From positions 22,976 through 86,975 of the forward strand of contig CAIPYE010000003.1 of NCBI GenBank assembly GCA_903869265.1: a stretch of DNA of 64,000 nt. Direction: 5' to 3'. The position numbers and the translations under genes are program-made. The notes beneath the pieces are model-generated. The model made no database searches. It was not told the DNA's origin and saw nothing but the letters and a program-made list of their open reading frames with translations. Position 1 is the stretch's first letter; every line of letters starts with the position of its first letter. This DNA is from an uncultured delta proteobacterium. GTDB lineage: Bacteria > Desulfobacterota > Desulfobulbia > Desulfobulbales > Desulfurivibrionaceae. This document shows, in pieces, positions 1 through 64,000 of the stretch.

Positions 1-51
1 TTCCGCCATGGTTCACCTTTCCTGTTCAGCTATATCTTGGCAACATCCCGA

Positions 52-1737
52 TTAATAACGTTCAAAATCATTCTGGTCATTCAGGGCAATTTGAGCACCG
101 CTTTCCTTGGCCGGAGGGGACTTTATCCCTTGGCCGCCTGCTCTCTTTCCCGGAGGCAGAGCAAGAGATCTACCCCCGGTCTTGCGGTAACCAGTATCCA
201 TCCCGCTTGTCGTGTGTCTTTTTCCTCCTGCATCATCGACCTTGAAAAACCCGATGGCCTCCTGGAGATGGGATGCCTGGGCGGATAACTCCTCACCGGT
301 GGAGGCCATTTCTTCGGCAGCCGCGCTGTTAGCCTGAATGACCTGGTCAAACTGCTCGATGGCCTTGGAATTCTCCTCAATCCCTCTGGCCTGCTCGTTG
401 CTTGCCGCATCAATCTCCTGGACCAATTCGGCGGTTTTCTGGATCTGGGGCAGAATATCGTTGATGAGCCTGCCTGCATTGGTTGCCGTGGCCACACTGG
501 CCGAAGCAACCCCCTTGATCTCCTGGGCCGATACCTGACTGCGTTCGGCGAGCTTGCGCACCTCGGAGGCAACCACGGCAAATCCCTTGCCGTGCTCTCC
601 GGCCCTGGCCGCCTCGATGGCCGCGTTCAAAGCCAGCAAATTGGTCTGCCGGGCGATCTCCTCGATCAGCTCAATCTTTTCGGCAATGTGCTGCATGGCG
701 GTAACGGTTTCCGCCACCGCCTTGCCACCAGCCTCGGCATCAACCGCAGTCTTGCTGGCAATGGTTGAGGTTTGCCGGGCATTATCGGCGGTCTGGGCCA
801 CAGTACTGGCCAGCTCTTCCATGGCAGAAGAGATCTCCTCCACCGAGGCGGCCTGTTCGCTGGCGCCTTGGGAAACCTCCTGAGAACTGCCGCTCAACTG
901 ATGACTGCCTGCGGCCACTTGGTCGGCAGCGCTGCGCACATCCTGGATAATTTCCCGGAGCTTCCCCACCATATGCCCGAGTGCCTCCATCAGTTGGCCG
1001 GTCTCATCCTTGCCGGACACCTTGATGGCACATCCCAAATCTCCGACAGACAGGGCTTTGGCCACCTCAACCCCATGGAGAATGGGGGTGGTGATAGCCT
1101 TGGCGATGAAGAGTCCCAGAAAAACAGCGAGCACCACGCCGACAACGACAAAACCGATCATCAGACGCCGGGCTGCACTGGCGGTTACAGAATTATCATC
1201 AGAGGTCTGTTTCGCTTGCTCTTGCCTTCGATCCATAAGCTTATCAATGGCATCACTTGCTTCCCTGGCAACCTTCTTCATCTCTCCCTTGCTCAAGGCC
1301 TGCGCTTCCGCCTGTTTGCCGGATTGAACCAAGGTCACAACCTGCTCGAAATACTTTTCGTACTTCCCCTTTGCCTCTTTAAACGCTTGAAACATCCTGC
1401 GCCCTTCGTCAGTGGCAATGGATTTCTCATACTTATCCGTCACCGTATCAACCTTTTGGCGCATTTCTTTTGTCCTGTCGAGCGCAGTCTGACGATCTTG
1501 TGCAGTATCCGCCTCGACATATTCACTAGCATTCAGCCTCTCCCGCTGAAAAATAATCCCCATATCGCCCAAATCCCCCAGAGATACGGTCATTTTCTCA
1601 TACAGCATGGTGTCGGCCTCATCAATCTTGGAAATCCCTCGGTATCCGATAAAACCGATGACCGCAGCGATGAGCGCGACAAGAATGAAACTTGCAGTAA
1701 GCTTGGTGCCGATTTTCATATCATTAAACCATTGCAT
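52..1737 (-). CDS. Methyl-accepting chemotaxis protein (4HB sensor, HAMP, MCP signal domain)
   Basis: Transmembrane chemoreceptor of about 561 residues that would signal through CheW/CheA. An N-terminal membrane segment (about 7-29) is followed by a mostly helical periplasmic region resembling a four-helix-bundle sensor, a second membrane segment (about 190-212), a HAMP domain, and the cytoplasmic coiled coil with the hairpin-tip motif [30 protein letters not shown]. The protein ends NDFERY, a tail shared with its neighbours. I start at the ATG of [10 protein letters not shown] because a G-rich ribosome site (GGGGGG) lies just upstream; the ORF track extends 15 residues further. It lies downstream of a decayed paralogue. 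The ligand is unknown. Confidence 0.93.
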
Positions 1738-1778
1738 ACCATACCCCCCTATTTGCAATAACAAAGAACCATTATTAT

Positions 1779-2196
1779 TCAATACCGCTCAAAATCCTCT
1801 TCTTTCCCCGAGGCAATGGCAAGCTTCACTCCACTATCCGAAGGTGCAGCCCCTTTTTTCGCCAGCCGCGCTGTTGGCCTGAATGACCTGGTCAAACTGT
1901 TCAATGACCCTCGAGTTCTCCTCGATCCCTCTGGCCTGCTCGTTGGATGCCACGTCGATCTCATGGACCAGTTCGGCTGTTTTCTGGATCTGCGGCACGA
2001 TCTCGTTGATGAGCTTGCCAGCATTGGTGGCGGTTTGCGCGCTGGACGAAACCACGCCCTTGATTTCCTGGGCCGAAGAAAGAGCCCGCTGCTCCAAACC
2101 CATGCAGAGGAGAAAAATCAAGCCGATCGGAGCAAATCCGAAGCCCAGCTTCCGGGCCATGCCCTGATTATTGAACCATGCGGTGAATCCCATCAT
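1779..2196 (-). pseudogene. Decayed chemoreceptor gene (internal deletion plus frameshift)
   Basis: The first frame starts with a good ribosome site (AAGGAGGAGAT-ATG) and encodes one membrane segment (LGFGFAPIGLIFLLC). It then jumps directly to a late part of the signalling domain ([36 protein letters not shown]), so the sensor, HAMP and hairpin tip are missing. After NSAAGEKRG the frame is lost. The receptor-like tail [18 protein letters not shown] is in another frame and ends at 1779. The remnants match the adjacent receptors closely, which points to a recent tandem copy being deleted. A short membrane peptide may still be made, but it cannot be a working receptor. Confidence 0.88.
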
Positions 2197-2300
2197 ATCT
2201 CCTCCTTAATTGGCATGCGGTACAGGGGGAAACTGTTCACTGCGCTCAACAAGTACGTTTGCTATTAAAGACCTCTCTTTCTTAAATCCATCATGGCCGA

Positions 2301-4088
2301 CTAATAGCGCTGAAACTCGCCATCCTCCCCTCCCTGCAAGGCAAGACGAATCCCTTCCCCCTTTCGCCGCTCTGCAACCTCAGCCTTGTTCAACGGCAGA
2401 CGCCGCGCGGAGAGCTTGCCGGAAGAGCCAGCGGTGAGCGCAGCCCCGGTGCGCTCGTTATCTTCGGCGCCGGTCTTAAAAAAACTCATGATCTCCAGCA
2501 AATTACTGGCCTGAGCGGTCAGCTCTTCGCTGGTCGCGGACATCTGCTCCGCCACCGAGCTGTTGGACTGCACCACCTGGTCAAACTGCTCAATGGCCTT
2601 GGCGTTTTCGGCAATGCCCCTGGCCTGTTCCGTGCTGGACGCATCGATCTCCTGAACAAGGTCCGCGGTCTTCTTTATCTGGGGAATCATCGCCTCGATA
2701 AGCGCGCCGGCGCTGGCAGCGGTTTCAACGCTGGCCACCGCCACCTCGCGGATTTCCTGGGCCGAACCCTTGCTGCGCTCGGCAAGCTTGCGGACCTCGG
2801 AAGCCACCACGGCAAAACCCTTGCCATGCTCCCCAGCCCTGGCCGCCTCGATGGCCGCATTCAAGGCCAGCATGTTGGTTTGACGGGCGATCTCCTCGAT
2901 AACCTCGATCTTCTCGGCGATATGCTTCATGGCCTGCACGGTTTCCTGCATGGCCCTGCCGCCTTCCTCGGCGTCGGCGGCAGCCTTGATGGCGATATGG
3001 GTGGTCTGCCGGGCGCTGTCCGCGCTCTGGGCCACAGTGCTGGTGAGCTCCTCCATGGCGCTGGAAATCTCCTCGATGACTGCGGCCTGCTGGCTGGCGC
3101 CCTGGGAAACCTCCTGGGAACTGCTGCTCAACTGTTGACTTCCGCTGGCAACCTGATCCGCCGCTTCGCGAACATCGCGGATGATGCTTTTGATCTTCTC
3201 CACCATGGCGGAAAGGGAAATCCCGAAACTATCCCGGTCGGAAAGCAACCGCACGCTGACATCCAAATCCCCGCCCGCAATCTTCTTGGCCATCTCAGCC
3301 GTGGCCCGAAGATTTTCGACCATGCTGCGCATGGCCTCACACATATGCCCGATTTCATCCCCGCTGGCACTGGCGATTTCCACCTCCAAATCACCCTGGG
3401 CTACGAGCCGCATATTGGCCACAGCCCCAGTCAGGGGTTTGACCATATGGCGAATAGTGACATAAACAATGCCACCAATAAGGAGAACCACCACAGCGGC
3501 AAACCCGGCGATGCTCAGGACAATCCGCAGCAGGGCATCCTGTTGCTTCTGTTGGGCCGCAGCGATCACCGCATTGCCTTGGGCCAGTGTTTTCTCGATA
3601 TTCTTTTCCACCGCGGCAAACTTCAAGCCGATAACCACGGAACCGACCTTCTGATCTCCGGCCATAATCTCTTTGTTCACGATATTCTGAGCAGGAAAGG
3701 CCTCGGGCTTGACACTTGCGGTGGTGACAGCCTTGCCGTCCTTGTCAAAAAACACGACAAAGGCGACATCCGGATCACTGGCCGCGCTCTGGACGATCTT
3801 CTCCAAAAAAGCATACTCATAGTTGAGGAGAAGATCCTGACCAACCTTGGCCAGCATCTCGGCAAAGGATTTCCCCTTCAGGACAAGATCCTGCCGCAGC
3901 AGGTTCTCTTCGTTTTTCTGCTGCTCCTTCATGGTGTTGACAAAGGCATCACCCTGTTCGATCAATGCGCTGCGCACCGCGGAATTGACCGCCACCGTCA
4001 TGCCGAGCATGAGCAGCAGCACCGCAGCCACAATGGCCAGATTCAATTTTGCCGCGATCCCCATGTTCCTAAATTTTTCCTTCAGCAT
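2301..4088 (-). CDS. Methyl-accepting chemotaxis protein (Cache-like sensor)
   Basis: Receptor of 595 residues. Membrane segment 1 is at about 14-33. The periplasmic part holds a Cache/PAS-like stretch ([32 protein letters not shown]), followed by membrane segment 2 (about 190-212), HAMP ([24 protein letters not shown]), a second HAMP-like segment ([13 protein letters not shown]) and the MCP signalling coil with the conserved [35 protein letters not shown] tip. The tail GEFQRY is a variant of the DFERY tail of the neighbours. Its N-terminal 300 residues are closely similar to the next gene upstream (4294-6852), so the two share a recent ancestor. It has its own promoter-like sequence. Confidence 0.93.
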
Positions 4089-4150
4089 CGTTCACTCCAT
4101 GTCCGTTCGGCATCAACCGATTAAGCCCGTACAACTACCCACGTAAAATA

Positions 4151-4180
4151 ATTATACGCATGCAAAATAAATCACGTCAA
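4151..4180 (-). promoter_or_regulatory. Sigma-70-type promoter of the 595-aa chemoreceptor gene
   Basis: On the minus strand, TTGACG and TATAAT are separated by 18 bases, about 60-90 bases upstream of the start codon at 4088. The same arrangement with very similar flanks (GCGTATAA) occurs before the 864-aa-ORF receptor gene. Confidence 0.6.
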
Positions 4181-4237
4181 AGAATATAAATCAAAAACGG
4201 TCGTTTGCCTTAAATCAAGAAAACCCGGACACACTAC

Positions 4238-4268
4238 GAAAAATGCCCTCGGCATGAGGGCATTTTTC
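4238..4268 (-). terminator. Intrinsic terminator after the PAS chemoreceptor gene
   Basis: GAAAAATGCCCTC and GAGGGCATTTTTC form a perfect 13-bp stem around a 5-base loop, with A/T runs on both sides. It starts 25 bases after the stop codon at 4294 and is symmetrical, so it could work on either strand. Confidence 0.85.
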
Positions 4269-4293
4269 TGGGCCAATGAAGCAAAAACAACAA

Positions 4294-6852
4294 TCAATAC
4301 CGTTCAAAATCATCTTCATCGGTGCCTGACAGAGACAATTTCACCCCTTTGCCCTTGCCTGCTGATTTTTTTTTCTCTGCAGGCTTGGGCAAGGCAGGTG
4401 CGGACAAAGCACGCCCCTGGGACCGGGACCTGGCTTCCGTTTCCACCTTGAAAAATGCGATGGTTTCCTGCAGCTGTGTTGCCAGGGCAGTGAGTTCCTC
4501 GCTGGTGGCAGCCATTTCCTCGGCAGCCGCACTGTTGGATTGAATTACATGCTCAAACTGCTGAACAGCCTTGGCATTCTCGTCGATACCACGGGCTTGC
4601 TCATTGCTGGCCGCATCGATTTCATGAATCAACTCCGCGGTTTTCTGAATCTGCGGCACGATCTCATTAATCAGCTTACCCGCATTGGAAGCGGTTTCCA
4701 CACTTGCTCCGGCAACTCCCTTGATCTCCTGGGCCGACATCTGACTGCGCTCCGCAAGTTTACGCACTTCAGCAGCCACCACGGCAAAACCCTTGCCGTG
4801 CTCCCCTGCCCGGGCCGCTTCAATGGCGGCATTCAACGCCAGCAGGTTGGTCTGACGGGCTATTTCCTCGATGAGTTCAATCTTTTTGGCGATAAGCTGC
4901 ATGGCTGCCACAGTTTCGCCAACCGCCTTCCCGCCGTCAACTGCTTCATTGGCGGCCTTGGTGGAAATGGTCGCGGTCTGCCGGGCATGATCGGCGGTTT
5001 GGGCAACAGTGCTGGCCAATTCCTCCATGGCCGAGGAAATCTCCTCCACCGCAGAAGCCTGTTCGTTAGCCCCCTGAGAGACCTGCTGGGAACTGCTGTT
5101 CAACTCTTGACTGCCGCTGGCAACGTTATCGGCAGCGGCGCTAACATCAGTGATAATTTCCTTAAGTTTCTCCACCATATCCTGCAGGGCCTGAATCAGG
5201 TCATCCTGCTCACCCCGCTTGTTCAACTTGACCAACAAGTTGCCCCCGGCTATTTCGCGGGCTGCGGCGGTGATTCCCTGCAATGCACTGATCAACGTTG
5301 CTACAGCCGAGCCAATCCCGTCAAACACTTGTTTTACCGGCTCGGTGTCGGCATCCGCTTGCTCGGTGGCAACGGCCAGAGCCAATTCTCCCTGCGCTAA
5401 TCTGGTCAACAGTTCCACCAATTTTTGCGTCTCGACTTCCTGATATTTAGCCACCTTGGTTGCTACCTTGGCCGCCTGCTTTATATCAGTCTGATCAGTA
5501 ACCCATTCAGAAACGCCGATCACCTTCCCCTGCTCGTCACGGAGCAAGCTCGCATTATAGGAAATATCCAACTCAAGACCATGGGATGGATGGGCGTCTG
5601 TTTCGCTGCTGGCATCTTGGCCGGTTCTAATTGCCTGGGCACAAGCGCATCGGTCAGTCTTACAATCCGAAGTTTTGAAATGGTCATAGCAAAAGCTGCC
5701 GATAAGTTGACCAGGGGTCTTGCCACCAATTTTGGCCCCGATCTCATTTATGTATTGGATAGAAAAATCGGTATCAATAATCATGGCCGGGGAAGGCATG
5801 GTATCCATTATCCTGACCAAGCGGGAAATGGCGCTGTTAATCCCTTCAATGATTTTACGAAAATCGCCCTGCTGCTTGCTCGCATCAGCTCGCACGGAAA
5901 GTTTGCCTTCCATCGCTGCCTGAGAAAGCAGAGCAACCTCCGAAATCATGGCCTTGATCGCCGCCACCATGGCGGAGAGAGAAATCCCGAAACTGTCTCT
6001 GTCAGAAAGCAGCCGCACACTGACATCAAAATCCCCGGCGGCAATTTTTTTCGCCACCTCAGCCGTTTCCCTGAGATTTGCGACCATGGTGCGCATGGCT
6101 TCAAGCATCTGCCCAATCTCATCCCCGCTCTTGCTAACAATCTCAACGTCCAGATCACCCTGGGCCACCAAGCGCACTTTGGGCACTGCTTCAGTCAAAG
6201 GCTTGACAATAATACGGATGGTGTAATAGACAATGGTCCCGATGAGCAGCACCACCAACGCAGCAAACCCAACGATGCTCAGGACAATTTGCAGCAAAGC
6301 ATCCTTTTGCCTCTGCTGCGCCGCAGCGATTGCCTCGTTCCCGTGGGCAAGGGCTTCCGCAATGTTTTTCTCAACGGCAGCGAAATTTAAGCCGAGAACC
6401 ACAACTCCAACTTTCTGCTCCCCGGCCAGAATCTCCTTTTTCACAATATTCTTAGCAGGAAAGTCCTCGATCATTACACTTGAGGTGGTGAGCGGTTTCC
6501 CGTCCTTGTCCTGGAACAGGACAAAGACGACATCAGGGTCATTGGCCGCACTCTGAACGATCTTCTCCAAAAATTCGTACTCATAGTTGAGAATAAGACT
6601 CTGGCCAACCCTGGCCAGCATATCGGCAAAGGATTTTCCCTTCAGGAGAAGATCCTGCCGCAGCAATTCCCCTTCTTTTTGCTGCTGTTTTTTCATGGTC
6701 TCGAACAGGGTATCTCCCTGTGCGGTAAGAGCATTGCGTACCGCGGAATTGATCGCCACCGTCATGCCGAGCATGAGCAACAGAACCACTGCCACAATGG
6801 CCAGATTCAATTTTGCCGCAATCCCCATGTTCCTAAATCTTTCTTTCAGCAT
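4294..6852 (-). CDS. Methyl-accepting chemotaxis protein with Cache-like sensor and cytoplasmic cysteine-rich PAS domain
   Basis: Receptor of about 852 residues. The N-terminal half repeats the 2301-4088 receptor: membrane segment, Cache-like periplasmic domain, second membrane segment and HAMP repeats. A cytoplasmic PAS domain follows ([21 protein letters not shown]...), carrying the cysteine cluster [20 protein letters not shown], then another HAMP-like segment ([13 protein letters not shown]) and the MCP coil. The tail is DDFERY. The start at [10 protein letters not shown] is chosen because AAGGAGGGGG stands just before that ATG; the ORF track adds 12 residues. Two sensory inputs, periplasmic and cytoplasmic, are likely. 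The cysteines could bind a metal or respond to redox, which is inference. Confidence 0.93.
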
Positions 6853-6914
6853 TTCCCCCTCCTTATCAAGCGAGCATGGGCAAAACACGCCCCCTAAAAT
6901 TACCCATATGATTA

Positions 6915-6944
6915 GTTATACGCAGGAAGAATCCGCCTCGTCAA
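6915..6944 (-). promoter_or_regulatory. Sigma-70-type promoter of the PAS chemoreceptor gene
   Basis: On the minus strand, TTGACG and TATAAC are spaced by 18 bases, 60-90 bases before the start codon at 6852. It is a near copy of the promoter at 4151-4180. Confidence 0.6.
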
Positions 6945-7000
6945 AGACTAAAAAAAAAAGAAACAACTAACCCATTGGAATCAAGGAAAATACTGAGGCA

Positions 7001-7038
7001 CTAAAAGAAATGCCCCCTTTCGGGGGCATTTCTTTTAG
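7001..7038 (-). terminator. Intrinsic terminator after the double-PAS chemoreceptor gene
   Basis: CTAAAAGAAATGCCCCC pairs perfectly with GGGGGCATTTCTTTTAG (17 bp) around a TTTC loop, 28 bases after the stop at 7066. The core resembles the terminator at 4238-4268. Confidence 0.85.
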
Positions 7039-7065
7039 TCGATGGGGGACAAAAACCGATAACAA

Positions 7066-10000
7066 TCAATACCGCTCGAAATCACCATCCCCGGCGCCTG
7101 GCAGGGAGAGCTTCACCCCTTTGCCCTTGCCGCCGGATGTTTTTTTCGCTGCAGGCTTGGACATGCCGGGCACAGGCAGAGCACGGCCCTGAGGCCGGAA
7201 CTTGGCTTCCGTCTCCACCTTGAAAAATGCGATGGTTTCCTGGAGATGTGCCGCCTGGGCGGTCAACTCCTCGCTGGTGGACGCCATTTCTTCGGCCGCG
7301 GCGCTGTTGGCCTGAATTACCTGGTCGAACTGCTGGATCGCCCTGGCATTTTCATCGATGCCCCTGGCCTGCTCGTTGCTGGCCGCATCGATCTCATGGA
7401 CCAGCTCGGCGGTTTTCTGGATTTGCGGCACGATATCGTTGATGAGCTTGCCCGCGTTGGATGCGGTTTCCACACTGGCTCCGGCAACGCCTTTAATCTC
7501 CTGGGCTGACACCTGGCTCCGCTCGGCCAATTTGCGCACCTCAGCCGCCACCACGGCAAAGCCCTTGCCATGTTCTCCGGCCCTGGCCGCCTCAATGGCG
7601 GCATTCAACGCCAGCAGGTTGGTCTGGCGGGCTATTTCCTCGATGAGTTCAATCTTTTTGGCGATAAGCTGCATGGCTGCCACGGTTTCCCCAACCGCCT
7701 TGCCGCCATCCACCGCATCGGCCGCGGCCTTGGTGGAAATGGCCGCAGTCTGCCGGGCGTGGTCGGCGGTCTGGGCCACGGTACTGGCCAGCTCCTCCAT
7801 GGAGGAGGAAATTTCCTCCACTGCGGCGGCCTGTTCGCTGGCACCCTGGGAGACCTGCTGGGAGCTGCTGCTCAATTCCTGGCTGCCGCTGGCAACCTGA
7901 TCGGAAGCGCCGCGCACATCGGTGATGATCTCCTTGAGCTTCTCCACCATGTCTTGCAAGGCCTGAATCAAATCATCCTGTTCACTGCGCTTCGTCATCT
8001 TGACCAGCAGATTGCCGCCGGCAATATCCCGGGCCGTTTCGGTAATCTCGTTCAAAGCGCCGATGAGAGTGTTCAACGCCGAACCGATACCGTCGAATAT
8101 CTGCTTCACCGAATCGGTATCCGTGTCTGCGGGACCGGTTTCAATGGCACAGGAGATATCGCCCTCGGCGATCTTTTCAAGACACTCCACCAGTTTCTGC
8201 GTTTCAACGGATTGATAGCTGGCGATCTTTTCCGCAACCCTGGCTGCCTGCTTGATCGCCGTTTGATCGCTTACCACCTCAAAGGCGCCGATGATCTTAC
8301 CCTCCTCGTCGCGAAGCGGGGTGGCGCTGTAGGTGATATCCAGGTCCAGCCCCCCCGGGTGGGCATCGGTTTCGCTGTTGGCATTTTGGCCGCTCCGCAT
8401 GGCCTGACCGCAGGCACAACGCTCAGTCTTGCAATCCGAGGTGCTGAAATGATCGTAACATCTGGTGCCGACGAGCTGGGCCGCAGTCTTGCCGCCGACC
8501 TTGGCCCCCAGTTCGTTCATGTACTGCACGTTGAAATCATTGTCGATGATCATGGCCGGGGTGGGCATGGTGTCCAGCAAGCCCACCAACCGGGCCATGG
8601 TATTGTTGATCCCTTCGACGATCCTTTTGAATTCCCCCTGATGCTTGGAGGCATCGGCCCGGGTATTGAGCTTCCCTTCCACCGCAGCCTTGGAGAGCAT
8701 CCCCACATCGGTGGCCACGGCCCCGACCACCGCAGTGCAGGCATTGAAAGCATCGGCGATGGACTGGAAGGTTTTACGGACTTCGGCGGTATCGGCATCA
8801 CTTGGAGCAGGTGTTATCGAGCAGGAAGTATCGCCCTTGGAAAGCTTGTTCATGCAGGAAACGACCTTCTCGGTTTCGACGTTCTGATACTCGGCAACCT
8901 TCTGAGACAGACGGGCAGCCTTCTTCACCGCAGTCTGGTCGCTCACCACCTCGAAGGCCCCGATAATCTTGCCTGCTTCATCGCGAAGCGGTATGCCGCT
9001 GTATGCGATATCCAAATCAAGCCCCGCCGGATGGGCATCGGTTTCACTGCTGGCGTTTTGTCCGCTTCGCATGGCCTGGCCACAGGCGCAGCGGTCAGTC
9101 TTGCAATCCGCAGTCTTGAAATGGTCGTAGCAATTGCTCCCGACGAGCTGGGCCGGGGTCTTGCCGCCAACCTTGGCGCCCAGCTCGTTCATATACTGGA
9201 TGGTATAATCATTGTCGATGATCATGGCCGGGGCAGGCATGGCGTCGAGCAACCCCACCAGCCGCGCCATGGTATTGTTGAGCCCTTCAATGATCTTTCT
9301 GTAATCGCCCCGGTGTTTCGTTGCATCGGCGCGGGTGCTGAGTTTTCCTGCCACCGCTGCCTGGGTAAGCATTTCAACCTCTGCCACCATACCCTTGATC
9401 GACTCCGCCATTTTGCCCATGGCGACTTGAAGCATTCCGGTCTCGTCGCTGGAGGTGGTGTCGAGTTGCACCTCGGTGTTGCCCTCGGCAATCCGGTGGG
9501 CAGCCTCCAGACAAGCTGCGATTGGCCGGGTGATGGAACGGGTAATGAACCAGGCAAGCGCCCCACCCAAGAGCAGAGCTACAATTCCCATGAGCAGGAT
9601 CAGCCACTTGGTGAAACCTGCCAGCTGATCGGCATCCCCGCCAACACGCTCCACCTCCTTGACCTGGTACTGTCCCATTTCCTTAAGCGCCTTGAAATAG
9701 GCGGTCTGCACATCCCTGAACTTCCCGAACAGTGCAACAGAGGCATCTTTCACCCTGCCCTGGTGGAGCATGTCCACCATAAGGCTGAGCTGCTCCTGAT
9801 ACGCCTTTCTGGTATCAATGAGGGTGGCAAGATACGCCTTACCCGTATCCGACTTCACTATCTCCTGCAAATGGACAAGATCCTTGGTGATCTTCTCCTG
9901 CGTTTCGTTAATGCGGGCATTTTCTTTTTTAATGGTCTCGGCATCCGGCTGAATGATCATGTTGCGCAACGACCGGGCGATGACATTGGCGTCTTCATTC

Positions 10001-10170
10001 ATGTCATTGAGCTGTTCCACTTTCTGGAACTTGTCATGCACCACCCCCATGATCAGCGCATCCAGCCTGTTGACATTGAAATAGCCCACCGAGGCCACCA
10101 GTGCCAGCAGAAGCAGCATACAGCCAAAAGCCGCATTCAATCTTTGTCCGATATTCATGTTCTTCAGCAT
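7066..10170 (-). CDS. Methyl-accepting chemotaxis protein with four-helix sensor and two tandem cysteine-rich PAS domains
   Basis: Largest receptor of the array, about 1034 residues. The N-terminus has two membrane segments flanking a helical four-helix-bundle-like periplasmic domain, then HAMP. The cytoplasmic part contains a duplicated unit of about 220 residues: a HAMP-like linker ([21 protein letters not shown] / [21 protein letters not shown]) plus a PAS domain with [21 protein letters not shown] or [22 protein letters not shown] further HAMP and the MCP coil follow, ending GDFERY. The start is set at [12 protein letters not shown] with AAGGGG upstream; the ORF track begins 18 residues earlier. 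The signalling domain is nearly identical to the 4294-6852 gene while the sensor differs, which suggests domain shuffling. The ligand is unknown. Confidence 0.93.
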
Positions 10171-10304
10171 GGTCCACACCCCTTGTGGCAATAAATGATT
10201 TGTAAAAACCCCCGAGAGGGACAATCAAAACGACGACCCAAAAGACCTCGCCTGCCGGGCAGTGAATTTCAGCCGGCGAAACCGCATGACGAAACGATGC
10301 CCAG

Positions 10305-10358
10305 GTAGGTGCAAACACCTACATTTCCATGCTATGTAAAATTGACAGGGAATGTCAA
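10305..10358 (-). promoter_or_regulatory. Promoter and inverted repeats upstream of the double-PAS chemoreceptor gene
   Basis: On the minus strand, TTGACA and TAGCAT are separated by 18 bases. The -35 box is part of an inverted repeat, TTGACA-ttccc-TGTCAA. Further downstream is GTAGGTG-tttg-CACCTAC, a 7-bp perfect inverted repeat. The predicted leader to the start codon is about 160 bases. The repeats may be operator or RNA hairpin; this is a by-eye call. Confidence 0.4.
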
Positions 10359-10401
10359 ACAGAAAAAATAAGGGGCACTATTGAACAGGGTACACTGAAT
10401 G

Positions 10402-11238
10402 CTAGGAATACCGGGCGGCAAGGGACAGGCAGCATTGGCCTTCTTCGCGGCGGCCATGCTTGAGACAACCGTTCCCGTAGAGCACGGCCTTGCGGACCAG
10501 CTCCTTGCGGGCAAGGCAAAACTGGACGGGAGTGAGAGAGGCGGAGGAAAGGAGCTTTTCTAGAGCCCGGATGCGGAAGCGGTCCATGCCGGTCTGAAAC
10601 CGGACGGAGACCTGATCCTCCCTGCCGCCGTGTTTGATAGTCAGCGGCGCATCCACCAGAAGAAATGGCTGCGCAACACTGGCCCGGAGCCAAAGTTCGT
10701 AATCCTCGCAGCAGGGAAAACTTTCGTCGAACAACCCGATCCGGTCGAACAACTCCCGCCGAACCATGACCGTGGACATGCCCACCACGCACAGCTCAAG
10801 ACTCCGGGCGAAGATATCGCCCCCCTCCTTGGCGTGTCGTTTTTTCTGGTTGAGATGCTGGCCGTTGCGAAACCAGATTTCCTGGGTGTGGGAGATGAGC
10901 TGGTGCGGCTGGGTCTCCATGGCTGCAACCTGGAGCGCCAGCTTGTTGCGGGTGAACTGGTCGTCTGAATCGAGAAAGGCGAGAAGGGGATGGCTGGCCG
11001 CCCTGATCCCGGCATTCCGGGCTGCGGCCGGGCCAAGGTTTTCCTGACGCAGGCTGACAAGCGCCTTGCCGTGAGAGGCGAGCAGCAGTTGGGTCTCGTC
11101 GGTGGAGCCGTCGTCCACCACAATGAGTTCGAAGTTGGCGTAGGTCTGGGCGAGGACAGAATCAATGGCCTGGGCCAGAAAACCGGCCCGGTTATGGGTG
11201 GGGATGATAACGGAAACTGGGGTGGCAGGAGAAGGCAT
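10402..11238 (-). CDS. Family 2 glycosyltransferase
   Basis: Protein of 278 residues with a GT-A fold of the GT2 family: the N-terminal nucleotide-binding signature VSVIIPTHNRAGFLAQAIDSVLAQTYANFELIVVDDGSTDET and the metal-binding acidic cluster FLDSDDQF at about 90-97. It would transfer a sugar from a nucleotide-sugar to a surface glycan or lipid; donor and acceptor are not evident. No membrane segment is seen. Its ATG overlaps the stop codon of birA by one base (TAATG), so it is the last gene of the carboxylase/birA transcript, although a functional link is not obvious. Confidence 0.88.
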   Translation of the reverse strand: MPSPATPVSVIIPTHNRAGFLAQAIDSVLAQTYANFELIVVDDGSTDETQLLLASHGKALVSLRQENLGPAAARNAGIRAASHPLLAFLDSDDQFTRNKLALQVAAMETQPHQLISHTQEIWFRNGQHLNQKKRHAKEGGDIFARSLELCVVGMSTVMVRRELFDRIGLFDESFPCCEDYELWLRASVAQPFLLVDAPLTIKHGGREDQVSVRFQTGMDRFRIRALEKLLSSASLTPVQFCLARKELVRKAVLYGNGCLKHGRREEGQCCLSLAARYS

Positions 11239-12164
11239 TAATCAATATACAACAATTCTCCCGAATGTTCGACGATCTCAACCCCGCTCTCAAGCTGGCG
11301 AAGAACGATGCCTCCGTCCGAGGAAAGCCCCAGCACCTCCGCCCGGTATTGGGGCTGCTGCTGGACATCGAACCCGAACCAGACTCTGCGGCCCACGGTG
11401 TCGCTCAGCTCCCGCCAACCACCAAGCAGCAGGCTCTCCGGCAGGTGCGCGCCGGAGCCGTCGTCCGCAGCCAATCGCTGGGCCTCGTCATGGCAGAGCA
11501 GGCCGAAAGACCAGGAAAACTTGGCCAAAAGCCGGGCGGCAAAAGCAGTCAGATCGGTATCACGCCCAAGGATCTCCTTCATGGACACCGCCGTTGATCC
11601 AAGCTCTGCGGGAAAGGCCAGATTGTTGACGTTAAGACCCACCCCGATCAGCACATATTCCTCGGCAAAGGTGGCGCTGGTAAACGATTCGCAGAGCACC
11701 CCGCAGATCTTGCGCCCTGCCACATGCACATCATTGACCCATTTGAGGCGCGCATCGATGCCGTAACTGCGCACTGCCTCGCAACAGGCCATGCCAGCGG
11801 CAAGGGGATAGAGGCGCATGCTCTCGGGCAGCAGGGTGTTAGCCATGACCAGGGTCAGCCAGAGACCGCCGACCGGCGCGTGCCAGGTCCGCTGGAACCG
11901 GCCACGACCATCGCTGAGTTCATCGGCAAGAAAAACCATGCCGCTGGGGCAGGACTGGCCGCGGGCCTCAAACTCATTGATCCGCTGCCGGGCAAGGGGC
12001 ATCAGCCGTTCGGCCTGGGGCAGATGAAGGATGGTGCTGCCCACCGGCGCGCCATAACGGTACACAGCCTGGACAACTTCGGCGGGATAATGGAGCAAAC
12101 GGGAAGAAATCTCCTCGGCGGAGATGAGTTGCTGGACGGATTGAAAGGAGAGAGGCTCAACCAT
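11238..12164 (-). CDS. birA: Biotin-[acetyl-CoA-carboxylase] ligase
   Basis: Protein of 308 residues that would activate biotin with ATP and attach it to a carrier lysine. The biotinyl-AMP loop appears as DGRGRFQRTWHAP (family GRGRxGRxW), and the active-site lysine segment as LKWVNDVHVAGRKICGVLCE (family KWPND...K.GvL.E). It ends with a small C-terminal SH3-like domain. There is no N-terminal helix-turn-helix like that of the E. coli regulator; the extra N-terminal 90 residues look unlike the repressor domain. It lies just downstream of a carboxylase and its carrier-like protein, which are the likely substrates. The palindromic element at 12216-12360 separates it from the carrier gene. Confidence 0.9.
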   Translation of the reverse strand: MVEPLSFQSVQQLISAEEISSRLLHYPAEVVQAVYRYGAPVGSTILHLPQAERLMPLARQRINEFEARGQSCPSGMVFLADELSDGRGRFQRTWHAPVGGLWLTLVMANTLLPESMRLYPLAAGMACCEAVRSYGIDARLKWVNDVHVAGRKICGVLCESFTSATFAEEYVLIGVGLNVNNLAFPAELGSTAVSMKEILGRDTDLTAFAARLLAKFSWSFGLLCHDEAQRLAADDGSGAHLPESLLLGGWRELSDTVGRRVWFGFDVQQQPQYRAEVLGLSSDGGIVLRQLESGVEIVEHSGELLYID

Positions 12165-12215
12165 TGGTAGTTATGTCGCGGAAATCAAAAAACAGGCTCA
12201 AGCAGCCCCACAAGA

Positions 12216-12360
12216 GTAACCGTCCAGCAGCGACCGCTTCGCTGCTGCCGCAGATGCGCGCAAGAGGCCTGCGAAGTGTGCTAGTGCACACGAGCAGGCC
12301 GATGACAGCTAAGCGAGCACGCGAGACTGCGAAGCAGATGTGGTGCTGCTGGACGGTTAC
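12216..12360. repeat. 145-bp imperfect palindromic element with 16-bp perfect terminal inverted repeats
   Basis: The ends GTAACCGTCCAGCAGC and GCTGCTGGACGGTTAC are exact inverted repeats. The centre folds as GGCCTGC-gaa-GTGTGC-tagt-GCACAC-ga-GCAGGCC, and the parts between are partly complementary. The right end contains the TAA stop of the neighbouring carrier-like gene. There is no ORF inside and no T-run. It resembles a MITE or REP-type mobile palindrome; a second copy was not found in the window. Confidence 0.75.
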
Positions 12361-13004
12361 TCCCATTCAGCTTTGACGCGGGTGATAATCCTCTGGATCA
12401 TGGGCAGCTTCTCCTGGGAACAGATGCCCAGCAGCGGCTCACCCTGGGACACGCTGACCCCCGGCTGGAAATACACGGAATGGATGATCCCCGGCTCCCC
12501 GGCATAATAGACCGGAGTATCACGTTTCATCAGGGACATGGTGAGAATCTCGTCGCCGGGTTTGATAGAAACCCCCCGTTGGCCATGCTTGTCGATCTTG
12601 GCCTGCAGGTCGAGGGAAAAGAAATACTTGGCCCGCTCGGGCGCATTGAAGGGTTCCAACACCTGACGAAGAATATTCTCGATGATTTCGCGCTTTTTCA
12701 ACGGATGACGGATGGTGAGGATCTTCTCCCCAGCCTCGACAAACTGGCCTTCCAGGTCGCGGCGGATGAAGGAAACCACCCCGTTGATCGACGAGTAGAT
12801 CTTCTTCTGGTTCCCCTCCCGCAGCATTTCATAAAGAAGGGTGCCCCGGATATGGTGCCACTCCCCGGACGGCCCTTCCACCTCGGCATCTTCCTTCACC
12901 CGGAAACGGACCTGACCGGTATGGGCGGTGCACACATCCATGTAGTCAAAGGGATCGGAACGATACTTGCCAATTATTGCGTCGAAATCTATTTCGTCAG
13001 TCAT
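12357..13004 (-). CDS. Biotinyl/lipoyl-attachment domain protein (divergent biotin carboxyl carrier)
   Basis: Protein of 215 residues. The C-terminal 80 residues fit a biotinyl/lipoyl domain: VSIKPGDEILTMSLMKRDTPVYYAGEPGIIHSVYFQPGVSVSQGEPLLGI, with the candidate biotinyl lysine in LMKRD where classical carriers have AMKM. An upstream half-domain (KIYSSINGVVSFIRRDLEGQFVEAGEKILTI) lacks the lysine. It sits between the carboxyltransferase and birA genes on the same strand, so the natural reading is the carrier subunit of that carboxylase. The altered motif means biotinylation is not certain. The stop codon lies inside the palindromic element, so the original C-terminus may have been changed. Confidence 0.75.
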   Translation of the reverse strand: MTDEIDFDAIIGKYRSDPFDYMDVCTAHTGQVRFRVKEDAEVEGPSGEWHHIRGTLLYEMLREGNQKKIYSSINGVVSFIRRDLEGQFVEAGEKILTIRHPLKKREIIENILRQVLEPFNAPERAKYFFSLDLQAKIDKHGQRGVSIKPGDEILTMSLMKRDTPVYYAGEPGIIHSVYFQPGVSVSQGEPLLGICSQEKLPMIQRIITRVKAEWE

Positions 13005-13025
13005 CGCAAACCGTCGTGAATTAAC

Positions 13026-13062
13026 AATTAGCTATCAGCTGCCAGCTATCAACTGTCAGCTC
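13026..13062. repeat. Short AGCTATCAGCT-type direct/inverted repeat
   Basis: AGCTATCAGCTGCCAGCTATCAACTGTCAGCT lies in the gap between the carrier-like gene and the carboxyltransferase gene. A related stretch (GCTGACAGCTATCAGCTATCAGCGG) lies at about 43840-43864. These are low-complexity intergenic repeats with no assigned role. Confidence 0.5.
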
Positions 13063-15316
13063 ATCTATAATACAGATTGCCGCCGCCCATGGTCAGCAGG
13101 GACTTGTGGAGATTGTGCCGGAACTCCCGGCGATCCCAGATGCCCTGGATGTGTCCCCGCTGTAAAGCATTGCGGGCGTTATGGTAATCGGGGGGGATAT
13201 CCTCGCCGGTGGTGTCGCGAATAACCCGAGGCCCGGCAAAACCCACCCGACTGGAGCGGATGGCGAACTGGTACGGCGAACAGCCCAAGAAACTCGCCAC
13301 CGGTCCGGCATAGGAATTGTTGTCGTAGACCACGATGTACAGCCCGCCGGAGTCGATGTATTCCCGCACCGCCATGGTGCACTTGGGCATCTGCACCACA
13401 CCCAGAGTGCCCTCATGGATGCGGATGCCGCCGGTGGTGTGCACATAGGCAAGCAAGGGCCGCCGCTTCAGCTTGGCCGACTCACAGGCTCGCACGAATT
13501 TTTCGCCCTCGGCGGAGCCGACCGTACCGTTTCTGAAATCGCTGTACAGCATGGCCACCACCAGATCAACGCCCATAACCCTGGCGTCAAAGGTGATGAT
13601 GCCGCTGCGCCGACCGGTTTTGGCAATGGCGGACTGCAACTTCTTTTCAAAGCCCGGATAGGCCAGGGGATTGCCCGCGCAGACCCCGGCATTGAATTCC
13701 CGAATGGAATCCGGATCAAAGAGATGCTTGAGATACCATTGATATTCCAGGGGGAAATGATGCCCGCAATTTTCGCAAACCCCGCCGAATTCGCCGTACA
13801 GGTCAGGCACCCAGAGGTCCTTGCACCCCTGCTTCTCGGCATTGGGGCAAGTCACCGTCCGGTCCTCGTTGGCCAGCGGGCTGGTATAGATATCCCCGAA
13901 CTCGATGGGGTCTTCCCCGCCACCGCTACCGGCAACAGGCGGTTTACCCGGACGAACCCCTGGTTTTTTCGAAATAAAATCATAGGCCGCAGTAATCGGG
14001 GAGGAAACCTGCTTGAGCAGCACGGAGCCCTCGCCGGACACATCCTGAAACACCTTTTTCACCTGTTTCTGCTGACTCTTCAGCAGATCATAGCGGAAGG
14101 TGTAATACAGCTTGGCTATACTTTTCTTCGCCTTCTGGCAGAAAGCGGAACAGGCCGAGCTCTCTTCGGAATAACCCTTGCAGGACATGGCCCGGTATTT
14201 TTTCGAACGGTAGCTGAGCAGCCGCTTGACTTCATCCTCGTTGAGGTCCCAGGAAATCTCGATATGCGGCTCTTCGACGACCTGTTCCTCGGCCTTTTTC
14301 ATCGTCAATTCATAGGCGCGAAAGGCTCTGAGGCTCTTGGTTTTCAGCACCACCTCATCGGTGGCCCGGATGATCTCGCTCTTGAGCTGCCGGAAAAACC
14401 CGAAATCATCCCGTTTGGCGCCCAGAGGCGGTTCATAGACAATGCGGTCGATGGTTCCGAGCTTGAGGTTTTCCTCCGCCGTGATGTGCAGCCGCTCGGC
14501 GCAGGCCTCCACCAGCTCCTTGGGCATCTTCTCGCCCTCGCGGATCTTGCCCTCGATGGCGGCCGCGCCTTCCGGCGAGATAACCGAATAGTAGCCATGG
14601 GAAAACATCAGCCGGACATCGGTCATGCCCACGGCCTCGGCCCCGCCGGAGCCGCCTTCCGAGGTAACGGAGATCATCGGCACCCGCAGCTTGGCCATGG
14701 CATAGAGATTCCGCGCGATCTGCTGGCCGGCGCCGGGATAATCCTCCACCGGGAAAGAACCGGGGGTGAAGATATAGAAATGGATGGGAATGCCTTCGGT
14801 CTCGGCCACCTTCATGTAGCGCAGGGCCTTCTCGTTGCCCCAGGGCTTGCTGCAGCCGCCGTTTCGGTATTCCTCGCCATGGCCCTTCTCGTGGCCGATG
14901 ACCATGACCTGCTGCATCACCGACTTGTTTTTCACCCTCCGCATGATGCTCGCCCTGGCCGCGACCATGGAAGGATCAATGCTGACCTCTTCGGCGCCGC
15001 CGAGTTCGGTGTAATCCTCGTAGACATTCTCAAGGATGTCTTTCAGGGAAAACCGGTGGGGATTACGGACAATGCGTACCCGGTCCATGGAACTCAAGGT
15101 CTCTTCGCAGCGCCCCTCCAGAAAAGACAGAGACTCCTCAAAGGCGTGGATTTCCTCGGACAACTGATCTTCCGTGTACTCGTAGAATTTGTCACGCAAG
15201 GCGACGAATTTTTCGCGCAGGCCGGAGAGATTGCCCCACTCGACGCCATCCTTGATCTGGCTCAGATAGCTGGTGCGTTCTTCTACCTTGAGCAGCCGCT
15301 TTCGTAAGTCTTCCAT
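13061..15316 (-). CDS. Fused acyl-CoA carboxylase carboxyltransferase, alpha then beta domains
   Basis: Protein of 751 residues. The N-terminal half is AccA-like, with the signature GGSGGAEAVGMTDVRLMFSHGYYSVISPEGAAAI (about 220-255). A linker follows, then a zinc ribbon (C-x7-C ... CENC, residues about 490-525) as in AccD, and a beta domain with GSAEGEKFVRACESAKLKRRP and VGFAGPRVI. The alpha-beta order is the reverse of the usual AccD-AccA fusion order. It would transfer the carboxyl group from carboxybiotin to acetyl-CoA (malonyl-CoA synthesis) or a related acyl-CoA. The beta glycine motifs are altered (TTGGIRIHEG, NNSYAGPVASF), so substrate assignment is open. It lies 21 bases after the biotin carboxylase gene in the same operon. 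Confidence 0.85.
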   Translation of the reverse strand: MEDLRKRLLKVEERTSYLSQIKDGVEWGNLSGLREKFVALRDKFYEYTEDQLSEEIHAFEESLSFLEGRCEETLSSMDRVRIVRNPHRFSLKDILENVYEDYTELGGAEEVSIDPSMVAARASIMRRVKNKSVMQQVMVIGHEKGHGEEYRNGGCSKPWGNEKALRYMKVAETEGIPIHFYIFTPGSFPVEDYPGAGQQIARNLYAMAKLRVPMISVTSEGGSGGAEAVGMTDVRLMFSHGYYSVISPEGAAAIEGKIREGEKMPKELVEACAERLHITAEENLKLGTIDRIVYEPPLGAKRDDFGFFRQLKSEIIRATDEVVLKTKSLRAFRAYELTMKKAEEQVVEEPHIEISWDLNEDEVKRLLSYRSKKYRAMSCKGYSEESSACSAFCQKAKKSIAKLYYTFRYDLLKSQQKQVKKVFQDVSGEGSVLLKQVSSPITAAYDFISKKPGVRPGKPPVAGSGGGEDPIEFGDIYTSPLANEDRTVTCPNAEKQGCKDLWVPDLYGEFGGVCENCGHHFPLEYQWYLKHLFDPDSIREFNAGVCAGNPLAYPGFEKKLQSAIAKTGRRSGIITFDARVMGVDLVVAMLYSDFRNGTVGSAEGEKFVRACESAKLKRRPLLAYVHTTGGIRIHEGTLGVVQMPKCTMAVREYIDSGGLYIVVYDNNSYAGPVASFLGCSPYQFAIRSSRVGFAGPRVIRDTTGEDIPPDYHNARNALQRGHIQGIWDRREFRHNLHKSLLTMGGGNLYYR

Positions 15317-15337
15317 AGAGTAATTACCTATAGCTCA

Positions 15338-16780
15338 TCAAAAAGTGAGCAGTCGGGCTATATTTTCCTGAAGATAGGGGAGATTGGTCATGATCTGACC
15401 ACCTGCGGCGTTGCTGCCTTCGATGGTTACCTCCGCCAAAAATTTTCGCCCCCTTTCCTTGGCTTCCTCCATGGTGTCGCCCCAGACCAGGGCCAAGGCC
15501 AGATTGGGGTCATACTCGCTGGGGATCGCATAGGACCGGTCGGTGGGCACATGGCTGTACACTGCAGACCAATCGTGCTTGGGGTAGGAAAACCGGGAGA
15601 TCGTCCCGATCCAAGGAGCAAAGCCGCGGGCCGTGTCTTCGGCGACTATCCTGAACTCGATGCTCGCACCGCGGGAGACTATGTCTCCCTGGTGAAAGCC
15701 CATCTTGTCGCCGAGGGCCAGGCGAATCTGCTCGCGGATGAGGTTGGGATGCTTGTTGTTTATGTAGCTGACCCGGGCGGAGACATCGTTTTCCACCTGG
15801 ATGCGGGTATTGACCTCAAGAAGATAGGGCTGGCCGTCGCGGGTGACGATCCACTCCCAGGTGCCGACATTGTCGTAACGGACATGGGCGGCAAGCTTGA
15901 GCGAGTACTCCACAACCTTGTCCAAAACCTCTTGGCCGTTAAAATCGTAGGTAAAGCAGGAGTTGTCGAATCCGGGCGCGGCCTCCAGCCGCTTCTGGCG
16001 ACCGGTGCTCTGGATGGTGCAGTTCCGGGTGCCGAAATGCACCCGCTCGCCGTGCCGACTGCACACCAGCTGCACTTCAAGATGGTTGAAGTCGCGAATC
16101 CGCTGTTCGATGAGCACCCCGCCGTCCCCGAACTGCCGCTTGGCATAGTTCTGGACCTGGCGGTAGATGCGGCGGAAATGCTCGATCTGGTAGACCTCTT
16201 CGATGCCCATGCCGCCGCCGCCTGCGGCGGCCTTGACCAGAATGGACGGGGTCTTGATTTTCTGGCTGTCCTGGGTCTCGAGAAGATGGAGGGCGACATC
16301 CTCGGCCTCCATCTCGTTATAGATGGGGCCGTCGGTGCCCGGAATGGTCGGGATACCCAGCCGATTGGCAACCCGCTTGGTGTTGATCTTGTCACCGAGG
16401 TCCTTGACCACCTCCCATTTCGGGCCGATAAAGGTCAGGGGCCGATTACGGATCGTGACCCTCCGGGCAAAACGAAAATCCTCGGAGAAAAAGCCGTAGC
16501 CAGGATGAATGGCCGTGCAGTTGGTGTGATCCGCCACGGAAAGGATGTCGTTGGGATCGGTATAGGCCGATACCCGCCACGCCCGTCGGACATTGCTCTG
16601 GCTGTCCAGGTTGCGGCGCACATGTTCGGATTCCTCATCCGCCGCGGTGTAGATCACTGTGTAATCAAGGCCCAGGTCTTTACAGGCCTCCATGATCCGC
16701 AGGGCAATCTCACCCCGATTTGCAATCAAAACCTTGTCTTTCAAGCGAACCCTCGATATCGGTTGCGGGGCAGGCTGCAC
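15338..16780 (-). CDS. Biotin carboxylase-like ATP-grasp subunit (AccC family, divergent)
   Basis: Protein of up to 480 residues. It has the N-terminal KVLIANRGEIALRIMEACKDLG motif, IHPGYGFFSED, the ATP-grasp loop KAAAGGGGMGIEEV and the catalytic EVNTRIQVEN segment, so the ATP-dependent carboxylation fold is intact. However, the region where E. coli AccC has the biotin/bicarbonate arginine (G-GVRxDS) reads KHDWSAVYSHVP, and YDSMIAKL is YDPNLALAL. The track start is a GTG; a TTG at residue 13 (LKDKVLIANRG) with GAGGG before it is an alternative. It is the first gene of the carboxylase operon. Activity is likely but substrate and mechanism details are uncertain. Confidence 0.82.
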   Translation of the reverse strand: MQPAPQPISRVRLKDKVLIANRGEIALRIMEACKDLGLDYTVIYTAADEESEHVRRNLDSQSNVRRAWRVSAYTDPNDILSVADHTNCTAIHPGYGFFSEDFRFARRVTIRNRPLTFIGPKWEVVKDLGDKINTKRVANRLGIPTIPGTDGPIYNEMEAEDVALHLLETQDSQKIKTPSILVKAAAGGGGMGIEEVYQIEHFRRIYRQVQNYAKRQFGDGGVLIEQRIRDFNHLEVQLVCSRHGERVHFGTRNCTIQSTGRQKRLEAAPGFDNSCFTYDFNGQEVLDKVVEYSLKLAAHVRYDNVGTWEWIVTRDGQPYLLEVNTRIQVENDVSARVSYINNKHPNLIREQIRLALGDKMGFHQGDIVSRGASIEFRIVAEDTARGFAPWIGTISRFSYPKHDWSAVYSHVPTDRSYAIPSEYDPNLALALVWGDTMEEAKERGRKFLAEVTIEGSNAAGGQIMTNLPYLQENIARLLTF

Positions 16781-17278
16781 CGTTCACCATATCCCCATAA
16801 AACAAAAAGGAAAAAAAAGAGAACGATCAATCCGCCGTTTCCGTTGTTTCCATTTTCTAGTTCTTACTAATTTTCAGGGCAAAAGAAAAGAATGAATTCC
16901 GATGATCTCATAACAAGGAAAGGCTCCGGCATGGCCACTGGGCCTTGTTGCGACTGCCTCAATTCTCTTTTGGAGAAAAAGCCCTCCATCTCATGAAGCG
17001 CAATCTGTTGAAACAGCATGGTGTTCTATGGTATAGTAAACCTGTTTTTGAATTCTGCGACCATGGAAGGCATATATTCCAAGGTCAAAGTGTGGCCCTT
17101 ATACCGATTTTAAAGATAAACGTCAATTTTTTTTCTTGACACCCCTGGCCATTTCCTTTAGCCAGAGCGTGTTACGGCTGATTGTACAAACTTTTTTCCA
17201 CCGGACGACCCAGCCGGACTCATCGACAACGGTGCACCTGCTCCGTTGTCTTACCCCCCATAGGATTCTTAACCCCGC
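16781..17278. other. Intergenic region between divergent operons, with a promoter facing ybeX
   Basis: This 498-base gap has no convincing gene. The best signal on the plus strand is TTGAAA (17008-17013), 18 bases, TATAGT (17032-17037), which would give a leader of about 235 bases before ybeX. A second TTGACA lies at 17138 without a good -10 box. The short ORFs here lack ribosome sites. Confidence 0.45.
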
Positions 17279-18127
17279 ATGGACACATCCGCCCCGGACA
17301 CCGGCGACTCGCCTTTCAAGCGCATCCTCCATTTTTTTGGCATCAACCGCGCCCCCGACACCACCGAAGACATTGAACAGGAAATACAGGAACTCCTCGA
17401 CGACGGAGAAGAACAGGGATTAATCACCCGCGAGGAGGGGGAGATGATCAGCTCCATCCTGGAGTTCAGGGACACCCTGGTCCGCGAGATCATGACTCCC
17501 AGAAGCGACATGGTCAGCGCCGAGGCACAGGTGTCGGCCGCCGAGCTTATCCAACTGATCACCGATGAGGGGTACACCAGGATTCCCATCTACCAGGATT
17601 CCCCGGACAATATCATCGGCATCCTCCACGCCAAGGATTTGCTGCCTTTCTGCCTCAATGCCGCCAAGATGCCGGCGGCCTCGGAGCTGATCAAGCCGGC
17701 TTTTTTCGTGCTCGACACCCGCAAGATCGTCAACCTGCTCAAAGATTTCCAGAGTCAGAAAGGCCATCTGGCCGTAGTGACCGACGAGTTCGGCAGCGTG
17801 CGCGGCCTGGTAACCCTGGAAGACGTGCTGGAAGAAATCGTCGGCGAAATCCGCGACGAATACGACAAGGCGGAGAAGCGCTGGAAAGTGGTGAACGAAC
17901 ACATGCTCCTCACCGACGCCAAGGTCAATCTTGAGGAGGTGGAGGATTTTTTTGGCATCACTTTGCCGGAAGGCCCCTACGAATCGGTGGGCGGCCTGAT
18001 CATCCACCAGTTGGACCGGGTACCGCCTGTGGGCGCCACCATGCTCATCAACTCCCTGGTCTTTGAAGTGGTCTCCGCCGACCGGCGACGGATTCATACC
18101 GTAAAAATCCAGACCAAGCCTGCCTGA
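17279..18127 (+). CDS. ybeX: CBS-pair protein of the CorC/YbeX (HlyC) family
   Basis: Protein of 282 residues without the DUF21 membrane domain. It has the typical N-terminal EMISSILEFRDTLVREIMTPRSDMVSAE segment, two CBS motifs (about 70-190; VVTDEFGSVRGLVTLEDVLEEIVGEIRDEYD) and a C-terminal CorC_HlyC domain (GGLIIHQLDRVPPVGATM). E. coli YbeX/CorC is associated with Mg/Co handling and ribosome maturation; the exact function is unsettled. Its stop overlaps the lnt start (TGATG), the same pairing as E. coli ybeX-lnt, which supports the symbol. PhoH and YbeY, the other partners of that cluster, are 5 kb downstream. Confidence 0.88.
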   Translation: MDTSAPDTGDSPFKRILHFFGINRAPDTTEDIEQEIQELLDDGEEQGLITREEGEMISSILEFRDTLVREIMTPRSDMVSAEAQVSAAELIQLITDEGYTRIPIYQDSPDNIIGILHAKDLLPFCLNAAKMPAASELIKPAFFVLDTRKIVNLLKDFQSQKGHLAVVTDEFGSVRGLVTLEDVLEEIVGEIRDEYDKAEKRWKVVNEHMLLTDAKVNLEEVEDFFGITLPEGPYESVGGLIIHQLDRVPPVGATMLINSLVFEVVSADRRRIHTVKIQTKPA

Positions 18128-19707
18128 TGGATCGCCTGTTTCCACGCTCCGAAAGCGCAGCCCCTTTCGGCAGGGGTTGCCTGCTGGCGCTGTTGACCAG
18201 CGGGCTGCTCTTGACTGCCTCTCCGGGGGTCATAGCCCTGCCCCAGCTTGCCTGGCTGGCACTTGTTCCTCTTATCTGGTCCCTTCACAACCAGCCCCCG
18301 CGCAGAGCCGCCCTCCTCGGCCTCATCTGCGGTCTGGCCTATTATCTGCCCCTTTTGTACTGGATCGTCATTGTCCTGGCCACCTATGGTCAGGTGCCCC
18401 TGCCCATTGCGGTGCTGGCCCTGTTTTTTCTTGCCCTGTACATGAGCTGCTATCTGGCGGGATTCGCCTTTCTCTGCGCCAAAACAGGACCGAGCCTTCC
18501 TTTGCTCGTTTTCGCCCCGGTCTGCTGGGTGGCGCTCGACCTGATCCGCAGCCTGCTGTTCACCGGCTTTCCCTGGCTGGATCTGGCCTACACCCAGTAT
18601 AATTTACCCCTGCTCATCCAGGTTGCCGATCTGGCAGGCCATTACGGCCTCACCTTTCTCATGGTGCTGGCAAACGGTCTGATCTTCACCCTTGCCGCCT
18701 CGCTTGTCCGGCGCAAGGCGACAACTTCCCCGGCCATCATCGCAGCCGCCGCAGTCCTGTTGCTGATGGCCTCAGGCTACAGCTTCTGGCGGATGCAGAC
18801 TTTTCCGACCGCCATCGCCCAGGCGGAACAGATGGAGGTGGCCGTAGCCCAGGGCAATATTCCGCAAGATCAAAAATGGCAGCCTGCCTTTCAGCGGGAA
18901 ACCATTGACACCTACCTTCGCCTGAGCAATGCGCTTTTCACCGCTCAAAAACCGCAGCTGATTGTCTGGCCGGAAACCGCCCTGCCATTTTACCCCTACG
19001 AACATCCTCTTTTTCTTCGCCTGCACAGCGAACTCACCAGGCCGCACCAGACATATCTTCTCACCGGCGCGCCCCACCGGGAAAAAACCTCAGCCGCAGG
19101 CCCCCTCACCTATGCCAACAGCGCCTTTCTGCTTTCCCCGGAGGGGCAAGTCGTGGGTCGCTACGACAAGCAGCACCTGGTGCCCTTTGGCGAATATATC
19201 CCCTTCCGCCGGATTTTGAGTTTTGCTTCGCCGCTGGTGGAAACCCTGGGCGCCTTTTCTCCTGGCCAAACCAATACACCATTACCCTGCCAGAGCAGCC
19301 GGATAGGGGTATTGATCTGCTTTGAAAGCATCTTTCCGGAAATTTCCCGGAAGCAGGTGGAAGGTGGGGCGAATCTCCTGGTCACCATCACCAACGATGC
19401 CTGGTTCGGCAGGTCGAGCGCTCCTTGGCAGCATCTGGCCATGGGGGTGTTCCGAGCGGTGGAAACCAGAAAAACCTTGCTCCGCGCGGCCAACACCGGG
19501 ATCAGCGCCTTCGTCGACCCCATGGGCCGGATACAACAAGCTTCCCCCCTGTTTGCCGAGTACGCCCGCAGTCAGGCTGTCGCCCTGCTGAACGGCTTGA
19601 CCTGCTATGTCCGCTGGGGGTATCTTTTCCCCTGGATATGCCTCTTCCTGACAATGGCGGGCCTGTGGCGGTGTTCTGCATGCAGGAAAAATACAAAAAA
19701 TAAATAA
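18127..19707 (+). CDS. lnt: Apolipoprotein N-acyltransferase
   Basis: Integral inner-membrane enzyme of 526 residues that adds the third acyl chain to lipoproteins. The N-terminal 210 residues contain about six hydrophobic helices, followed by a periplasmic nitrilase-type domain. The catalytic triad is visible: Glu in IVWPETALPFYPYE, Lys in GRYDKQHLVPFGEYIPFR and Cys in GVLICFESIFPEI. One more hydrophobic segment ends the protein. It overlaps ybeX by one base and precedes prfB by 31 bases. Length and motifs are normal for the family. Its presence fits a diderm with sorted lipoproteins, one of which may be the product at 43071-43829. Confidence 0.96.
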   Translation: MDRLFPRSESAAPFGRGCLLALLTSGLLLTASPGVIALPQLAWLALVPLIWSLHNQPPRRAALLGLICGLAYYLPLLYWIVIVLATYGQVPLPIAVLALFFLALYMSCYLAGFAFLCAKTGPSLPLLVFAPVCWVALDLIRSLLFTGFPWLDLAYTQYNLPLLIQVADLAGHYGLTFLMVLANGLIFTLAASLVRRKATTSPAIIAAAAVLLLMASGYSFWRMQTFPTAIAQAEQMEVAVAQGNIPQDQKWQPAFQRETIDTYLRLSNALFTAQKPQLIVWPETALPFYPYEHPLFLRLHSELTRPHQTYLLTGAPHREKTSAAGPLTYANSAFLLSPEGQVVGRYDKQHLVPFGEYIPFRRILSFASPLVETLGAFSPGQTNTPLPCQSSRIGVLICFESIFPEISRKQVEGGANLLVTITNDAWFGRSSAPWQHLAMGVFRAVETRKTLLRAANTGISAFVDPMGRIQQASPLFAEYARSQAVALLNGLTCYVRWGYLFPWICLFLTMAGLWRCSACRKNTKNK

Positions 19708-19738
19708 ACACCAACTCTTACCACCAGGAGAACACACC

Positions 19739-20834
19739 ATGTCTGCGGAACTCAAACAAAAGATTCAGGATCTCAAGGGTCGCCTCATCTCCCTGAAGGA
19801 GCATCTTTGAGGTAGATCACAAGAGAGAACGATTGCAGGAACTGGAGCAGATGACCCTGGCCCCGGCTTTCTGGGACAACCAGGAAAACGCCCAGAAAGT
19901 GCAGCGGGAACAGGGCGCTATCCAGAATATTGTTGAGAGCTGGGATACCTCCCAGGCTGAGCTTGAAGAGGCGGAACTCCTTCTCGAAATGGGCATGGCC
20001 GAAGGCGACGAGGAGACCATCACGGAGGTTGACCAGGCCCTGGACGCGCTGCTTGAGCGGGTCGGGACCGTGGAACTTGAGTGCATGTTCACCGGCGAGC
20101 ACGACGCCAGCAACGCCATGATCACCATCCACGCGGGCGCTGGCGGCACCGAGGCCCAGGACTGGGTGAGCATCCTCCTGCGCATGTATCTGCGCTGGTG
20201 TGAGGCCAAAAAATTCCCCACCGAGATGCTCGATCTGCAACCCGGCGACGAGGCCGGGGTCAAGAGCGCGACCATCATGGTCACCGGTCACAACGCCTAT
20301 GGCTTACTGCGCTCGGAGATGGGCATCCACCGACTGGTGCGCATCTCCCCCTTCGACGCCAGCGGGAGGCGGCATACCTCTTTTGCCTCGGTGTTCGTCT
20401 TTCCGGAACTGGACGACGACATCCAGGTGGACATCAACGACAAGGATCTGCGCATCGACACCTACCGGGCCAGCGGCGCAGGGGGCCAGCACGTCAACAA
20501 GACCAGCTCGGCCATCCGCATCACCCATCTGCCCACCGGCATCGTGGTCCAGTGCCAGAACGAACGGAGCCAGCACCGCAACAAGGACACGGCCATGAAG
20601 ATGCTCAAGGCCCGGCTCTACGACAAGGAGCGTGCGGAACAAAAAGAACAGCACAAGGATATCGTCGGCGAAAAAAAGGAGATCGCCTGGGGCAGCCAGA
20701 TCCGCTCCTACGTGATGCAGCCCTACCGGTTGATCAAGGACCACCGCACCAATTTCGAGGTGGGCAATGTGGACAGCACCTTGGACGGCAACCTTGATCC
20801 GTTCATCAAGGCCTATCTGCTGTGGCAGCGATAA
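19739..20834 (+). CDS. prfB: Peptide chain release factor 2, with programmed +1 frameshift
   Basis: The gene starts at ATG 19739 behind AGGAG and reads 23 codons to an in-frame TGA at 19808-19810. The site AAGGAG-cat-CTT-TGA-G is the classical autoregulatory frameshift signal: an internal Shine-Dalgarno sequence, a slippery CTT and a UGA recognised by RF2 itself. After a +1 shift, translation continues as L-EVDHKRERLQELEQM and through the ORF listed from 19833. The full product is about 364 residues, with the peptidyl-tRNA hydrolysis motif in RASGAGGQHVNKTSSAIRITH. It terminates translation at UGA and UAA. The 333-aa ORF in the track is therefore only part of the gene. Confidence 0.96.
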
Positions 20835-22027
20835 CTCCGCTCCAGTGCGCAAAATGCGGGGCCTGCACCGTGGTCTGCCCGGTCTTTCAGGCCGGTGGCC
20901 GGGAATCGCTTTCTGCCCGCGGCAGGCTGCATCTGCTGGAACACCTTGATCCGGCCCAGGCCTCGGACGCCTACGCGGAGATTCTTTCCCAATGTCTGCT
21001 CTGCGGGGCTTGCAGTTCCGTGTGCTCACGGGGGCTCGACCCGCCTGCCCGTTTTATTGCCGCCCGAAAGCAACTTGAAAAAACAGCGGGGTGCCAGGTC
21101 TTGCTCAGGGCCATCACCCAGAAAGCCCTGAGCAATCCGGCCCTGCTGGCGGCAATTGCCAATCTCGGTCGCCCCCTGCTGGACTTACTGCCAGCGGACA
21201 GCGGCCTGCGACTTCGCCTCGGTCTGCCGCTGGAGAGCACTATCCTCTCCCCTGCCCTGCCAGAAACTCCGGCGGAAAAATCCGCCCCCCCGGCCCTGGC
21301 CTATTTCCCCGGTTGCTACGCCACCCATCTGCACCGGGAAATCGGCGAGGCGACGGAGCGGATAGCCACAGCCTTCACCGGCAATCCCCCCCTCAGGCCA
21401 AAACAACAATGGTGTTGCGGACTTGCCGCGGAAAACGGTGGAGACACCAGCACGGCCAAGCGCCTTGCCAAGCAAAACATCCTTGCCTTTGCCAGAAACA
21501 CCCTGCCCATCCTGACCTCCTGCGCCTCCTGTTACAGCCAGTTGCGCCGCTATCCTGAACTTCTTGCAGATGATCCTGCATGGCAAAAAAAGGGACAAGC
21601 CTTTGCCGGTCGGCTTGTTGAATTTTCCACCTTTGTGGCCCAGGCCATGGAGACTGACCCAACTTTCTCCTTTGCTGCTTCAGCCAAAGCGCACACCGTA
21701 GTTTACCACGATCCCTGCCACCTGCGGTTTCACGCCAAGATCACCGCTCCACCCAGGGAAATCCTCCGGGCCATTCCCGGCCTGCGCCTGGTCGAACTTG
21801 CCAATGGCCCGCAATGCTGCGGCCAGGGGGGGCTGTTTCATCTGGCCCAGCCGGAGCTGGCGGAAAAAATCAGAGTCCGCCTGCTCAATCAGGTAGAACA
21901 GGCAGCGCCCGATCTGGTGACCACCACCTGCTCCGGCTGCCTCATCCATATCCAGCAGGGGTTGGGTCATGATCCGACTCGTCCCGAGGTTCGGCATCTG
22001 GCCATTCTTCTGGCAGAGCTGCTGTAA
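20822..22027 (+). CDS. GlcF-like iron-sulfur oxidoreductase subunit (two 4Fe-4S motifs, CCG domains)
   Basis: Protein of 401 residues. Two ferredoxin-type motifs are at the N-terminus (CAKCGACTVVCP and CLLCGACSSVCSRG). Two cysteine-rich CCG-type domains follow (FPGCYATHLHREIG ... CCGLAAENGG, and CHLRFH ... CCGQGGLFHL ... CSGCLIHIQQGL). This is the layout of glycolate/lactate oxidase iron-sulfur subunits, which pass electrons from an FAD partner such as GlcD to the quinone pool. No GlcD or LldE/LldG gene is adjacent, so the partner is elsewhere and the substrate is open. The GTG start overlaps the end of prfB by 13 bases, implying cotranslation. Confidence 0.85.
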   Translation: MAAITPLQCAKCGACTVVCPVFQAGGRESLSARGRLHLLEHLDPAQASDAYAEILSQCLLCGACSSVCSRGLDPPARFIAARKQLEKTAGCQVLLRAITQKALSNPALLAAIANLGRPLLDLLPADSGLRLRLGLPLESTILSPALPETPAEKSAPPALAYFPGCYATHLHREIGEATERIATAFTGNPPLRPKQQWCCGLAAENGGDTSTAKRLAKQNILAFARNTLPILTSCASCYSQLRRYPELLADDPAWQKKGQAFAGRLVEFSTFVAQAMETDPTFSFAASAKAHTVVYHDPCHLRFHAKITAPPREILRAIPGLRLVELANGPQCCGQGGLFHLAQPELAEKIRVRLLNQVEQAAPDLVTTTCSGCLIHIQQGLGHDPTRPEVRHLAILLAELL

Positions 22028-22197
22028 GAGAAATCCCCCAGACTGAAAATTTCTTCCCCGGCCTCCTGCTGGTCCTTGCGTAATTTTTCCGGGCATTATA
22101 ATGTATCCCCCGGACAGGTTTTACATCTCAGACTGATTTGCCGGAAGTACATGCCGGCCGCCCCTATTCCGATCCCCCAAAAAAGGAGAAACACATA

Positions 22198-23085
22198 ATG
22201 ACCATACCCACACGACGCTTTTGGGGCTGTTTCCCTCTGCTTTTGGCCACTCTGATCTTGACTGCGCCCTGCCAGGCCGGGGTGGACTGGGAGGTAAGCA
22301 ATACTCTGAAAACCCCCACCGCTCCCCTGGACGTTGCCGCTTCGCTGGACGGCAAATGGACCTTTGTCCTGGCCGAAGGCGGCAAACTCCTGATCTATAC
22401 CGACAAAGGTACCCTGGAAGACACCATTGGTGTTGACCCGACCATGGACCACATCGCCTCCTCCGGCTTGCAAGCGGCCAACATCCCAGACAAAATCCAC
22501 CTGACCAGCAGCAAAAACAAAACCGTCCAGACCATCAGCCTGGATTTCTCCGTACAGATCAATATCCAGGGCGCCCCGTTTCTCGGGCAGGAAAATGCCC
22601 CGGTGGTCATTGTCGCGTTCAGCGATTTTGAATGCCCCTATTGCGGCACGGTGGGCGCCCTGTTTGACGAGGTACTGGCCAAGCATCCCAAGGAGGTCAA
22701 GATCGTTTTCAAACAGTTCCCCCTGACCATGCACAAAATGGCCCAGTCCGCCGCCCTTGCCTCCTTGGCGGCCCACCGCCAGGGCAAGTTCTGGCAATAC
22801 CATGACCTGCTTTTTGAAAACCAGAAATCTCTTTCCGAGGAAAAATACAAAGAACTGGCCAAAAAGATTGGCCTTGATCTGGACCGATTCAACAAGGATT
22901 ATAAGGCCCCGGTCAACCTGCAGACCCTTGAACGCGACATGGCTGACGCACAGCTTGCCGGAGTTCGGGGCACCCCCACCATTTTCGTCAATGGCCGTCG
23001 GCTGAAAGAACGCAACATCAAGGATCTTCAGCAAATGATCAGCCAGGAATTGGGCAAACGCACCAAAGGCGGAGCCTCCCGTTGA
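22198..23085 (+). CDS. Periplasmic thiol-disulfide oxidoreductase (DsbA family) with N-terminal extension
   Basis: Protein of about 295 residues starting at ATG 22198 behind AAAAGGAGAAA; the ORF track adds 20 residues. It has a signal peptide (RRFWGCFPLLLATLILTAPCQA), then about 95 residues resembling one or two beta-propeller-type repeats (LDVAASLDGKWTFVLAEGGKLLIYT). The DsbA-type thioredoxin domain carries FSDFECPYCGTV as active site and the cis-proline loop GVRGTPTIFVNGRRL. It may act as oxidase or isomerase in the periplasm. The N-terminal extension could bind a partner. The phoH start overlaps its stop codon. Confidence 0.85.
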   Translation: MTIPTRRFWGCFPLLLATLILTAPCQAGVDWEVSNTLKTPTAPLDVAASLDGKWTFVLAEGGKLLIYTDKGTLEDTIGVDPTMDHIASSGLQAANIPDKIHLTSSKNKTVQTISLDFSVQINIQGAPFLGQENAPVVIVAFSDFECPYCGTVGALFDEVLAKHPKEVKIVFKQFPLTMHKMAQSAALASLAAHRQGKFWQYHDLLFENQKSLSEEKYKELAKKIGLDLDRFNKDYKAPVNLQTLERDMADAQLAGVRGTPTIFVNGRRLKERNIKDLQQMISQELGKRTKGGASR

Positions 23086-24068
23086 TCAAACGCGACATCA
23101 CCCTGGCCGACAACAATACCGCCCTGCTCGTTTACGGCGATCTGAACAAGAACCTTGCCGTTCTCGAGGAGGGAACCGGAGTCAGCATCCAGGTGCGGGG
23201 CAGCCAACTCACCGTAAGCGGGCCGAAACACGAGGTGGAGCTGGCGGTCTCGGCCATTAGCAAACTCCAGGAGCTGATCCGCGCAGGCTATCCGGTGTAT
23301 CCCTCGGATGTCGCCTATGCCCTGCGCATCCTCCAGTCCTCGCCCAAGGCGAATCTCAAGGAAATTTTCCTCGACAAGGTGTACATCACCGCCGAACAAA
23401 AGGTGGTCTCGCCCAAGAGCATCAACCAGAAACTCTACATCGACAACATCCGGACCCACGACATTGTTTTCGGCATCGGCCCGGCAGGCACCGGCAAAAC
23501 CTATCTTGCCGTGGCCATGGCGGTTTCCGCCTTTGTCAGCAAGCAGGTTCGCTCCATCATCCTGGCAAGACCTGCGGTGGAAGCCGGTGAGCGGCTGGGC
23601 TTTCTCCCCGGCGACATGGCCCAAAAGGTCAACCCCTACCTGCGCCCCCTGCATGATGCCTTAAACGCCATGCTGGGCCGGGGCAAGGTTGCGGATCTCA
23701 TCGAGGAAGGGTTGATCGAGATCGCCCCCCTGGCCTTCATGCGCGGCCGGACCCTGAGCAACGCCTTTGTCATCCTGGACGAGGCCCAGAACACCACGCA
23801 CGAGCAGATGAAGATGTTTCTCACCCGGCTTGGCTTCAACTCCCAAGCGGTAATCACCGGGGACATCACCCAGATCGACCTGCCGGACCGCAGACAATCC
23901 GGCCTTATCGAGGCAGCAAGAATTCTGAAAGATATCAGTGGGATCGCCTTCAACCAATTCTCCGAGGTGGACGTGGTCCGCCACCGGCTGGTGCAGGAGA
24001 TCATCCGCGCTTATGCCGACAAAGAAACCCTGCCGCCGCCCCGCCGGACAACGCCAAGGAAACACTGA
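23082..24068 (+). CDS. phoH: PhoH-family ATPase (YbeZ-like)
   Basis: Protein of 328 residues. A short N-terminal KH-like segment is followed by the PhoH ATPase domain with Walker A GPAGTGKT (about 133-140) and Walker B region FVILDEAQNTTHEQMKMFLTR, plus ITGDITQIDLP. In E. coli the orthologue YbeZ works next to the ribonuclease YbeY in RNA metabolism; here YbeY follows directly, which supports that role. The start is a TTG overlapping the preceding stop (gTTGA). Length and motifs are typical of the family. Confidence 0.93.
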   Translation: MIKRDITLADNNTALLVYGDLNKNLAVLEEGTGVSIQVRGSQLTVSGPKHEVELAVSAISKLQELIRAGYPVYPSDVAYALRILQSSPKANLKEIFLDKVYITAEQKVVSPKSINQKLYIDNIRTHDIVFGIGPAGTGKTYLAVAMAVSAFVSKQVRSIILARPAVEAGERLGFLPGDMAQKVNPYLRPLHDALNAMLGRGKVADLIEEGLIEIAPLAFMRGRTLSNAFVILDEAQNTTHEQMKMFLTRLGFNSQAVITGDITQIDLPDRRQSGLIEAARILKDISGIAFNQFSEVDVVRHRLVQEIIRAYADKETLPPPRRTTPRKH

Positions 24069-24074
24069 AAACCC

Positions 24075-25250
24075 ATGCCCGCGCTCATTACCAGCCAGAC
24101 GGCCATGCCCCCGAGCATCAGCCTGCAACACCTCCGGCAGCGGACCGAACGGCTCATGCGTCTGTGCGGCTGCGCCGAAAACGAATTGAGCATCCTGCTG
24201 GTTGACGACCCTGGCATGGCGCAGCTCAACGAACAGTACCGCAACAAAAAAGGGCCGACCAACGTTCTGGCCTTTGCCATGCTGGAGGGTGAAGGCATCC
24301 CGCCGGTTGCGGACCTGCTGGGAGATGTGATCATCTCCCTGGATACCGCCTCCCGTGAGGCCTTGGCGGATGGCGTCACCCTGCACCAGCGGGTGACGAT
24401 CCTCCTTATCCACGGCCTTCTGCATCTCTTGGGCCTCGACCACGAACGTTCCCGCGCCGAGGCCAAGGCCATGGCGGACAGGGAAAAACAACTTTTGCAT
24501 CAATTGTTAACCGAGGAAAGGAGAGGAAAAATGGTCAGTCTTGCCATCAATGTCGATCATGTCGCCACCCTGCGTCAGGCCCGGGGCATCAGCGAGCCTG
24601 ACCCGGTTCTGGCTGCGGGCATCTGCGAACTGGCCGGAGCCCAAGGAATTGTCGTCCATCTTCGGGAAGACCGTCGGCATATCCAGGACCGGGACGTGCA
24701 GTTGCTCCGGCAGACCGTAAAAACCAAGCTCAACCTGGAGATGGGTGCCACCGAGGAAATCATCGGTATCGCCCTGGAAATCAAGCCGGACATGATCACC
24801 CTGGTTCCGGAAAAACGCAAGGAATTGACCACCGAAGGCGGCCTCAATGTGGCCGGGCAGAAGAAAAAACTGCAGGGGGTCATCGCTCGGATGCGCACGG
24901 CCAAAATTCCGGTGAGCCTGTTCATCGACCCGGACTCAAGGCAGATCAACGCGGCCCACGAGGTGGGAGCGACCTTTGTTGAGATTCACACCGGCCGCTA
25001 CTGCGACGCTGCCACGGAAGCAATGCGGGACAAGGAATTCGGACTCATCGCCACAGCGGCGGAAGAGGCTTATGAAATGGGATTGCGAGTGAATGCCGGG
25101 CACGGCCTCAACTACCTCAACACCCGTCGGGTGGCAGCCTTAGGCACCATCGAGGAGCTGAGCATCGGCCACGCGGTGATGGCGCGGGCTATTCTGGTGG
25201 GGCTTGATCAGGCGGTGCGGGAGATGCTGGCACTGCTGCCAGCAGGGTAG
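24075..25250 (+). CDS. ybeY-pdxJ: In-frame YbeY (rRNA endonuclease) - PdxJ (pyridoxine 5'-phosphate synthase) fusion
   Basis: One open frame of 391 residues. Residues 1-152 are YbeY, with the zinc-binding motif [12 protein letters not shown]; YbeY matures 16S rRNA. From [19 protein letters not shown] at residue 153 it is a full-length PdxJ of 239 residues, which condenses 1-deoxyxylulose 5-phosphate with 3-amino-2-oxopropyl phosphate in vitamin B6 synthesis. It shows [15 protein letters not shown] and [11 protein letters not shown]. No stop codon separates them, but a strong ribosome site (AGGAAAGGAGAGG) precedes the PdxJ ATG at 24531, so PdxJ may also be made on its own. The fusion could be real or the result of a lost stop codon. 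Confidence 0.88.
24514..24533 (+). promoter_or_regulatory. Internal ribosome binding site for PdxJ
   Basis: AGGAAAGGAGAGGAAAA-ATG lies within the YbeY-PdxJ open frame. The ATG at 24531 gives a PdxJ of normal length. Confidence 0.65.
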
Positions 25251-25288
25251 GAGTTGCGTTGAATTGAATCCAGAGGGAAAAAGAAAGA

Positions 25289-26731
25289 TCAGGTCGGCAT
25301 GGCATCCCGCTCATCACGGTTCATCTTCCGCACCGAAATCTGGTGGGTTTCCCTGTCGAAATAAATAACCGACTGCTCTTCCTCAAGGGTGATGGTTCGG
25401 GCCAGGGGGCCAATCTTCACCACCACCCCGGGGAAGAGATGGCCATAAACATACACCACCTCGTTCACCATCTGCTCAAGTTCCACCTCCAGCGCCTTGT
25501 TTTCTTCGGTCAGGAGAGTAACCTTGTCCATGGCCTTGGGCATAAAGGCCTTGCACTTGGTCAGCAGGGTGCTTTTATCCTCGGGGAATTTCCCGGCCAG
25601 GTCCTTCTTTATTTTCTCAAGAGCGCTGATGTTCTTGATGACCTCATTCAACCGGTCCGACCACAGGCTGAGTTCCTCGTCAATTTTCTGTTTTTTCATT
25701 TGCAGGGAAGGCACAAGCCCGACACAGACCTCGGTGATCACCTCGGCCTCGCACCCCAGCTCCTTGACATGCACAGAGCCTGCGGCAACAATCTTGCCGC
25801 CGATGATTGTTCCCTTCCCTTGGGTGGCGATCACATCCTTGCCGATACTGGCCTGCGCCTGCAGGAGCACGTCATTGACCCGGAGATAGCCCGCCGTTTC
25901 GAGCCTGGGACCATTCTCCACGAATTCAACAGTGATGTCGCCCTTGGCCCGCAGCTTCGACTCCTCGCCGACAACCCCGCCAAGAACGGTCAGGGAGCCC
26001 CCGGCCATGACTGCGGAATTGCTGATCCCCTGCCCGATCCAGATATCCCCCCGGCATTTGACGCTGAAGCCGGGAAGCACCTCGCCGCTGATCGTCAATT
26101 TGGACCCGCCAAAGACGATGTTTCCCACCTTCATATCCACGTCGCCGGTGATGGAATGTTCGCCAAAAACCGTGGGCTTTCCTTCCGACATGACGAACTT
26201 GCCATCAAGGGCGGCAAAAATCTTCATCTCGTCAGGAGAGAGAGCGACCCCCTTGCCGTATTTGAGCTTGCTGTCCTTTCCCGGCTTGGCAGGGATGGTG
26301 ACCCCGAAGACATCCTGGCCAGCCTTGCCCTGACTTGGCGCGATTTTTTCCAGCAGCAGCCGGTCCTTGGCGACATTAACAATGCTGCCGAGCTCGCGGT
26401 AATCCACCTGGTCTTTATCAGGGTCTGTTTTTTGCGGTCCGGGGACAGCGGGCTTGACATGCATTTTTACCCTGGCGTTCTCGCCAGGGGCAGGAGGAAC
26501 CCCTTTGGCCACAAGAAACGATCCTCCCCCAGCCGACTCCGGGGTTGGCAACACCCCGCCGACAATCCCGTTCTCGGCAAGCTCTTTTTGGAGCAGGCCG
26601 TGATCCAGCTGCGCTCCCGCCTTGGCATCTTTGGGAGTAACAACGGCCTGGAGACGGTCCTTGGTGACCCTCAGAATAAAAGCGTCATTCTGGATCTCAA
26701 CCCCGCCTTTGAAAAGTTTTTCGCTTGCCAT
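25289..26731 (-). CDS. FapA/DUF342 family protein
   Basis: Protein of about 480 residues of the FapA type. The N-terminal half contains LEKIAPSQGKAGQDVFGVTIPAKPGKDSKLKYGKGV. The central part is a beta-helix-like series of repeats (GDVDMKVGNIVFGGSKLTISGEVLPGFSVKCRGDIWIG), and the C-terminal part a coiled coil (about 340-440). Family members are found in many delta-proteobacteria and Bacillota; proposed roles include polymer or flagellar-placement functions, but the function here is unknown. The ATG at 26731 is preferred; a GTG four codons upstream is also open. It stands alone on the minus strand, convergent with ybeY-pdxJ. Confidence 0.8.
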   Translation of the reverse strand: MASEKLFKGGVEIQNDAFILRVTKDRLQAVVTPKDAKAGAQLDHGLLQKELAENGIVGGVLPTPESAGGGSFLVAKGVPPAPGENARVKMHVKPAVPGPQKTDPDKDQVDYRELGSIVNVAKDRLLLEKIAPSQGKAGQDVFGVTIPAKPGKDSKLKYGKGVALSPDEMKIFAALDGKFVMSEGKPTVFGEHSITGDVDMKVGNIVFGGSKLTISGEVLPGFSVKCRGDIWIGQGISNSAVMAGGSLTVLGGVVGEESKLRAKGDITVEFVENGPRLETAGYLRVNDVLLQAQASIGKDVIATQGKGTIIGGKIVAAGSVHVKELGCEAEVITEVCVGLVPSLQMKKQKIDEELSLWSDRLNEVIKNISALEKIKKDLAGKFPEDKSTLLTKCKAFMPKAMDKVTLLTEENKALEVELEQMVNEVVYVYGHLFPGVVVKIGPLARTITLEEEQSVIYFDRETHQISVRKMNRDERDAMPT

Positions 26732-26863
26732 TGCGCGTGCCACCCACGAAAGAATGAAAAAACGGGTTTCAAGCCCCTTTCCCTTACCCTATCGGCCAGT
26801 ATGAAAAAATCTTCAACCGTGGCCATGTACCAATGGTTACACTATATCACAACGAGCTCTTCA

Positions 26864-27850
26864 TCATAGCTGCTTTTCCAGCGCAGTAATATGCTCATGC
26901 TCGCCAAGCACGACCAGAATGTCTCCGGGCAGAATACTGGTTTGTGGCTTGGGGTTGAACTGCATATCCCCATCCTCCCTCTTGATGGCGACGACAATAA
27001 GGTCATACTCCTTGCGAAGCCCAGAATCCATCAGCCTCTTGCCGGCAAGGGGGGAATGCTCGGAAACCCGCAACTCTTCGAGGCGCAAGCCCAATTCCCC
27101 GCCAGACACGGTAAGATCAAGAAAATCCACCACTGTTGGCCGCACGACAAGCTGGGCCATGCGGTGGGCCCCGATGGAATACGGAGAAACCACCTTGTTG
27201 GCGCCAGCCCGCAACAACTTGGTCTCCGCGCCTTCCGTCCCGCTGGAACGGGCCATGATGAAGAGCTTGGGATTAAGCCCCTTGGCCGAAAGTATAATAT
27301 AGACGTTTTCCGCATCGGAGGAGACCACGGCGATCAACCCCTTGGCCTGCTTGATCCCAGCTTTAAGCAGCATCTCGTCGCTGGAGGCGTTGCCGGGCAG
27401 AGCCAGATAACCAAGCTCATCAATCTTCTGAACCTCTTGCGTATCACTTTCCACAACAACAAAGGGGAGTTTGCTTTCTTTGAGATTCTTGCAGATCACC
27501 TTGCCTATCCGGCCAAAGCCGCAGACAATATAGTGATCTTTCAAGGCCGCCACCCGCTTTTCCATATTGTTCCTCCCCATGATTTTCCGCAAGCCCCCTT
27601 CAACCATGGACTCCGTGACCTCGCCGACCAGATAGAGGACAAAGCCGACCCCGACCAGGATAAGGCAGATGGTGAAATATTTCCCCACCGGACTGAGAGG
27701 GATGACCTCCCCATAGCCCACCGTGGTAATGGTGATCACCGACATGAACAGGCTGTCGATAAAAGAGCCGTTTTCAATCAGCATGTAGCCGGAGGTGCCG
27801 ATGCACAAAATCATGACCAACATGAAAACGGCGAAAAAAATTTTTTGCAT
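26864..27850 (-). CDS. Two-TM potassium channel with RCK_N (TrkA-N) and RCK_C domains
   Basis: Protein of 328 residues. Two membrane segments flank a pore loop with the selectivity filter TTVGYGEV (about 43-50). A Rossmann-type RCK_N domain follows (HYIVCGFGRIGKVICKNLKESKLPFVVVESD, about 107-137), then a C-terminal RCK_C domain (about 240-328; LEELRVSEHSPLAGKRLMDSGLRKEYDLIVVAIKR). It would be an MthK-like K+ channel gated by a ligand of the RCK domains (Ca2+, nucleotide, or c-di-AMP in some families). A repeat of the AGGAGCC family lies just upstream of its start. A second channel of the same layout is at 29404-30438. Confidence 0.92.
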   Translation of the reverse strand: MQKIFFAVFMLVMILCIGTSGYMLIENGSFIDSLFMSVITITTVGYGEVIPLSPVGKYFTICLILVGVGFVLYLVGEVTESMVEGGLRKIMGRNNMEKRVAALKDHYIVCGFGRIGKVICKNLKESKLPFVVVESDTQEVQKIDELGYLALPGNASSDEMLLKAGIKQAKGLIAVVSSDAENVYIILSAKGLNPKLFIMARSSGTEGAETKLLRAGANKVVSPYSIGAHRMAQLVVRPTVVDFLDLTVSGGELGLRLEELRVSEHSPLAGKRLMDSGLRKEYDLIVVAIKREDGDMQFNPKPQTSILPGDILVVLGEHEHITALEKQL

Positions 27851-27862
27851 GCAGCCCTCGAA

Positions 27863-27950
27863 AATTTAGGAGCCATTACGAAAGAACTGTACAATTATGC
27901 CGTTAGGTTACGGCTCCTTACGCTGCTAACACTGCTGCCGTTTTGACCGC
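27863..27950. repeat. Palindromic repeat copy 1 (AGGAGCCGTAACG family)
   Basis: AGGAGCCATTAC ... GTTACGGCTCCT forms the outer inverted pair (one mismatch). It is followed by CGCTGCTAACACTGCTGCCG, which resembles the flank of copy 3. It is 12 bases upstream of the channel gene start. Confidence 0.65.
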
Positions 27951-28218
27951 AAGAATGACAACCTTGTTTTACGACAGCAGCTTCCTGGCCTTGGGAACCC
28001 TGAAGTTACTCCCACACGAACACAATATTATTATCGTAGCTATTATGCTGTATTTTTTCAATGGTATCAACGAGTAAGAAAAAAACCAGGGGCAATGCCC
28101 CCCCTTTTCCTCCACAGGCCCCCACGCCCTTTCGTTTTCCGCAATCAAGTTCTCCTGCAAAACTTCCGATGAGATAAGCAAATGACGCGAACAACCATTC
28201 CCAAGGAAGGTGAATGCC

Positions 28219-28335
28219 ATGACCCCGCAAAAAGCCATACAGATCCTCATGCAAAGCCCTTTTTACTTCAAACTGGAACTGGTCGCCCGCAAACTGCTGA
28301 TCAAAGAGTTCTGCGCCTTGCATAACGCAGGCTGA
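28219..28335 (+). CDS. Small protein of 38 residues, unknown function
   Basis: Below the ORF-track length cutoff. ATG 28219 behind AAGGAAGGTGAATGCC encodes MTPQKAIQILMQSPFYFKLELVARKLLIKEFCALHNAG. It is helical and amphipathic, with no export signal. The ribosome site has a plausible but slightly long spacing. Similar short proteins of the form M-T-P-x-x-A-I-x-x-L-M-Q-S-P-x-x-x-x-L may exist in related bacteria, but I cannot check that. It is alone between the channel gene and adk. It may be a real gene or a chance ORF. Confidence 0.5.
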   Translation: MTPQKAIQILMQSPFYFKLELVARKLLIKEFCALHNAG

Positions 28336-28605
28336 ACCGGTTTGAACCCAAGTTTTGCTCAGCAAGACCGCCTGACAATCCTTGCCGGACCTTGATTCGC
28401 CTCCACCCTCCGCCAGCGCAAACAAAGGCACTGGCCCTCCCCCCTTGCCCTTCCCCCGTGGAAATATTTTTTCTGGCTTCAATTATTTTTTTGGTATATA
28501 GTCATCAGCTATTTCTTCCTTGAGTGAATACTCATTCATGTCCATGGAGCGGGGCGTATCAGACGTTCCCGCCAACATACACTGTATTGATAAAGGAGAA
28601 TCGTC
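28336..28605. other. Upstream region of adk
   Basis: No gene is evident in this 270-base gap. An AT-rich stretch ending TTTGGTATATAGTC near 28491-28504 could be the -10 region of the adk promoter. The ORFs on the minus strand in this area (28006-28482, 28483-28695) look like shadows, with no recognisable domain. Confidence 0.35.
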
Positions 28606-29286
28606 ATGGCGGTAAACATTCTGGCTTTCGGACCAAATGGAAGTGGCAAGGGCACCCAGGGCGCCATTGTCAAGGACAAGTACAATATCGACCACATTGA
28701 ATCAGGCGCCATCTTCCGCGAGCACATCAAGGGCGGCACCGAGTTGGGCATGAAGGCCAAGGCGTTCATCGAGCGCGGCGACCTGGTTCCCGACGAAATC
28801 ACCATCCCCATGGTGCTTGAGACCCTGAAAAAATCCAAGGCCAAGGGCTGGCTCCTGGACGGGTTCCCCCGCTCCCTGGCCCAGGCCGAGGCGCTTGATA
28901 AGGCGCTGAAAGAGGCGGATATGCCCCTGAGCTATGTGGTGGAGATCCTGTTGGACCGCCAGATCGCCAAAGAGCGCATCATGGGCCGCCGTCTTTGCGC
29001 CAACGACAACAACCACCCCAACCACATCGCCTTCGAGGCCATCAAGCCGGTGGAAAAAGACGGCAAGCTGGTCTGTCGGGTGTGCGGCGGCGACTTGAGC
29101 GCCCGGGCCGATGACCAGGACGAAGAGGCTATCAACAAACGGCATGACATCTACTACGACACCAAGACCGGCACCATGGCTGCGGTCAACTACTTCAAGA
29201 AAGCCGGCGGTGCCAAAGTGATCTCCGTGGACGGCTCCACCTCCATCAAGGCAGTAACCGAGTCCATCCTGCAACAACTGGCCTAA
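28606..29286 (+). CDS. adk: Adenylate kinase
   Basis: Protein of 226 residues that interconverts ATP + AMP and 2 ADP. The P-loop is FGPNGSGKGTQ (residues 8-18), the AMP-binding part is SGAIFREHIKGG, and the LLDGFPRSLAQAEAL motif is present. The LID region carries CRVCGG after LCANDNN, suggestive of a metal-stabilised lid, although the first cysteine pair is incomplete. The ribosome site AAAGGAG precedes the ATG. The gene is transcribed alone and closed by a strong terminator. Confidence 0.92.
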   Translation: MAVNILAFGPNGSGKGTQGAIVKDKYNIDHIESGAIFREHIKGGTELGMKAKAFIERGDLVPDEITIPMVLETLKKSKAKGWLLDGFPRSLAQAEALDKALKEADMPLSYVVEILLDRQIAKERIMGRRLCANDNNHPNHIAFEAIKPVEKDGKLVCRVCGGDLSARADDQDEEAINKRHDIYYDTKTGTMAAVNYFKKAGGAKVISVDGSTSIKAVTESILQQLA

Positions 29287-29318
29287 AGGGAAATAGGCCC
29301 ATCTTGGGCTTTATCTTT

Positions 29319-29361
29319 AAAAATGGGGGTGGGGACGCATGTCCCTCACCCCCATTTTTTT
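29319..29361 (+). terminator. Intrinsic terminator after adk
   Basis: AAAAATGGGGGTGGGGAC and GTCCCtCACCCCCATTTTTTT pair almost perfectly around a GCAT loop, with a T-run. It is 33 bases after the adk stop, and could also end the convergent channel gene at 29404. Confidence 0.92.
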
Positions 29362-29403
29362 CTTCTCGCCGCAACCACCACATGCTCGGCCCTCTTCGCC
29401 CAC

Positions 29404-30438
29404 TCAAACATGCAACCGCCGAAACCGCTCCAGAGAATCGATATCCGTTTGCACCACCAGGGTATCGCCCTCCTGCAACCCGACCGAACGTTGCGGGTTA
29501 TACAGAGGGTATGGATTGTCCTTGCGGATAATGGCCATGACCAGCAACGGTCCGAAATCATCAAAATTGATCGCGCTCAACGGCTGCCCGATCAGGTCCG
29601 ACCGATCGGTCAGCGTCACATCCGCGATGCGAACCGGACAGTTTTTATCCCGCAGCATGAGATCAAGATACCCCACCACCTGGGGCCGCAGCATCTGGGA
29701 AGCGATCCTCAGTCCGCCGATGGCGTTGGGCATCACCACCTCGGCCCCGATCAGTTCGAGCTTGCCGGCAAATTCAGCATCCTTGCAGCTCGAAATGATC
29801 CGCAGGCTGGGGTTGAGCTGCCGACAGGTCACCACCACGCACAGGTTGTCCTTGTCATCACTCAGGGTGGAAATAACCCCCCTGGCCGTGGACACCATCG
29901 CTTCCTCCAGATACCCCGCATGGGTCGCATCCCCTACCACCGCGGGAAAATCGCCGGATTGCTCCTGCAGTTTCCGAATCCGCTGCTCGTCGGGATCGAT
30001 GACCACAAAAGGGGTATGGGTCCGGTGCAGCTCCTCCATGATGGAACAGCCGATGCGCCCTACCCCGCAGACAATGATATGACCGGAAAGTTTACGAATC
30101 TGCTGCGCCATCTTTTTTCTCCAGAACACATTGGTGAGTTCGCCTTCGACCAAAAAGGCGGTGAGGGTCGACACAAAGTAAGCGGCGAGCCCCAAGCCGC
30201 TCAAAAGGATAAAGATTGTGAAAAGCCTGGCCCCAGGCACGTTGGCCAGGTCAAGGATTTCTCCGAAGCCCACGGTGGTGAGGGTGATGACCGTCATGTA
30301 GAAGCAGTCGCCCAGCGGCCACAGGGGGTGGTCATGCGCCAGATACCCCAGCAGATAATAGCCCGAGGTTCCGATGGCCGTCACCACCAGCAGAAAAAAA
30401 CCGGCCAGAAGGCTTCTGTTCTTCAAATTCTGCGCCAT
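29404..30438 (-). CDS. Second two-TM potassium channel/RCK protein
   Basis: Protein of about 344 residues with the same plan as the product at 26864-27850: two membrane segments, the pore motif TTVGFGE (GYG replaced by GFG), RCK_N (HIIVCGVGRIGCSIMEELHRTHTPFVVIDPDEQRI) and RCK_C at the C-terminus. GFG is found in some K+ channels, so selectivity is probably kept. The ATG at 30438 (MAQNLKNRS) with GGGAG upstream is preferred over the TTG five codons earlier. It is followed on the same strand by nothing; the terminator at 29319 is convergent. Confidence 0.9.
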   Translation of the reverse strand: MAQNLKNRSLLAGFFLLVVTAIGTSGYYLLGYLAHDHPLWPLGDCFYMTVITLTTVGFGEILDLANVPGARLFTIFILLSGLGLAAYFVSTLTAFLVEGELTNVFWRKKMAQQIRKLSGHIIVCGVGRIGCSIMEELHRTHTPFVVIDPDEQRIRKLQEQSGDFPAVVGDATHAGYLEEAMVSTARGVISTLSDDKDNLCVVVTCRQLNPSLRIISSCKDAEFAGKLELIGAEVVMPNAIGGLRIASQMLRPQVVGYLDLMLRDKNCPVRIADVTLTDRSDLIGQPLSAINFDDFGPLLVMAIIRKDNPYPLYNPQRSVGLQEGDTLVVQTDIDSLERFRRLHV

Positions 30439-30465
30439 AAAAGGAACTCCCAAGCCCAGAGCCGA

Positions 30466-31149
30466 CTAGACCGCATCATGGCCATTTTTACCAAGCTCCG
30501 CCCACGCCTGACCATACAGACCGTTGAGTCGCTGTTCCATCTCCAGGCGACATCGCTCGATCTCTTCCGCCCCGGCTTTTTCCGGCACGCTCAGGGATTC
30601 ACCGTACCAAAGATCGAGCCGGGCAAATGGCTTGGGCAGCAGGGTGCGGTCCCAGCTGCGAAAGACCCAGTAACGGTCCGCCGCCACCGCCATGGGCAGG
30701 ATGGGCGCCGCACTTTTGCTTGCGAGCAGGATGGCTCCGGCCTGCATTTGCCGGGGCGGCCCATGGGAGCCATCGGCAACGATAACCGCATTATAGCCCT
30801 GGTGCATCAAGCCGATCATCCCCTTGAGTGCGGAAAGCCCGCCCCGGCTCCGGGAACCCCGCACGCTGACGACCCCTTGCCGGGCAAGAATCCGGGCGAC
30901 AAATTCGGCGTCGTCGCTGGCGCTGACCATGGCGGCCCAGCCCCGATCCCGGCCACGGTTTACGGCAATGATGGGGAACACGCTGTAATGCCAAAATACC
31001 GCGACGCACTTGGCCTCGCAGCGCTTCAGGTTTTCGCCCCCATGCACCCGAACCCGGCAGGTGGCAAAAAGCAATCGGCTCACCCCGGCGTAAAGCCACG
31101 GCACCACGCTCAACAGCAATCTATAGAAAAAACCGTTTTTCACAGCCAT
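30466..31149 (-). CDS. Lysophospholipid acyltransferase-like protein (DUF374 type)
   Basis: Protein of 227 residues. An N-terminal hydrophobic segment ([23 protein letters not shown]) probably anchors it in the inner membrane. The core has the DUF374 pattern: FWHYSVFP in place of the classical HX4D region, [36 protein letters not shown], and [19 protein letters not shown]. Members are linked to lipid A or phospholipid acylation; the substrate here is unknown. Its start overlaps the end of uvrB by 10 bases, so it is likely cotranscribed with it. Confidence 0.8.
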
Positions 31150-33134
31150 GCAAGTTCCATTTCCTTCAATTTCTTAAGCTGGTCGCGCAGGGCAGCCGCG
31201 TCCTCAAAGGCAAGCTCCCTGGCGGCGGCAAGCATCTCCTTTTCCAGCGCCTTCATCTCCCGGCGCAGTTCAGCCAACGAACCATATTCCTGTCCAGCCT
31301 CGCCGGTTTCCAAGCCAACGGTAACATAATCTTTTTCATACACCGTATCCATGAGATCCTTGATCCGCGACTGCACGCTCTCCGGGGTAATACCGTGGGC
31401 CTCATTATACGCCGATTGAATGGCCCGCCGCCGTTTGGTCTCCTCGATGGTCTGGCGCATGGAGTCAGTGATCCGATCGCCGTAGAGAATCACCATGCCC
31501 TGCACATTGCGGGCAGCCCGACCGCAGGTTTGGATAAGCGAGCGGGCGCTGCGCAAAAAGCCCTCCTTGTCGGCATCCAGAACCGCCACCAGCGAAACCT
31601 CTGGGATATCCAGCCCCTCGCGGAGAAGATTGATCCCCACCAGCACCTGAAACTCCCCTAGGCGCAGATTGCGGATCAATTCCATGCGTTCCATGGTTTT
31701 GATGTCGGAATGGAGATAGCGCACCCGCACCCCAAGTTTTTCGTAATACTCGGTGAGATCCTCGGCCATCCGCTTGGTCAGGGTGGTAATCAGCACTCGC
31801 TCTCCGCGCTGATCCCGCACCCGCACCTCTTCGAGCAAATCATCCACCTGATTGGTTGCAGGCCGGACAAAGATCGGCGGATCCAGAAGGCCGGTGGGCC
31901 GGATCAACTGCTCCACCACCCGTCCTGCCGCCATCTCAAGCTCGAAATCACCGGGGGTCGCGGAAACATAGACCGCCTGGGGTATCCGGGCCGCGAATTC
32001 ATCAAACATCAGGGGCCGGTTATCAAGGGCGGACGGCAAGCGGAAGCCAAACTCGGTCAGAGTTTCCTTGCGGGAGCGGTCTCCCCGGTACATGCCGCGC
32101 ACCTGGGGGATGGTCACGTGGGATTCGTCGGCAAAGAGGATAAAATCAGGGGGGAAATAGTCCAGCAGGGTTGGCGGCGGCTCTCCGGGCTTCAGGCCGG
32201 TGAAATGGCGGCTGTAATTCTCGATTCCGTGGCAATAGCCCAACTCCTGGAGCATCTCCAGATCGAACATGGTGCGCTGCTCCAGACGCTGGGCCTCGAC
32301 CAGCCGATTATTCGCATAAAAAAAAGCGAGCCGCTCCTGCAACTCCTCCTTGATGGTGGCCGTGGCACGTTGCAGTCGATCCTTGGAGGTGACAAAATGG
32401 CTGCCCGGAAAAACATTAAGCTCCCCGAACCGCTCCAACACCTTGCCGCGCAGGGGATCGATGATGCTGATCGCCTCAATGGTGTCGCCGAAAAACTCCA
32501 CCCGCACGGCGCGATCCTCCTCATAGGCCGGGAATATCTCCAGCACGTCGCCCCGCACCCGGAAGGTGCCGCGATGAAAAGAGAGATCATTGCGCTCGTA
32601 GAGCATGTGGACCAGCCTGCGCCGCATCTCCTCCAGAGGATACTCCTCCCCCTCCTTGAGAAAAAGATGCATGTTTTTATACTCGTCCGGGGAGCCCAGG
32701 CCGTAGATGCAGGAAACCGAGGCCACGATGATCACATCCCGCCGGGTAAGAAGCGCCCGGGTGGCGGAATGGCGCATCTTGTCGATGGCCTCGTTGATGG
32801 CGGAGTCCTTTTCGATATAGGTGTCCGACTGGGGGATGTACGCCTCGGGCTGGTAGTAGTCGTAATAACTGACAAAATACTCCACCGCATTCTGGGGGAA
32901 AAGCTCCTTGAACTCCGAATACAGCTGGGCCGCCAGGGTCTTGTTGGGAGCCATGACCAGGGCCGGACGGCCTGTTTTGGCAATGACCTGGGCCATGGTA
33001 AAGGTCTTGCCCGAACCGGTGACGCCGAGGAGAACCTGATGCGGCAACCCTTCCTCCAAGCCCCGGCACAGGAGGTCGATGGCGGTCGGCTGGTCTCCGG
33101 CAGGAGCATAGGCGATTTCAATCTGAAAGGACAT
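31140..33134 (-). CDS. uvrB: Excinuclease ABC subunit B
   Basis: Helicase-like damage-verification subunit of nucleotide excision repair, about 664 residues. It shows the UvrB start [17 protein letters not shown], Walker [13 protein letters not shown], the beta-hairpin region [36 protein letters not shown], motifs [10 protein letters not shown] and TCGRAARN, and the C-terminal UVR domain ([30 protein letters not shown]). The ATG at 33134 with GGAG upstream is chosen; the ORF track starts at a TTG nine codons earlier. No clear LexA-type box was seen in the leader. Confidence 0.97.
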
Positions 33135-33293
33135 GGAACGCATCTCCAGGGGCAGAGACAATCGGGTGCAAACCGAGGCATCATACCATATTTATGATCC
33201 GTTAACAGCAGCGATGGCTTTCCGCATTTCAGAAAAGGCTTCCGTTCTTTTCCCCGTCTGGAACAGAAAAAACCATCCCGCCCATGAACAGGA

Positions 33294-33323
33294 TTGACAA
33301 GCAGCTCTCTTCAGACGTATATA
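33294..33323 (+). promoter_or_regulatory. Sigma-70-type promoter for the glucan synthase gene
   Basis: TTGACA and TATATA are spaced by 18 bases, about 170 bases before the start codon at 33493, within the divergent uvrB/ndvB gap. Confidence 0.55.
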
Positions 33324-33492
33324 CTTGTACTGTTCATGGTCTAATTTCCAGCACTTTTCTCCATACGCGTATTCGGAAAATGGGTTTATCCCCGCACATC
33401 TTCTCAAAAACCGGACAAAACACCGGGCAGCGAAAAAACCCGCAGCCTGTGCGCCAACGCCAACAGAAACGTTTCCCAAACAAGAGAGCCAT

Positions 33493-36114
33493 ATGACCAG
33501 GGCAAACATCCTCATTGCCATAGCGATCGCGGTTATTTCCAGCAGCATCTGGGCTTCTGTCAACCAGCCGGGACAGGAACCCCGCTGGCCCAACCGCATC
33601 CAGGGCTTTTCCTTCTCCCCCTTTCGCGAGGAGCAGAGCGCCATAGACCACATCCTGCCCACCGAGGAAGAGATCGACGCGGATCTGGCCCTGCTGGCCA
33701 AGAAAACCCACGCGGTCAGAACCTATACCCAGGAAGGGACCCTGGCGGAGATTCCCAGACTGGCCCGTAAACACGGGCTCAACGTGACCCTCGGCGCCTG
33801 GCTGACCAGCGATCTTGAGAGAAACGAGGCGGAAATCGAGACCGCCATCAGGGTCGCCAACGAGAACCCCAAGAACGTGATCCGGGTCATCGTCGGCAAC
33901 GAGGCGCTCCTCCGGGGCGACCTGACCCCGGAACAACTCATCGCTTACCTCGACCGGGTGCAGGCCGCCACTGAAATTCCGGTGAGCACGGCCGAACCGT
34001 GGCATATCTGGATGAAGTATCCGGAACTCGGCGCACATGTGGACTACATCGCCACCCACATGCTGCCCTACTGGGAAGGCGTGGAAATGGCCGATTCCAT
34101 TGACTACATTGTCAAGCACATGAACATGCTGAAGCAAAAATTCCCGGACAAGCAGGTGATCATCGGCGAGGTGGGCTGGCCCAGCAACGGCAGAACCCGC
34201 CAGCTCGCCGTGGCTTCCCCGGCCAACGAGGCCATCTTTCTCCGCCGTTTTCTGGCCAAGGCCGAGCAGGAAAAATACACCTACTATGTGATGGAGGCCT
34301 TTGACCAGCCCTGGAAGCAAGGCAGTGAGGGCTCGGTGGGCGCCTACTGGGGCGTATACGATGTCAACCGCGAGCCAAAATTTCCCTTTACCGATCCCAT
34401 TGTCCGAATTCCGGAATGGCGGATGCTGGCCGGAATCTCGGCGATAATCGCCGTCATCACCTTCGCCTTTCTCCTGATCGACTCCAAAACCCTGCGCAAC
34501 CGCGGGCGCAGCTTTCTTGCCACCATTGCCTTCGGCGCCGCCACCGGGGCGGTGTGGATCGTTTACACCTACACCAGACAGTACCTGAACCCGACCACCA
34601 TCCTCATCGGCATTCTCATGGTGATCGGCATGATCGGGGTGGTGGTGGTTCTCCTGGCCGAGGCCCATGAATGGGCAGAGGCAACCTGGCTCTCCCAATG
34701 GCGCCGCCCGTTTGTCCCGCAGCACCTGGAAGATGATCAGCTGCCCATGGTCTCCGTCCAGGTGCCGGCTTACAACGAACCGCCAGAAATGCTGGTCGAG
34801 ACCTTAAACGCCTTGGCCAAGCTGGACTACCCCCGCTTCGAAGTTTTGGTCATCGACAACAACACCAAGGACGCCGCGGTCTGGCAACCGGTGGAGGCCC
34901 ACTGCCAAAAACTCGGACCCCGGTTCCGCTTCTTCCATGTGGCCCCGCTGGCTGGATTCAAGGCCGGAGCGCTGAACTTCGCCCTGGAAAAAACCGCGCC
35001 CGAGGCCGAAATCCTCGCGGTTATTGACAGCGATTACATGGTAACTCCGGACTGGCTCAGGGACATGGCCCCCCAGTTTGCCAAGCCCTCCCTGGCCATT
35101 GCCCAGGCGCCCCAGGATTACCGGGACGACGGGGAAAGCCTGTTCAAGGCCATGTGTTATGCGGAATACAAGGGCTTTTTCTATATCGGCATGCTGACCC
35201 GCAATGAACGCAACGCCATCATCCAGCACGGCACCATGACCATGGTCCGCAAATCCGTATTGCAAGAAGTTGGGGGCTGGGCGGAATGGTGCATCACCGA
35301 GGATGCGGAACTGGGGTTGAAGATCTTTGAACGCGGCTATGAAGCGACCTATATCTCCAAAAGTTATGGTCGGGGGCTGATGCCGGACACCTTCATCGAT
35401 TTCAAGAAACAACGATTCCGCTGGGCGTACGGAGCAGTACAGATCCTGCGGCGGCATGCCAAAGCCCTGATCTTTGGCAAAGAAACCGCTCTTACCAGGG
35501 GGCAGCGGTATCATTTTGTGGCCGGCTGGATACCCTGGCTGGCGGACAGTCTGAACCTGTTTTTCACCGTGGCCGCCCTGGGCTGGTCCTTAGGCATGGT
35601 CTATTTCCCGCTTCAGGTTGACCCGCCCCTGGTGATTCTCTCGATCATGCCGCTCACCCTCTTTGTTTTCAAGGTGGGCAAGATGATTTACCTCTACCGG
35701 ACCCGGGTCGGCGCCACAGCGGGTCAGACCCTGGCCTCGGCCCTGGCTGGCCTATCCCTGTCCCACACCATTTCCCGCGCAATTCTCCTCGGTTTTACCA
35801 CCAAGGATATCCCGTTTTTCCGAACCCCGAAGCGAGCCCGGCGTCATGCCCTGTTGCAGGCCTTGCAATCCGCCAGGGAAGAAGGATTGATCATGATCGC
35901 CCTCTGGCTCGCAGCCATCTGCGTCGTGGTCTCACAAGGATCAGAAACCGCGGATCTGCTGGTCTGGATCATGGTCCTGCTGGTCCAATCGATCCCCTAT
36001 CTGGCTGCGGTGATCATGTCCATGGTGAGTGGCTTTTCAAAAACCGAAGAAAAAATCATCAGCAGTATCACGGCGCCGCCTCCTGCCGCACTTGAGCAGG
36101 AGAGCGTGGCCTGA
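33493..36114 (+). CDS. NdvB-like beta-1,3-glucan synthase: GH17-type domain fused to a membrane GT2 domain
   Basis: Protein of about 873 residues. After an N-terminal membrane anchor, residues 30-290 look like a GH17 glucanase/transglucosylase (GFSFSPFREEQSAID, VIVGNEALLRGDLTPEQLIAYLDRVQ, VIIGEVGWPSNGRT, where the two glutamates would be catalytic). Several membrane segments surround a processive GT2 domain with VSVQVPAYNEPPEMLVETLNAL, AVIDSDYMVTPDWL, TEDAELGLKIFERGY and the KQRFRWAYGAVQ motif (QxxRW type). The same domain pair is found in Pseudomonas and Bradyrhizobium NdvB, which makes cyclic beta-glucans of the periplasm. The ATG at 33493 is chosen over the longer track ORF. mtgA follows 33 bases later. 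Confidence 0.88.
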   Translation: MTRANILIAIAIAVISSSIWASVNQPGQEPRWPNRIQGFSFSPFREEQSAIDHILPTEEEIDADLALLAKKTHAVRTYTQEGTLAEIPRLARKHGLNVTLGAWLTSDLERNEAEIETAIRVANENPKNVIRVIVGNEALLRGDLTPEQLIAYLDRVQAATEIPVSTAEPWHIWMKYPELGAHVDYIATHMLPYWEGVEMADSIDYIVKHMNMLKQKFPDKQVIIGEVGWPSNGRTRQLAVASPANEAIFLRRFLAKAEQEKYTYYVMEAFDQPWKQGSEGSVGAYWGVYDVNREPKFPFTDPIVRIPEWRMLAGISAIIAVITFAFLLIDSKTLRNRGRSFLATIAFGAATGAVWIVYTYTRQYLNPTTILIGILMVIGMIGVVVVLLAEAHEWAEATWLSQWRRPFVPQHLEDDQLPMVSVQVPAYNEPPEMLVETLNALAKLDYPRFEVLVIDNNTKDAAVWQPVEAHCQKLGPRFRFFHVAPLAGFKAGALNFALEKTAPEAEILAVIDSDYMVTPDWLRDMAPQFAKPSLAIAQAPQDYRDDGESLFKAMCYAEYKGFFYIGMLTRNERNAIIQHGTMTMVRKSVLQEVGGWAEWCITEDAELGLKIFERGYEATYISKSYGRGLMPDTFIDFKKQRFRWAYGAVQILRRHAKALIFGKETALTRGQRYHFVAGWIPWLADSLNLFFTVAALGWSLGMVYFPLQVDPPLVILSIMPLTLFVFKVGKMIYLYRTRVGATAGQTLASALAGLSLSHTISRAILLGFTTKDIPFFRTPKRARRHALLQALQSAREEGLIMIALWLAAICVVVSQGSETADLLVWIMVLLVQSIPYLAAVIMSMVSGFSKTEEKIISSITAPPPAALEQESVA

Positions 36115-36146
36115 AGCAGGCTGCGCTCCAAGGAAACCCGCCGCCG

Positions 36147-36905
36147 ATGCCGCCCAAAAAACTGCCCCACGAAAAGACTGGATTTTTCCGTCGACTCCGT
36201 TCGCTTTGCCGCCTGGCCTTTCGCTGGTTTCTCTTCTGTATCGCGGGAACCATAGCGATCACCATCCTTTTCCGCTGGGTGCCGGTGCCATGCAGTTCCC
36301 TGATGATCCAGCGGCAGATCGCCGCCCTGTGGCAAACAGACAAGGCGTACCACTTCCGCTACCGCTGGGTGGACATGGAAAAAATTTCCCCTTACGCGCC
36401 TCTTGCGGTGATCGCCTCGGAAGACCAAAAATTTTTCAGTCACATGGGCTTTGATTTTGAGGCCATGGAAAAGGCCTGGGAACACAACCTACATCGAAGG
36501 CGGGTGCATGGAGCAAGCACCATTTCCCAGCAGCTTGCCAAAAACCTCTTTCTCTGGCCGGAAAGAAGCTTTCTCCGCAAGGGGATGGAGGTCTATTTCA
36601 CCGTGCTGCTTGAGGGACTCTGGCCCAAACGACGCATCCTCGAGGTCTATCTCAACATCGTGGAGTTCGGCCCAGGAATCTTCGGAATCGAGGCTGCCAG
36701 CCAGGCCTATTTCCACAAGCCCGCCGCCAGGCTGAATAGCGCGGAATCCGCCATCCTGGCGGCAATCCTGCCCAGCCCCCTGCGCTCAAACGCCGTTCGC
36801 CCCTCCAGCTATATCAGCGAACGGGCCTTGCATATCCAGCAGCAGATGCGGTTCATGGGCGGCCCCCCCTCACTCAAGCCCCTCGCCCCGAATCCTAAGA
36901 AATAG
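36147..36905 (+). CDS. mtgA: Monofunctional biosynthetic peptidoglycan transglycosylase
   Basis: Protein of 252 residues of the GT51 family that polymerises lipid II into glycan strands. A single N-terminal membrane segment (FRWFLFCIAGTIAITILF) precedes the catalytic domain. The motifs are ASEDQKFFSHMGFDFEAMEKAWEHN (catalytic Glu in EDQ), GASTISQQLAKNLFLWPERSFLRKGMEVYFTVLLEGLWPKRRILEVYLNIVEFG. It lacks a transpeptidase domain, as expected for MtgA. Its end overlaps the convergent pseudouridine synthase gene by 11 bases. Confidence 0.95.
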   Translation: MPPKKLPHEKTGFFRRLRSLCRLAFRWFLFCIAGTIAITILFRWVPVPCSSLMIQRQIAALWQTDKAYHFRYRWVDMEKISPYAPLAVIASEDQKFFSHMGFDFEAMEKAWEHNLHRRRVHGASTISQQLAKNLFLWPERSFLRKGMEVYFTVLLEGLWPKRRILEVYLNIVEFGPGIFGIEAASQAYFHKPAARLNSAESAILAAILPSPLRSNAVRPSSYISERALHIQQQMRFMGGPPSLKPLAPNPKK

Positions 36906-37773
36906 CCTTCCCGCCCTGCGCATCGAGGCTGACGCGCACCTCTTTCCGGGTAAAGGGACAGCGGAAGACGAGCCGATGGGCGATAAGCTCCATGCCGGTG
37001 CTGTTTTTGTTCCCGACTCCGTATTTCGGATCGCCGAGAACGGGATGGCCGAGCATGGCAAAGTGGCGGCGGATCTGATGCAGACGTCCGGTCTTGAGGG
37101 TGACTTCGACCACGGAGGTGTCGCTGGCCTGGTCATAGGAGGTAAGGGTATATTGGGTGAGGGCGGGCTTGCCATCCAGGGGCAACTCGATCACCCCCTG
37201 CTCCGGGCTGGGACAACCGAGCACCGTCACCCGGTATTGCTTGTCGATACCGTTGTCCTGCAACAGTTTGGAAAGCTTGGCCGCCGCCGTCTTGCTGTGG
37301 GCCAGGATCATCAGGCCCGTTGCCTCCCGGTCAAGCCGGTGCACGGGCAGGACCGGCCGCTTCAGCCGAAAATGGACCTCGACCTGGCGAACCAGTGAGC
37401 AGTGGTCGCCGTAATCCGTCCCCTGCGCCAACAGCCCGGCGGGTTTCAGCCAGACGCTGTACTGACCGGCATCGTGCAAACACTTGGCCACCGGAGGTTT
37501 CACCGCAAGCAGCCGCGCATCGTAATACAAGTCAAGCACCTCGCCGGAAATGGGCTGCGCGGTTGCCTTGCGCAGCCGTTTCCGCCCGCCCCTTTTGCCG
37601 GTCAGCCAGACCGCCCCCTTGCACATGGCGTCTTTGATCCGGCTCTTGGCAAGCCCGGTGCGGGCTGCCACCAGTTCGCAGGCCGTGCCGACATCCTCGG
37701 GGACAACGGTGATCCGCAGGGTAAATGGTGCCGGAAGATGCGCTGTCTCTGGAGTGCTATCTGAAATGCTCAT
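36895..37773 (-). CDS. RluA-family RNA pseudouridine synthase
   Basis: Protein of about 292 residues. An S4-like N-terminal region (about 15-70; LVAARTGLAKSRIKDAMCKGAVWLTGK) is followed by the catalytic domain with PVHRLDREATGLMILAHSK, where the Asp of HRLDR is the catalytic residue, and TGRLHQIRRHFAMLGHPVLGD. It would isomerise uridines in rRNA or tRNA; the target position cannot be told. The ATG at 37773 is chosen, inside the end of thiL (17-base overlap), since the track extension would overlap thiL by almost 100 bases. Confidence 0.9.
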   Translation of the reverse strand: MSISDSTPETAHLPAPFTLRITVVPEDVGTACELVAARTGLAKSRIKDAMCKGAVWLTGKRGGRKRLRKATAQPISGEVLDLYYDARLLAVKPPVAKCLHDAGQYSVWLKPAGLLAQGTDYGDHCSLVRQVEVHFRLKRPVLPVHRLDREATGLMILAHSKTAAAKLSKLLQDNGIDKQYRVTVLGCPSPEQGVIELPLDGKPALTQYTLTSYDQASDTSVVEVTLKTGRLHQIRRHFAMLGHPVLGDPKYGVGNKNSTGMELIAHRLVFRCPFTRKEVRVSLDAQGGKAIS

Positions 37774-38749
37774 AGCCTCGATAACTGATCTCCCGGCGCT
37801 GGCCCGCCTCTTCAAGAAAAACACCTGGGCCTTCAATAATACACCCCACCGCAAAAAGCTCCCTGCCGGTTTGCTCCCGGATCAGACTGCTTAAGACCGC
37901 AACCTGCTGCTCGCCCACAGTGAAGAGCAACTGATAATCCTCCCCCCCGGAAAGAGCCCAGTCCATGGCCGACTGGCCGCAGATTTTCGCCGCCTTACCC
38001 AGAACCGGGGAAAGGGGGATTTTTTCCGCCGTCACCAAAGCCCCGACCCCGCTCTCGGTACAGATATGGGCAAGATCCGTGGCCAGACCGTCGGAGAGAT
38101 CCTGCATGGCATGCACCAGACCACTTGTTGCCAGCGCTCTGCCTAAAGCCACCTGAGGCACAGGGTTCAGATGGGCGGCAACCAGGGTCTGCCAGCCGGA
38201 ATCATGCGCACGCCCCAACCGACACAAGGCCAAGCCAGCCGCCGCCTCGCCCAAAAAACCGCTGACCAGAACCACATCCCCAACCCGAGCGCCCTTTCTG
38301 GTAATCAGCTCTGCCTCGGCCATCTCCCCAAGCACCGTGACGGAAAGCACGCTCTCATGCCCGCTCTGCACCGTATCCCCGCCGATCAGCACAGCCCCAT
38401 GCTCGGCAAGCACGGCAAGGAAACCGGCCATGAATGCATCCAGCCACTGACTCCCAAAGGCCGGAGTCAACGCCAAAGAAAGCAAGGCGAAACGGGGCAG
38501 ACCGCCCATGGCCGCGATATCGCTGATATTGACCGAAGCCGCCTTCCGGCCCAGCTCAAGGGGAGGGTGCCAAGCCAGATCAAAATGCACCCCTTCCACC
38601 ATGGTATCGGTGGTGACCAGACTGACCCGGTCCGGACCCGTTTTGTACACCGCGCAATCATCGCCGATCCCGATCAGAAGATCGCCTGAACTCCCGACCG
38701 CCTGGCGGATGCGGGCGATAATCTCTCTTTCTCCTCCGGGCCTGGCCAT
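37757..38749 (-). CDS. thiL: Thiamine-monophosphate kinase
   Basis: Protein of about 330 residues that phosphorylates thiamine monophosphate to the active diphosphate cofactor. It has the PurM-type N-terminal motif IGIGDDCAVYKTGPDRVSLVTTDTMVEGVHFDLAWHPPLELGRKAASVNISDIAAMGG, and the C-terminal part MQDLSDGLATDLAHIC and ALSGGEDYQLLFTV. The ATG at 38749 (MARPGGEREI) with AGGA upstream is preferred. The track start at 38866 would read through repeat copy 2, which makes that extension unlikely. It overlaps the pseudouridine synthase gene downstream. Confidence 0.94.
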   Translation of the reverse strand: MARPGGEREIIARIRQAVGSSGDLLIGIGDDCAVYKTGPDRVSLVTTDTMVEGVHFDLAWHPPLELGRKAASVNISDIAAMGGLPRFALLSLALTPAFGSQWLDAFMAGFLAVLAEHGAVLIGGDTVQSGHESVLSVTVLGEMAEAELITRKGARVGDVVLVSGFLGEAAAGLALCRLGRAHDSGWQTLVAAHLNPVPQVALGRALATSGLVHAMQDLSDGLATDLAHICTESGVGALVTAEKIPLSPVLGKAAKICGQSAMDWALSGGEDYQLLFTVGEQQVAVLSSLIREQTGRELFAVGCIIEGPGVFLEEAGQRREISYRGYEHFR

Positions 38750-38771
38750 GCGCATCCTCATTTTTTCGTCA

Positions 38772-38892
38772 AGCCGTTGTACCAAAACATATCTCGTCTG
38801 ATTGGTCAAAACGGCATAAAGAGCCGTAGCAGTGCAAGCGGCGATGAAATGATCAAGAAAATACAAATAATTCGCAACGGCTCTTAAGTTTT
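38772..38892. repeat. Palindromic repeat copy 2 (AGGAGCCGTAACG family)
   Basis: AAGCCGTTGT...AACGGCATAAAGAGCCGTAGC ... GCAACGGCTCTTAAG. The pair AAGAGCCGT/ACGGCTCTT is exact over 9 bases. The stretch GATGAAATGATCAAGAAA matches copy 4 (CGAAATGAACAAGAAA). It lies in the thiL promoter region. Confidence 0.65.
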
Positions 38893-38941
38893 TCTAAAAC
38901 TATCCCGATCTGTTAGCCAAAGACCAACGAGGAACCAAATC

Positions 38942-39115
38942 ATGCAAGTGATCTGCTGCGTCTGTCACAAAACAAAGAATCACAAGGGCTGGACAAAACA
39001 GGCTGCCAGATCAGGGGCACAGCTCTCGCACGGCTATTGCCCCCAGTGTTACCGGGTGATGATGGAGATGGTCGAAAACTTTTTTGTCATGAACGACTGC
39101 CGCAAGAGCGCCTGA
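38942..39115 (+). CDS. Small zinc-ribbon-like protein, 57 residues
   Basis: Below the ORF-track cutoff. ATG 38942 encodes MQVICCVCHKTKNHKGWTKQ... with a second cysteine pair in SHGYCPQCYRVMMEMVE. The pattern C-x2-C ... SHGxCPxC resembles the zinc-binding motif attached to many PAS, receiver and diguanylate cyclase proteins (CSxCKKIRD...W...SHGICPxC), here standing alone. The upstream GAGGAACCAAATC gives a weak to fair ribosome site. Function unknown; it could be a small signalling adaptor. Its neighbours are thiL (divergent) and an unknown gene (convergent). Confidence 0.68.
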   Translation: MQVICCVCHKTKNHKGWTKQAARSGAQLSHGYCPQCYRVMMEMVENFFVMNDCRKSA

Positions 39116-39131
39116 CCCGCCCAGCGCCTTC

Positions 39132-39503
39132 CTACTTGATTACCTTGAGATGCGGCCCTTTCTTTTTTCCAGGGCCGATCTGTGCGCCAATTTTCTCCTG
39201 CGCCGATTCTCCGCCCCCGCCGAAATAAATGGCCTTGATAAACCGCTCCTCGCCACCCATGGTGAATAGTTCCTGACCGGTGAACTGCGGCGTCCGCAAC
39301 GTCCAAGCGACCTTTTGCGGAGGGATGGTCAACAACTGCAAGCTCACCTGCCACCATTCCTCTTTTTTGCCATAATCCCGCTCGACCCCGGTGACCAGGG
39401 CATACATAATCCGTTCGGCCACGATCAGGACAATATCCCCGACTTGGGTGGTCTCTTTGAAAACAAAGATATTTTTCAGGTCATTCACAATTTTTTCTAT
39501 CAT
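39132..39503 (-). CDS. Hypothetical protein, 123 residues
   Basis: I do not recognise this family. The protein begins MIEKIVNDLKNIFVFKETTQVGDIVLIVAERIMYALVTGVERDYGKKEEWWQVSLQLL, has alternating strands suggestive of a small beta-barrel, an aromatic-rich middle (WWQVSLQLLTIPPQKVAWTLRTPQF) and a lysine-rich C-terminus (GPGKKKGPHLKVIK). There is no signal peptide or membrane segment. Codon use looks like that of the neighbours. It is monocistronic and convergent with the small zinc-ribbon gene. Confidence 0.65.
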   Translation of the reverse strand: MIEKIVNDLKNIFVFKETTQVGDIVLIVAERIMYALVTGVERDYGKKEEWWQVSLQLLTIPPQKVAWTLRTPQFTGQELFTMGGEERFIKAIYFGGGGESAQEKIGAQIGPGKKKGPHLKVIK

Positions 39504-39653
39504 GGAAAGATCTCACAAAGAGGGAACGAGAACACAGGGCCTTCACAAAAAAGCAAGATACCCAATCAGGAAAATTCTTTCAACCAAAGCCCCATTCAAG
39601 CATGGTACCACGGATCACCACGCTTTCCTGTTGTTCTTTTGGCCCTTTTTTTA
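39504..39653. other. Upstream region of the hypothetical gene
   Basis: No gene is evident here. It forms the left part of a 413-base gap that also contains repeat copy 3 and the sigma-factor promoter. Confidence 0.3.
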
Positions 39654-39775
39654 TTTAGGAGCGGTAGCAGTGTTAACGGCGACGGAATAACCATTATTTT
39701 TTCAGCCATTCCGTCGCCGTTAACACTGCTACCGCTCCTTATGCCGTTATCACTGCTGCCGTTCTTGCCATTTAA
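39654..39775. repeat. Palindromic repeat copy 3 with a perfect 32-bp stem
   Basis: AGGAGCGGTAGCAGTGTTAACGGCGACGGAAT (39657-39688) is exactly complementary to 39708-39739 around a 19-base loop. The flank TTATGCCGTTATCACTGCTGCCGTTCTTGCC matches the flank of copy 1. It is the most symmetrical member of the family. Confidence 0.8.
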
Positions 39776-39839
39776 ATGATATGATTATTTTGTTACAATG
39801 GCTTAATCTTGTTACGATGCACCTTCGTCCACTTTGTTG

Positions 39840-39864
39840 GGAACTTTTCCTCCGGTGGCTTGTC
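39840..39864 (+). promoter_or_regulatory. ECF-sigma-type promoter before the sigma factor gene
   Basis: GGAAC, 17 bases, GTC lies 53 bases before the chosen start codon. GGAAC/GTC is the usual -35/-10 style of RpoE-type sigma factors, and the same elements with the same spacing recur at 41321-41345. This suggests autoregulation. Confidence 0.55.
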
Positions 39865-39916
39865 TTATTAACATACAGGAAAATTGTCCCTGGTCCATTG
39901 GGGCAAGCGGATCACG

Positions 39917-40477
39917 ATGCCATATCACGAAGCACCCGAACTTGTCCGCGCCTTTCGCCAGGGGGACCATCAGGCCTTTAACCGGCTGGTTACGCTCTAC
40001 CAGAGAAAGATTTACAATCTGGCCCTTGGCTATGTAAAGCAGGAAGATGAGGCCAAGGATCTCGCCCAGGATATCTTTGTCACCGTGTACCGGCAGATAG
40101 ACAAGCTTAAGGACGAAAGCAAATTCGGGGCCTGGCTCTATCAACTGGCCTTGAATCACTGCCGGAACCGTTATCAGAGACTACGACGCCGGGGATTTTT
40201 CAGCAACCAGTCCCTTGACGACCCGGAGACAGGCCTGAACCTAAGTTCCGGCGCCACCCCGGAAAAGGATTATGAACGGCAGAACACTGCGCGCTTGGTG
40301 AGGGAAGCCATTGCCTCCCTGACGCCAGCGGAAAAGGAGGTCATTCTTCTCCGCGATCTCCAGGAGCTGTCGTACGAAGAAATCAGTGATATCCTTGATC
40401 TGCCCATGGGCACGGTCAAGTCAAAGTTGAACCGGGCCCGACTGGCCCTGAAAAACCGCCTAAAACATTTTCTGTAA
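39917..40477 (+). CDS. rpoE: ECF RNA polymerase sigma factor (RpoE type)
   Basis: Protein of about 186 residues. Sigma region 2 is at the N-terminus (AFNRLVTLYQRKIYNLALGYVKQEDEAKDLAQDIFVTVYRQIDKLKDESKFGAWLYQLALNHCRNRY). Region 4 is at the C-terminus (LTPAEKEVILLRDLQELSYEEISDILDLPMGTVKSKLNRARLALK). Region 3 is absent, as in ECF sigma factors. The ATG at 39917 is chosen; an upstream TTG adds 11 residues. The next gene, 10 bases later, is a zinc-finger anti-sigma factor, and HtrA follows, so a role in envelope stress is likely by analogy with RpoE. The exact signal is not known. Confidence 0.9.
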   Translation: MPYHEAPELVRAFRQGDHQAFNRLVTLYQRKIYNLALGYVKQEDEAKDLAQDIFVTVYRQIDKLKDESKFGAWLYQLALNHCRNRYQRLRRRGFFSNQSLDDPETGLNLSSGATPEKDYERQNTARLVREAIASLTPAEKEVILLRDLQELSYEEISDILDLPMGTVKSKLNRARLALKNRLKHFL

Positions 40478-40487
40478 ACGGTCTGCC

Positions 40488-41303
40488 ATGCAATGCACTG
40501 AAAGCCAAACGCTGTTCACCGATTTCGCCGACAACACCCTTGGCCGCGAGGAGCTGCACGCCCTGACCGACCATCTTCTCGGCTGCCCGGCCTGCGCCCT
40601 GGAATGGAGGGAATTCCAGCAAACCCTCAGCTTGGTGCATAGTCTTGAGTCACAGCCCCCCCCGGCCGATCTGCTGCCCGGCATCCATCTCAAGCTGGCA
40701 CAAAGGGGGATGTTCGACCGGGTATGGGCTCTTGTAGAAGCCCTGAACTTTTCCCTGTCAATCCCCGCCGCCGCGGCCATATTCACCATCGCCATGCTGG
40801 CCGGGTTTTTACTGAAAACCGCCCCCCAGGAGCCGCCCGGGGTCTTACCCTCAGCCCCTCCTCCTTCCCAGATCAGCGCTTTACGCCTTGGCGAGGTGCC
40901 CACGCCCAAACGGCAGCCCATTGCCCCCAGCGCCATGTTTGCCGTCTCCCATAATGGAGGGCGACAAAACGAAAACCTGGAGCCGCTTGCCCAAACAGTC
41001 CTGGCAACCCACCCGACCATGGACAATGAGGCCCACCGTTTGTTGTCCCCGGATATGCACGTGCTCATCGCGGATACCGACCACGACAGCCAGATCGCGC
41101 TCTTTCAGGAAATGCTGCACCGAAACTGGCAGATCCACCGCATGACCTCCAATTTGTACCTTGTCCATCTCCCCCAGACCGGATTGGAAGATTTCCATGA
41201 ACTCATTGGCCAACATCATTTTGCCCTGATGCCGGCTGCTGCTGCCCAAGCACGATTCGGCAGCAGCAAGAAGGTCTTGACCGCAGCCATCTACTTTCAA
41301 TAA
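40488..41303 (+). CDS. Zinc-finger (zf-HC2) anti-sigma factor, membrane-anchored
   Basis: Protein of 271 residues. The N-terminus CTESQTLFTDFADNTLGREELHALTDHLLGCPACALEWREFQ has the H-x3-C-x2-C pattern of anti-sigma zinc fingers. A membrane segment follows (LSIPAAAAIFTIAMLAGFLL, about 87-106). The periplasmic part (about 110-271) is unlike RseA, with VLIADTDHDSQIALFQEMLHRNWQIHRM. It would hold the upstream sigma factor inactive at the membrane until proteolysis. Its position directly after the sigma gene supports this. Confidence 0.85.
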   Translation: MQCTESQTLFTDFADNTLGREELHALTDHLLGCPACALEWREFQQTLSLVHSLESQPPPADLLPGIHLKLAQRGMFDRVWALVEALNFSLSIPAAAAIFTIAMLAGFLLKTAPQEPPGVLPSAPPPSQISALRLGEVPTPKRQPIAPSAMFAVSHNGGRQNENLEPLAQTVLATHPTMDNEAHRLLSPDMHVLIADTDHDSQIALFQEMLHRNWQIHRMTSNLYLVHLPQTGLEDFHELIGQHHFALMPAAAAQARFGSSKKVLTAAIYFQ

Positions 41304-41320
41304 AGATACTTCTTTTTTCT

Positions 41321-41345
41321 GGAACCTTTACCCGACAGACCGTGT
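41321..41345 (+). promoter_or_regulatory. ECF-sigma-type promoter upstream of the candidate small RNA
   Basis: GGAAC, 17 bases, GTC: the same elements and spacing as the promoter at 39840-39864. It is 18 bases after the anti-sigma stop codon. A strong terminator lies only about 75 bases downstream, so the transcript may be short. Confidence 0.5.
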
Positions 41346-41352
41346 CATAATA

Positions 41353-41462
41353 ATTATGATGCGCATCATCAAAAGCATCTCTTCTTCCTTTCCCTTCTTC
41401 CCCAGAAGGGCTCTCTCCTGGGACCGCAGAGCCGCCCCGCTCCTGCGGTCCCGCTTTTTTTT
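41353..41462 (+). ncRNA. Candidate ECF-sigma-dependent small RNA
   Basis: Bounded by the GGAAC-N17-GTC promoter and a strong intrinsic terminator, giving a transcript of about 110 bases. The 5' part holds a C/U-rich single-stranded stretch (CTTCTTCCTTTCCCTTCTTCC) that could pair with ribosome binding sites. The 3' end is a GC stem and T8, typical of Hfq-dependent small RNAs. RpoE controls such RNAs in enterobacteria. The alternative is that the terminator simply ends the sigma/anti-sigma operon. A 43-codon ORF overlaps but lacks a ribosome site. Confidence 0.4.
41420..41462 (+). terminator. Intrinsic terminator between the anti-sigma gene and htrA
   Basis: GGGACCGCAG and CTGCGGTCCC form a 10-bp GC-rich stem with a 13-base loop, followed by GC and eight T. 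It is 117 bases after the anti-sigma stop and 134 bases before the htrA start. Confidence 0.88.
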
Positions 41463-41595
41463 AGCGAGGTCAACAACGCACCGGGCTTGACATCCGAAAA
41501 AAGAGATATACACAATAAACAAAGACATGCGAGAGTATCAGCGCCGTCTCTTCATCACATTGTTACATTGCCCAACCCCATTTAAGGAGTACACA

Positions 41596-43038
41596 ATGAT
41601 TGCCCCCCTACTAACCCGTCGCCGCCCTGTTTCAGCCTTTCTGACCTTGCTGCTCATAGGCCTTTTCCTTGCAACAATGCCCGGAATAGGCAAGGCCGCA
41701 AGTAGCCCTCCGGAAACCTTTGCCGACCTGGCGGAAAAACTCAGCCCCACCGTGGTCAATATCTATACCACCCAGACGGTCAAGGCCTCCCGCTCGTTCC
41801 ATGACATGTTCAATGACCAGGATATCCCCGAACCCTTCCGTCACTTCTTCGGCCCCTCCCCCTTTGGCCAGGAGCAGCCCCAACAGGACCAAAAACGAAC
41901 CAGCCTCGGCTCAGGGGTGATCATCTCCAAGGATGGCTACATTGTCACCAATAACCATGTGGTGGAAAACGCCGACACCATCAATGTGCGTCTGACCAAT
42001 TTCGAAGAATACGATGCAAAGGTAATCGGTCGCGACCCAAAATCAGACCTCGCCCTACTCAAGATCGCGCCCAAAAACGGGTTGCCGGTGACAGCCTTCG
42101 GGGATTCGGAAAAATTGCGGGTGGGCGACTGGGTCATGGCCATCGGCAACCCCTTTGGCTTTGAACAGACCGTAACGGCCGGAATTGTCAGCGGCAAGGG
42201 CCGCTCCCTGGGCAGCGGTCCCTATGAAAACTTCATACAAACCGACGCATCCATCAATCCCGGCAATTCCGGCGGCCCCCTGTTCAATCTCAAGGGCGAG
42301 ATGATCGGGATCAACACCGCCATTTACAGCCGCAGCGGCGGCAACATTGGCATCGGCTTCGCCATCCCAGCCAACATGGCAAAAAATGTTGTCAGCCAGC
42401 TCAAGGAACACGGCGCGGTGGTGCGCGGCTGGCTTGGAGTGATGATTCAACCCGTCACCCCGGAGCTAGCGGCGCAGTTCAAGATGGAGCGGCCCATCGG
42501 CGCCCTGGTGGGTGAGGTCACCCCCGGCAGTCCTGCGGACAAGGCCGGCGTCAAGCCCGGCGATGTCATTGTCGAGTTCAACGGCAAGGAAATCTCCCAG
42601 GTGAGCACGCTGCCCAATCTGGTGGCGGATACCCCAGTGGGAAGCAAGGCGGAAGTTACCCTCTTCCGCAAAGGCGCGCTGAAAAAGCTCCCCATTATCA
42701 TTGCCAAGCTCAACGAGGAACAGGTCGCTTCAGCTGAGTCGACCGACGCCCTCAGCAAAAACCTAGGCCTGGGGGTGCAGGATCTTACCCCTGAGCTTGC
42801 TGCGGCCCTGGGCATTACCGACAAACACGGCGTGCTGGTTACCGGGGTTGAACCTAACTCCCCCGTGGCATACGCCGGTCTGCGCAAAGGAGACCTCATA
42901 CTTGAGGTAAACCAGAAGCCCGTGCGGGATGTAAAAGCTTTCCTCAACGAGACCAAAGGATTAAAGTCAAAATCAACGGTTTCATTTTTCGTCAAACGCG
43001 ATGGGCGCACCCGCTTTGTCGGAATAAAACTCAAATAA
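41596..43038 (+). CDS. htrA: Do-family periplasmic serine protease (HtrA/DegP)
   Basis: Protein of 480 residues, starting at ATG 41596 behind AAGGAG; the ORF track adds 23 residues. It has a signal peptide (FLTLLLIGLFLATMPGIGKA), then the trypsin-like domain with His in IVTNNHVVENA, Asp in GRDPKSDLALLKI and Ser in INPGNSGGPLFNLKGE. Two PDZ domains follow (about 270-360 and 385-475). It degrades or refolds damaged envelope proteins. Its position after the sigma/anti-sigma pair fits an envelope-stress role. The intervening terminator suggests its own promoter; TTGACA at 41487 is a partial candidate. Confidence 0.95.
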   Translation: MIAPLLTRRRPVSAFLTLLLIGLFLATMPGIGKAASSPPETFADLAEKLSPTVVNIYTTQTVKASRSFHDMFNDQDIPEPFRHFFGPSPFGQEQPQQDQKRTSLGSGVIISKDGYIVTNNHVVENADTINVRLTNFEEYDAKVIGRDPKSDLALLKIAPKNGLPVTAFGDSEKLRVGDWVMAIGNPFGFEQTVTAGIVSGKGRSLGSGPYENFIQTDASINPGNSGGPLFNLKGEMIGINTAIYSRSGGNIGIGFAIPANMAKNVVSQLKEHGAVVRGWLGVMIQPVTPELAAQFKMERPIGALVGEVTPGSPADKAGVKPGDVIVEFNGKEISQVSTLPNLVADTPVGSKAEVTLFRKGALKKLPIIIAKLNEEQVASAESTDALSKNLGLGVQDLTPELAAALGITDKHGVLVTGVEPNSPVAYAGLRKGDLILEVNQKPVRDVKAFLNETKGLKSKSTVSFFVKRDGRTRFVGIKLK

Positions 43039-43070
43039 TCACGACCAAGTACCCTACACAAGGAAAGAAG

Positions 43071-43829
43071 ATGAAAAAATTACATGGTTTCGGAAAACGT
43101 CTGGGCTGCCTTACCGCCCTGCTGAGCATGTTCGGCTTGGCCACTGGCTGCACCTATCAGGACCGGGTCGCCCCGCTCAACCTGCCGGACGCCAAGAATG
43201 GCGGCATCGTGGTGGGCGATGGCGTCAAGATTTCCGCCCTGGCTTTTAGCAACGATGAGGCGGCCAAACAGGCCTTCGGCTTTGGCGCACGCGATGCCGG
43301 CCTGATGCCCGTGCAGCTCACCCTGCAAAACGACGGCCAGGAAAAGGTAAAGATCAATCCCGAGCAGACCTTTCTCATCGATAACAACAACAGAGCCTGG
43401 CCGATTCTCTCCCTGGAAAAAACCTACCAGCGGACCTCAGGGCATGTGGATCTTGGGGAAACAGCCAAAGGCGCTGGAAAACCGGCTCTGCTCATGGGCG
43501 CGGCCGGAGCGCTGGCCGGGCTGGCCGTAGGGGTGGTCACCGGCAAGAATGTTGGGGAGGCCATGGGAACCGGCGCTGTACTTGGCGCGGCGGGTGGAGC
43601 GATTGTCGGAGGAGCCAAGAGCTACAGCGAAAGCGGAGAAAAAATCAAGGATGACCTTGCCTCCAAAAGTCTGCGGAACCAAACTATCCTGCCGCACCAG
43701 ATCGCCTACGGCGTCCTTTTCTTCCCGGGGATGCCGGGGGAGGAAGCAGACGGGGTGAAAGAGCTGCGGCTCTCCGTGACCATCGGCAACTCACCGCAGG
43801 TGGTCGTTCTCTATCCTGCGCTCAGGTAA
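43071..43829 (+). CDS. Lipoprotein with glycine-zipper segment, unknown function
   Basis: Protein of 252 residues. It has a signal peptide and lipobox (LFGLATGC; LATGC with Cys at about 27), so it is probably a lipoprotein. Residues 70-125 form a beta domain of unknown type (MPVQLTLQNDGQEKVKINPEQTFLIDNNNRAWPIL). A glycine-rich hydrophobic stretch (LLMGAAGALAGLAVGVVTGKNVGEAMGTGAVLGAAGGAIVGG) resembles glycine-zipper membrane insertions. It is 32 bases after htrA with GGAAAG as ribosome site, and may belong to the same envelope-stress transcription unit. Confidence 0.75.
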   Translation: MKKLHGFGKRLGCLTALLSMFGLATGCTYQDRVAPLNLPDAKNGGIVVGDGVKISALAFSNDEAAKQAFGFGARDAGLMPVQLTLQNDGQEKVKINPEQTFLIDNNNRAWPILSLEKTYQRTSGHVDLGETAKGAGKPALLMGAAGALAGLAVGVVTGKNVGEAMGTGAVLGAAGGAIVGGAKSYSESGEKIKDDLASKSLRNQTILPHQIAYGVLFFPGMPGEEADGVKELRLSVTIGNSPQVVVLYPALR

Positions 43830-43835
43830 TTGAAT

Positions 43836-43868
43836 TGCCGCTGACAGCTATCAGCTATCAGCGGTCAG
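43836..43868. repeat. Short AGCTATCAGCT-type repeat
   Basis: GCTGACAGCTATCAGCTATCAGCGGTCAGC overlaps the 3' end of trpF. It is related to the stretch at 13026-13062. Confidence 0.4.
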
Positions 43869-44526
43869 CGACAAACGAAGCGGTAGTAGCATCCGCGGCC
43901 GCGACCTGAACAATAGCCGCCCGGACCTTGGCAATGTCCTTGCGTCCGGGCGCACACTCCACCCCTGAATTGAGATCCACGGCAAAGGGACGCGCCTGCC
44001 TCACCGCCTCGCCCACATTATCAGGGGTAAGGCCGCCGGCCAGGACAACCGGGCGGGGGGGCGACAATTTCTCCAGCAGACCCCAATCAAAGGTCTGCCC
44101 GGTGCCACCGGCTGCCTTTTCGTGAAAGGTGTCAAACAAAAAAGCCGACACCACGTCGGCATAGGGCGCCAAGTCCGCTGCGGTCAGGGACTCCCGCACC
44201 CGAAAAACCTTCATCATCCGGCAGGCGATTTCCGCGCAGTACGCAGGGGACTCTGCCCCATGCAACTGAACCTTGGTCAGACCGCAGTAGCGGACAATCT
44301 CGTTCACCGCAGCAGCTTCCTGGTCGAGAAAAACCCCAACCGCATCGACAAAGGGTGGCAGGCTTTTCACAATTTCCCGAGCCCGTTCCGGGTCAATGTA
44401 CCGGGGGCTTTGCTCGACAAAGATCAGGCCGATCGCGTCCACCCCTGCGGCCACCACTGCAGCAACCTCCGCCATCTCCCGCATCCCGCATACCTTGATC
44501 CGCGTTCTCGCGTGCATGCCCTTCAT
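43858..44526 (-). CDS. trpF: Phosphoribosylanthranilate isomerase
   Basis: Protein of 222 residues, TIM barrel, that isomerises N-(5-phosphoribosyl)anthranilate. It has the N-terminal motif RIKVCGMREMAEVAAVVAAGVDAIGLIF, VGVFLDQ, KVQLHG, and VVLAGGLTPDNVGEAV near the end, followed by VDLNSGVE. The catalytic Cys is in KVCGM. It is the last gene of the trp operon, overlapping trpC by four bases (ATGA type). The C-terminal end runs into a short repeat. Confidence 0.95.
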   Translation of the reverse strand: MKGMHARTRIKVCGMREMAEVAAVVAAGVDAIGLIFVEQSPRYIDPERAREIVKSLPPFVDAVGVFLDQEAAAVNEIVRYCGLTKVQLHGAESPAYCAEIACRMMKVFRVRESLTAADLAPYADVVSAFLFDTFHEKAAGGTGQTFDWGLLEKLSPPRPVVLAGGLTPDNVGEAVRQARPFAVDLNSGVECAPGRKDIAKVRAAIVQVAAADATTASFVADR

Positions 44527-45296
44527 CCTTGCTGCCCGCCGACCAGCGTCCGCAGAGCCTCAGCCGGGTCAGCAGCCCGCATCAGGGTTTCCCCGACCAA
44601 CGCCGCCCGAATCCCATGCTCTGCAAGCCGCAACATATCCTGATGGTCACGGATCCCTGATTCGCTCACCAGGGGAATCTCCGGTGGGATCATCTTCTGC
44701 AGGCGGAAGGTGGAGTTCAGATCCATGGAAAAATCGCGGAGATCGCGGTTGTTGACCCCGATCAAACGGCTGCCCGCTGCCACGGCTTTTTCAACCTCCG
44801 CCTCGTCATGCACCTCCACCAGGACATCCATGCCAAGCTCGGAGGCCAGGGCCTGGTACTCCTGTATCTGGCTGGTCTCGAGAATGGCGGCAATCAACAA
44901 AATCGCGTCAGCGCCGTAAGCCCGCGCCTCCCGGATCTGCAAGGGATCAATGATGAAGTCCTTGCGCAGCACCGGCAGTCCAACCGCCGCCCGTACCGCT
45001 GGGATATAGGCAAGCGACCCCTGGAAAAAATCCATGTCGGTGAGCACCGACATGGCCTGGGCACCACCAGCCTGATAGCTGCGGGCGATGGCCACCGGAT
45101 CGAAATCAGGCCGGATCACGCCCTTGGATGGAGATGCTTTCTTGGCCTCGGCAATGACAGCCACACCGGGAAAATCCGTCAAAGCCCGGATAAAACCGCG
45201 CGGAGGCGGAATCTTCAAATCGGGCGTGGCAATGCCTCTGGCCTTGAGGGCCGCGACCTCTTCTCTCTTCCGGGCTACGATGGCATCAAGGATCAT
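44523..45296 (-). CDS. trpC: Indole-3-glycerol phosphate synthase
   Basis: Protein of 257 residues catalysing the decarboxylative ring closure to indole-3-glycerol phosphate. Motifs: VIAEAKKASPSKGVI, VLTDMDFFQGS, LRKDFIIDPLQIREARAYGADAILLI, LIGVNNRDLRDFSMDL and LVSESGI. It overlaps trpD upstream and trpF downstream by four bases each, so translational coupling is likely. Length is normal; TrpF is separate rather than fused as in E. coli. Confidence 0.96.
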   Translation of the reverse strand: MILDAIVARKREEVAALKARGIATPDLKIPPPRGFIRALTDFPGVAVIAEAKKASPSKGVIRPDFDPVAIARSYQAGGAQAMSVLTDMDFFQGSLAYIPAVRAAVGLPVLRKDFIIDPLQIREARAYGADAILLIAAILETSQIQEYQALASELGMDVLVEVHDEAEVEKAVAAGSRLIGVNNRDLRDFSMDLNSTFRLQKMIPPEIPLVSESGIRDHQDMLRLAEHGIRAALVGETLMRAADPAEALRTLVGGQQG

Positions 45297-46324
45297 TGTT
45301 TTTTCACCGACTTGGAAAAGGCGACCAGCGCCTCAACCTTGTTGAGCGCACCCCCGCTGGCCACCACCTCGCGGGCCAGGGCCACGCCGGAGGCCAAATC
45401 ATCGCTACGCCCGGCAGCCATCAGGGCGGCGCCTGCATTGAGCAGAACCATGTCCAGACAAGGTCCACCCCTGCCTGTGAGCACGGAACGCAACTGCGCA
45501 GCCGCCTCGGTTGCGGTTGTCCCGCCTTTGATCTCGGCCAGGCTGGCCGTGGCCATACCCAACTCCGAAGGATGAATGGTGTATGTTGTCAGTTTACCGT
45601 TGGCCCAGTCGGAGACCCTGGTCGCGCCAGTAATGGTTATCTCGTCAAGATTACCCTCGCCGCACACCACCAGGGCGCGCCGGGTGCCAAGCCTTCCCAG
45701 CACTTGGGCCAGGGTCTCGGTGAGGGAAGGGGCAAACACCCCCAGAACCTGAACATTGGCCCCGGCAGGATTGGTCAAGGGCCCGAGGATATTAAAGATC
45801 GTCCGGATTCCGATCTCGCGACGCGGGCCGATGGCATGTTTCATCGCCCCATGCAAGGCAGGGGCAAACATGAAGCCGATGCCGATCTCGCGGATGCATT
45901 GGCCGATCTGCTCGGCGCTCAAGCTCAGGTCCACACCCAAAGCTTCCAGTACGTCGGCGCTGCCGCAATGGCTGGAAACGGAACGATTGCCGTGCTTGGC
46001 CACCGGAACCCCGGCTGCGGCCACGACAAAGGCGCTGGTGGTGGAGACATTAAAGGTACCGGAAGCATCGCCTCCGGTGCCGCAGGTATCGACGAGGATC
46101 TCGCTGTCCGCTACCGCATGCACCCTGGTGGCCTTTGCCCGCATCACCTTGGCCGCACCGGTGATCTCATCCACGGTTTCACCCTTGATCCTAAGCGCGG
46201 TGATAAAGGCGCCGATCTGGGCCTGGGTTGCTTCGCCGCCCACAATGGTTTCCATCACCCCGACCATCTCCGCTTCGCTCAGGTCGGTGCCCGCCACCAC
46301 TTTGGCGATGGCCTCTTTCATCAT
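45293..46324 (-). CDS. trpD: Anthranilate phosphoribosyltransferase
   Basis: Protein of 343 residues that joins anthranilate to PRPP. The core motif DTCGTGGDASGTFNVSTTSAFVVAAAGVPVAKHGNRSVSSHCGSADVLEALG is the phosphate-binding region, and MKHAIGPRREIGIRTIFNILGPLTNPA is also typical. The N-terminal helical domain is intact. It is encoded separately from TrpG, unlike E. coli. It overlaps trpG and trpC by four bases each. Confidence 0.96.
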   Translation of the reverse strand: MMKEAIAKVVAGTDLSEAEMVGVMETIVGGEATQAQIGAFITALRIKGETVDEITGAAKVMRAKATRVHAVADSEILVDTCGTGGDASGTFNVSTTSAFVVAAAGVPVAKHGNRSVSSHCGSADVLEALGVDLSLSAEQIGQCIREIGIGFMFAPALHGAMKHAIGPRREIGIRTIFNILGPLTNPAGANVQVLGVFAPSLTETLAQVLGRLGTRRALVVCGEGNLDEITITGATRVSDWANGKLTTYTIHPSELGMATASLAEIKGGTTATEAAAQLRSVLTGRGGPCLDMVLLNAGAALMAAGRSDDLASGVALAREVVASGGALNKVEALVAFSKSVKKQ

Positions 46325-46929
46325 GCGGACATCTCCCGGCGCTGCTTGGCGAGGATTTCCGGATAGGCAGGATCAATGAAATTTTTCAGCAACTGCACCC
46401 CGGCCGGGGTCATAATGGATTCGGGATGGAATTGCACCCCTTCCACCGGCAGACTCCGGTGCCTGAGGCCCATAAGTTCGCCCTGATCGGATCGCGCCGA
46501 AACCATCAGACAACCGGGCAGATCCGATTCCCTGACCACCAGGGAATGATACCGCATGGCCTCAAATGGATTGGGCAGACCGGTGAACACCCCAAAACCA
46601 TCGTGGCTGATGGGGCTTGTCTTGCCATGCATCAGCCGCCCGGCCCGCACGGTTTGTCCGCCAAAGGCCTCACCCAGGGATTGATGTCCCAGACAAACGC
46701 CCAGCACTGGAATCCTCTCGCTGAAAAAGCGGATCGCCTCAATGGATATCCCCGCCTGGGCCGGAGAACAAGGACCGGGGGAGATCAGCAACCGGTCGGG
46801 AGCAAGCCCGGCGATGAAGGAGATATCCACCTCGTCGTTGCGGAAGATTTTCATCTCGGCGCCCATGCCCCCGAGGGTCTGGACAATGTTGTAGGTAAAG
46901 GAGTCGTAATTATCGATGATGACTATCAT
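46321..46929 (-). CDS. trpG: Anthranilate synthase glutamine amidotransferase component
   Basis: Protein of 202 residues that supplies ammonia from glutamine to TrpE. The catalytic Cys is in VLGVCLGHQSLGEAFGG and the His-Glu pair in VEGVQFHPESIMTPAG. IDNYDSFTYNIVQTL is the N-terminal signature. It may also serve the folate enzyme PabB. It is separated from trpE by 132 bases that contain repeat copy 4, the only break in an otherwise overlapping operon. Confidence 0.95.
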   Translation of the reverse strand: MIVIIDNYDSFTYNIVQTLGGMGAEMKIFRNDEVDISFIAGLAPDRLLISPGPCSPAQAGISIEAIRFFSERIPVLGVCLGHQSLGEAFGGQTVRAGRLMHGKTSPISHDGFGVFTGLPNPFEAMRYHSLVVRESDLPGCLMVSARSDQGELMGLRHRSLPVEGVQFHPESIMTPAGVQLLKNFIDPAYPEILAKQRREMSA

Positions 46930-46969
46930 ATTCTTTCTCGCGCGCCGCCGGACAAGCCGGTTGCTAAGC

Positions 46970-47070
46970 CGTTGTTCAAAAAACTGTAACCTTGGAATAT
47001 CGTGATCGGCATAAGGAGCCGTAACGAAATGAACAAGAAAGCTCTTTTTTCGTAACGGCTCCTAAAATTC
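46970..47070. repeat. Palindromic repeat copy 4 (AGGAGCCGTAACG family)
   Basis: AGGAGCCGTAACGAAA (47014-47029) is exactly complementary to 47048-47063. Upstream is AAGCCGTTGTTCAAAA, matching copy 2. The TAG stop codon of trpE lies at the edge of the right arm, so the repeat interrupts the trpE-trpG junction. Confidence 0.75.
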
Positions 47071-48564
47071 TTTCTCTGCCAGCTCCACCGCCCGCCGCAG
47101 CCCCATGGATTTATTGATGGTTTCCTGATACTCCAAGGCGGGCACCGAATCGGCGACAATCCCCGCGCCGGCCTGCACCCAGAGATCATCGCCCTGCATG
47201 ACAAAGGTCCGGATGGTGATGCAAAAATCCATATTCCCGGAAAAACCGAAATAGCCAACGGATCCGGCATAGGGCCCGCGCCGCTCGGGCTCAAGCTCTT
47301 CAATGATCTCCATGGCCCGAATCTTCGGGGCCCCGCTCACCGTGCCCGCAGGGAAGCAGGCGCGCAGGACATCGAACTGATCCTTGCCCGGCGCCAGAGT
47401 CCCATGCACCCCGGAAACCAGATGCATGACATGGCTGTAGCGCTCGACCACCACGAGATCGCGGACCTCCACCGAGCCATATTGGGCAACCCGGCCCACG
47501 TCGTTGCGGCCCAGATCGACCAGCATCAAATGCTCGGCCCGCTCCTTGGGATCAGCCAGCAGTTCCTGTTCAAGGGCAGCATCTTCTTCCTGGGTTTTCC
47601 CGCGCTTTCTCGTCCCGGCAATGGGCCTGAGCTCGATATCGTCCTGCTCAAGGCGGACCAAGATCTCCGGGGAAGAACCGATCTGAACCAGGTCCCCGAG
47701 CTTGAGATAAAAAAGATAGGGGCTTGGGTTGATATGGCGCAGGGCGCGGTAGAGCTTAAAGGGCGCAAGTTCTGTTTTGGTGTGAAACCGTTGCGACAAG
47801 ACAACCTGGATGACATCACCGGCCTGGATATACTCCTTGGCCGCCTCCACCATTTTCTCGAATGCTTCTTCGCTCATGTTGGAAGTGAAGGCGTGGGGCG
47901 TAGTTGCTTTCAAGCCTTTGCCGCCGAGATACTCCGTGGGCATGGGAGCTTGGAGACGGACAATGACCTCCTCGATTTCGGCCTGCGCTTTCGCATACAG
48001 GGCCGGGATATCGCGCACCCCCGCGGTCTGCACCAGATTGACCACGGTGAGCAGTTGCCTGAGGTTGTCGTAGATCAAGACGGTGCGCGGCACCATGAAA
48101 GAGCTGTCTGGAAATTGGGCAAGGGGCGGGTTGCTCTCGGGCAGCCGCTCCATGAACCGCACCATATCGTAGCCCAAAAACCCGACGGCCCCGCCAAAAA
48201 AACGCGGCAACAGCTCTGGGTCGCAGGCCATCTCTGCATTGCAGGCATTGAAGGATTTTAGCAGATTTTGCAGGGCCTCAAGCGGGTCGCCCTGCTGCTC
48301 ATCCACCGCATCCTCACGGGTAATGGTGATCTGGGTGCCGCGACTTGCAAAGGTGACGATGGGGTCAAAACCGATAAAGGAATAACGTCCCCATTTCTCC
48401 CCACCCTCAAGGCTTTCAAAGAGAAAGGCGTGCGACTCCCCGCCCGCCACCTTGGCAAAGATGGTCAGCGGCGTATCGAGGTCAGCGACGATTTCCCGAT
48501 AGATCGGCACCAGGCCGGCATCGACCGCCAGGTGTTCAAATTCCGGCAAGGAAGGTCGAAACAT
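47062..48564 (-). CDS. trpE: Anthranilate synthase component I
   Basis: Protein of 500 residues that converts chorismate to anthranilate with TrpG. The chorismate-binding domain shows QRFHTKTELAPFKLYRALRHINPSPYLFYL, PIAGTRKRGKTQEEDAALEQELLADPKERAEHLMLVDLGRNDVGRVA, and VSGAPKIRAMEIIEELEP. The N-terminal part includes LFESLEGGEKWGRYSFIG, near the usual tryptophan feedback site. The start ATG follows GAGGA. The gene ends at repeat copy 4. An intrinsic terminator lies in its leader. Confidence 0.96.
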   Translation of the reverse strand: MFRPSLPEFEHLAVDAGLVPIYREIVADLDTPLTIFAKVAGGESHAFLFESLEGGEKWGRYSFIGFDPIVTFASRGTQITITREDAVDEQQGDPLEALQNLLKSFNACNAEMACDPELLPRFFGGAVGFLGYDMVRFMERLPESNPPLAQFPDSSFMVPRTVLIYDNLRQLLTVVNLVQTAGVRDIPALYAKAQAEIEEVIVRLQAPMPTEYLGGKGLKATTPHAFTSNMSEEAFEKMVEAAKEYIQAGDVIQVVLSQRFHTKTELAPFKLYRALRHINPSPYLFYLKLGDLVQIGSSPEILVRLEQDDIELRPIAGTRKRGKTQEEDAALEQELLADPKERAEHLMLVDLGRNDVGRVAQYGSVEVRDLVVVERYSHVMHLVSGVHGTLAPGKDQFDVLRACFPAGTVSGAPKIRAMEIIEELEPERRGPYAGSVGYFGFSGNMDFCITIRTFVMQGDDLWVQAGAGIVADSVPALEYQETINKSMGLRRAVELAEKEF

Positions 48565-48583
48565 GATGGGTCCTCAACTCATA

Positions 48584-48621
48584 AAAAAAGCCATGGAACA
48601 CAAGCGTCCCATGGCTTTTTT
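48584..48621 (-). terminator. Intrinsic terminator between rpsT and trpE
   Basis: AAAAAAGCCATGG and CCATGGCTTTTTT form a perfect stem, with T-runs on both strands. It lies 20 bases upstream of the trpE start and 164 bases after the rpsT stop. It either ends rpsT or acts as an attenuator. No leader peptide with tandem Trp codons and a ribosome site was seen. Confidence 0.8.
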
Positions 48622-48784
48622 ATTTTTCTTCTCGTAGCGAAACACTCTCCATAATATACAGGTTTGATCCCTGCGCACGGCGGAAGAGGCACAACCAGGC
48701 CCATCGGAAGGGCCTCGGCAAATCATTCTCCCGCAGGAGAACAACCACGCCAGGGCTCCAGCCGTTACCGGCTCTCTCGTTATA

Positions 48785-49057
48785 TTACACCGCGGCCAAC
48801 ATGGCATTTACCCGCTTGGTCAAACGGGAAACCTTGCGGGAGGCGTTCTTTTTGTGGATGGAACCTTTCACCGCTGTTTTCTCTATAATAGGGATCGCCA
48901 ACTTCAGTGCTTCCTGGGCCTGATCTCCAGCGTTCAGCTCAACGGCCTCAAGGACCTTCTTCACAACACCCTTCATCTTGCTCTTGTTGGAGCGATTGCG
49001 AAGCCGTTGCAACTGGTTCTGACGATTCCTTTTCTCGGCGGATTTATGATTAGCCAA
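48785..49057 (-). CDS. rpsT: 30S ribosomal protein S20
   Basis: Protein of 90 residues, rich in Lys and Arg (MANHKSAEKRNRQNQLQRLRNRSNKSKMKGVVKKVLEAV ... IHKKNASRKVSRLTKRVNAMLAA), matching S20 in start, length and end. It binds 16S rRNA early in 30S assembly. It is monocistronic or cotranscribed with trpE, with a promoter-like sequence upstream. Confidence 0.97.
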   Translation of the reverse strand: MANHKSAEKRNRQNQLQRLRNRSNKSKMKGVVKKVLEAVELNAGDQAQEALKLAIPIIEKTAVKGSIHKKNASRKVSRLTKRVNAMLAAV

Positions 49058-49189
49058 TTCTCAACTCCTGTTTACTGTATTGTTGATTGATTCAAGATGC
49101 TCTGCCCGCGCCGTTTCACGGCTGGCAGGTTTCCTGCCCGGTCGCCGGTTCCCGGCAACACCGACAGAAAGATGCTGGAAAATTTTGTG

Positions 49190-49218
49190 AAGATAAATCA
49201 ATTTCCCCGCCTTGTCAA
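49190..49218 (-). promoter_or_regulatory. Sigma-70-type promoter for rpsT
   Basis: On the minus strand, TTGACA and TATCTT are spaced by 17 bases, about 130 bases before the rpsT start. The rest of the 385-base rpsT/cdaA gap (49058-49442) holds no gene that I can see. Confidence 0.5.
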
Positions 49219-49442
49219 GCAACAACTGGGCAGCCTGTTTCGATATTTTTTTGAACATGCGCCGAGAGTTTCTTTGCACGAAACAACTTTTCGTTTCACA
49301 ACACCACGACCGATCTCCTCAATTTTTTTAAAAAAATTCATTCATGCCCCTTGCCTGACACCCTGCTTTTCGTTTACTTTACAGATGTAGATATTTTCAA
49401 TGCTTCCACCCAATTTTTTTTATTAACGGACCCCGGACCACA

Positions 49443-50234
49443 ATGCTGGAATTCGCACAGTCACTCCGCTGGCAAGACATCTTCGATATCATGATCGTCT
49501 CGTTCATCATTTATCGCGTCATGCTGCTGATCCGCGGAACCCGTGCCGTCCAGATACTGTCTGGCATCCTTGTCCTCGTCGCCCTCTATTTTGCCGCAAG
49601 AGAGCTCGAATTCCTGACCCTGTACTGGTTGCTGGGAACATTCTTAAGCTCAATCTTCCTGATTATCATCATCATTTTCCAGCGGGATATCCGACGAGCC
49701 CTGGCCCAGGTCGGACAAACCACCTTTTCCAAACCGCAGGAAGACACGGTGCACGTTCTGCTCGAGATTGTCAGGGCGGCGCAGCAAATGGCCCAACGCA
49801 AAATCGGCGGACTCATCGTCATTGAGCGGGAAACAGGACTCAACGAATACATCGAATCCGCCCACAGCCTTGACGCCATCGTCAGCAGGCAACTCCTGGT
49901 CACCATTTTCCAAACCACCGCCCCGCTCCACGACGGGGCGGTGATCATCCATAACGGCCGGATCCGTTCGGCTGGGGCTTTGCTCCCCCTCACCAGAAAC
50001 CCCTATATAAGCAAGCAACTTGGCACCCGCCACCGGGCAGCCATCGGTCTTTCCGAAGAAACAGACGCAGTGATCATCGTTATCTCGGAAGAAACCCAGA
50101 AGATCTCCCTGGTCCAGCACGGGGCCCTGACCTCCGATCTCGACGAAAACGCACTCAGAAGCCGACTTGACGCAATCTTTGTTCCCAAGGAAAATACGAC
50201 TCCCCTGTTATGGAAAAACTGGCTAAACAAATAA
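49443..50234 (+). CDS. cdaA: Diadenylate cyclase (CdaA type)
   Basis: Protein of 263 residues making c-di-AMP from two ATP. Three N-terminal membrane segments (about 15-85) precede the DisA_N domain, with the catalytic motif LHDGAVIIHNGRI (DGA) and the RHRAAIGLSEETDAVIIVISEE motif (RHR). The gene is followed by a YbbR/CdaR-like gene and glmM, the same order as the Bacillota cdaA-cdaR-glmM operon. There CdaR and GlmM modulate the cyclase, so the same may hold here. The stop overlaps the ybbR start by 25 bases. Confidence 0.95.
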   Translation: MLEFAQSLRWQDIFDIMIVSFIIYRVMLLIRGTRAVQILSGILVLVALYFAARELEFLTLYWLLGTFLSSIFLIIIIIFQRDIRRALAQVGQTTFSKPQEDTVHVLLEIVRAAQQMAQRKIGGLIVIERETGLNEYIESAHSLDAIVSRQLLVTIFQTTAPLHDGAVIIHNGRIRSAGALLPLTRNPYISKQLGTRHRAAIGLSEETDAVIIVISEETQKISLVQHGALTSDLDENALRSRLDAIFVPKENTTPLLWKNWLNK

Positions 50235-51178
50235 TCCGGCGCCTGCCCACCCCCAAGCTCCTCAACTGGCCGAACAATTGGGGGCTGAAGCTCATTTCCC
50301 TGATCTTCGCCATCCTGCTCTGGTATTTCGTGGTGGGCGAGGACAAAATTGACACCACGGTCTACATCCCGGTGGAGATTGTCAATCTACCCAGGGAGCT
50401 GGTCATCTCCAACCAGTTCAAGAAACAGCTGGAGGCAACGGTCAGCGGCCCCCGCGGCCTGATCAACGGCCTCAACCGCCAACGGATCACGAGAACCATC
50501 AACCTTGCCAAGGCCACCCCCGGCACCATTGTCATCCGCAACGAACCCGAAACGATCCAGTTTCCACGGGGTGTCATCGTATCCCGCATCCAGCCCACCC
50601 ACATTACGTTGCTCATCGACGAATTGGTCGAAAAGGAACTCCCAGTCCATGCCAGGACAACAGGCGACCCGGCCATTGGTCATGAACTGGCGGGAGTGGT
50701 CTTCGAACCCCCGCTCATCAAAATTTCCGGTCCCAAGGCCATTGTCGGACGAGAAAAACTCCTGACCGCCAAACCCATCGACATCAACGGGCTGAAGGGA
50801 CCGACGACCGTCCAGGTTCCCTTGGAGCTGCGGCCGGCGCTTCTCGAGCTCATGGGTGAGACTGTGGTCACCGCCAATGTGGTGATCCGTGAAAAAACCA
50901 TGGAAAAGACCATCACGGATATTCCCGTCCACCTCGTCGGCACCGATTCCGCGAGAAAAGTAACCATCGAGCCGGACACCATCAACATCCGCGCCCTGCT
51001 GCCCCTGAGCAGCAAAGGAAACCAGGCCAGGCTTTTCGAAGCCACAGTCTCGACAGACGGGCTGTCGGTCGGCGTCCACAAAGTTCCGGTAAAAATCACG
51101 GCGGAGGAGGAGATAAAAATCATCGAGGCATTCCCGTCCACCGTCACCGTTAAGATTGGCCGGAGTCCTGGCAAATGA
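50210..51178 (+). CDS. cdaR: YbbR-domain protein (CdaR-like)
   Basis: Protein of 322 residues. One N-terminal membrane segment ([21 protein letters not shown], about 23-43) is followed by an external part with YbbR repeats (about 45-320; [56 protein letters not shown]). In Bacillota CdaR is the extracytoplasmic regulator of CdaA. The operon position here is the same, so a regulator of the upstream cyclase is the best reading, but it is not proven in this group. Confidence 0.85.
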
Positions 51179-51284
51179 GCCGGGACGCCAGTGTGCTCTC
51201 TGCTCTCGGCAACAGGCAAACTCCATGGCCACCCGTAATAGATTCCGTTGCCTGTCCCGTTTTTCCGACCCGCGCGAGGAAACC

Positions 51285-52643
51285 ATGAGAAAATTGTTCG
51301 GCACCGATGGGGTGCGGGGGGTGGCGAACACCTACCCCATGACCACCGAAATCGCCATGCAGATAGGGAGAGCCCTCGCCTTCCTGGTCAAAGACATGCG
51401 GCACGGCCACCGGATCGTCATCGGCAAGGACACCCGCCTTTCCTGCTACATGCTCGAAAACGCCCTGGCTGCGGGCATCTGCTCCATGGGGGTGGACGTA
51501 CTCCTGGTCGGGCCGCTGCCCACGCCGGGCATCGCCTTCATCACCACCAGCATGCGGGCCGACGCCGGGGTGGTGATCTCCGCCTCCCACAATCCCTTCC
51601 AAGACAACGGCATCAAGATCTTCGCCAGAAACGGTTTCAAACTCCAAGACGATTTGGAACTGGAGATCGAGGATCTGGTCTTCTCCGAGAAGATGTCGTC
51701 TCTGCGACCGGTGGCCGAGGAGGTGGGCCGCGCCACCCGGATCGACGACGCTAAGGGCCGCTACATCGTCTCGTTAAAAAACACCTTTCCCCAGGAATAC
51801 ACCCTGGACGCCTTCCACATCGTGCTGGACTGCGCCAACGGCGCCACCTACGGGGTTGCCCCCCACGTTTTCGAGGAGCTGGGCGCCACGGTCACCACCC
51901 TCGCGGCGGAACCGGACGGCACCAACATCAACCGCGATTGCGGTGCCCTGCACCCGGAACACATGGCCGCCAAGGTCCGAGAACTGGGGGCGGACATCGG
52001 CATCGCCCTGGACGGCGACGGCGACCGGATCATCGTGGCGGACGAGCAAGGCAACATCGTGGACGGCGACCATATCATGGCCATCTGCGCCGGTGACCTG
52101 ATCAGCCGCAAGAAGCTGAAGAAAAAAACCCTGGTCGCCACGGTGATGAGCAATCTGGGCCTGGAAGTCGCCATGCAGCGGTTGGGCGGCGCCATGGTCC
52201 GCACCCAGGTCGGCGACCGCTATGTGGTGGAAGAGATGCGCAAATCCGGCTACAATTTCGGCGGCGAGCAGTCAGGGCATCTGGTATTCCTGGAGCACAA
52301 CACCACCGGCGACGGCATCCTCGCCGCGCTGCAACTGCTGGCGGTGATGATCAAAAAGGGCAAACCCCTGTCGGAGCTGGCCACCATCATGGAAAGCTTT
52401 CCCCAGGTGCTCAAGAATGTCCGCACCGCCGAAAAGATCGATACCGCCAGCATCCCCGGTTTCAACAAAAAAATCAAAGCATTGGAAAAGAAGCTGGGCG
52501 CGGACGGCCGCATCCTCGTCCGTCCCTCCGGGACCGAACCGGTTATTCGGGTCATGGTGGAGGGCAAGGACGCTGGGCTTATCAACGCCATGGCCGACGA
52601 ACTCTGCGAGATGATCCGCAAGGCGGACCCCGCAAAAGCCTAA
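51285..52643 (+). CDS. glmM: Phosphoglucosamine mutase
   Basis: Protein of 452 residues converting glucosamine 6-phosphate to glucosamine 1-phosphate for UDP-GlcNAc. It starts [19 protein letters not shown], has the phosphoserine loop [15 protein letters not shown], the metal loop [25 protein letters not shown], and the C-terminal phosphate site [15 protein letters not shown]. The ATG at 51285 with GAGGA is chosen; the track ORF adds 43 upstream residues. It supplies cell-wall precursor and, in the cdaA-cdaR-glmM arrangement, may link c-di-AMP to wall synthesis. Confidence 0.97.
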
Positions 52644-52654
52644 CCCAACAAGCC

Positions 52655-53392
52655 ATGAAAATCCGACTCGACCAGCTTGTCCTCCTGCACGGGCTGGCCC
52701 CCACCCTCGAAAAGGCCCAGACCATTATTGCCGCGGGCCAGGTACTGGTGAACGACCAGCCGGCCGACAAGGTCGGCTCGCTCTTTGCCAAGGACTGCCA
52801 AATACGGCTTAAAGGAAAAGTCTGCCCCTATGTGAGCCGAGGCGGGATCAAACTGGCGGCTGGACTGGACCATTTCCAGATCGATCCCACCGGCCTTATC
52901 TGCGCCGATATCGGCGCCTCCACCGGCGGCTTCACCGATTGCCTGTTGCAGCGCGGGGCCGCCAAGGTGTACGCGATTGATGTCGGCTATGGCCAACTGG
53001 CCTGGAAACTACGGCAGGATCCGCGGGTGGTGGTCATGGAGAGAACCAACGCCAGAAATCTGCAAATCGGCGACCTTGCAGAGCCGATTGATCTAGCGGT
53101 GATCGACGCTTCGTTTATTTCCCTCAAAACGTTGCTGCCGCCACTGCTCGTTTTTTTCTCGGGGGGTATCCGGGTGCTGGCCCTGATCAAGCCGCAGTTC
53201 GAGGTCAGTAAAGGCCAGATCGGCACGGGCGGGGTTGTCCGCGACATCGACCTGCACGAGAAGGTGATTGAAAAAATCCGAGGAGTTGCAGACGGGCTGG
53301 GCCTTATCCCAATTGGCGTCAGCCCATCCCCGATCCTTGGTCCCAAGGGCAACCGGGAATTCTTGATCTACCTTGTTTCCGAGATAAAATAG
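52655..53392 (+). CDS. tlyA: TlyA-family rRNA 2'-O-methyltransferase
   Basis: Protein of 245 residues. An N-terminal S4 RNA-binding domain (KIRLDQLVLLHGLAPTLEKAQTIIAAGQVLVNDQPADKVG) is followed by an FtsJ-like methyltransferase domain with the SAM motif CADIGASTGGFTDCLLQRGAAKVYAIDVGYGQLAW and VIDASFISLKTLLPPLL. Characterised TlyA proteins methylate 16S and 23S rRNA; some were named hemolysins earlier. It follows glmM by 11 bases. Its end overlaps the convergent HD-GYP gene by 25 bases. Confidence 0.92.
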   Translation: MKIRLDQLVLLHGLAPTLEKAQTIIAAGQVLVNDQPADKVGSLFAKDCQIRLKGKVCPYVSRGGIKLAAGLDHFQIDPTGLICADIGASTGGFTDCLLQRGAAKVYAIDVGYGQLAWKLRQDPRVVVMERTNARNLQIGDLAEPIDLAVIDASFISLKTLLPPLLVFFSGGIRVLALIKPQFEVSKGQIGTGGVVRDIDLHEKVIEKIRGVADGLGLIPIGVSPSPILGPKGNREFLIYLVSEIK

Positions 53393-55176
53393 CGCTTGCC
53401 GCGCCAAAAAAAATCATCCCGCTGACGTTCCGACAGGTCCTGGGCAAAACGGGCGATCAGACCGGACTCGACAACCAGATCACAGAGTTCCCCATCCAGA
53501 TCTCCCTGGTCAACCAGCTCCTCCAAAATGGACATGGCTTCGGAAAGCATTTTCCCCGGTTTATAGGGCCGATCCGCAGCGGTCAGTGCTTCCAACACAT
53601 CGGCCAGGGACAACATTCTTGCTGGCAGGGGAATGGCGCCGTTGGCAAGCCCTCGGGGATAACCGGTGCCGTTCAATTTTTCGTGATGCATCCCGGCATA
53701 GGCTGGGACATTGCGAAGTTTTTTCGGAAACGGCAACCCCTCCAACATCCTGATGCTCATGTCTACATGGTGGTTCATCACCTTGCGTTCCGCCTCAGTC
53801 AAAGTGCCTTTTTGCACACAGAGATTCTCAACCTCATCGGGGGCGAGCAGGGGCATATCCATCCCGCTCATGGCATAGGTTATCCTGGCAAGCCGCTGTA
53901 CTTTTTCGATGCTGTCAGCCGACAGCCCCTCGCCGCCCAGATTGATCGTGTCGAGAAAATTGATGATCTCCTGCCATTCTTCCGTTTTTTCAACAGACCG
54001 TGAAGAAGGGGGATGTCCTTCCTTCCTCGGGCAGGGTTCGTTTTCCAGTCGAGCGACCTCGTCGTTCAATCTGGAAATTTCCACCCGATGCCGAACCAGT
54101 TCTATCCGGTCAAAGATGGTCTCAAGCTTGGTCGCCTTGTCCATGAGATGCTCCGGGGTGGTGATCTTCCCCACGTCATGGAGCCAGGCCGCCATCCTGA
54201 TTTCGGCAAGCTCGTCACCGTTGAAGCTGATCGGGGCGAACTTGCCGGTGGTGGCGTTGTTCACCGCTAGGGCAATCTTCTCGGTAAGATTGGCGACCCG
54301 AAAAACGTGTCCTGCCGTATAGGGAGATTTTTCGTCGATGGCGTCGCCGATTGTCCGCACAAAGGCGTCCAGCAGGGTCTCAAGCCCACGGACCAGCCGC
54401 ATCTTGGTAAGGGCAATGGCCGCCTGCGAGGCCAGGCTCATAATCATCCCCACCTCGTGTTCGGGGAAGGCAACAACGGCTCCGGTTTCCCGATCCTTGG
54501 CGTTGAGGAGCTGCAACACCCCGATGACCTCGTCCTCATGGTCCCGCAGGGGTATCACCAGCATCGAGCAAGAGCGGTACCCCGTGGAAGCGTCAAAATC
54601 GCGGGTTCCCTGAAAATCAAAGCCTTCGGCGTCATACACGTCGGAGATATTGACCGGCTCGCCGGTAAGGGCGCAATGGGCGGAAACGTTGCGGTGATTC
54701 TCCTGATTATCCGCTAGGCGCAAAGGCACGGAAGGCCAGGAAATGGCTTCCCCGCGCCCTCCCATGAACACCCCGAGCGAATCATTCTGGACAATGGCAA
54801 AATCAAGGGCTTCCCGCTCGTCCTCCTTGATGTACAGGGTGCCGCCATCGGCGTTGGTGAAGTTCCGGGCCTCCCGAACAATCCTTTCCAGAAGACGGTC
54901 GATGTTCTTTTCTGAAGAAAGGCCCAGGCCGATCTTTATCAGTTGGTAGAGATGATTTCCCTGGCCTTCGCTGAACTCCCGAACCTCCCGGACCACCCGG
55001 TCGGCAAGGCCTGCGATAACCTCCGCCGGAACTCCGACCATTGCCTGCCCGGCGTAATCTTCGATCCCCTGGACAACCTTCTGCATGAGCAGGTCCACTG
55101 CCGGCTGCCTACGAATCTGGGCCTTGTCCGGAAGAGTGTCCATGATCTTTCCCTTCGCCCGAGGCGATAATTGCAT
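53368..55176 (-). CDS. GAF-domain HD-GYP phosphodiesterase-like protein
   Basis: Protein of about 602 residues. A GAF domain (about 90-245; INISDVYDAEGFDFQGTRDFDASTGYRSCSMLVIPL) is followed by an HD-GYP domain with WLHDVGKITTPEHLMDKATKLETIFDRIE and a HHEKLNGTGYPRGLANGAIPLPARMLSLADVLEALTAADRPYKPGK segment. The usual HHExxDGxGYP is HHEKLNGTGYP, with Asn replacing Asp. It would hydrolyse c-di-GMP, possibly c-di-AMP-type or other cyclic dinucleotides; activity is uncertain. Two starts with ribosome sites exist, 55176 (AGGAAG) and 55143 (AAGGG); 55176 is chosen. Confidence 0.88.
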   Translation of the reverse strand: MQLSPRAKGKIMDTLPDKAQIRRQPAVDLLMQKVVQGIEDYAGQAMVGVPAEVIAGLADRVVREVREFSEGQGNHLYQLIKIGLGLSSEKNIDRLLERIVREARNFTNADGGTLYIKEDEREALDFAIVQNDSLGVFMGGRGEAISWPSVPLRLADNQENHRNVSAHCALTGEPVNISDVYDAEGFDFQGTRDFDASTGYRSCSMLVIPLRDHEDEVIGVLQLLNAKDRETGAVVAFPEHEVGMIMSLASQAAIALTKMRLVRGLETLLDAFVRTIGDAIDEKSPYTAGHVFRVANLTEKIALAVNNATTGKFAPISFNGDELAEIRMAAWLHDVGKITTPEHLMDKATKLETIFDRIELVRHRVEISRLNDEVARLENEPCPRKEGHPPSSRSVEKTEEWQEIINFLDTINLGGEGLSADSIEKVQRLARITYAMSGMDMPLLAPDEVENLCVQKGTLTEAERKVMNHHVDMSIRMLEGLPFPKKLRNVPAYAGMHHEKLNGTGYPRGLANGAIPLPARMLSLADVLEALTAADRPYKPGKMLSEAMSILEELVDQGDLDGELCDLVVESGLIARFAQDLSERQRDDFFWRGKRYFISETR

Positions 55177-55306
55177 ATTCACATCTTCCTGCCCAGCCAG
55201 TGGCGGGACAAACATTTTTTCATTATAATGCCGCGATGCCGGATGTGTTTTCCCGGATCGCCGGTATCAGCCGGATCATAACCCCAACGAATCAGGACCG
55301 TTGACC

Positions 55307-55969
55307 ATGGCAAAATACATTAGCAAACTACTGACTGCGACGGCCTTTCTTGGCCTTGCCCTCTCTGCCGCGGGCTCCAGCCCAAGGGAGCAGATATTGG
55401 ACGATTACAAAAACGGCCTGGCGACGGAATGGGAGACGAAGTCCTTTGCCGGACAGACCCATTATACGGCAGAACACGACGACAAGCAATTCTACATTAA
55501 GGCAACAAGCACCGCGGCCGCCTCCGGTCTTTTCCACAAAATTGACTATGACCCCAAGGAACAACCAATCCTCCGCTGGAGCTGGAAGATAGAACGCACC
55601 CTTGCCAAGGGAGACGAACACACCAAGGCGGGAGACGATTATGCGGCCCGGGTCTATGTGGTGTTTCCCTCCCTGTTTTTCTGGAACACCAAGGCGCTCA
55701 ACTACATCTGGGCCAACAAACTGCCAAAAGGCGAGGCCCTGCCCAACGCCTTCACCGCCAACGCCATGATGATTGCGGTGGAAAGCGGCAACGGGCGCGC
55801 TGGTCACTGGTTGAACGAAGAGCGCAACATCCATGCGGATTTCTTAAAATATTTCAAGACCGAACCTCCCAGAGTCGGCGCCATTGCCATCATGACGGAC
55901 ACCGACAACACCGGCGAGAGTGCCACCGCATGGTACGGCCCCATCATCATCGGCAGAGACAGCCCGTAG
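55307..55969 (+). CDS. DUF3047-domain exported protein
   Basis: Protein of about 220 residues. A signal peptide (KLLTATAFLGLALSAAGS) precedes a beta-rich domain recognisable as DUF3047: GLATEWETKSFAGQTHYTAEHD, ILRWSWKIERTLAKGDEHTKAGDDYAARVYVVFPSLFFWNTKALNYIWANKLPKG, and AIMTDTDNTGESATAWYGPIII. Function is unknown; a lectin-like or sugar-binding fold has been suggested for such sequences. The ATG at 55307 is preferred over the TTG two codons earlier. It is unlinked by overlap to neighbours. Confidence 0.78.
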   Translation: MAKYISKLLTATAFLGLALSAAGSSPREQILDDYKNGLATEWETKSFAGQTHYTAEHDDKQFYIKATSTAAASGLFHKIDYDPKEQPILRWSWKIERTLAKGDEHTKAGDDYAARVYVVFPSLFFWNTKALNYIWANKLPKGEALPNAFTANAMMIAVESGNGRAGHWLNEERNIHADFLKYFKTEPPRVGAIAIMTDTDNTGESATAWYGPIIIGRDSP

Positions 55970-56150
55970 CCGCGCCGCGCACTCCCGCCGCCTGGCCATT
56001 GCCCGGAAGGCAAAAGGGATCGGAGACGGTTGACTTGCCGAAACGAAAATGCTACCTTGGGTGCGGTGCAATCCTCAGACCAGTTCAGCATTTCCCCTGC
56101 GCTCTGCTGACCATACTATTCCCCAAGTTTTATTCAGGAGTTCATCTATC

Positions 56151-56618
56151 ATGACCAAAACATCTCCCCTTTCACGACCATCACGGCTCTTCATTCTCAT
56201 CGGCGCCACCCTGCTTCTGCTTGCTTCCACCGCCTTCGCGGATGACCACGTCAGTGTCCTGAAAAACGGGGCCAATATCCGTTCCGGCCCCGACACAAAC
56301 AAAGAGATCCTCTGGACGGTATTCAAGGGTTTCCCCTTGATGGTAACCGAACGCAAGGGGAAATGGGCCCACGTGGTGGACTTTGAAGGCGACAAGGGCT
56401 GGATTACCGCCGACCTGCTCGCAAAGGAAAAAACCGTCATTGTCAAAGCGGCCACCGCCAATCTGCGGGTTGGCGCGGGAAAAGACTACGAAATCGTGGC
56501 GGAAGTCAAACACGGCGTGGTCTTCAAGACCCTGGCCACCGAAGGCGACTGGGTCAAGGTCAAGCATGCGGACGGCACCACCGGCTGGATAACAGGCAAA
56601 CTGCTCTGGCCCAACTGA
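56151..56618 (+). CDS. Exported protein with two bacterial SH3 domains
   Basis: Protein of about 155 residues. The signal peptide (FILIGATLLLLASTAFA) is followed by two SH3b repeats: VSVLKNGANIRSGPDTNKEILWTVFKGFPLMVTERKGKWAHVVDFEGDKGWITADLL and VIVKAATANLRVGAGKDYEIVAEVKHGVVFKTLATEGDWVKVKHADGTTGWITGKLLW. Such domains often bind peptidoglycan or sit on periplasmic proteins. The ATG at 56151 with CAGGAG upstream (11 bases) is chosen; the track ORF adds 34 residues. The next gene, a response regulator, follows by 17 bases and may be cotranscribed. Confidence 0.85.
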   Translation: MTKTSPLSRPSRLFILIGATLLLLASTAFADDHVSVLKNGANIRSGPDTNKEILWTVFKGFPLMVTERKGKWAHVVDFEGDKGWITADLLAKEKTVIVKAATANLRVGAGKDYEIVAEVKHGVVFKTLATEGDWVKVKHADGTTGWITGKLLWPN

Positions 56619-56635
56619 GCTTAACCCCAAACACC

Positions 56636-58054
56636 ATGGGAAAAAAAGCGCCCCCACCATATCCGCTGCATCCCGTTCTTCTGGTTGATGACGAACTCCA
56701 TACCCTTGCCAGCTTTGATATCGCCCTCCGCTCCCATGGCATCAACAATACGATCCGTTGCCAGGACAGCCGGGAGGTCGCAGGCATCCTCGACCATCAG
56801 CCGGTGGAAATCATCCTCCTCGACCTGATGATGCCCCATATTTCAGGGGATGACATCCTTAAAGACGTCAGCCAGCGTTTCCCGGACCTGCCGGTCATCA
56901 TCGTCACCGGGGTCAACGAGGTGGGAACCGCTGTCCGCTGCATCCAACAGGGAGCTTTTGACTACGTGCTCAAGCCGGTGGAAATCGAACGCCTCCTGCC
57001 AAGCATCCGGCGGGCGCTCGAAATCAGGCAGCTCCGCCGGGAAAACTCTCGCCTCGCCAGCAGTTTTTTTGAAAAAGATCCGGTCCGCCCGGAGGTGTTT
57101 TCCGAAATTATCACGGGCAACGACACGATGAAAGCCCTGTTCCGCTATTGCGAGGCCATTGCCGAAGGGCGTCAGCCGGTGCTCATTACCGGAGAAACCG
57201 GGGTGGGCAAGGAGAGCATCGCCCGGGCCATCCATGATTTAAGCGGCAGGGCGGGGGAATATGTAACGATCAACGTGGCCGGCCTTGACGACCAAATTTT
57301 TGCCGACACCCTCTTTGGCCACGCCAAGGGGGCCTTCACCGGCGCGGACCGGAACCGTTCCGGCCTGGTGGAAAAGGCCGCCGGAGGCTCTCTGTTCCTT
57401 GACGAGATCGGCGATCTCAGCGAAGCCTCCCAGGTCAAACTCCTGCGTTTTCTTGAGGAACGCGAATATTATCCCCTGGGCTCCGACCAGATAAGTCATT
57501 CCGATGCCAGGGTCATCGTCGCAACCCACCGCAACCTGGAACAGCAACTCCAGAAAGGGTTGTTCCGCACCGACCTGTTTTACCGTCTGCGTACCCACCG
57601 CATCCAGGTTCCCCCGCTGCGGGAGCGCAAGGATGATATTCCGGCCCTGCTGGACTTTTTTCTTACCCAGGCCGCGGCAGAGTTCAAAAAAGAGAAGCCC
57701 CGCTGCCCGGACCCGCTCATCCCCCTCCTTGCCGACTATGATTTCCCCGGCAACGTCCGGGAACTGCGGGCTCTGGCCTTTGATGCCATGAGCCATCAGC
57801 GGGGAACCACCCTCTCCATGGCTTTTTTTCACAAAGAAATCAGCGTAACCACCCCATCAAGAAACGCTCCCGCCAAGGGTTTTGCCCAAAAATCCTGGGC
57901 CGCCGGGCTTGATCGGCTACCTACCCTGAAAGACGCGGACCAGGAACTCATCACCGAAGCCCTCAGACGAAGCAGCAACAACCAGCGGGCCGCCGCGCTT
58001 CTTCTGGGCATAACGCCGCAGGCCTTGAATCAACGGCTCAAGCGCCAGGTATAA
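56636..58054 (+). CDS. NtrC-family sigma-54-dependent response regulator
   Basis: Protein of 472 residues. The receiver domain has VLLVDDE, phosphoacceptor Asp in IILLDLMMPHISG, and VLKPVE. The AAA+ domain has Walker A GETGVGKES, the sigma-54 contact loop GAFTGADRN, and the Walker B region GGSLFLDEIGD. A Fis-type helix-turn-helix is at the C-terminus (LITEALRRSSNNQRAAALLLGITPQALNQRLK). It activates sigma-54 promoters after phosphorylation. The kinase hybrid that follows 29 bases later is the probable partner. No perfect -24/-12 promoter is visible in the window. Confidence 0.95.
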   Translation: MGKKAPPPYPLHPVLLVDDELHTLASFDIALRSHGINNTIRCQDSREVAGILDHQPVEIILLDLMMPHISGDDILKDVSQRFPDLPVIIVTGVNEVGTAVRCIQQGAFDYVLKPVEIERLLPSIRRALEIRQLRRENSRLASSFFEKDPVRPEVFSEIITGNDTMKALFRYCEAIAEGRQPVLITGETGVGKESIARAIHDLSGRAGEYVTINVAGLDDQIFADTLFGHAKGAFTGADRNRSGLVEKAAGGSLFLDEIGDLSEASQVKLLRFLEEREYYPLGSDQISHSDARVIVATHRNLEQQLQKGLFRTDLFYRLRTHRIQVPPLRERKDDIPALLDFFLTQAAAEFKKEKPRCPDPLIPLLADYDFPGNVRELRALAFDAMSHQRGTTLSMAFFHKEISVTTPSRNAPAKGFAQKSWAAGLDRLPTLKDADQELITEALRRSSNNQRAAALLLGITPQALNQRLKRQV

Positions 58055-58083
58055 ACACGGACCAAAAGGCAGTCTCCCAGACC

Positions 58084-59403
58084 ATGGCAAGCAAAGGAAA
58101 AATACTCGTTGTTGACGATGAGCCCATGGTCCTCAAACTGCTCACCATGCAAGTGGAACGCCTCGGCTATGCTGCAATCCCTGCGGCCAGAGGCCCCGAG
58201 GCGCTGGCCCTTCTTAAAAAAAGCCCCTTCCATCTTCTGATCACCGACATCATGATGCCGGATATGGATGGCCTTGCCCTCATGCAGCAGGCCGTGGCCA
58301 TCCAATCCGACCTTGAATGCATCGTGGTTTCCGGTCAGGCGGATCTTGCCATCGCCGTGGAGGCCATGAAGATGGGGGCAATCAACTATATCCAGAAACC
58401 AATCTCCCTGATGGAGTTGGAAGTCTCCCTGACCAAGGGCATGGAGCGGCTGTTCCTACTGAAAACCCTCAAAAAAAGCCAACAGGAGCTGAGCCAGCAC
58501 CGCGACCATCTGGAGCAACTGGTCGCCAAGCGGACTGCGGAACTCGCCCGCATCAACAAGCAGCTCCAGGCTGATATCAAGGCCAGAAAAAAGGCGGAAA
58601 AAGAAGCGGAACAGCGGCGGCAACAGCTCATCGAGGCCGATAAAATGGTCTCCCTTGGCATCCTGGTCGCCGGGGTGGCCCATGAGATCAACAATCCCAA
58701 CAACTTCATCACCATGAACGCCCCCATCCTCCACCGCGCCTGGGAGGATTTTCTGCCCATCCTGGAAGCCCATTACCAGGAGCACGGCGATTTTCCCGTG
58801 GCAGGCATCCCCTTTTCCGAGATGCGCGAACATATCCCCGAACTTTTTTCCGGCATCCTCGACGGCTCGGAACGCATCCGTAAAATCGTCTTCAACCTGC
58901 GGGATTACGCGCGGCAGGGCATCTCCGACATGGACCAGGAGATCGATCTCAACACCGCGCTGCGCGCCGTCCTGGTCCTGCTTGCCAGCCCGCTCAAAAA
59001 AGCGACCGATCATCTCACCGTCGTGTACGGAGAGGGGTTGCCCACGGCGCTGGGCAATTTCCAACGGACCGAGCAGGTCATCATCAACCTGTTGCAAAAT
59101 GCTTACCAATCCCTGGCTTCCCCGGACAAACACCTGACCGTCTCCACCGGTCAGGACACAAAAAACGGGACGGTTTTTATAGAAATAACAGACCAGGGCT
59201 GCGGAATTTCCCCAAAAAACCGAAAACGCATCCTGGACCCGTTTTTCACCACCAAGCGCGACGGCGGTGGCAGCGGTCTCGGCCTTTCCATTTCCGCAGG
59301 AATCATGGAAGAGCATGGCGGACGGCTGGAATTCCATTCACAGCCCGGCAAAGGCACCATCGCCAGGGCTGTTTTTCCCGTCGCCGCCCCGAGAAAAAAA
59401 TAA
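58084..59403 (+). CDS. Receiver-linked sensor histidine kinase
   Basis: Protein of 439 residues. The N-terminal receiver (KILVVDDEPMVLKLL, phosphoacceptor in LLITDIMMPDMDG) is followed by a coiled-coil linker (about 125-185), a dimerisation/phosphoacceptor helix with VAGVAHEINNPNNF (His), and a HATPase domain (QVIINLLQNAYQSL, ITDQGCGISPKNRKRILDPFFTTK, GSGLGLSISAGIMEEHGGRLEFHS). There is no membrane segment, so it is cytosolic, taking its input by phosphorylation of the receiver. It probably phosphorylates the preceding NtrC-type regulator. Confidence 0.93.
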   Translation: MASKGKILVVDDEPMVLKLLTMQVERLGYAAIPAARGPEALALLKKSPFHLLITDIMMPDMDGLALMQQAVAIQSDLECIVVSGQADLAIAVEAMKMGAINYIQKPISLMELEVSLTKGMERLFLLKTLKKSQQELSQHRDHLEQLVAKRTAELARINKQLQADIKARKKAEKEAEQRRQQLIEADKMVSLGILVAGVAHEINNPNNFITMNAPILHRAWEDFLPILEAHYQEHGDFPVAGIPFSEMREHIPELFSGILDGSERIRKIVFNLRDYARQGISDMDQEIDLNTALRAVLVLLASPLKKATDHLTVVYGEGLPTALGNFQRTEQVIINLLQNAYQSLASPDKHLTVSTGQDTKNGTVFIEITDQGCGISPKNRKRILDPFFTTKRDGGGSGLGLSISAGIMEEHGGRLEFHSQPGKGTIARAVFPVAAPRKK

Positions 59404-59413
59404 CCTCCCGGCA

Positions 59414-59450
59414 ATCAACATTTATTGATTGGTATCAACATTCATTCATT
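59414..59450. promoter_or_regulatory. Two direct repeats upstream of cheW
   Basis: ATCAACATTTATTGATT and ATCAACATTCATTCATT are near-identical with a 20-base period. They could be an operator for a dimeric regulator. TGGCAC at 59586, with a weak -12 element (TTCC), is the nearest sigma-54-like match and is not convincing. Confidence 0.35.
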
Positions 59451-59664
59451 CTCCACACACCACTGCCTCTCTCCTCCATTCCCCACCCAACCCATAAAGA
59501 TATCTTAATTTGTTTCCATCCCAGCACCCCTCGCATAAAAAAATATTCATTGCGATATCAGCTTGTTAGAAACATTCTTTCCAGCCTGGCACATTTCTTC
59601 CATAAGCAAGAAACAACCCCGAGAAACCACGGGTTCGGATTCCACCCGACCAGGAGGAAAGACC

Positions 59665-60003
59665 ATGGGAACATCAGCAGTGAAAACCACGCTGGCTACG
59701 CTCATACCTGCTCGGGGCGCTTATACCCACGGCTCGCTGCGGATCACCGAGATCCTCGGCATTATGTCGGCCTCTGCCCTTCCCATTGCCAACGATACGG
59801 TCATGGGCATCATCAATTTCCGGGGCAGAACCGTTCCGGTCATTGATTTGCGGTTAAACCCAATCCTCGGCCTCAACGGCTTTGCCGAACAGATCTGCAT
59901 CCTGTCGGCGGAAAGCGCCAACCAGAGTACGCCGCTCATCTTCGGCGCCCTGGTGGATTCGGAAGCGGACGCCTACGAGTTGATCGCCGGAAACACCCAT
60001 TAA
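59665..60003 (+). CDS. Short CheW-like protein, C-terminally truncated
   Basis: Protein of 112 residues starting at ATG 59665 behind AGGAGGAAAG. It has the CheW core (YTHGSLRITEILGIMSASALPIANDTVMGIINFRGRTVPVIDLRLNPILGLNG) and then GALVDSEADAYELIAGNTH and a stop, so the last 40 or so residues of a normal CheW (the second subdomain end) are missing. CheW couples receptors to CheA. The truncation may weaken or change binding. The sequence after the stop forms hairpins rather than the missing CheW part. It is followed by cheD. Confidence 0.75.
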   Translation: MGTSAVKTTLATLIPARGAYTHGSLRITEILGIMSASALPIANDTVMGIINFRGRTVPVIDLRLNPILGLNGFAEQICILSAESANQSTPLIFGALVDSEADAYELIAGNTH

Positions 60004-60075
60004 AAAGGATTACAGGCCCTGCCCGGGCCTGACACAAGTAGCCGTTTGGATCGGTCCCCCCCCCTCGCCGGTCCA

Positions 60076-60117
60076 AGACTTCCTGCCAAGTCTCTTCGGG
60101 GACTTGGCAGGAAGTTG
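60076..60117 (+). other. Strong RNA hairpin with UUCG loop between cheW and cheD
   Basis: ACTTCCTGCCAAGTC and GACTTGGCAGGAAGT form a perfect 15-bp stem, extended by U-G and C-G pairs, closing a C(UUCG)G loop. A smaller hairpin, CAGGCCC-tgcc-CGGGCCTG, precedes it at about 60012. There is no T-run, so it may be an RNA-stability or regulatory structure rather than a terminator. Confidence 0.6.
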
Positions 60118-60137
60118 GCTTTTAGCAAGGCAAGAAA

Positions 60138-60776
60138 ATGACCGGGAGTCCCTCCATGGAGTATGGCGAAACAACGACGATTGTCACCATGCCACAATTT
60201 CCCCCCACAAGGCTGACCCCATCCATGCTGCAAACCCCTCTTTTGCTGTCTTACCCCGACCTGCCGATTGTAAATCTGACCCCGGGCAAACTGCTGATCA
60301 CCAAACAAGCGACCATTGTCTCCACCATCCTCGGCTCATGCGTTTCCCTCTGCCTGCACAGCGAAAAATTCGGGGTTGGGGCAATCTGCCACGGCATACT
60401 GCCACGGCAGACAAAACCGACCATAGCCGGATATTTCCCGTATGTGGACACAGCGGTATCCCATATGCTCGAAACCATGGCCAGCCAATTCTGTCTCTCC
60501 CCATCAGCACTTACGGTAAAGCTATTCGGCGGGGCAAGCGTTCTCCAGACCGACATGATCGGCACCGATGGACTTGCCATCGGCCAACAAAACATTGCCG
60601 CCGCCCTTGAAGCCCTTGCCCGTTTCGATCTCGCCCCCGATGTACAAAAAACCGGAGGAACAAAGGGATACAAAATATTTTTCAATACCGGCACCGGCGA
60701 AGTTTTCATGCGACGCATCGCCCCCAGCGTCGCCAGAAGCTTCGCACAAACCATGAAGAAACAGGCGGCACAGTAA
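60138..60776 (+). CDS. cheD: Chemoreceptor glutamine deamidase CheD
   Basis: Protein of up to 212 residues. The catalytic Cys is in STILGSCVSLCLHSEKFGVGAICHGILP, with the His in CHG and KLFGGASVL following, the CheD core. It deamidates receptor glutamines or acts as a CheC partner in adaptation. The start codon is uncertain; later ATG codons at MPQFPPTRL and MLQTPLLLS are possible. It is adjacent to a short CheW and a single-domain response regulator, but no cheC gene is in the window. The receptor array at 52-10170 could supply substrates. Confidence 0.92.
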   Translation: MTGSPSMEYGETTTIVTMPQFPPTRLTPSMLQTPLLLSYPDLPIVNLTPGKLLITKQATIVSTILGSCVSLCLHSEKFGVGAICHGILPRQTKPTIAGYFPYVDTAVSHMLETMASQFCLSPSALTVKLFGGASVLQTDMIGTDGLAIGQQNIAAALEALARFDLAPDVQKTGGTKGYKIFFNTGTGEVFMRRIAPSVARSFAQTMKKQAAQ

Positions 60777-60801
60777 CGCCCAGGCGTTGCCGACACATAT
60801 C

Positions 60802-61194
60802 ATGACCAGCCCTCAAATCCTGATAGCGGAAGATGAAAAACACACCCGGCTGGCCCTCAATCTTGTTCTGCGCCAGGCCGGGTTCAGCGTGATCCTGGCG
60901 ACCAATGGCCGGGACGCCTATGAAAAAATCCGGCAACAGCCAGCCAGCCGCCCCATCAGCCTGATCATCACCGACTTCAGGATGCCTGAACTCGACGGCC
61001 TTGGCCTGATCGACAAACTCCAGGGAGCAGGCATCCCGATCCCCATCATGGTCATCACCGGTTACGGCGACAAGGAACTCCTCCGGCAGCTGCACAAACG
61101 CGGCTGCGCCTCCTACATCGCCAAACCGTTTATCCCGACGGAAGTCCTGAGCCGAATCACTAGCGCCCTGCCGCAAGCACAGTGTGTGGCCTGA
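60802..61194 (+). CDS. Single-domain response regulator
   Basis: Protein of about 130 residues made of one receiver domain: ILIAEDEKHTRLALNLVLRQAGF, phosphoacceptor Asp in LIITDFRMPELDGLGL, and the conserved Lys in YIAKPF. It is of CheY/Spo0F type with no output domain. The ATG at 60802 is chosen over the TTG at 60787; the ribosome site is weak. Its partner kinase may be the receiver/kinase hybrid three genes upstream or an unlinked CheA. Confidence 0.88.
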   Translation: MTSPQILIAEDEKHTRLALNLVLRQAGFSVILATNGRDAYEKIRQQPASRPISLIITDFRMPELDGLGLIDKLQGAGIPIPIMVITGYGDKELLRQLHKRGCASYIAKPFIPTEVLSRITSALPQAQCVA

Positions 61195-61506
61195 AGGCTT
61201 TCCGCCCCGCCACCAGTCCGCTGTTTTCTCCGCTGTATCCTTTCCCGCCCGCACCATCTCCTGTTGTTCCACGGCGTTTCCCAGAGAAAACCTGTTGACC
61301 AGCCCTTGCGAACACACTAAAAGAAGAAAGGTGCCAGATAGGCAGAAAACTCCCTCTCCCCCCGGAGTCTTCGCTTACCTGCGGGAGAGAGCAGGGGTGA
61401 GGGGGAATGCCCGTGAGGCAGCCAACATCTTCACCCACCCCCAGCCCCCTCCCGTAAAGGGAGGGGAAAGTTGCCAAGATCAACCACGCAACCAACAGGT
61501 CTTCTT
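61195..61506. other. Intergenic region with GC-rich hairpins
   Basis: No gene is evident. CTGCGGGAGAGAGCAGGGGTGAGGGGG and CCCCCAGCCCCCTCCCGTAAAGGGAGGGG are low-complexity repeats; CCCCTCCC-gtaaa-GGGAGGGG is a good hairpin of the type seen as dispersed repeats. The first part after the regulator stop has no obvious signal. Confidence 0.45.
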
Positions 61507-63189
61507 ATGGTTTCCATAGCCACCCTCGGCCCGGAAGGCTCCCACGCCTGGCAGGCAGCCCGCCAGTTCATTCCGGACGCAACCATCAAGCTTTTCCCGA
61601 ATCTGGCCGCAGTGTTCAAGGCCTTTGCCGCCCAGGAGACCGATCTGGCCCTGGCCCCGGTCTACAATACCCGCGAAGGACAGGTCAAGGAATACAGCCG
61701 CTTGGTCAAGGGGATGGACAAGGGGTTCTGGCGGGACAACGTCGTTCTGCCCATCCATCTTTCCCTGGGCTCTCTTTCCGCCACCGAACCGATCACCATG
61801 CTGCTTGGAAAAAGCGGGGTGCTGCGGCAATGCGAAGACTACATCACCAGCGCCTTTCCCAAGGCGACCCTGACCTCGGTGCATGATCTGGATGCGGCGG
61901 TGCGCGAAATCAAAGAGCAGGGGCTTGTCGGCCACGGGATCATCGAATCGGAAGAAGCGCTGCGCGTCTACAGCCTGACCATCCGCGCCCGGGAGATCGT
62001 GCCCCACAACCGGACCCGCTACGCCGTGCTGGGTCAGACCCCGGCCCCCCGCACCGGGTATGATGCCACCGCCATGGTCACCACCCCGATCAAGGACCGG
62101 GTCGGCATCCTGGCCGACATTTTAAACGAGTTCACCAAACGCAGCATCAACCTGATCGACATGCAGACGGAAACCGATCCCCAGAGCCAGAAGCTGCAGT
62201 TCTTCATCGAGTTTGAAGGGCATCTTGCCGACGAGCGGGTCCGCCAAGCCATCGAGCGCATCGAACACCAGATCATCCAGGAGCCCGGATCGGTAAGGGT
62301 GCTGGGCAGCTTCCCCAGGGTGGACATGCGGGTCAAGCGCATCAAAACCTTTGGCTTTATCGGCAGCGGCGAAATGAGCCTCTGGTTTGCCGAGCGGTTG
62401 AAGAGCGAGGGCTACGAGACAATAATCACCGGCCGAAGCACCGCGTTGCGACCCGAAGCAATGATTCCCCAGGTGGATGTGGTGGTGATCTGCGTGCCCA
62501 TCAGCGCCACCCCTGCGGCCGTGGCGGAATACGGTCCGCAGCTGGCGGAAAACCAGGCCCTGATCCTGCTGGCGGGCGAGGCGGAAAACGTGCTGCACAC
62601 CGCCCTGACCCACACCAAGGAAGGGGTGGAGGTGCTGCTGGTCCATAACCTCTGGGGGCCGCAAGCCGCAACGATGAAGGACAAGAACGCCTCGGTGGTC
62701 CGCACTGCGCGCAGCGGGGCGTTGAGCAGCGAGTTTGAGGCCTTTCTTTACAAGCACGGGGCAAAGATCTCCCTCGACGCGCCGGGCCAGCACGACCTGA
62801 TGATGGGGGTCAGCCAGAAGCTGCCCACCTCCATCTCTGTGGCCCTGGCCATGGCCCTCAAGGACAACGCTATCCCCCCGGAGGCCATCGGCAGCCACGC
62901 CACCCTGACTTCGCTCTACTCCATCCTCTCCATGGCCAGGGTGCATGGGCAAAACCCACGCACCTACGCGGAGATCATGGCCACCAGCGGCCAGGGGTCC
63001 CGTATTGTCCATAGCTTTGCCGAAAACCTCGACACAATCACGAAACTTGCCGAATCCGGCGACATCGAAACGCTCTGCACATTGATCGAGGCCAACCGGC
63101 AATATCTCAGTGAGACGTTTCTCAAGGATCGGATGCAGCAGGCCCTGGCAGTGGATGCCACCTTGGGCCGGGTGCTCAGCCGCGACTGA
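61507..63189 (+). CDS. Fused prephenate dehydratase-ACT-prephenate dehydrogenase (PheA-TyrA)
   Basis: Protein of 560 residues. Residues 1-180 match a prephenate dehydratase (MVSIATLGPEGSHAWQAAR, NRTRYAVLG in place of the TRF motif). Residues 190-280 form an ACT domain (PIKDRVGILADILNEFTKRSINLIDMQTETDP). Residues 285-560 look like a prephenate dehydrogenase with a Rossmann motif GFIGSGEMSLWFAERLKSEGYE (third glycine of the usual GxGxMG changed) and HNLWGP. It could make both phenylalanine and tyrosine precursors from prephenate. No chorismate mutase domain is present. The regulatory ESRP motif of PheA is replaced by ETDP, so feedback control may differ. Confidence 0.85.
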   Translation: MVSIATLGPEGSHAWQAARQFIPDATIKLFPNLAAVFKAFAAQETDLALAPVYNTREGQVKEYSRLVKGMDKGFWRDNVVLPIHLSLGSLSATEPITMLLGKSGVLRQCEDYITSAFPKATLTSVHDLDAAVREIKEQGLVGHGIIESEEALRVYSLTIRAREIVPHNRTRYAVLGQTPAPRTGYDATAMVTTPIKDRVGILADILNEFTKRSINLIDMQTETDPQSQKLQFFIEFEGHLADERVRQAIERIEHQIIQEPGSVRVLGSFPRVDMRVKRIKTFGFIGSGEMSLWFAERLKSEGYETIITGRSTALRPEAMIPQVDVVVICVPISATPAAVAEYGPQLAENQALILLAGEAENVLHTALTHTKEGVEVLLVHNLWGPQAATMKDKNASVVRTARSGALSSEFEAFLYKHGAKISLDAPGQHDLMMGVSQKLPTSISVALAMALKDNAIPPEAIGSHATLTSLYSILSMARVHGQNPRTYAEIMATSGQGSRIVHSFAENLDTITKLAESGDIETLCTLIEANRQYLSETFLKDRMQQALAVDATLGRVLSRD

Positions 63190-63319
63190 CCAGTGCAAAA
63201 AAGCGACACGCCAACAAAACAGGGCTTGACGCGCTCTTGTTTTTTTCTATATGCTGTAACCTGTTGAAGTAATTCACACAAATTTTCCCAATGATCAACC
63301 CGCTGTGCGGAGGAGAAAG
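63190..63319 (+). promoter_or_regulatory. Upstream region of the last chemoreceptor gene
   Basis: TTGACG (63226-63231) with TATATG about 17 bases later (63249-63254) is a promoter candidate resembling the TTGACG promoters of the first receptor array. GGAGGAG directly precedes the start codon. Confidence 0.45.
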
Positions 63320-64000
63320 ATGGCCAGACAACAGATGACAATAGGCAAAAAAATCGGTTTGGGATTTGCAGTGGTGCTGCTCTTGACCGCCGTGATTGTG
63401 GGGGTTTACCAGTTCGCCCTCTCCTCCGCCACCACCACCTTCACCGGCCTCCTTGAGGTGGAGATGGCCATTGCCGTGCGGGCCAACTCCGCCCTGAACG
63501 ACCTCAACAAGTGCCGCCGCTTTGAAAAGGACTTTCTTCTCACCGGCAACGAAGGCAAAGTCAAAGAACAAAAAGACAGTTATTTCAGCCTCACTGACGA
63601 GCTGGACACCATCGAGGCCATGGCCAAAAAAGACGGCAAGGCCAAAATAGTCGAAGGTATCGGAAAAGTTCGCACCCAGGTAGACATCTACCAGAAGAAC
63701 TTCGAACTCATCGTCAAGGCTCCGGAATATGAGCGGATGAGCATCGAGCCAAAACTCCGGGAAGCCGCCAAGGTTGCGGAACCGGTGCTGGAAGAGCTGT
63801 ATAAAACCGTGCAGGACGAGGCGAACCAGGATGTGGTTCTCGGCAAAGAACGGGCCAAATTCCTGGGCTTGCTGGCCCTGGCTCTGGGCGTCATCGCCCT
63901 GGCCAGCGGCGCGGCCATTGCCTTTTTTCTGGGGAGGGGGATATCCACCACCCTCAAGCAGGTCAGCCAAACCTTGAACGAAGGGGCTGAGCAGGTGGCC
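63320..64000 (+). CDS. Methyl-accepting chemotaxis protein, N-terminal part (runs off the window)
   Basis: The ATG at 63320 follows CGGAGGAGAAAG; the ORF track omits it because there is no stop before the end. 227 codons are visible. Membrane segment 1 (IGLGFAVVLLLTAVIVGVY) is followed by a helical periplasmic domain containing LNKCRRFEKDFLLTG, a pattern of helical bimodular or four-helix receptors, then membrane segment 2 (LLALALGVIALASGAAIAFFL) and the start of HAMP (GRGISTTLKQVSQTLNEGAEQVA). It is not closely similar to the array at 52-10170 in its sensor. The signalling part lies outside. Confidence 0.85.
   Translation, partial: MARQQMTIGKKIGLGFAVVLLLTAVIVGVYQFALSSATTTFTGLLEVEMAIAVRANSALNDLNKCRRFEKDFLLTGNEGKVKEQKDSYFSLTDELDTIEAMAKKDGKAKIVEGIGKVRTQVDIYQKNFELIVKAPEYERMSIEPKLREAAKVAEPVLEELYKTVQDEANQDVVLGKERAKFLGLLALALGVIALASGAAIAFFLGRGISTTLKQVSQTLNEGAEQVA

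What the first reader, a model, noticed from the sequence alone, without database searches (positions are those of the whole stretch)
41321..41462. Candidate envelope-stress small RNA upstream of htrA
The second ECF promoter is followed after about 75 bases by a strong GC-stem/T8 terminator, which would give a transcript of about 110 bases with a long C/U-rich stretch able to pair with Shine-Dalgarno sequences. Sigma-E-dependent small RNAs repress outer-membrane protein mRNAs in enterobacteria; an equivalent in this group would be new to me.
Basis: inference. Interest (0 to 1): 0.65.

Follow-up and report, generated by a model that had tools for sequence, protein, structure and literature searches.

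The report
Conserved envelope-stress small RNA gene
Between a stress sigma factor's inhibitor gene and a protease gene lies a small RNA gene with the sigma factor's own type of promoter; its shape has been kept by evolution across several families of sulfur bacteria that lack the usual RNA helper proteins, so it probably silences messenger RNAs during cell-envelope stress.

Summary
At 41321-41462 an ECF-type promoter (GGAACC-N16-GTGTC) leads into a ~109-nt RNA that ends in an intrinsic terminator with eight T. Comparison shows an RNA gene. In congeners the RNA body is 88% identical, against 54-55% for flanking non-coding DNA. 25 of 26 relatives fold on their own into the same shape: 5' hairpin, C/U linker, hairpin with a mostly C-rich loop, terminator. 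15-17 of 25 base pairs show changes on both sides. It occurs once per genome in 27 of 258 genomes searched in its order (Desulfobulbales); no Rfam family matches at its cut-off. It is not coding, has no supported antiterminator, and htrA has its own conserved sigma-70 promoter downstream. A second ECF-promoter, C/U-rich, terminated RNA lies probably about 23 kb away, just beyond the window's contig end; most congeners have it, including two that lack the first. Hfq was not found in 17 genomes of the genus, nor ProQ in this one. Best reading: a sigma-E-like small RNA pair that pairs with purine-rich ribosome-binding sites. Targets are not shown; my enrichment test was negative. Closest known: FoxI/FoxJ of Fusobacterium.

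The parts
39840..39868 (+). ECF promoter 1 (GGAACTTTT-TTGTC), upstream of the ECF sigma gene: autoregulation
   Evidence: Same motif in front of the ECF gene in nearly all relatives whose upstream region could be read; best profile hit in the genome
39917..40477 (+). ECF sigma factor gene, 186 aa
   Evidence: Pfam Sigma70_r2 and r4_2; closest NCBIfam model RpoE, below its cut-off
40488..41303 (+). anti-sigma factor gene, zf-HC2 domain plus a membrane segment
   Evidence: Pfam zf-HC2; 61-78% identical in 15 of 16 congeners
41321..41350 (+). ECF promoter 2, driving the small RNA
   Evidence: GGAACCTTT and TGTC; present in 26 relatives with GGAAC-to-GTC spacing of 16-17; ranks 3rd genome-wide with a profile that excludes small RNA promoters
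41354..41462 (+). small RNA gene (RNA1), predicted transcript of about 109 nt; start inferred to within a few bases
   Evidence: Model match 128 bits (the window sequence is part of the model); covariation; 88% identity in congeners against 54-55% in flanks
41358..41379 (+). hairpin 1 at the 5' end (GAUGC/GCAUC)
   Evidence: 98-100% of cells paired; 3 of 5 pairs (A7) or 5 of 5 (A6) change on both sides
41378..41403 (+). 26-nt pure C/U run: unpaired linker 41380-41391, then the 5' arm and loop of hairpin 2; candidate seed
   Evidence: Linker 93% pyrimidine over 25 relatives; only five such runs in 2.68 Mb
41392..41410 (+). hairpin 2 (CCCUUCU/AGAAGGG) with C-rich loop UCCCC
   Evidence: 6 of 7 pairs change on both sides; loop UCCCC in 13 of 14 sequences of the closest group
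41420..41462 (+). intrinsic terminator with eight T; also the likely end of the ECF/anti-sigma mRNA
   Evidence: Folds; 3 of 9 lower-stem pairs and 3 of 4 upper-stem pairs change on both sides
41487..41516 (+). sigma-70-type promoter of htrA, downstream of the terminator
   Evidence: TTGACA..CACAAT; a TTGAC box downstream of the terminator in nearly all relatives of the family; 84% identity in congeners
41596..43038 (+). htrA/degP serine protease gene
   Evidence: NCBIfam degP_htrA_DO above cut-off

Best explanation
The interval is a trans-acting small RNA gene, the non-coding arm of an ECF (sigma-E-like) envelope stress response. Release of the sigma factor from its zinc-finger anti-sigma factor switches on its own operon (promoter 1) and the RNA (promoter 2). 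The RNA is about 109 nt: 5' hairpin, single-stranded C/U linker, hairpin with a UCCCC loop, terminator. Its C/U stretches resemble the anti-Shine-Dalgarno end of 16S rRNA and probably pair with purine-rich ribosome-binding sites, blocking translation, most likely of envelope proteins, without Hfq or ProQ. A second RNA of the same build (G000:C5:350-517, probably about 23 kb away) shares the ECF-type promoter and the 10-mer CUUCUUCCCC and is probably a partly redundant sibling. Shown by sequence comparison: promoter, structure, terminator, conservation, sibling. Inferred: transcription, dependence on this sigma factor, pairing mechanism, envelope targets. Step confidences: real RNA gene 0.93; ECF control 0.9; pairing with ribosome-binding sites 0.75; envelope mRNAs as main targets 0.45.
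For: ECF promoter at a nearly fixed distance from hairpin 1 in 26 relatives. Independent folds give the same architecture in 25 of 26, z -4.8 to -7.5 in the eight tested. Covariation: 15 of 25 pairs and 40 cells changed on both sides, against 5.8 cells in shuffles and 3-13 when slid; 17 pairs and 69 cells with 26 sequences. RNA body 88% identical against 55% and 54% for flanking non-coding stretches and 74% for the neighbouring coding end. One copy per genome, 27 of 258 genomes of the order. Promoter and RNA are missing together in L008 while the htrA promoter stays. Second RNA: fold z -9.7, conserved over full length in 13 of 16 congeners and G020, including two without RNA1; the RNA1 model matches it, E 1.1e-6 in 800 bases. 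No Hfq, no ProQ. Precedents: FoxI/FoxJ (PMC11005410), sX13 (PMC3771888), NfeR1 (PMC10746234).
Against: No transcript data. Target prediction is negative: signal-peptide genes among the best-pairing start regions are no more frequent than with shuffled seeds. The linker varies in sequence between congeners (67% identity) and keeps its composition rather than its letters, which is unusual for a specific seed. The RNA shares its terminator with the upstream operon, so some of it could come from mRNA 3' ends. The structural alignments were fitted to the model, which favours covariation counts, although the independent folds agree.
Confidence: 0.75

Rival explanations
1. Cis-acting leader or attenuator of htrA: the ECF promoter is meant for htrA and the hairpin decides between termination and read-through.
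For: Located directly upstream of htrA, a classical sigma-E target. GGCUCU could pair with AGAGCC and compete with the terminator.
Against: The alternative pairing has no compensatory change and two of its six pairs fail in 3 of 14 sequences. htrA has its own conserved sigma-70 promoter after the terminator, kept in L008 where the RNA is lost. In L072 the RNA persists with a group II intron behind its terminator and no htrA found downstream on that contig. A similar RNA exists elsewhere in the genome.
Confidence: 0.08
2. 3'-UTR-derived RNA: the RNA is cut from the ECF/anti-sigma mRNA, and promoter 2 is minor.
For: The shared terminator would end both transcripts; 3'-UTR small RNAs are common (established knowledge).
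Against: An ECF promoter is kept shortly before hairpin 1 in 26 relatives across families and ranks third genome-wide here. RNA2 has the same type of promoter at another locus.
Confidence: 0.08
3. Small protein or leader peptide: an ATG in hairpin 1 (41359) starts a short reading frame.
For: An open frame of 43 codons exists in the window.
Against: Linker length changes shift the frame between congeners (FFPRR, SSPEG and LPQKA versions) and frame lengths vary from 33 to 71 aa. Conservation follows base pairs, not codons. There is no room for a ribosome-binding site after the predicted transcript start.
Confidence: 0.03
4. Mere operon terminator with a chance promoter-like site and a composition-biased spacer.
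For: A terminator is expected after the anti-sigma gene.
Against: Hairpins 1 and 2 covary and are 90-94% identical in congeners. Such a promoter, pyrimidine and terminator combination occurs only twice in the genome.
Confidence: 0.02

Closest known systems
FoxI and FoxJ of Fusobacterium nucleatum (PMC11005410)
   Same: Sigma-E-dependent small RNA pair in a bacterium without Hfq or ProQ; C-stretch seeds, in a linear stretch (FoxI) or a hairpin loop (FoxJ); they lower major envelope proteins.
   Different: Different phylum and loci (FoxJ lies between der and ylmH). Here RNA1 sits inside the sigma factor's own locus, and C/U seeds occur both in a linker and in a loop. Targets unknown here.
RybB, MicA, MicL and VrrA, sigma-E small RNAs of Gammaproteobacteria (PMC1804206, PMC2628432)
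   Same: Sigma-E promoter (GGAAC type, from general knowledge), short terminated RNA, expected negative arm of the envelope stress response.
   Different: No Rfam match. The enterobacterial ones use Hfq; none found here. Different structure and seed composition.
NfeR1 / alpha-r14 'cuckoo' RNAs (PMC10746234; Rfam RF02344)
   Same: Hfq-independent RNA of three hairpins exposing anti-Shine-Dalgarno motifs (CCUCCUCCC); RNA2 gives a sub-threshold match, 30.8 bits against a 58.8 cut-off.
   Different: RNA1 has no match to it. NfeR1 has a sigma-70-type promoter. The repeated identical CCUCCUCCC motif is not present in RNA1.
sX13 of Xanthomonas (PMC3771888; Rfam RF02232)
   Same: Hfq-independent, C-rich loops acting on G-rich motifs at translation starts; best weak Rfam match of RNA1 (14.2 bits, cut-off 50).
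   Different: No significant homology; different hairpin layout.

Membership tests
Sigma-E-dependent small RNAs (functional class) | Promoter recognised by an ECF/sigma-E factor | tested here: met
   By sequence only: motif shared with the ECF gene's own promoter in relatives; rank 3 genome-wide with an independent profile
Sigma-E-dependent small RNAs (functional class) | Discrete short transcript with its own terminator | tested here: inconclusive
   Terminator and structure present and conserved; no transcript data available
Sigma-E-dependent small RNAs (functional class) | Represses outer-membrane or envelope protein mRNAs by base pairing | tested here: inconclusive
   Porin, OmpA-type and lipoprotein genes occur among the top 60 pairings, but enrichment equals that of shuffled seeds
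Hfq-dependent enterobacterial small RNAs (RybB, MicA, MicL) | Match to the Rfam family at its gathering score | tested here: not met
   No Rfam match in the window at gathering score
Hfq-dependent enterobacterial small RNAs (RybB, MicA, MicL) | Hfq in the genome | tested here: not met
   PF17209 absent from 17 genomes of the genus; the control search found it in E. coli and others
alpha-r14 / cuckoo RNAs (RF02344) | Match at gathering score, with CCUCCUCCC motifs in unpaired regions | tested here: not met
   RNA1: no match. RNA2: 30.8 of 58.8 bits, one loop with UCUCCUCCCC
sX13 (RF02232) | Match at gathering score | tested here: not met
   14.2 of 50 bits, E 1.6
Cis-acting attenuator or leader | Conserved mutually exclusive antiterminator pairing | tested here: not met
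   No pair with a change on both sides; two of six pairs broken in 3 of 14 sequences

The most novel reading that the evidence does not exclude
In these Hfq- and ProQ-less sulfur bacteria an ECF sigma factor acts mainly through RNA: its clear direct outputs are its own operon, two sibling anti-Shine-Dalgarno-like small RNAs that can replace each other over evolution, and perhaps one TPR protein. This would be a third, independently evolved non-coding arm of a sigma-E response, working without known RNA chaperones.
Probability: 0.4. Interest if true: 0.75.

Novelty: new member of a known kind. Interest (0 to 1): 0.62.

Why it matters
It extends the sigma-E small RNA strategy, known from Gammaproteobacteria and Fusobacteriota, to Desulfobacterota, with a new covariation-supported RNA family that has no match in Rfam 15 at its cut-offs. 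Because Hfq and ProQ were not found, it offers a clean case for how C/U-seeded small RNAs work without chaperones. The sibling pair, with one member lost in some species, makes redundancy in such stress circuits testable. It also points to an ECF regulon whose best-matching promoters lead to RNA rather than to repair proteins.

Tried and rejected
Rfam at gathering and permissive thresholds: no family. Antiterminator pairing: no covariation. Small ORF: frame not kept. Target prediction against 2836 start regions, with RNA1 seed, RNA2 seed and shared 10-mer: signal-peptide genes in the top 50 were 7, 5 and 4, against shuffled-seed means of 5.0, 5.2 and 3.0, so no evidence; the first uncorrected p of 0.02 did not survive that control. 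The putative porin (a predicted target) is absent from the three congeners that lack RNA1, but also from three that have it; too few independent events to use. Match L122 was taken as chance: no ECF promoter near it. Literature search found no small RNA described in these bacteria (open-access papers only).

Full report
WHAT IS THERE. The window is part of contig C3 of a 2.8 Mb, 99% complete assembly. At 39917-43038 it carries an ECF sigma gene, a zf-HC2 anti-sigma gene and an htrA/degP gene. The expected RNA is about 41354-41462.

IT IS CONSERVED AS AN RNA. 15 of 16 congeners have the anti-sigma gene, and most of them carry the same element behind it. Within the genus the RNA body is 88% identical, against 55% just after the terminator, 54% in the htrA 5' UTR and 74% in the neighbouring anti-sigma coding end. 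Folded one by one, 25 of 26 relatives from several families give hairpin 1, pyrimidine linker, hairpin 2, terminator. Eight tested folds have z-scores of -4.8 to -7.5. On a 22-sequence alignment 15 of 25 pairs change on both sides, 40 cells against 5.8 in shuffles and 3-13 when partners are slid; on 26 sequences 17 pairs and 69 cells. These alignments were fitted to the model, so the counts lean towards it; the independent folds do not have that bias. The linker is 93% pyrimidine over 25 relatives, although its letters vary (67% identity in the genus). Some relatives in other families carry CCUCCUU, the core of the 16S anti-Shine-Dalgarno sequence (L021, L030, L057).

DISTRIBUTION. A covariance model finds it once per genome in 27 of 258 genomes searched in the order and, in a spread of 198 genomes of the phylum, only in two already known carriers plus one weak match without an ECF promoter. 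Named carriers include Desulfurivibrio sp. AMeS2 (L051) and Desulfobulbaceae UBA2262 and UBA2273 (L043, L075). No Rfam family matches at gathering score.

PROMOTER LOGIC. The GGAAC..GTC motif precedes both the ECF gene and the RNA in relatives. A profile trained only on ECF-gene promoters of 24 other genomes places the RNA promoter third among all positions of 2.68 Mb of this genome. With both promoter types in the profile, the ECF and RNA1 promoters score 34.8 and 34.4, the next is a TPR-protein gene at 24.4, and then chance-like hits follow; that second profile was trained partly on these promoters, so only the drop after them is informative. htrA does not depend on the ECF promoter alone: a TTGACA-type promoter follows the terminator in nearly all family members and is kept in L008, where ECF promoter 2 and the RNA are gone together. 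In L072 the RNA persists with a group II intron behind its terminator and no htrA was found on that contig.

A SECOND RNA. Of 11 loose ECF-promoter matches in the genome only two are followed by a strong terminator and a 20/20 pyrimidine window: RNA1 and G000:C5:350. The latter has a 5' stem-loop with loop UCUCCUCCCC, linker UUCUUCCCCUCUCUUCCUC, a small hairpin and a long terminator; fold z -9.7. The RNA1-family model matches it (28.2 bits). A DNA search finds it over full length, promoter included, in 13 of 16 congeners and in G020, among them G009 and G014, which lack RNA1; G001 and G011 have RNA1 but gave no RNA2 match, and G012 (85% complete) gave neither. In four relatives the two RNAs lie 22.9-28.7 kb apart on one contig. 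Here the window's contig ends inside a chemoreceptor-like gene and C5 begins with a chemoreceptor-like C-terminus (my reading; no Pfam match for this short fragment), which would put RNA2 just past the window. L121 in another family is a possible RNA2 relative, also behind a chemoreceptor gene, but its alignment with RNA2 is weak.

HOW IT PROBABLY WORKS. No Hfq was found in 17 genomes of the genus and no ProQ in this one; CsrA is present. Chaperone-independent small RNAs elsewhere use exposed C-rich or anti-Shine-Dalgarno motifs against ribosome-binding sites: sX13 (PMC3771888), NfeR1 (PMC10746234), and the sigma-E-dependent FoxI and FoxJ (PMC11005410). RNA1 and RNA2 share CUUCUUCCCC. I infer the same mechanism. 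Which mRNAs are hit is open: start regions of a porin, an OmpA-family lipoprotein and a transport lipoprotein pair well, but shuffled seeds give as many envelope genes.

RIVALS. Attenuator: alternative pairing without covariation. Coding: frame not kept. 3'-UTR product: possible as an addition, since the terminator is shared, but the conserved promoter argues for a primary transcript. Bare terminator: excluded by hairpins 1 and 2.

VERDICT. Observation confirmed, interpretation supported, kind already known from two other phyla, family new as far as the tools here show. The envelope-target part stays an inference.

Noticed in passing
L134:350-517 (G000:C5, outside the window): Second ECF-promoter, C/U-rich, terminator-ended RNA, conserved in 13 of 16 congeners; likely sibling of the reported RNA.
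   Followed up: yes
G000:C15:232733: ECF-type promoter upstream of a membrane-anchored TPR-like protein gene; third-best hit of the combined profile, possible further regulon member.
   Followed up: partly
39658-39743: Long, nearly perfect inverted repeat (GGAGCGGTAGCAGTGTTAACGGCGACGGA and its complement) upstream of the ECF promoter; strong hairpin of unknown role.
   Followed up: no
L072:4116-4402: Group II intron shortly behind the RNA's terminator (Rfam RF02001, 103 bits), as expected for introns that insert after terminators.
   Followed up: partly
L004 (G005): Congener in which the end of the anti-sigma gene runs straight into the RNA's C/U linker: promoter 2 and hairpin 1 are missing, the rest is intact.
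   Followed up: partly
63305-64000: Chemoreceptor-like gene cut by the contig end; contig C5 begins with a chemoreceptor-like C-terminus, so C3 and C5 are probably neighbours.
   Followed up: partly
G000:C1:327340-328677: Putative porin gene (Pfam Porin_5) absent from all three congeners that lack RNA1, but also from three that have it.
   Followed up: partly
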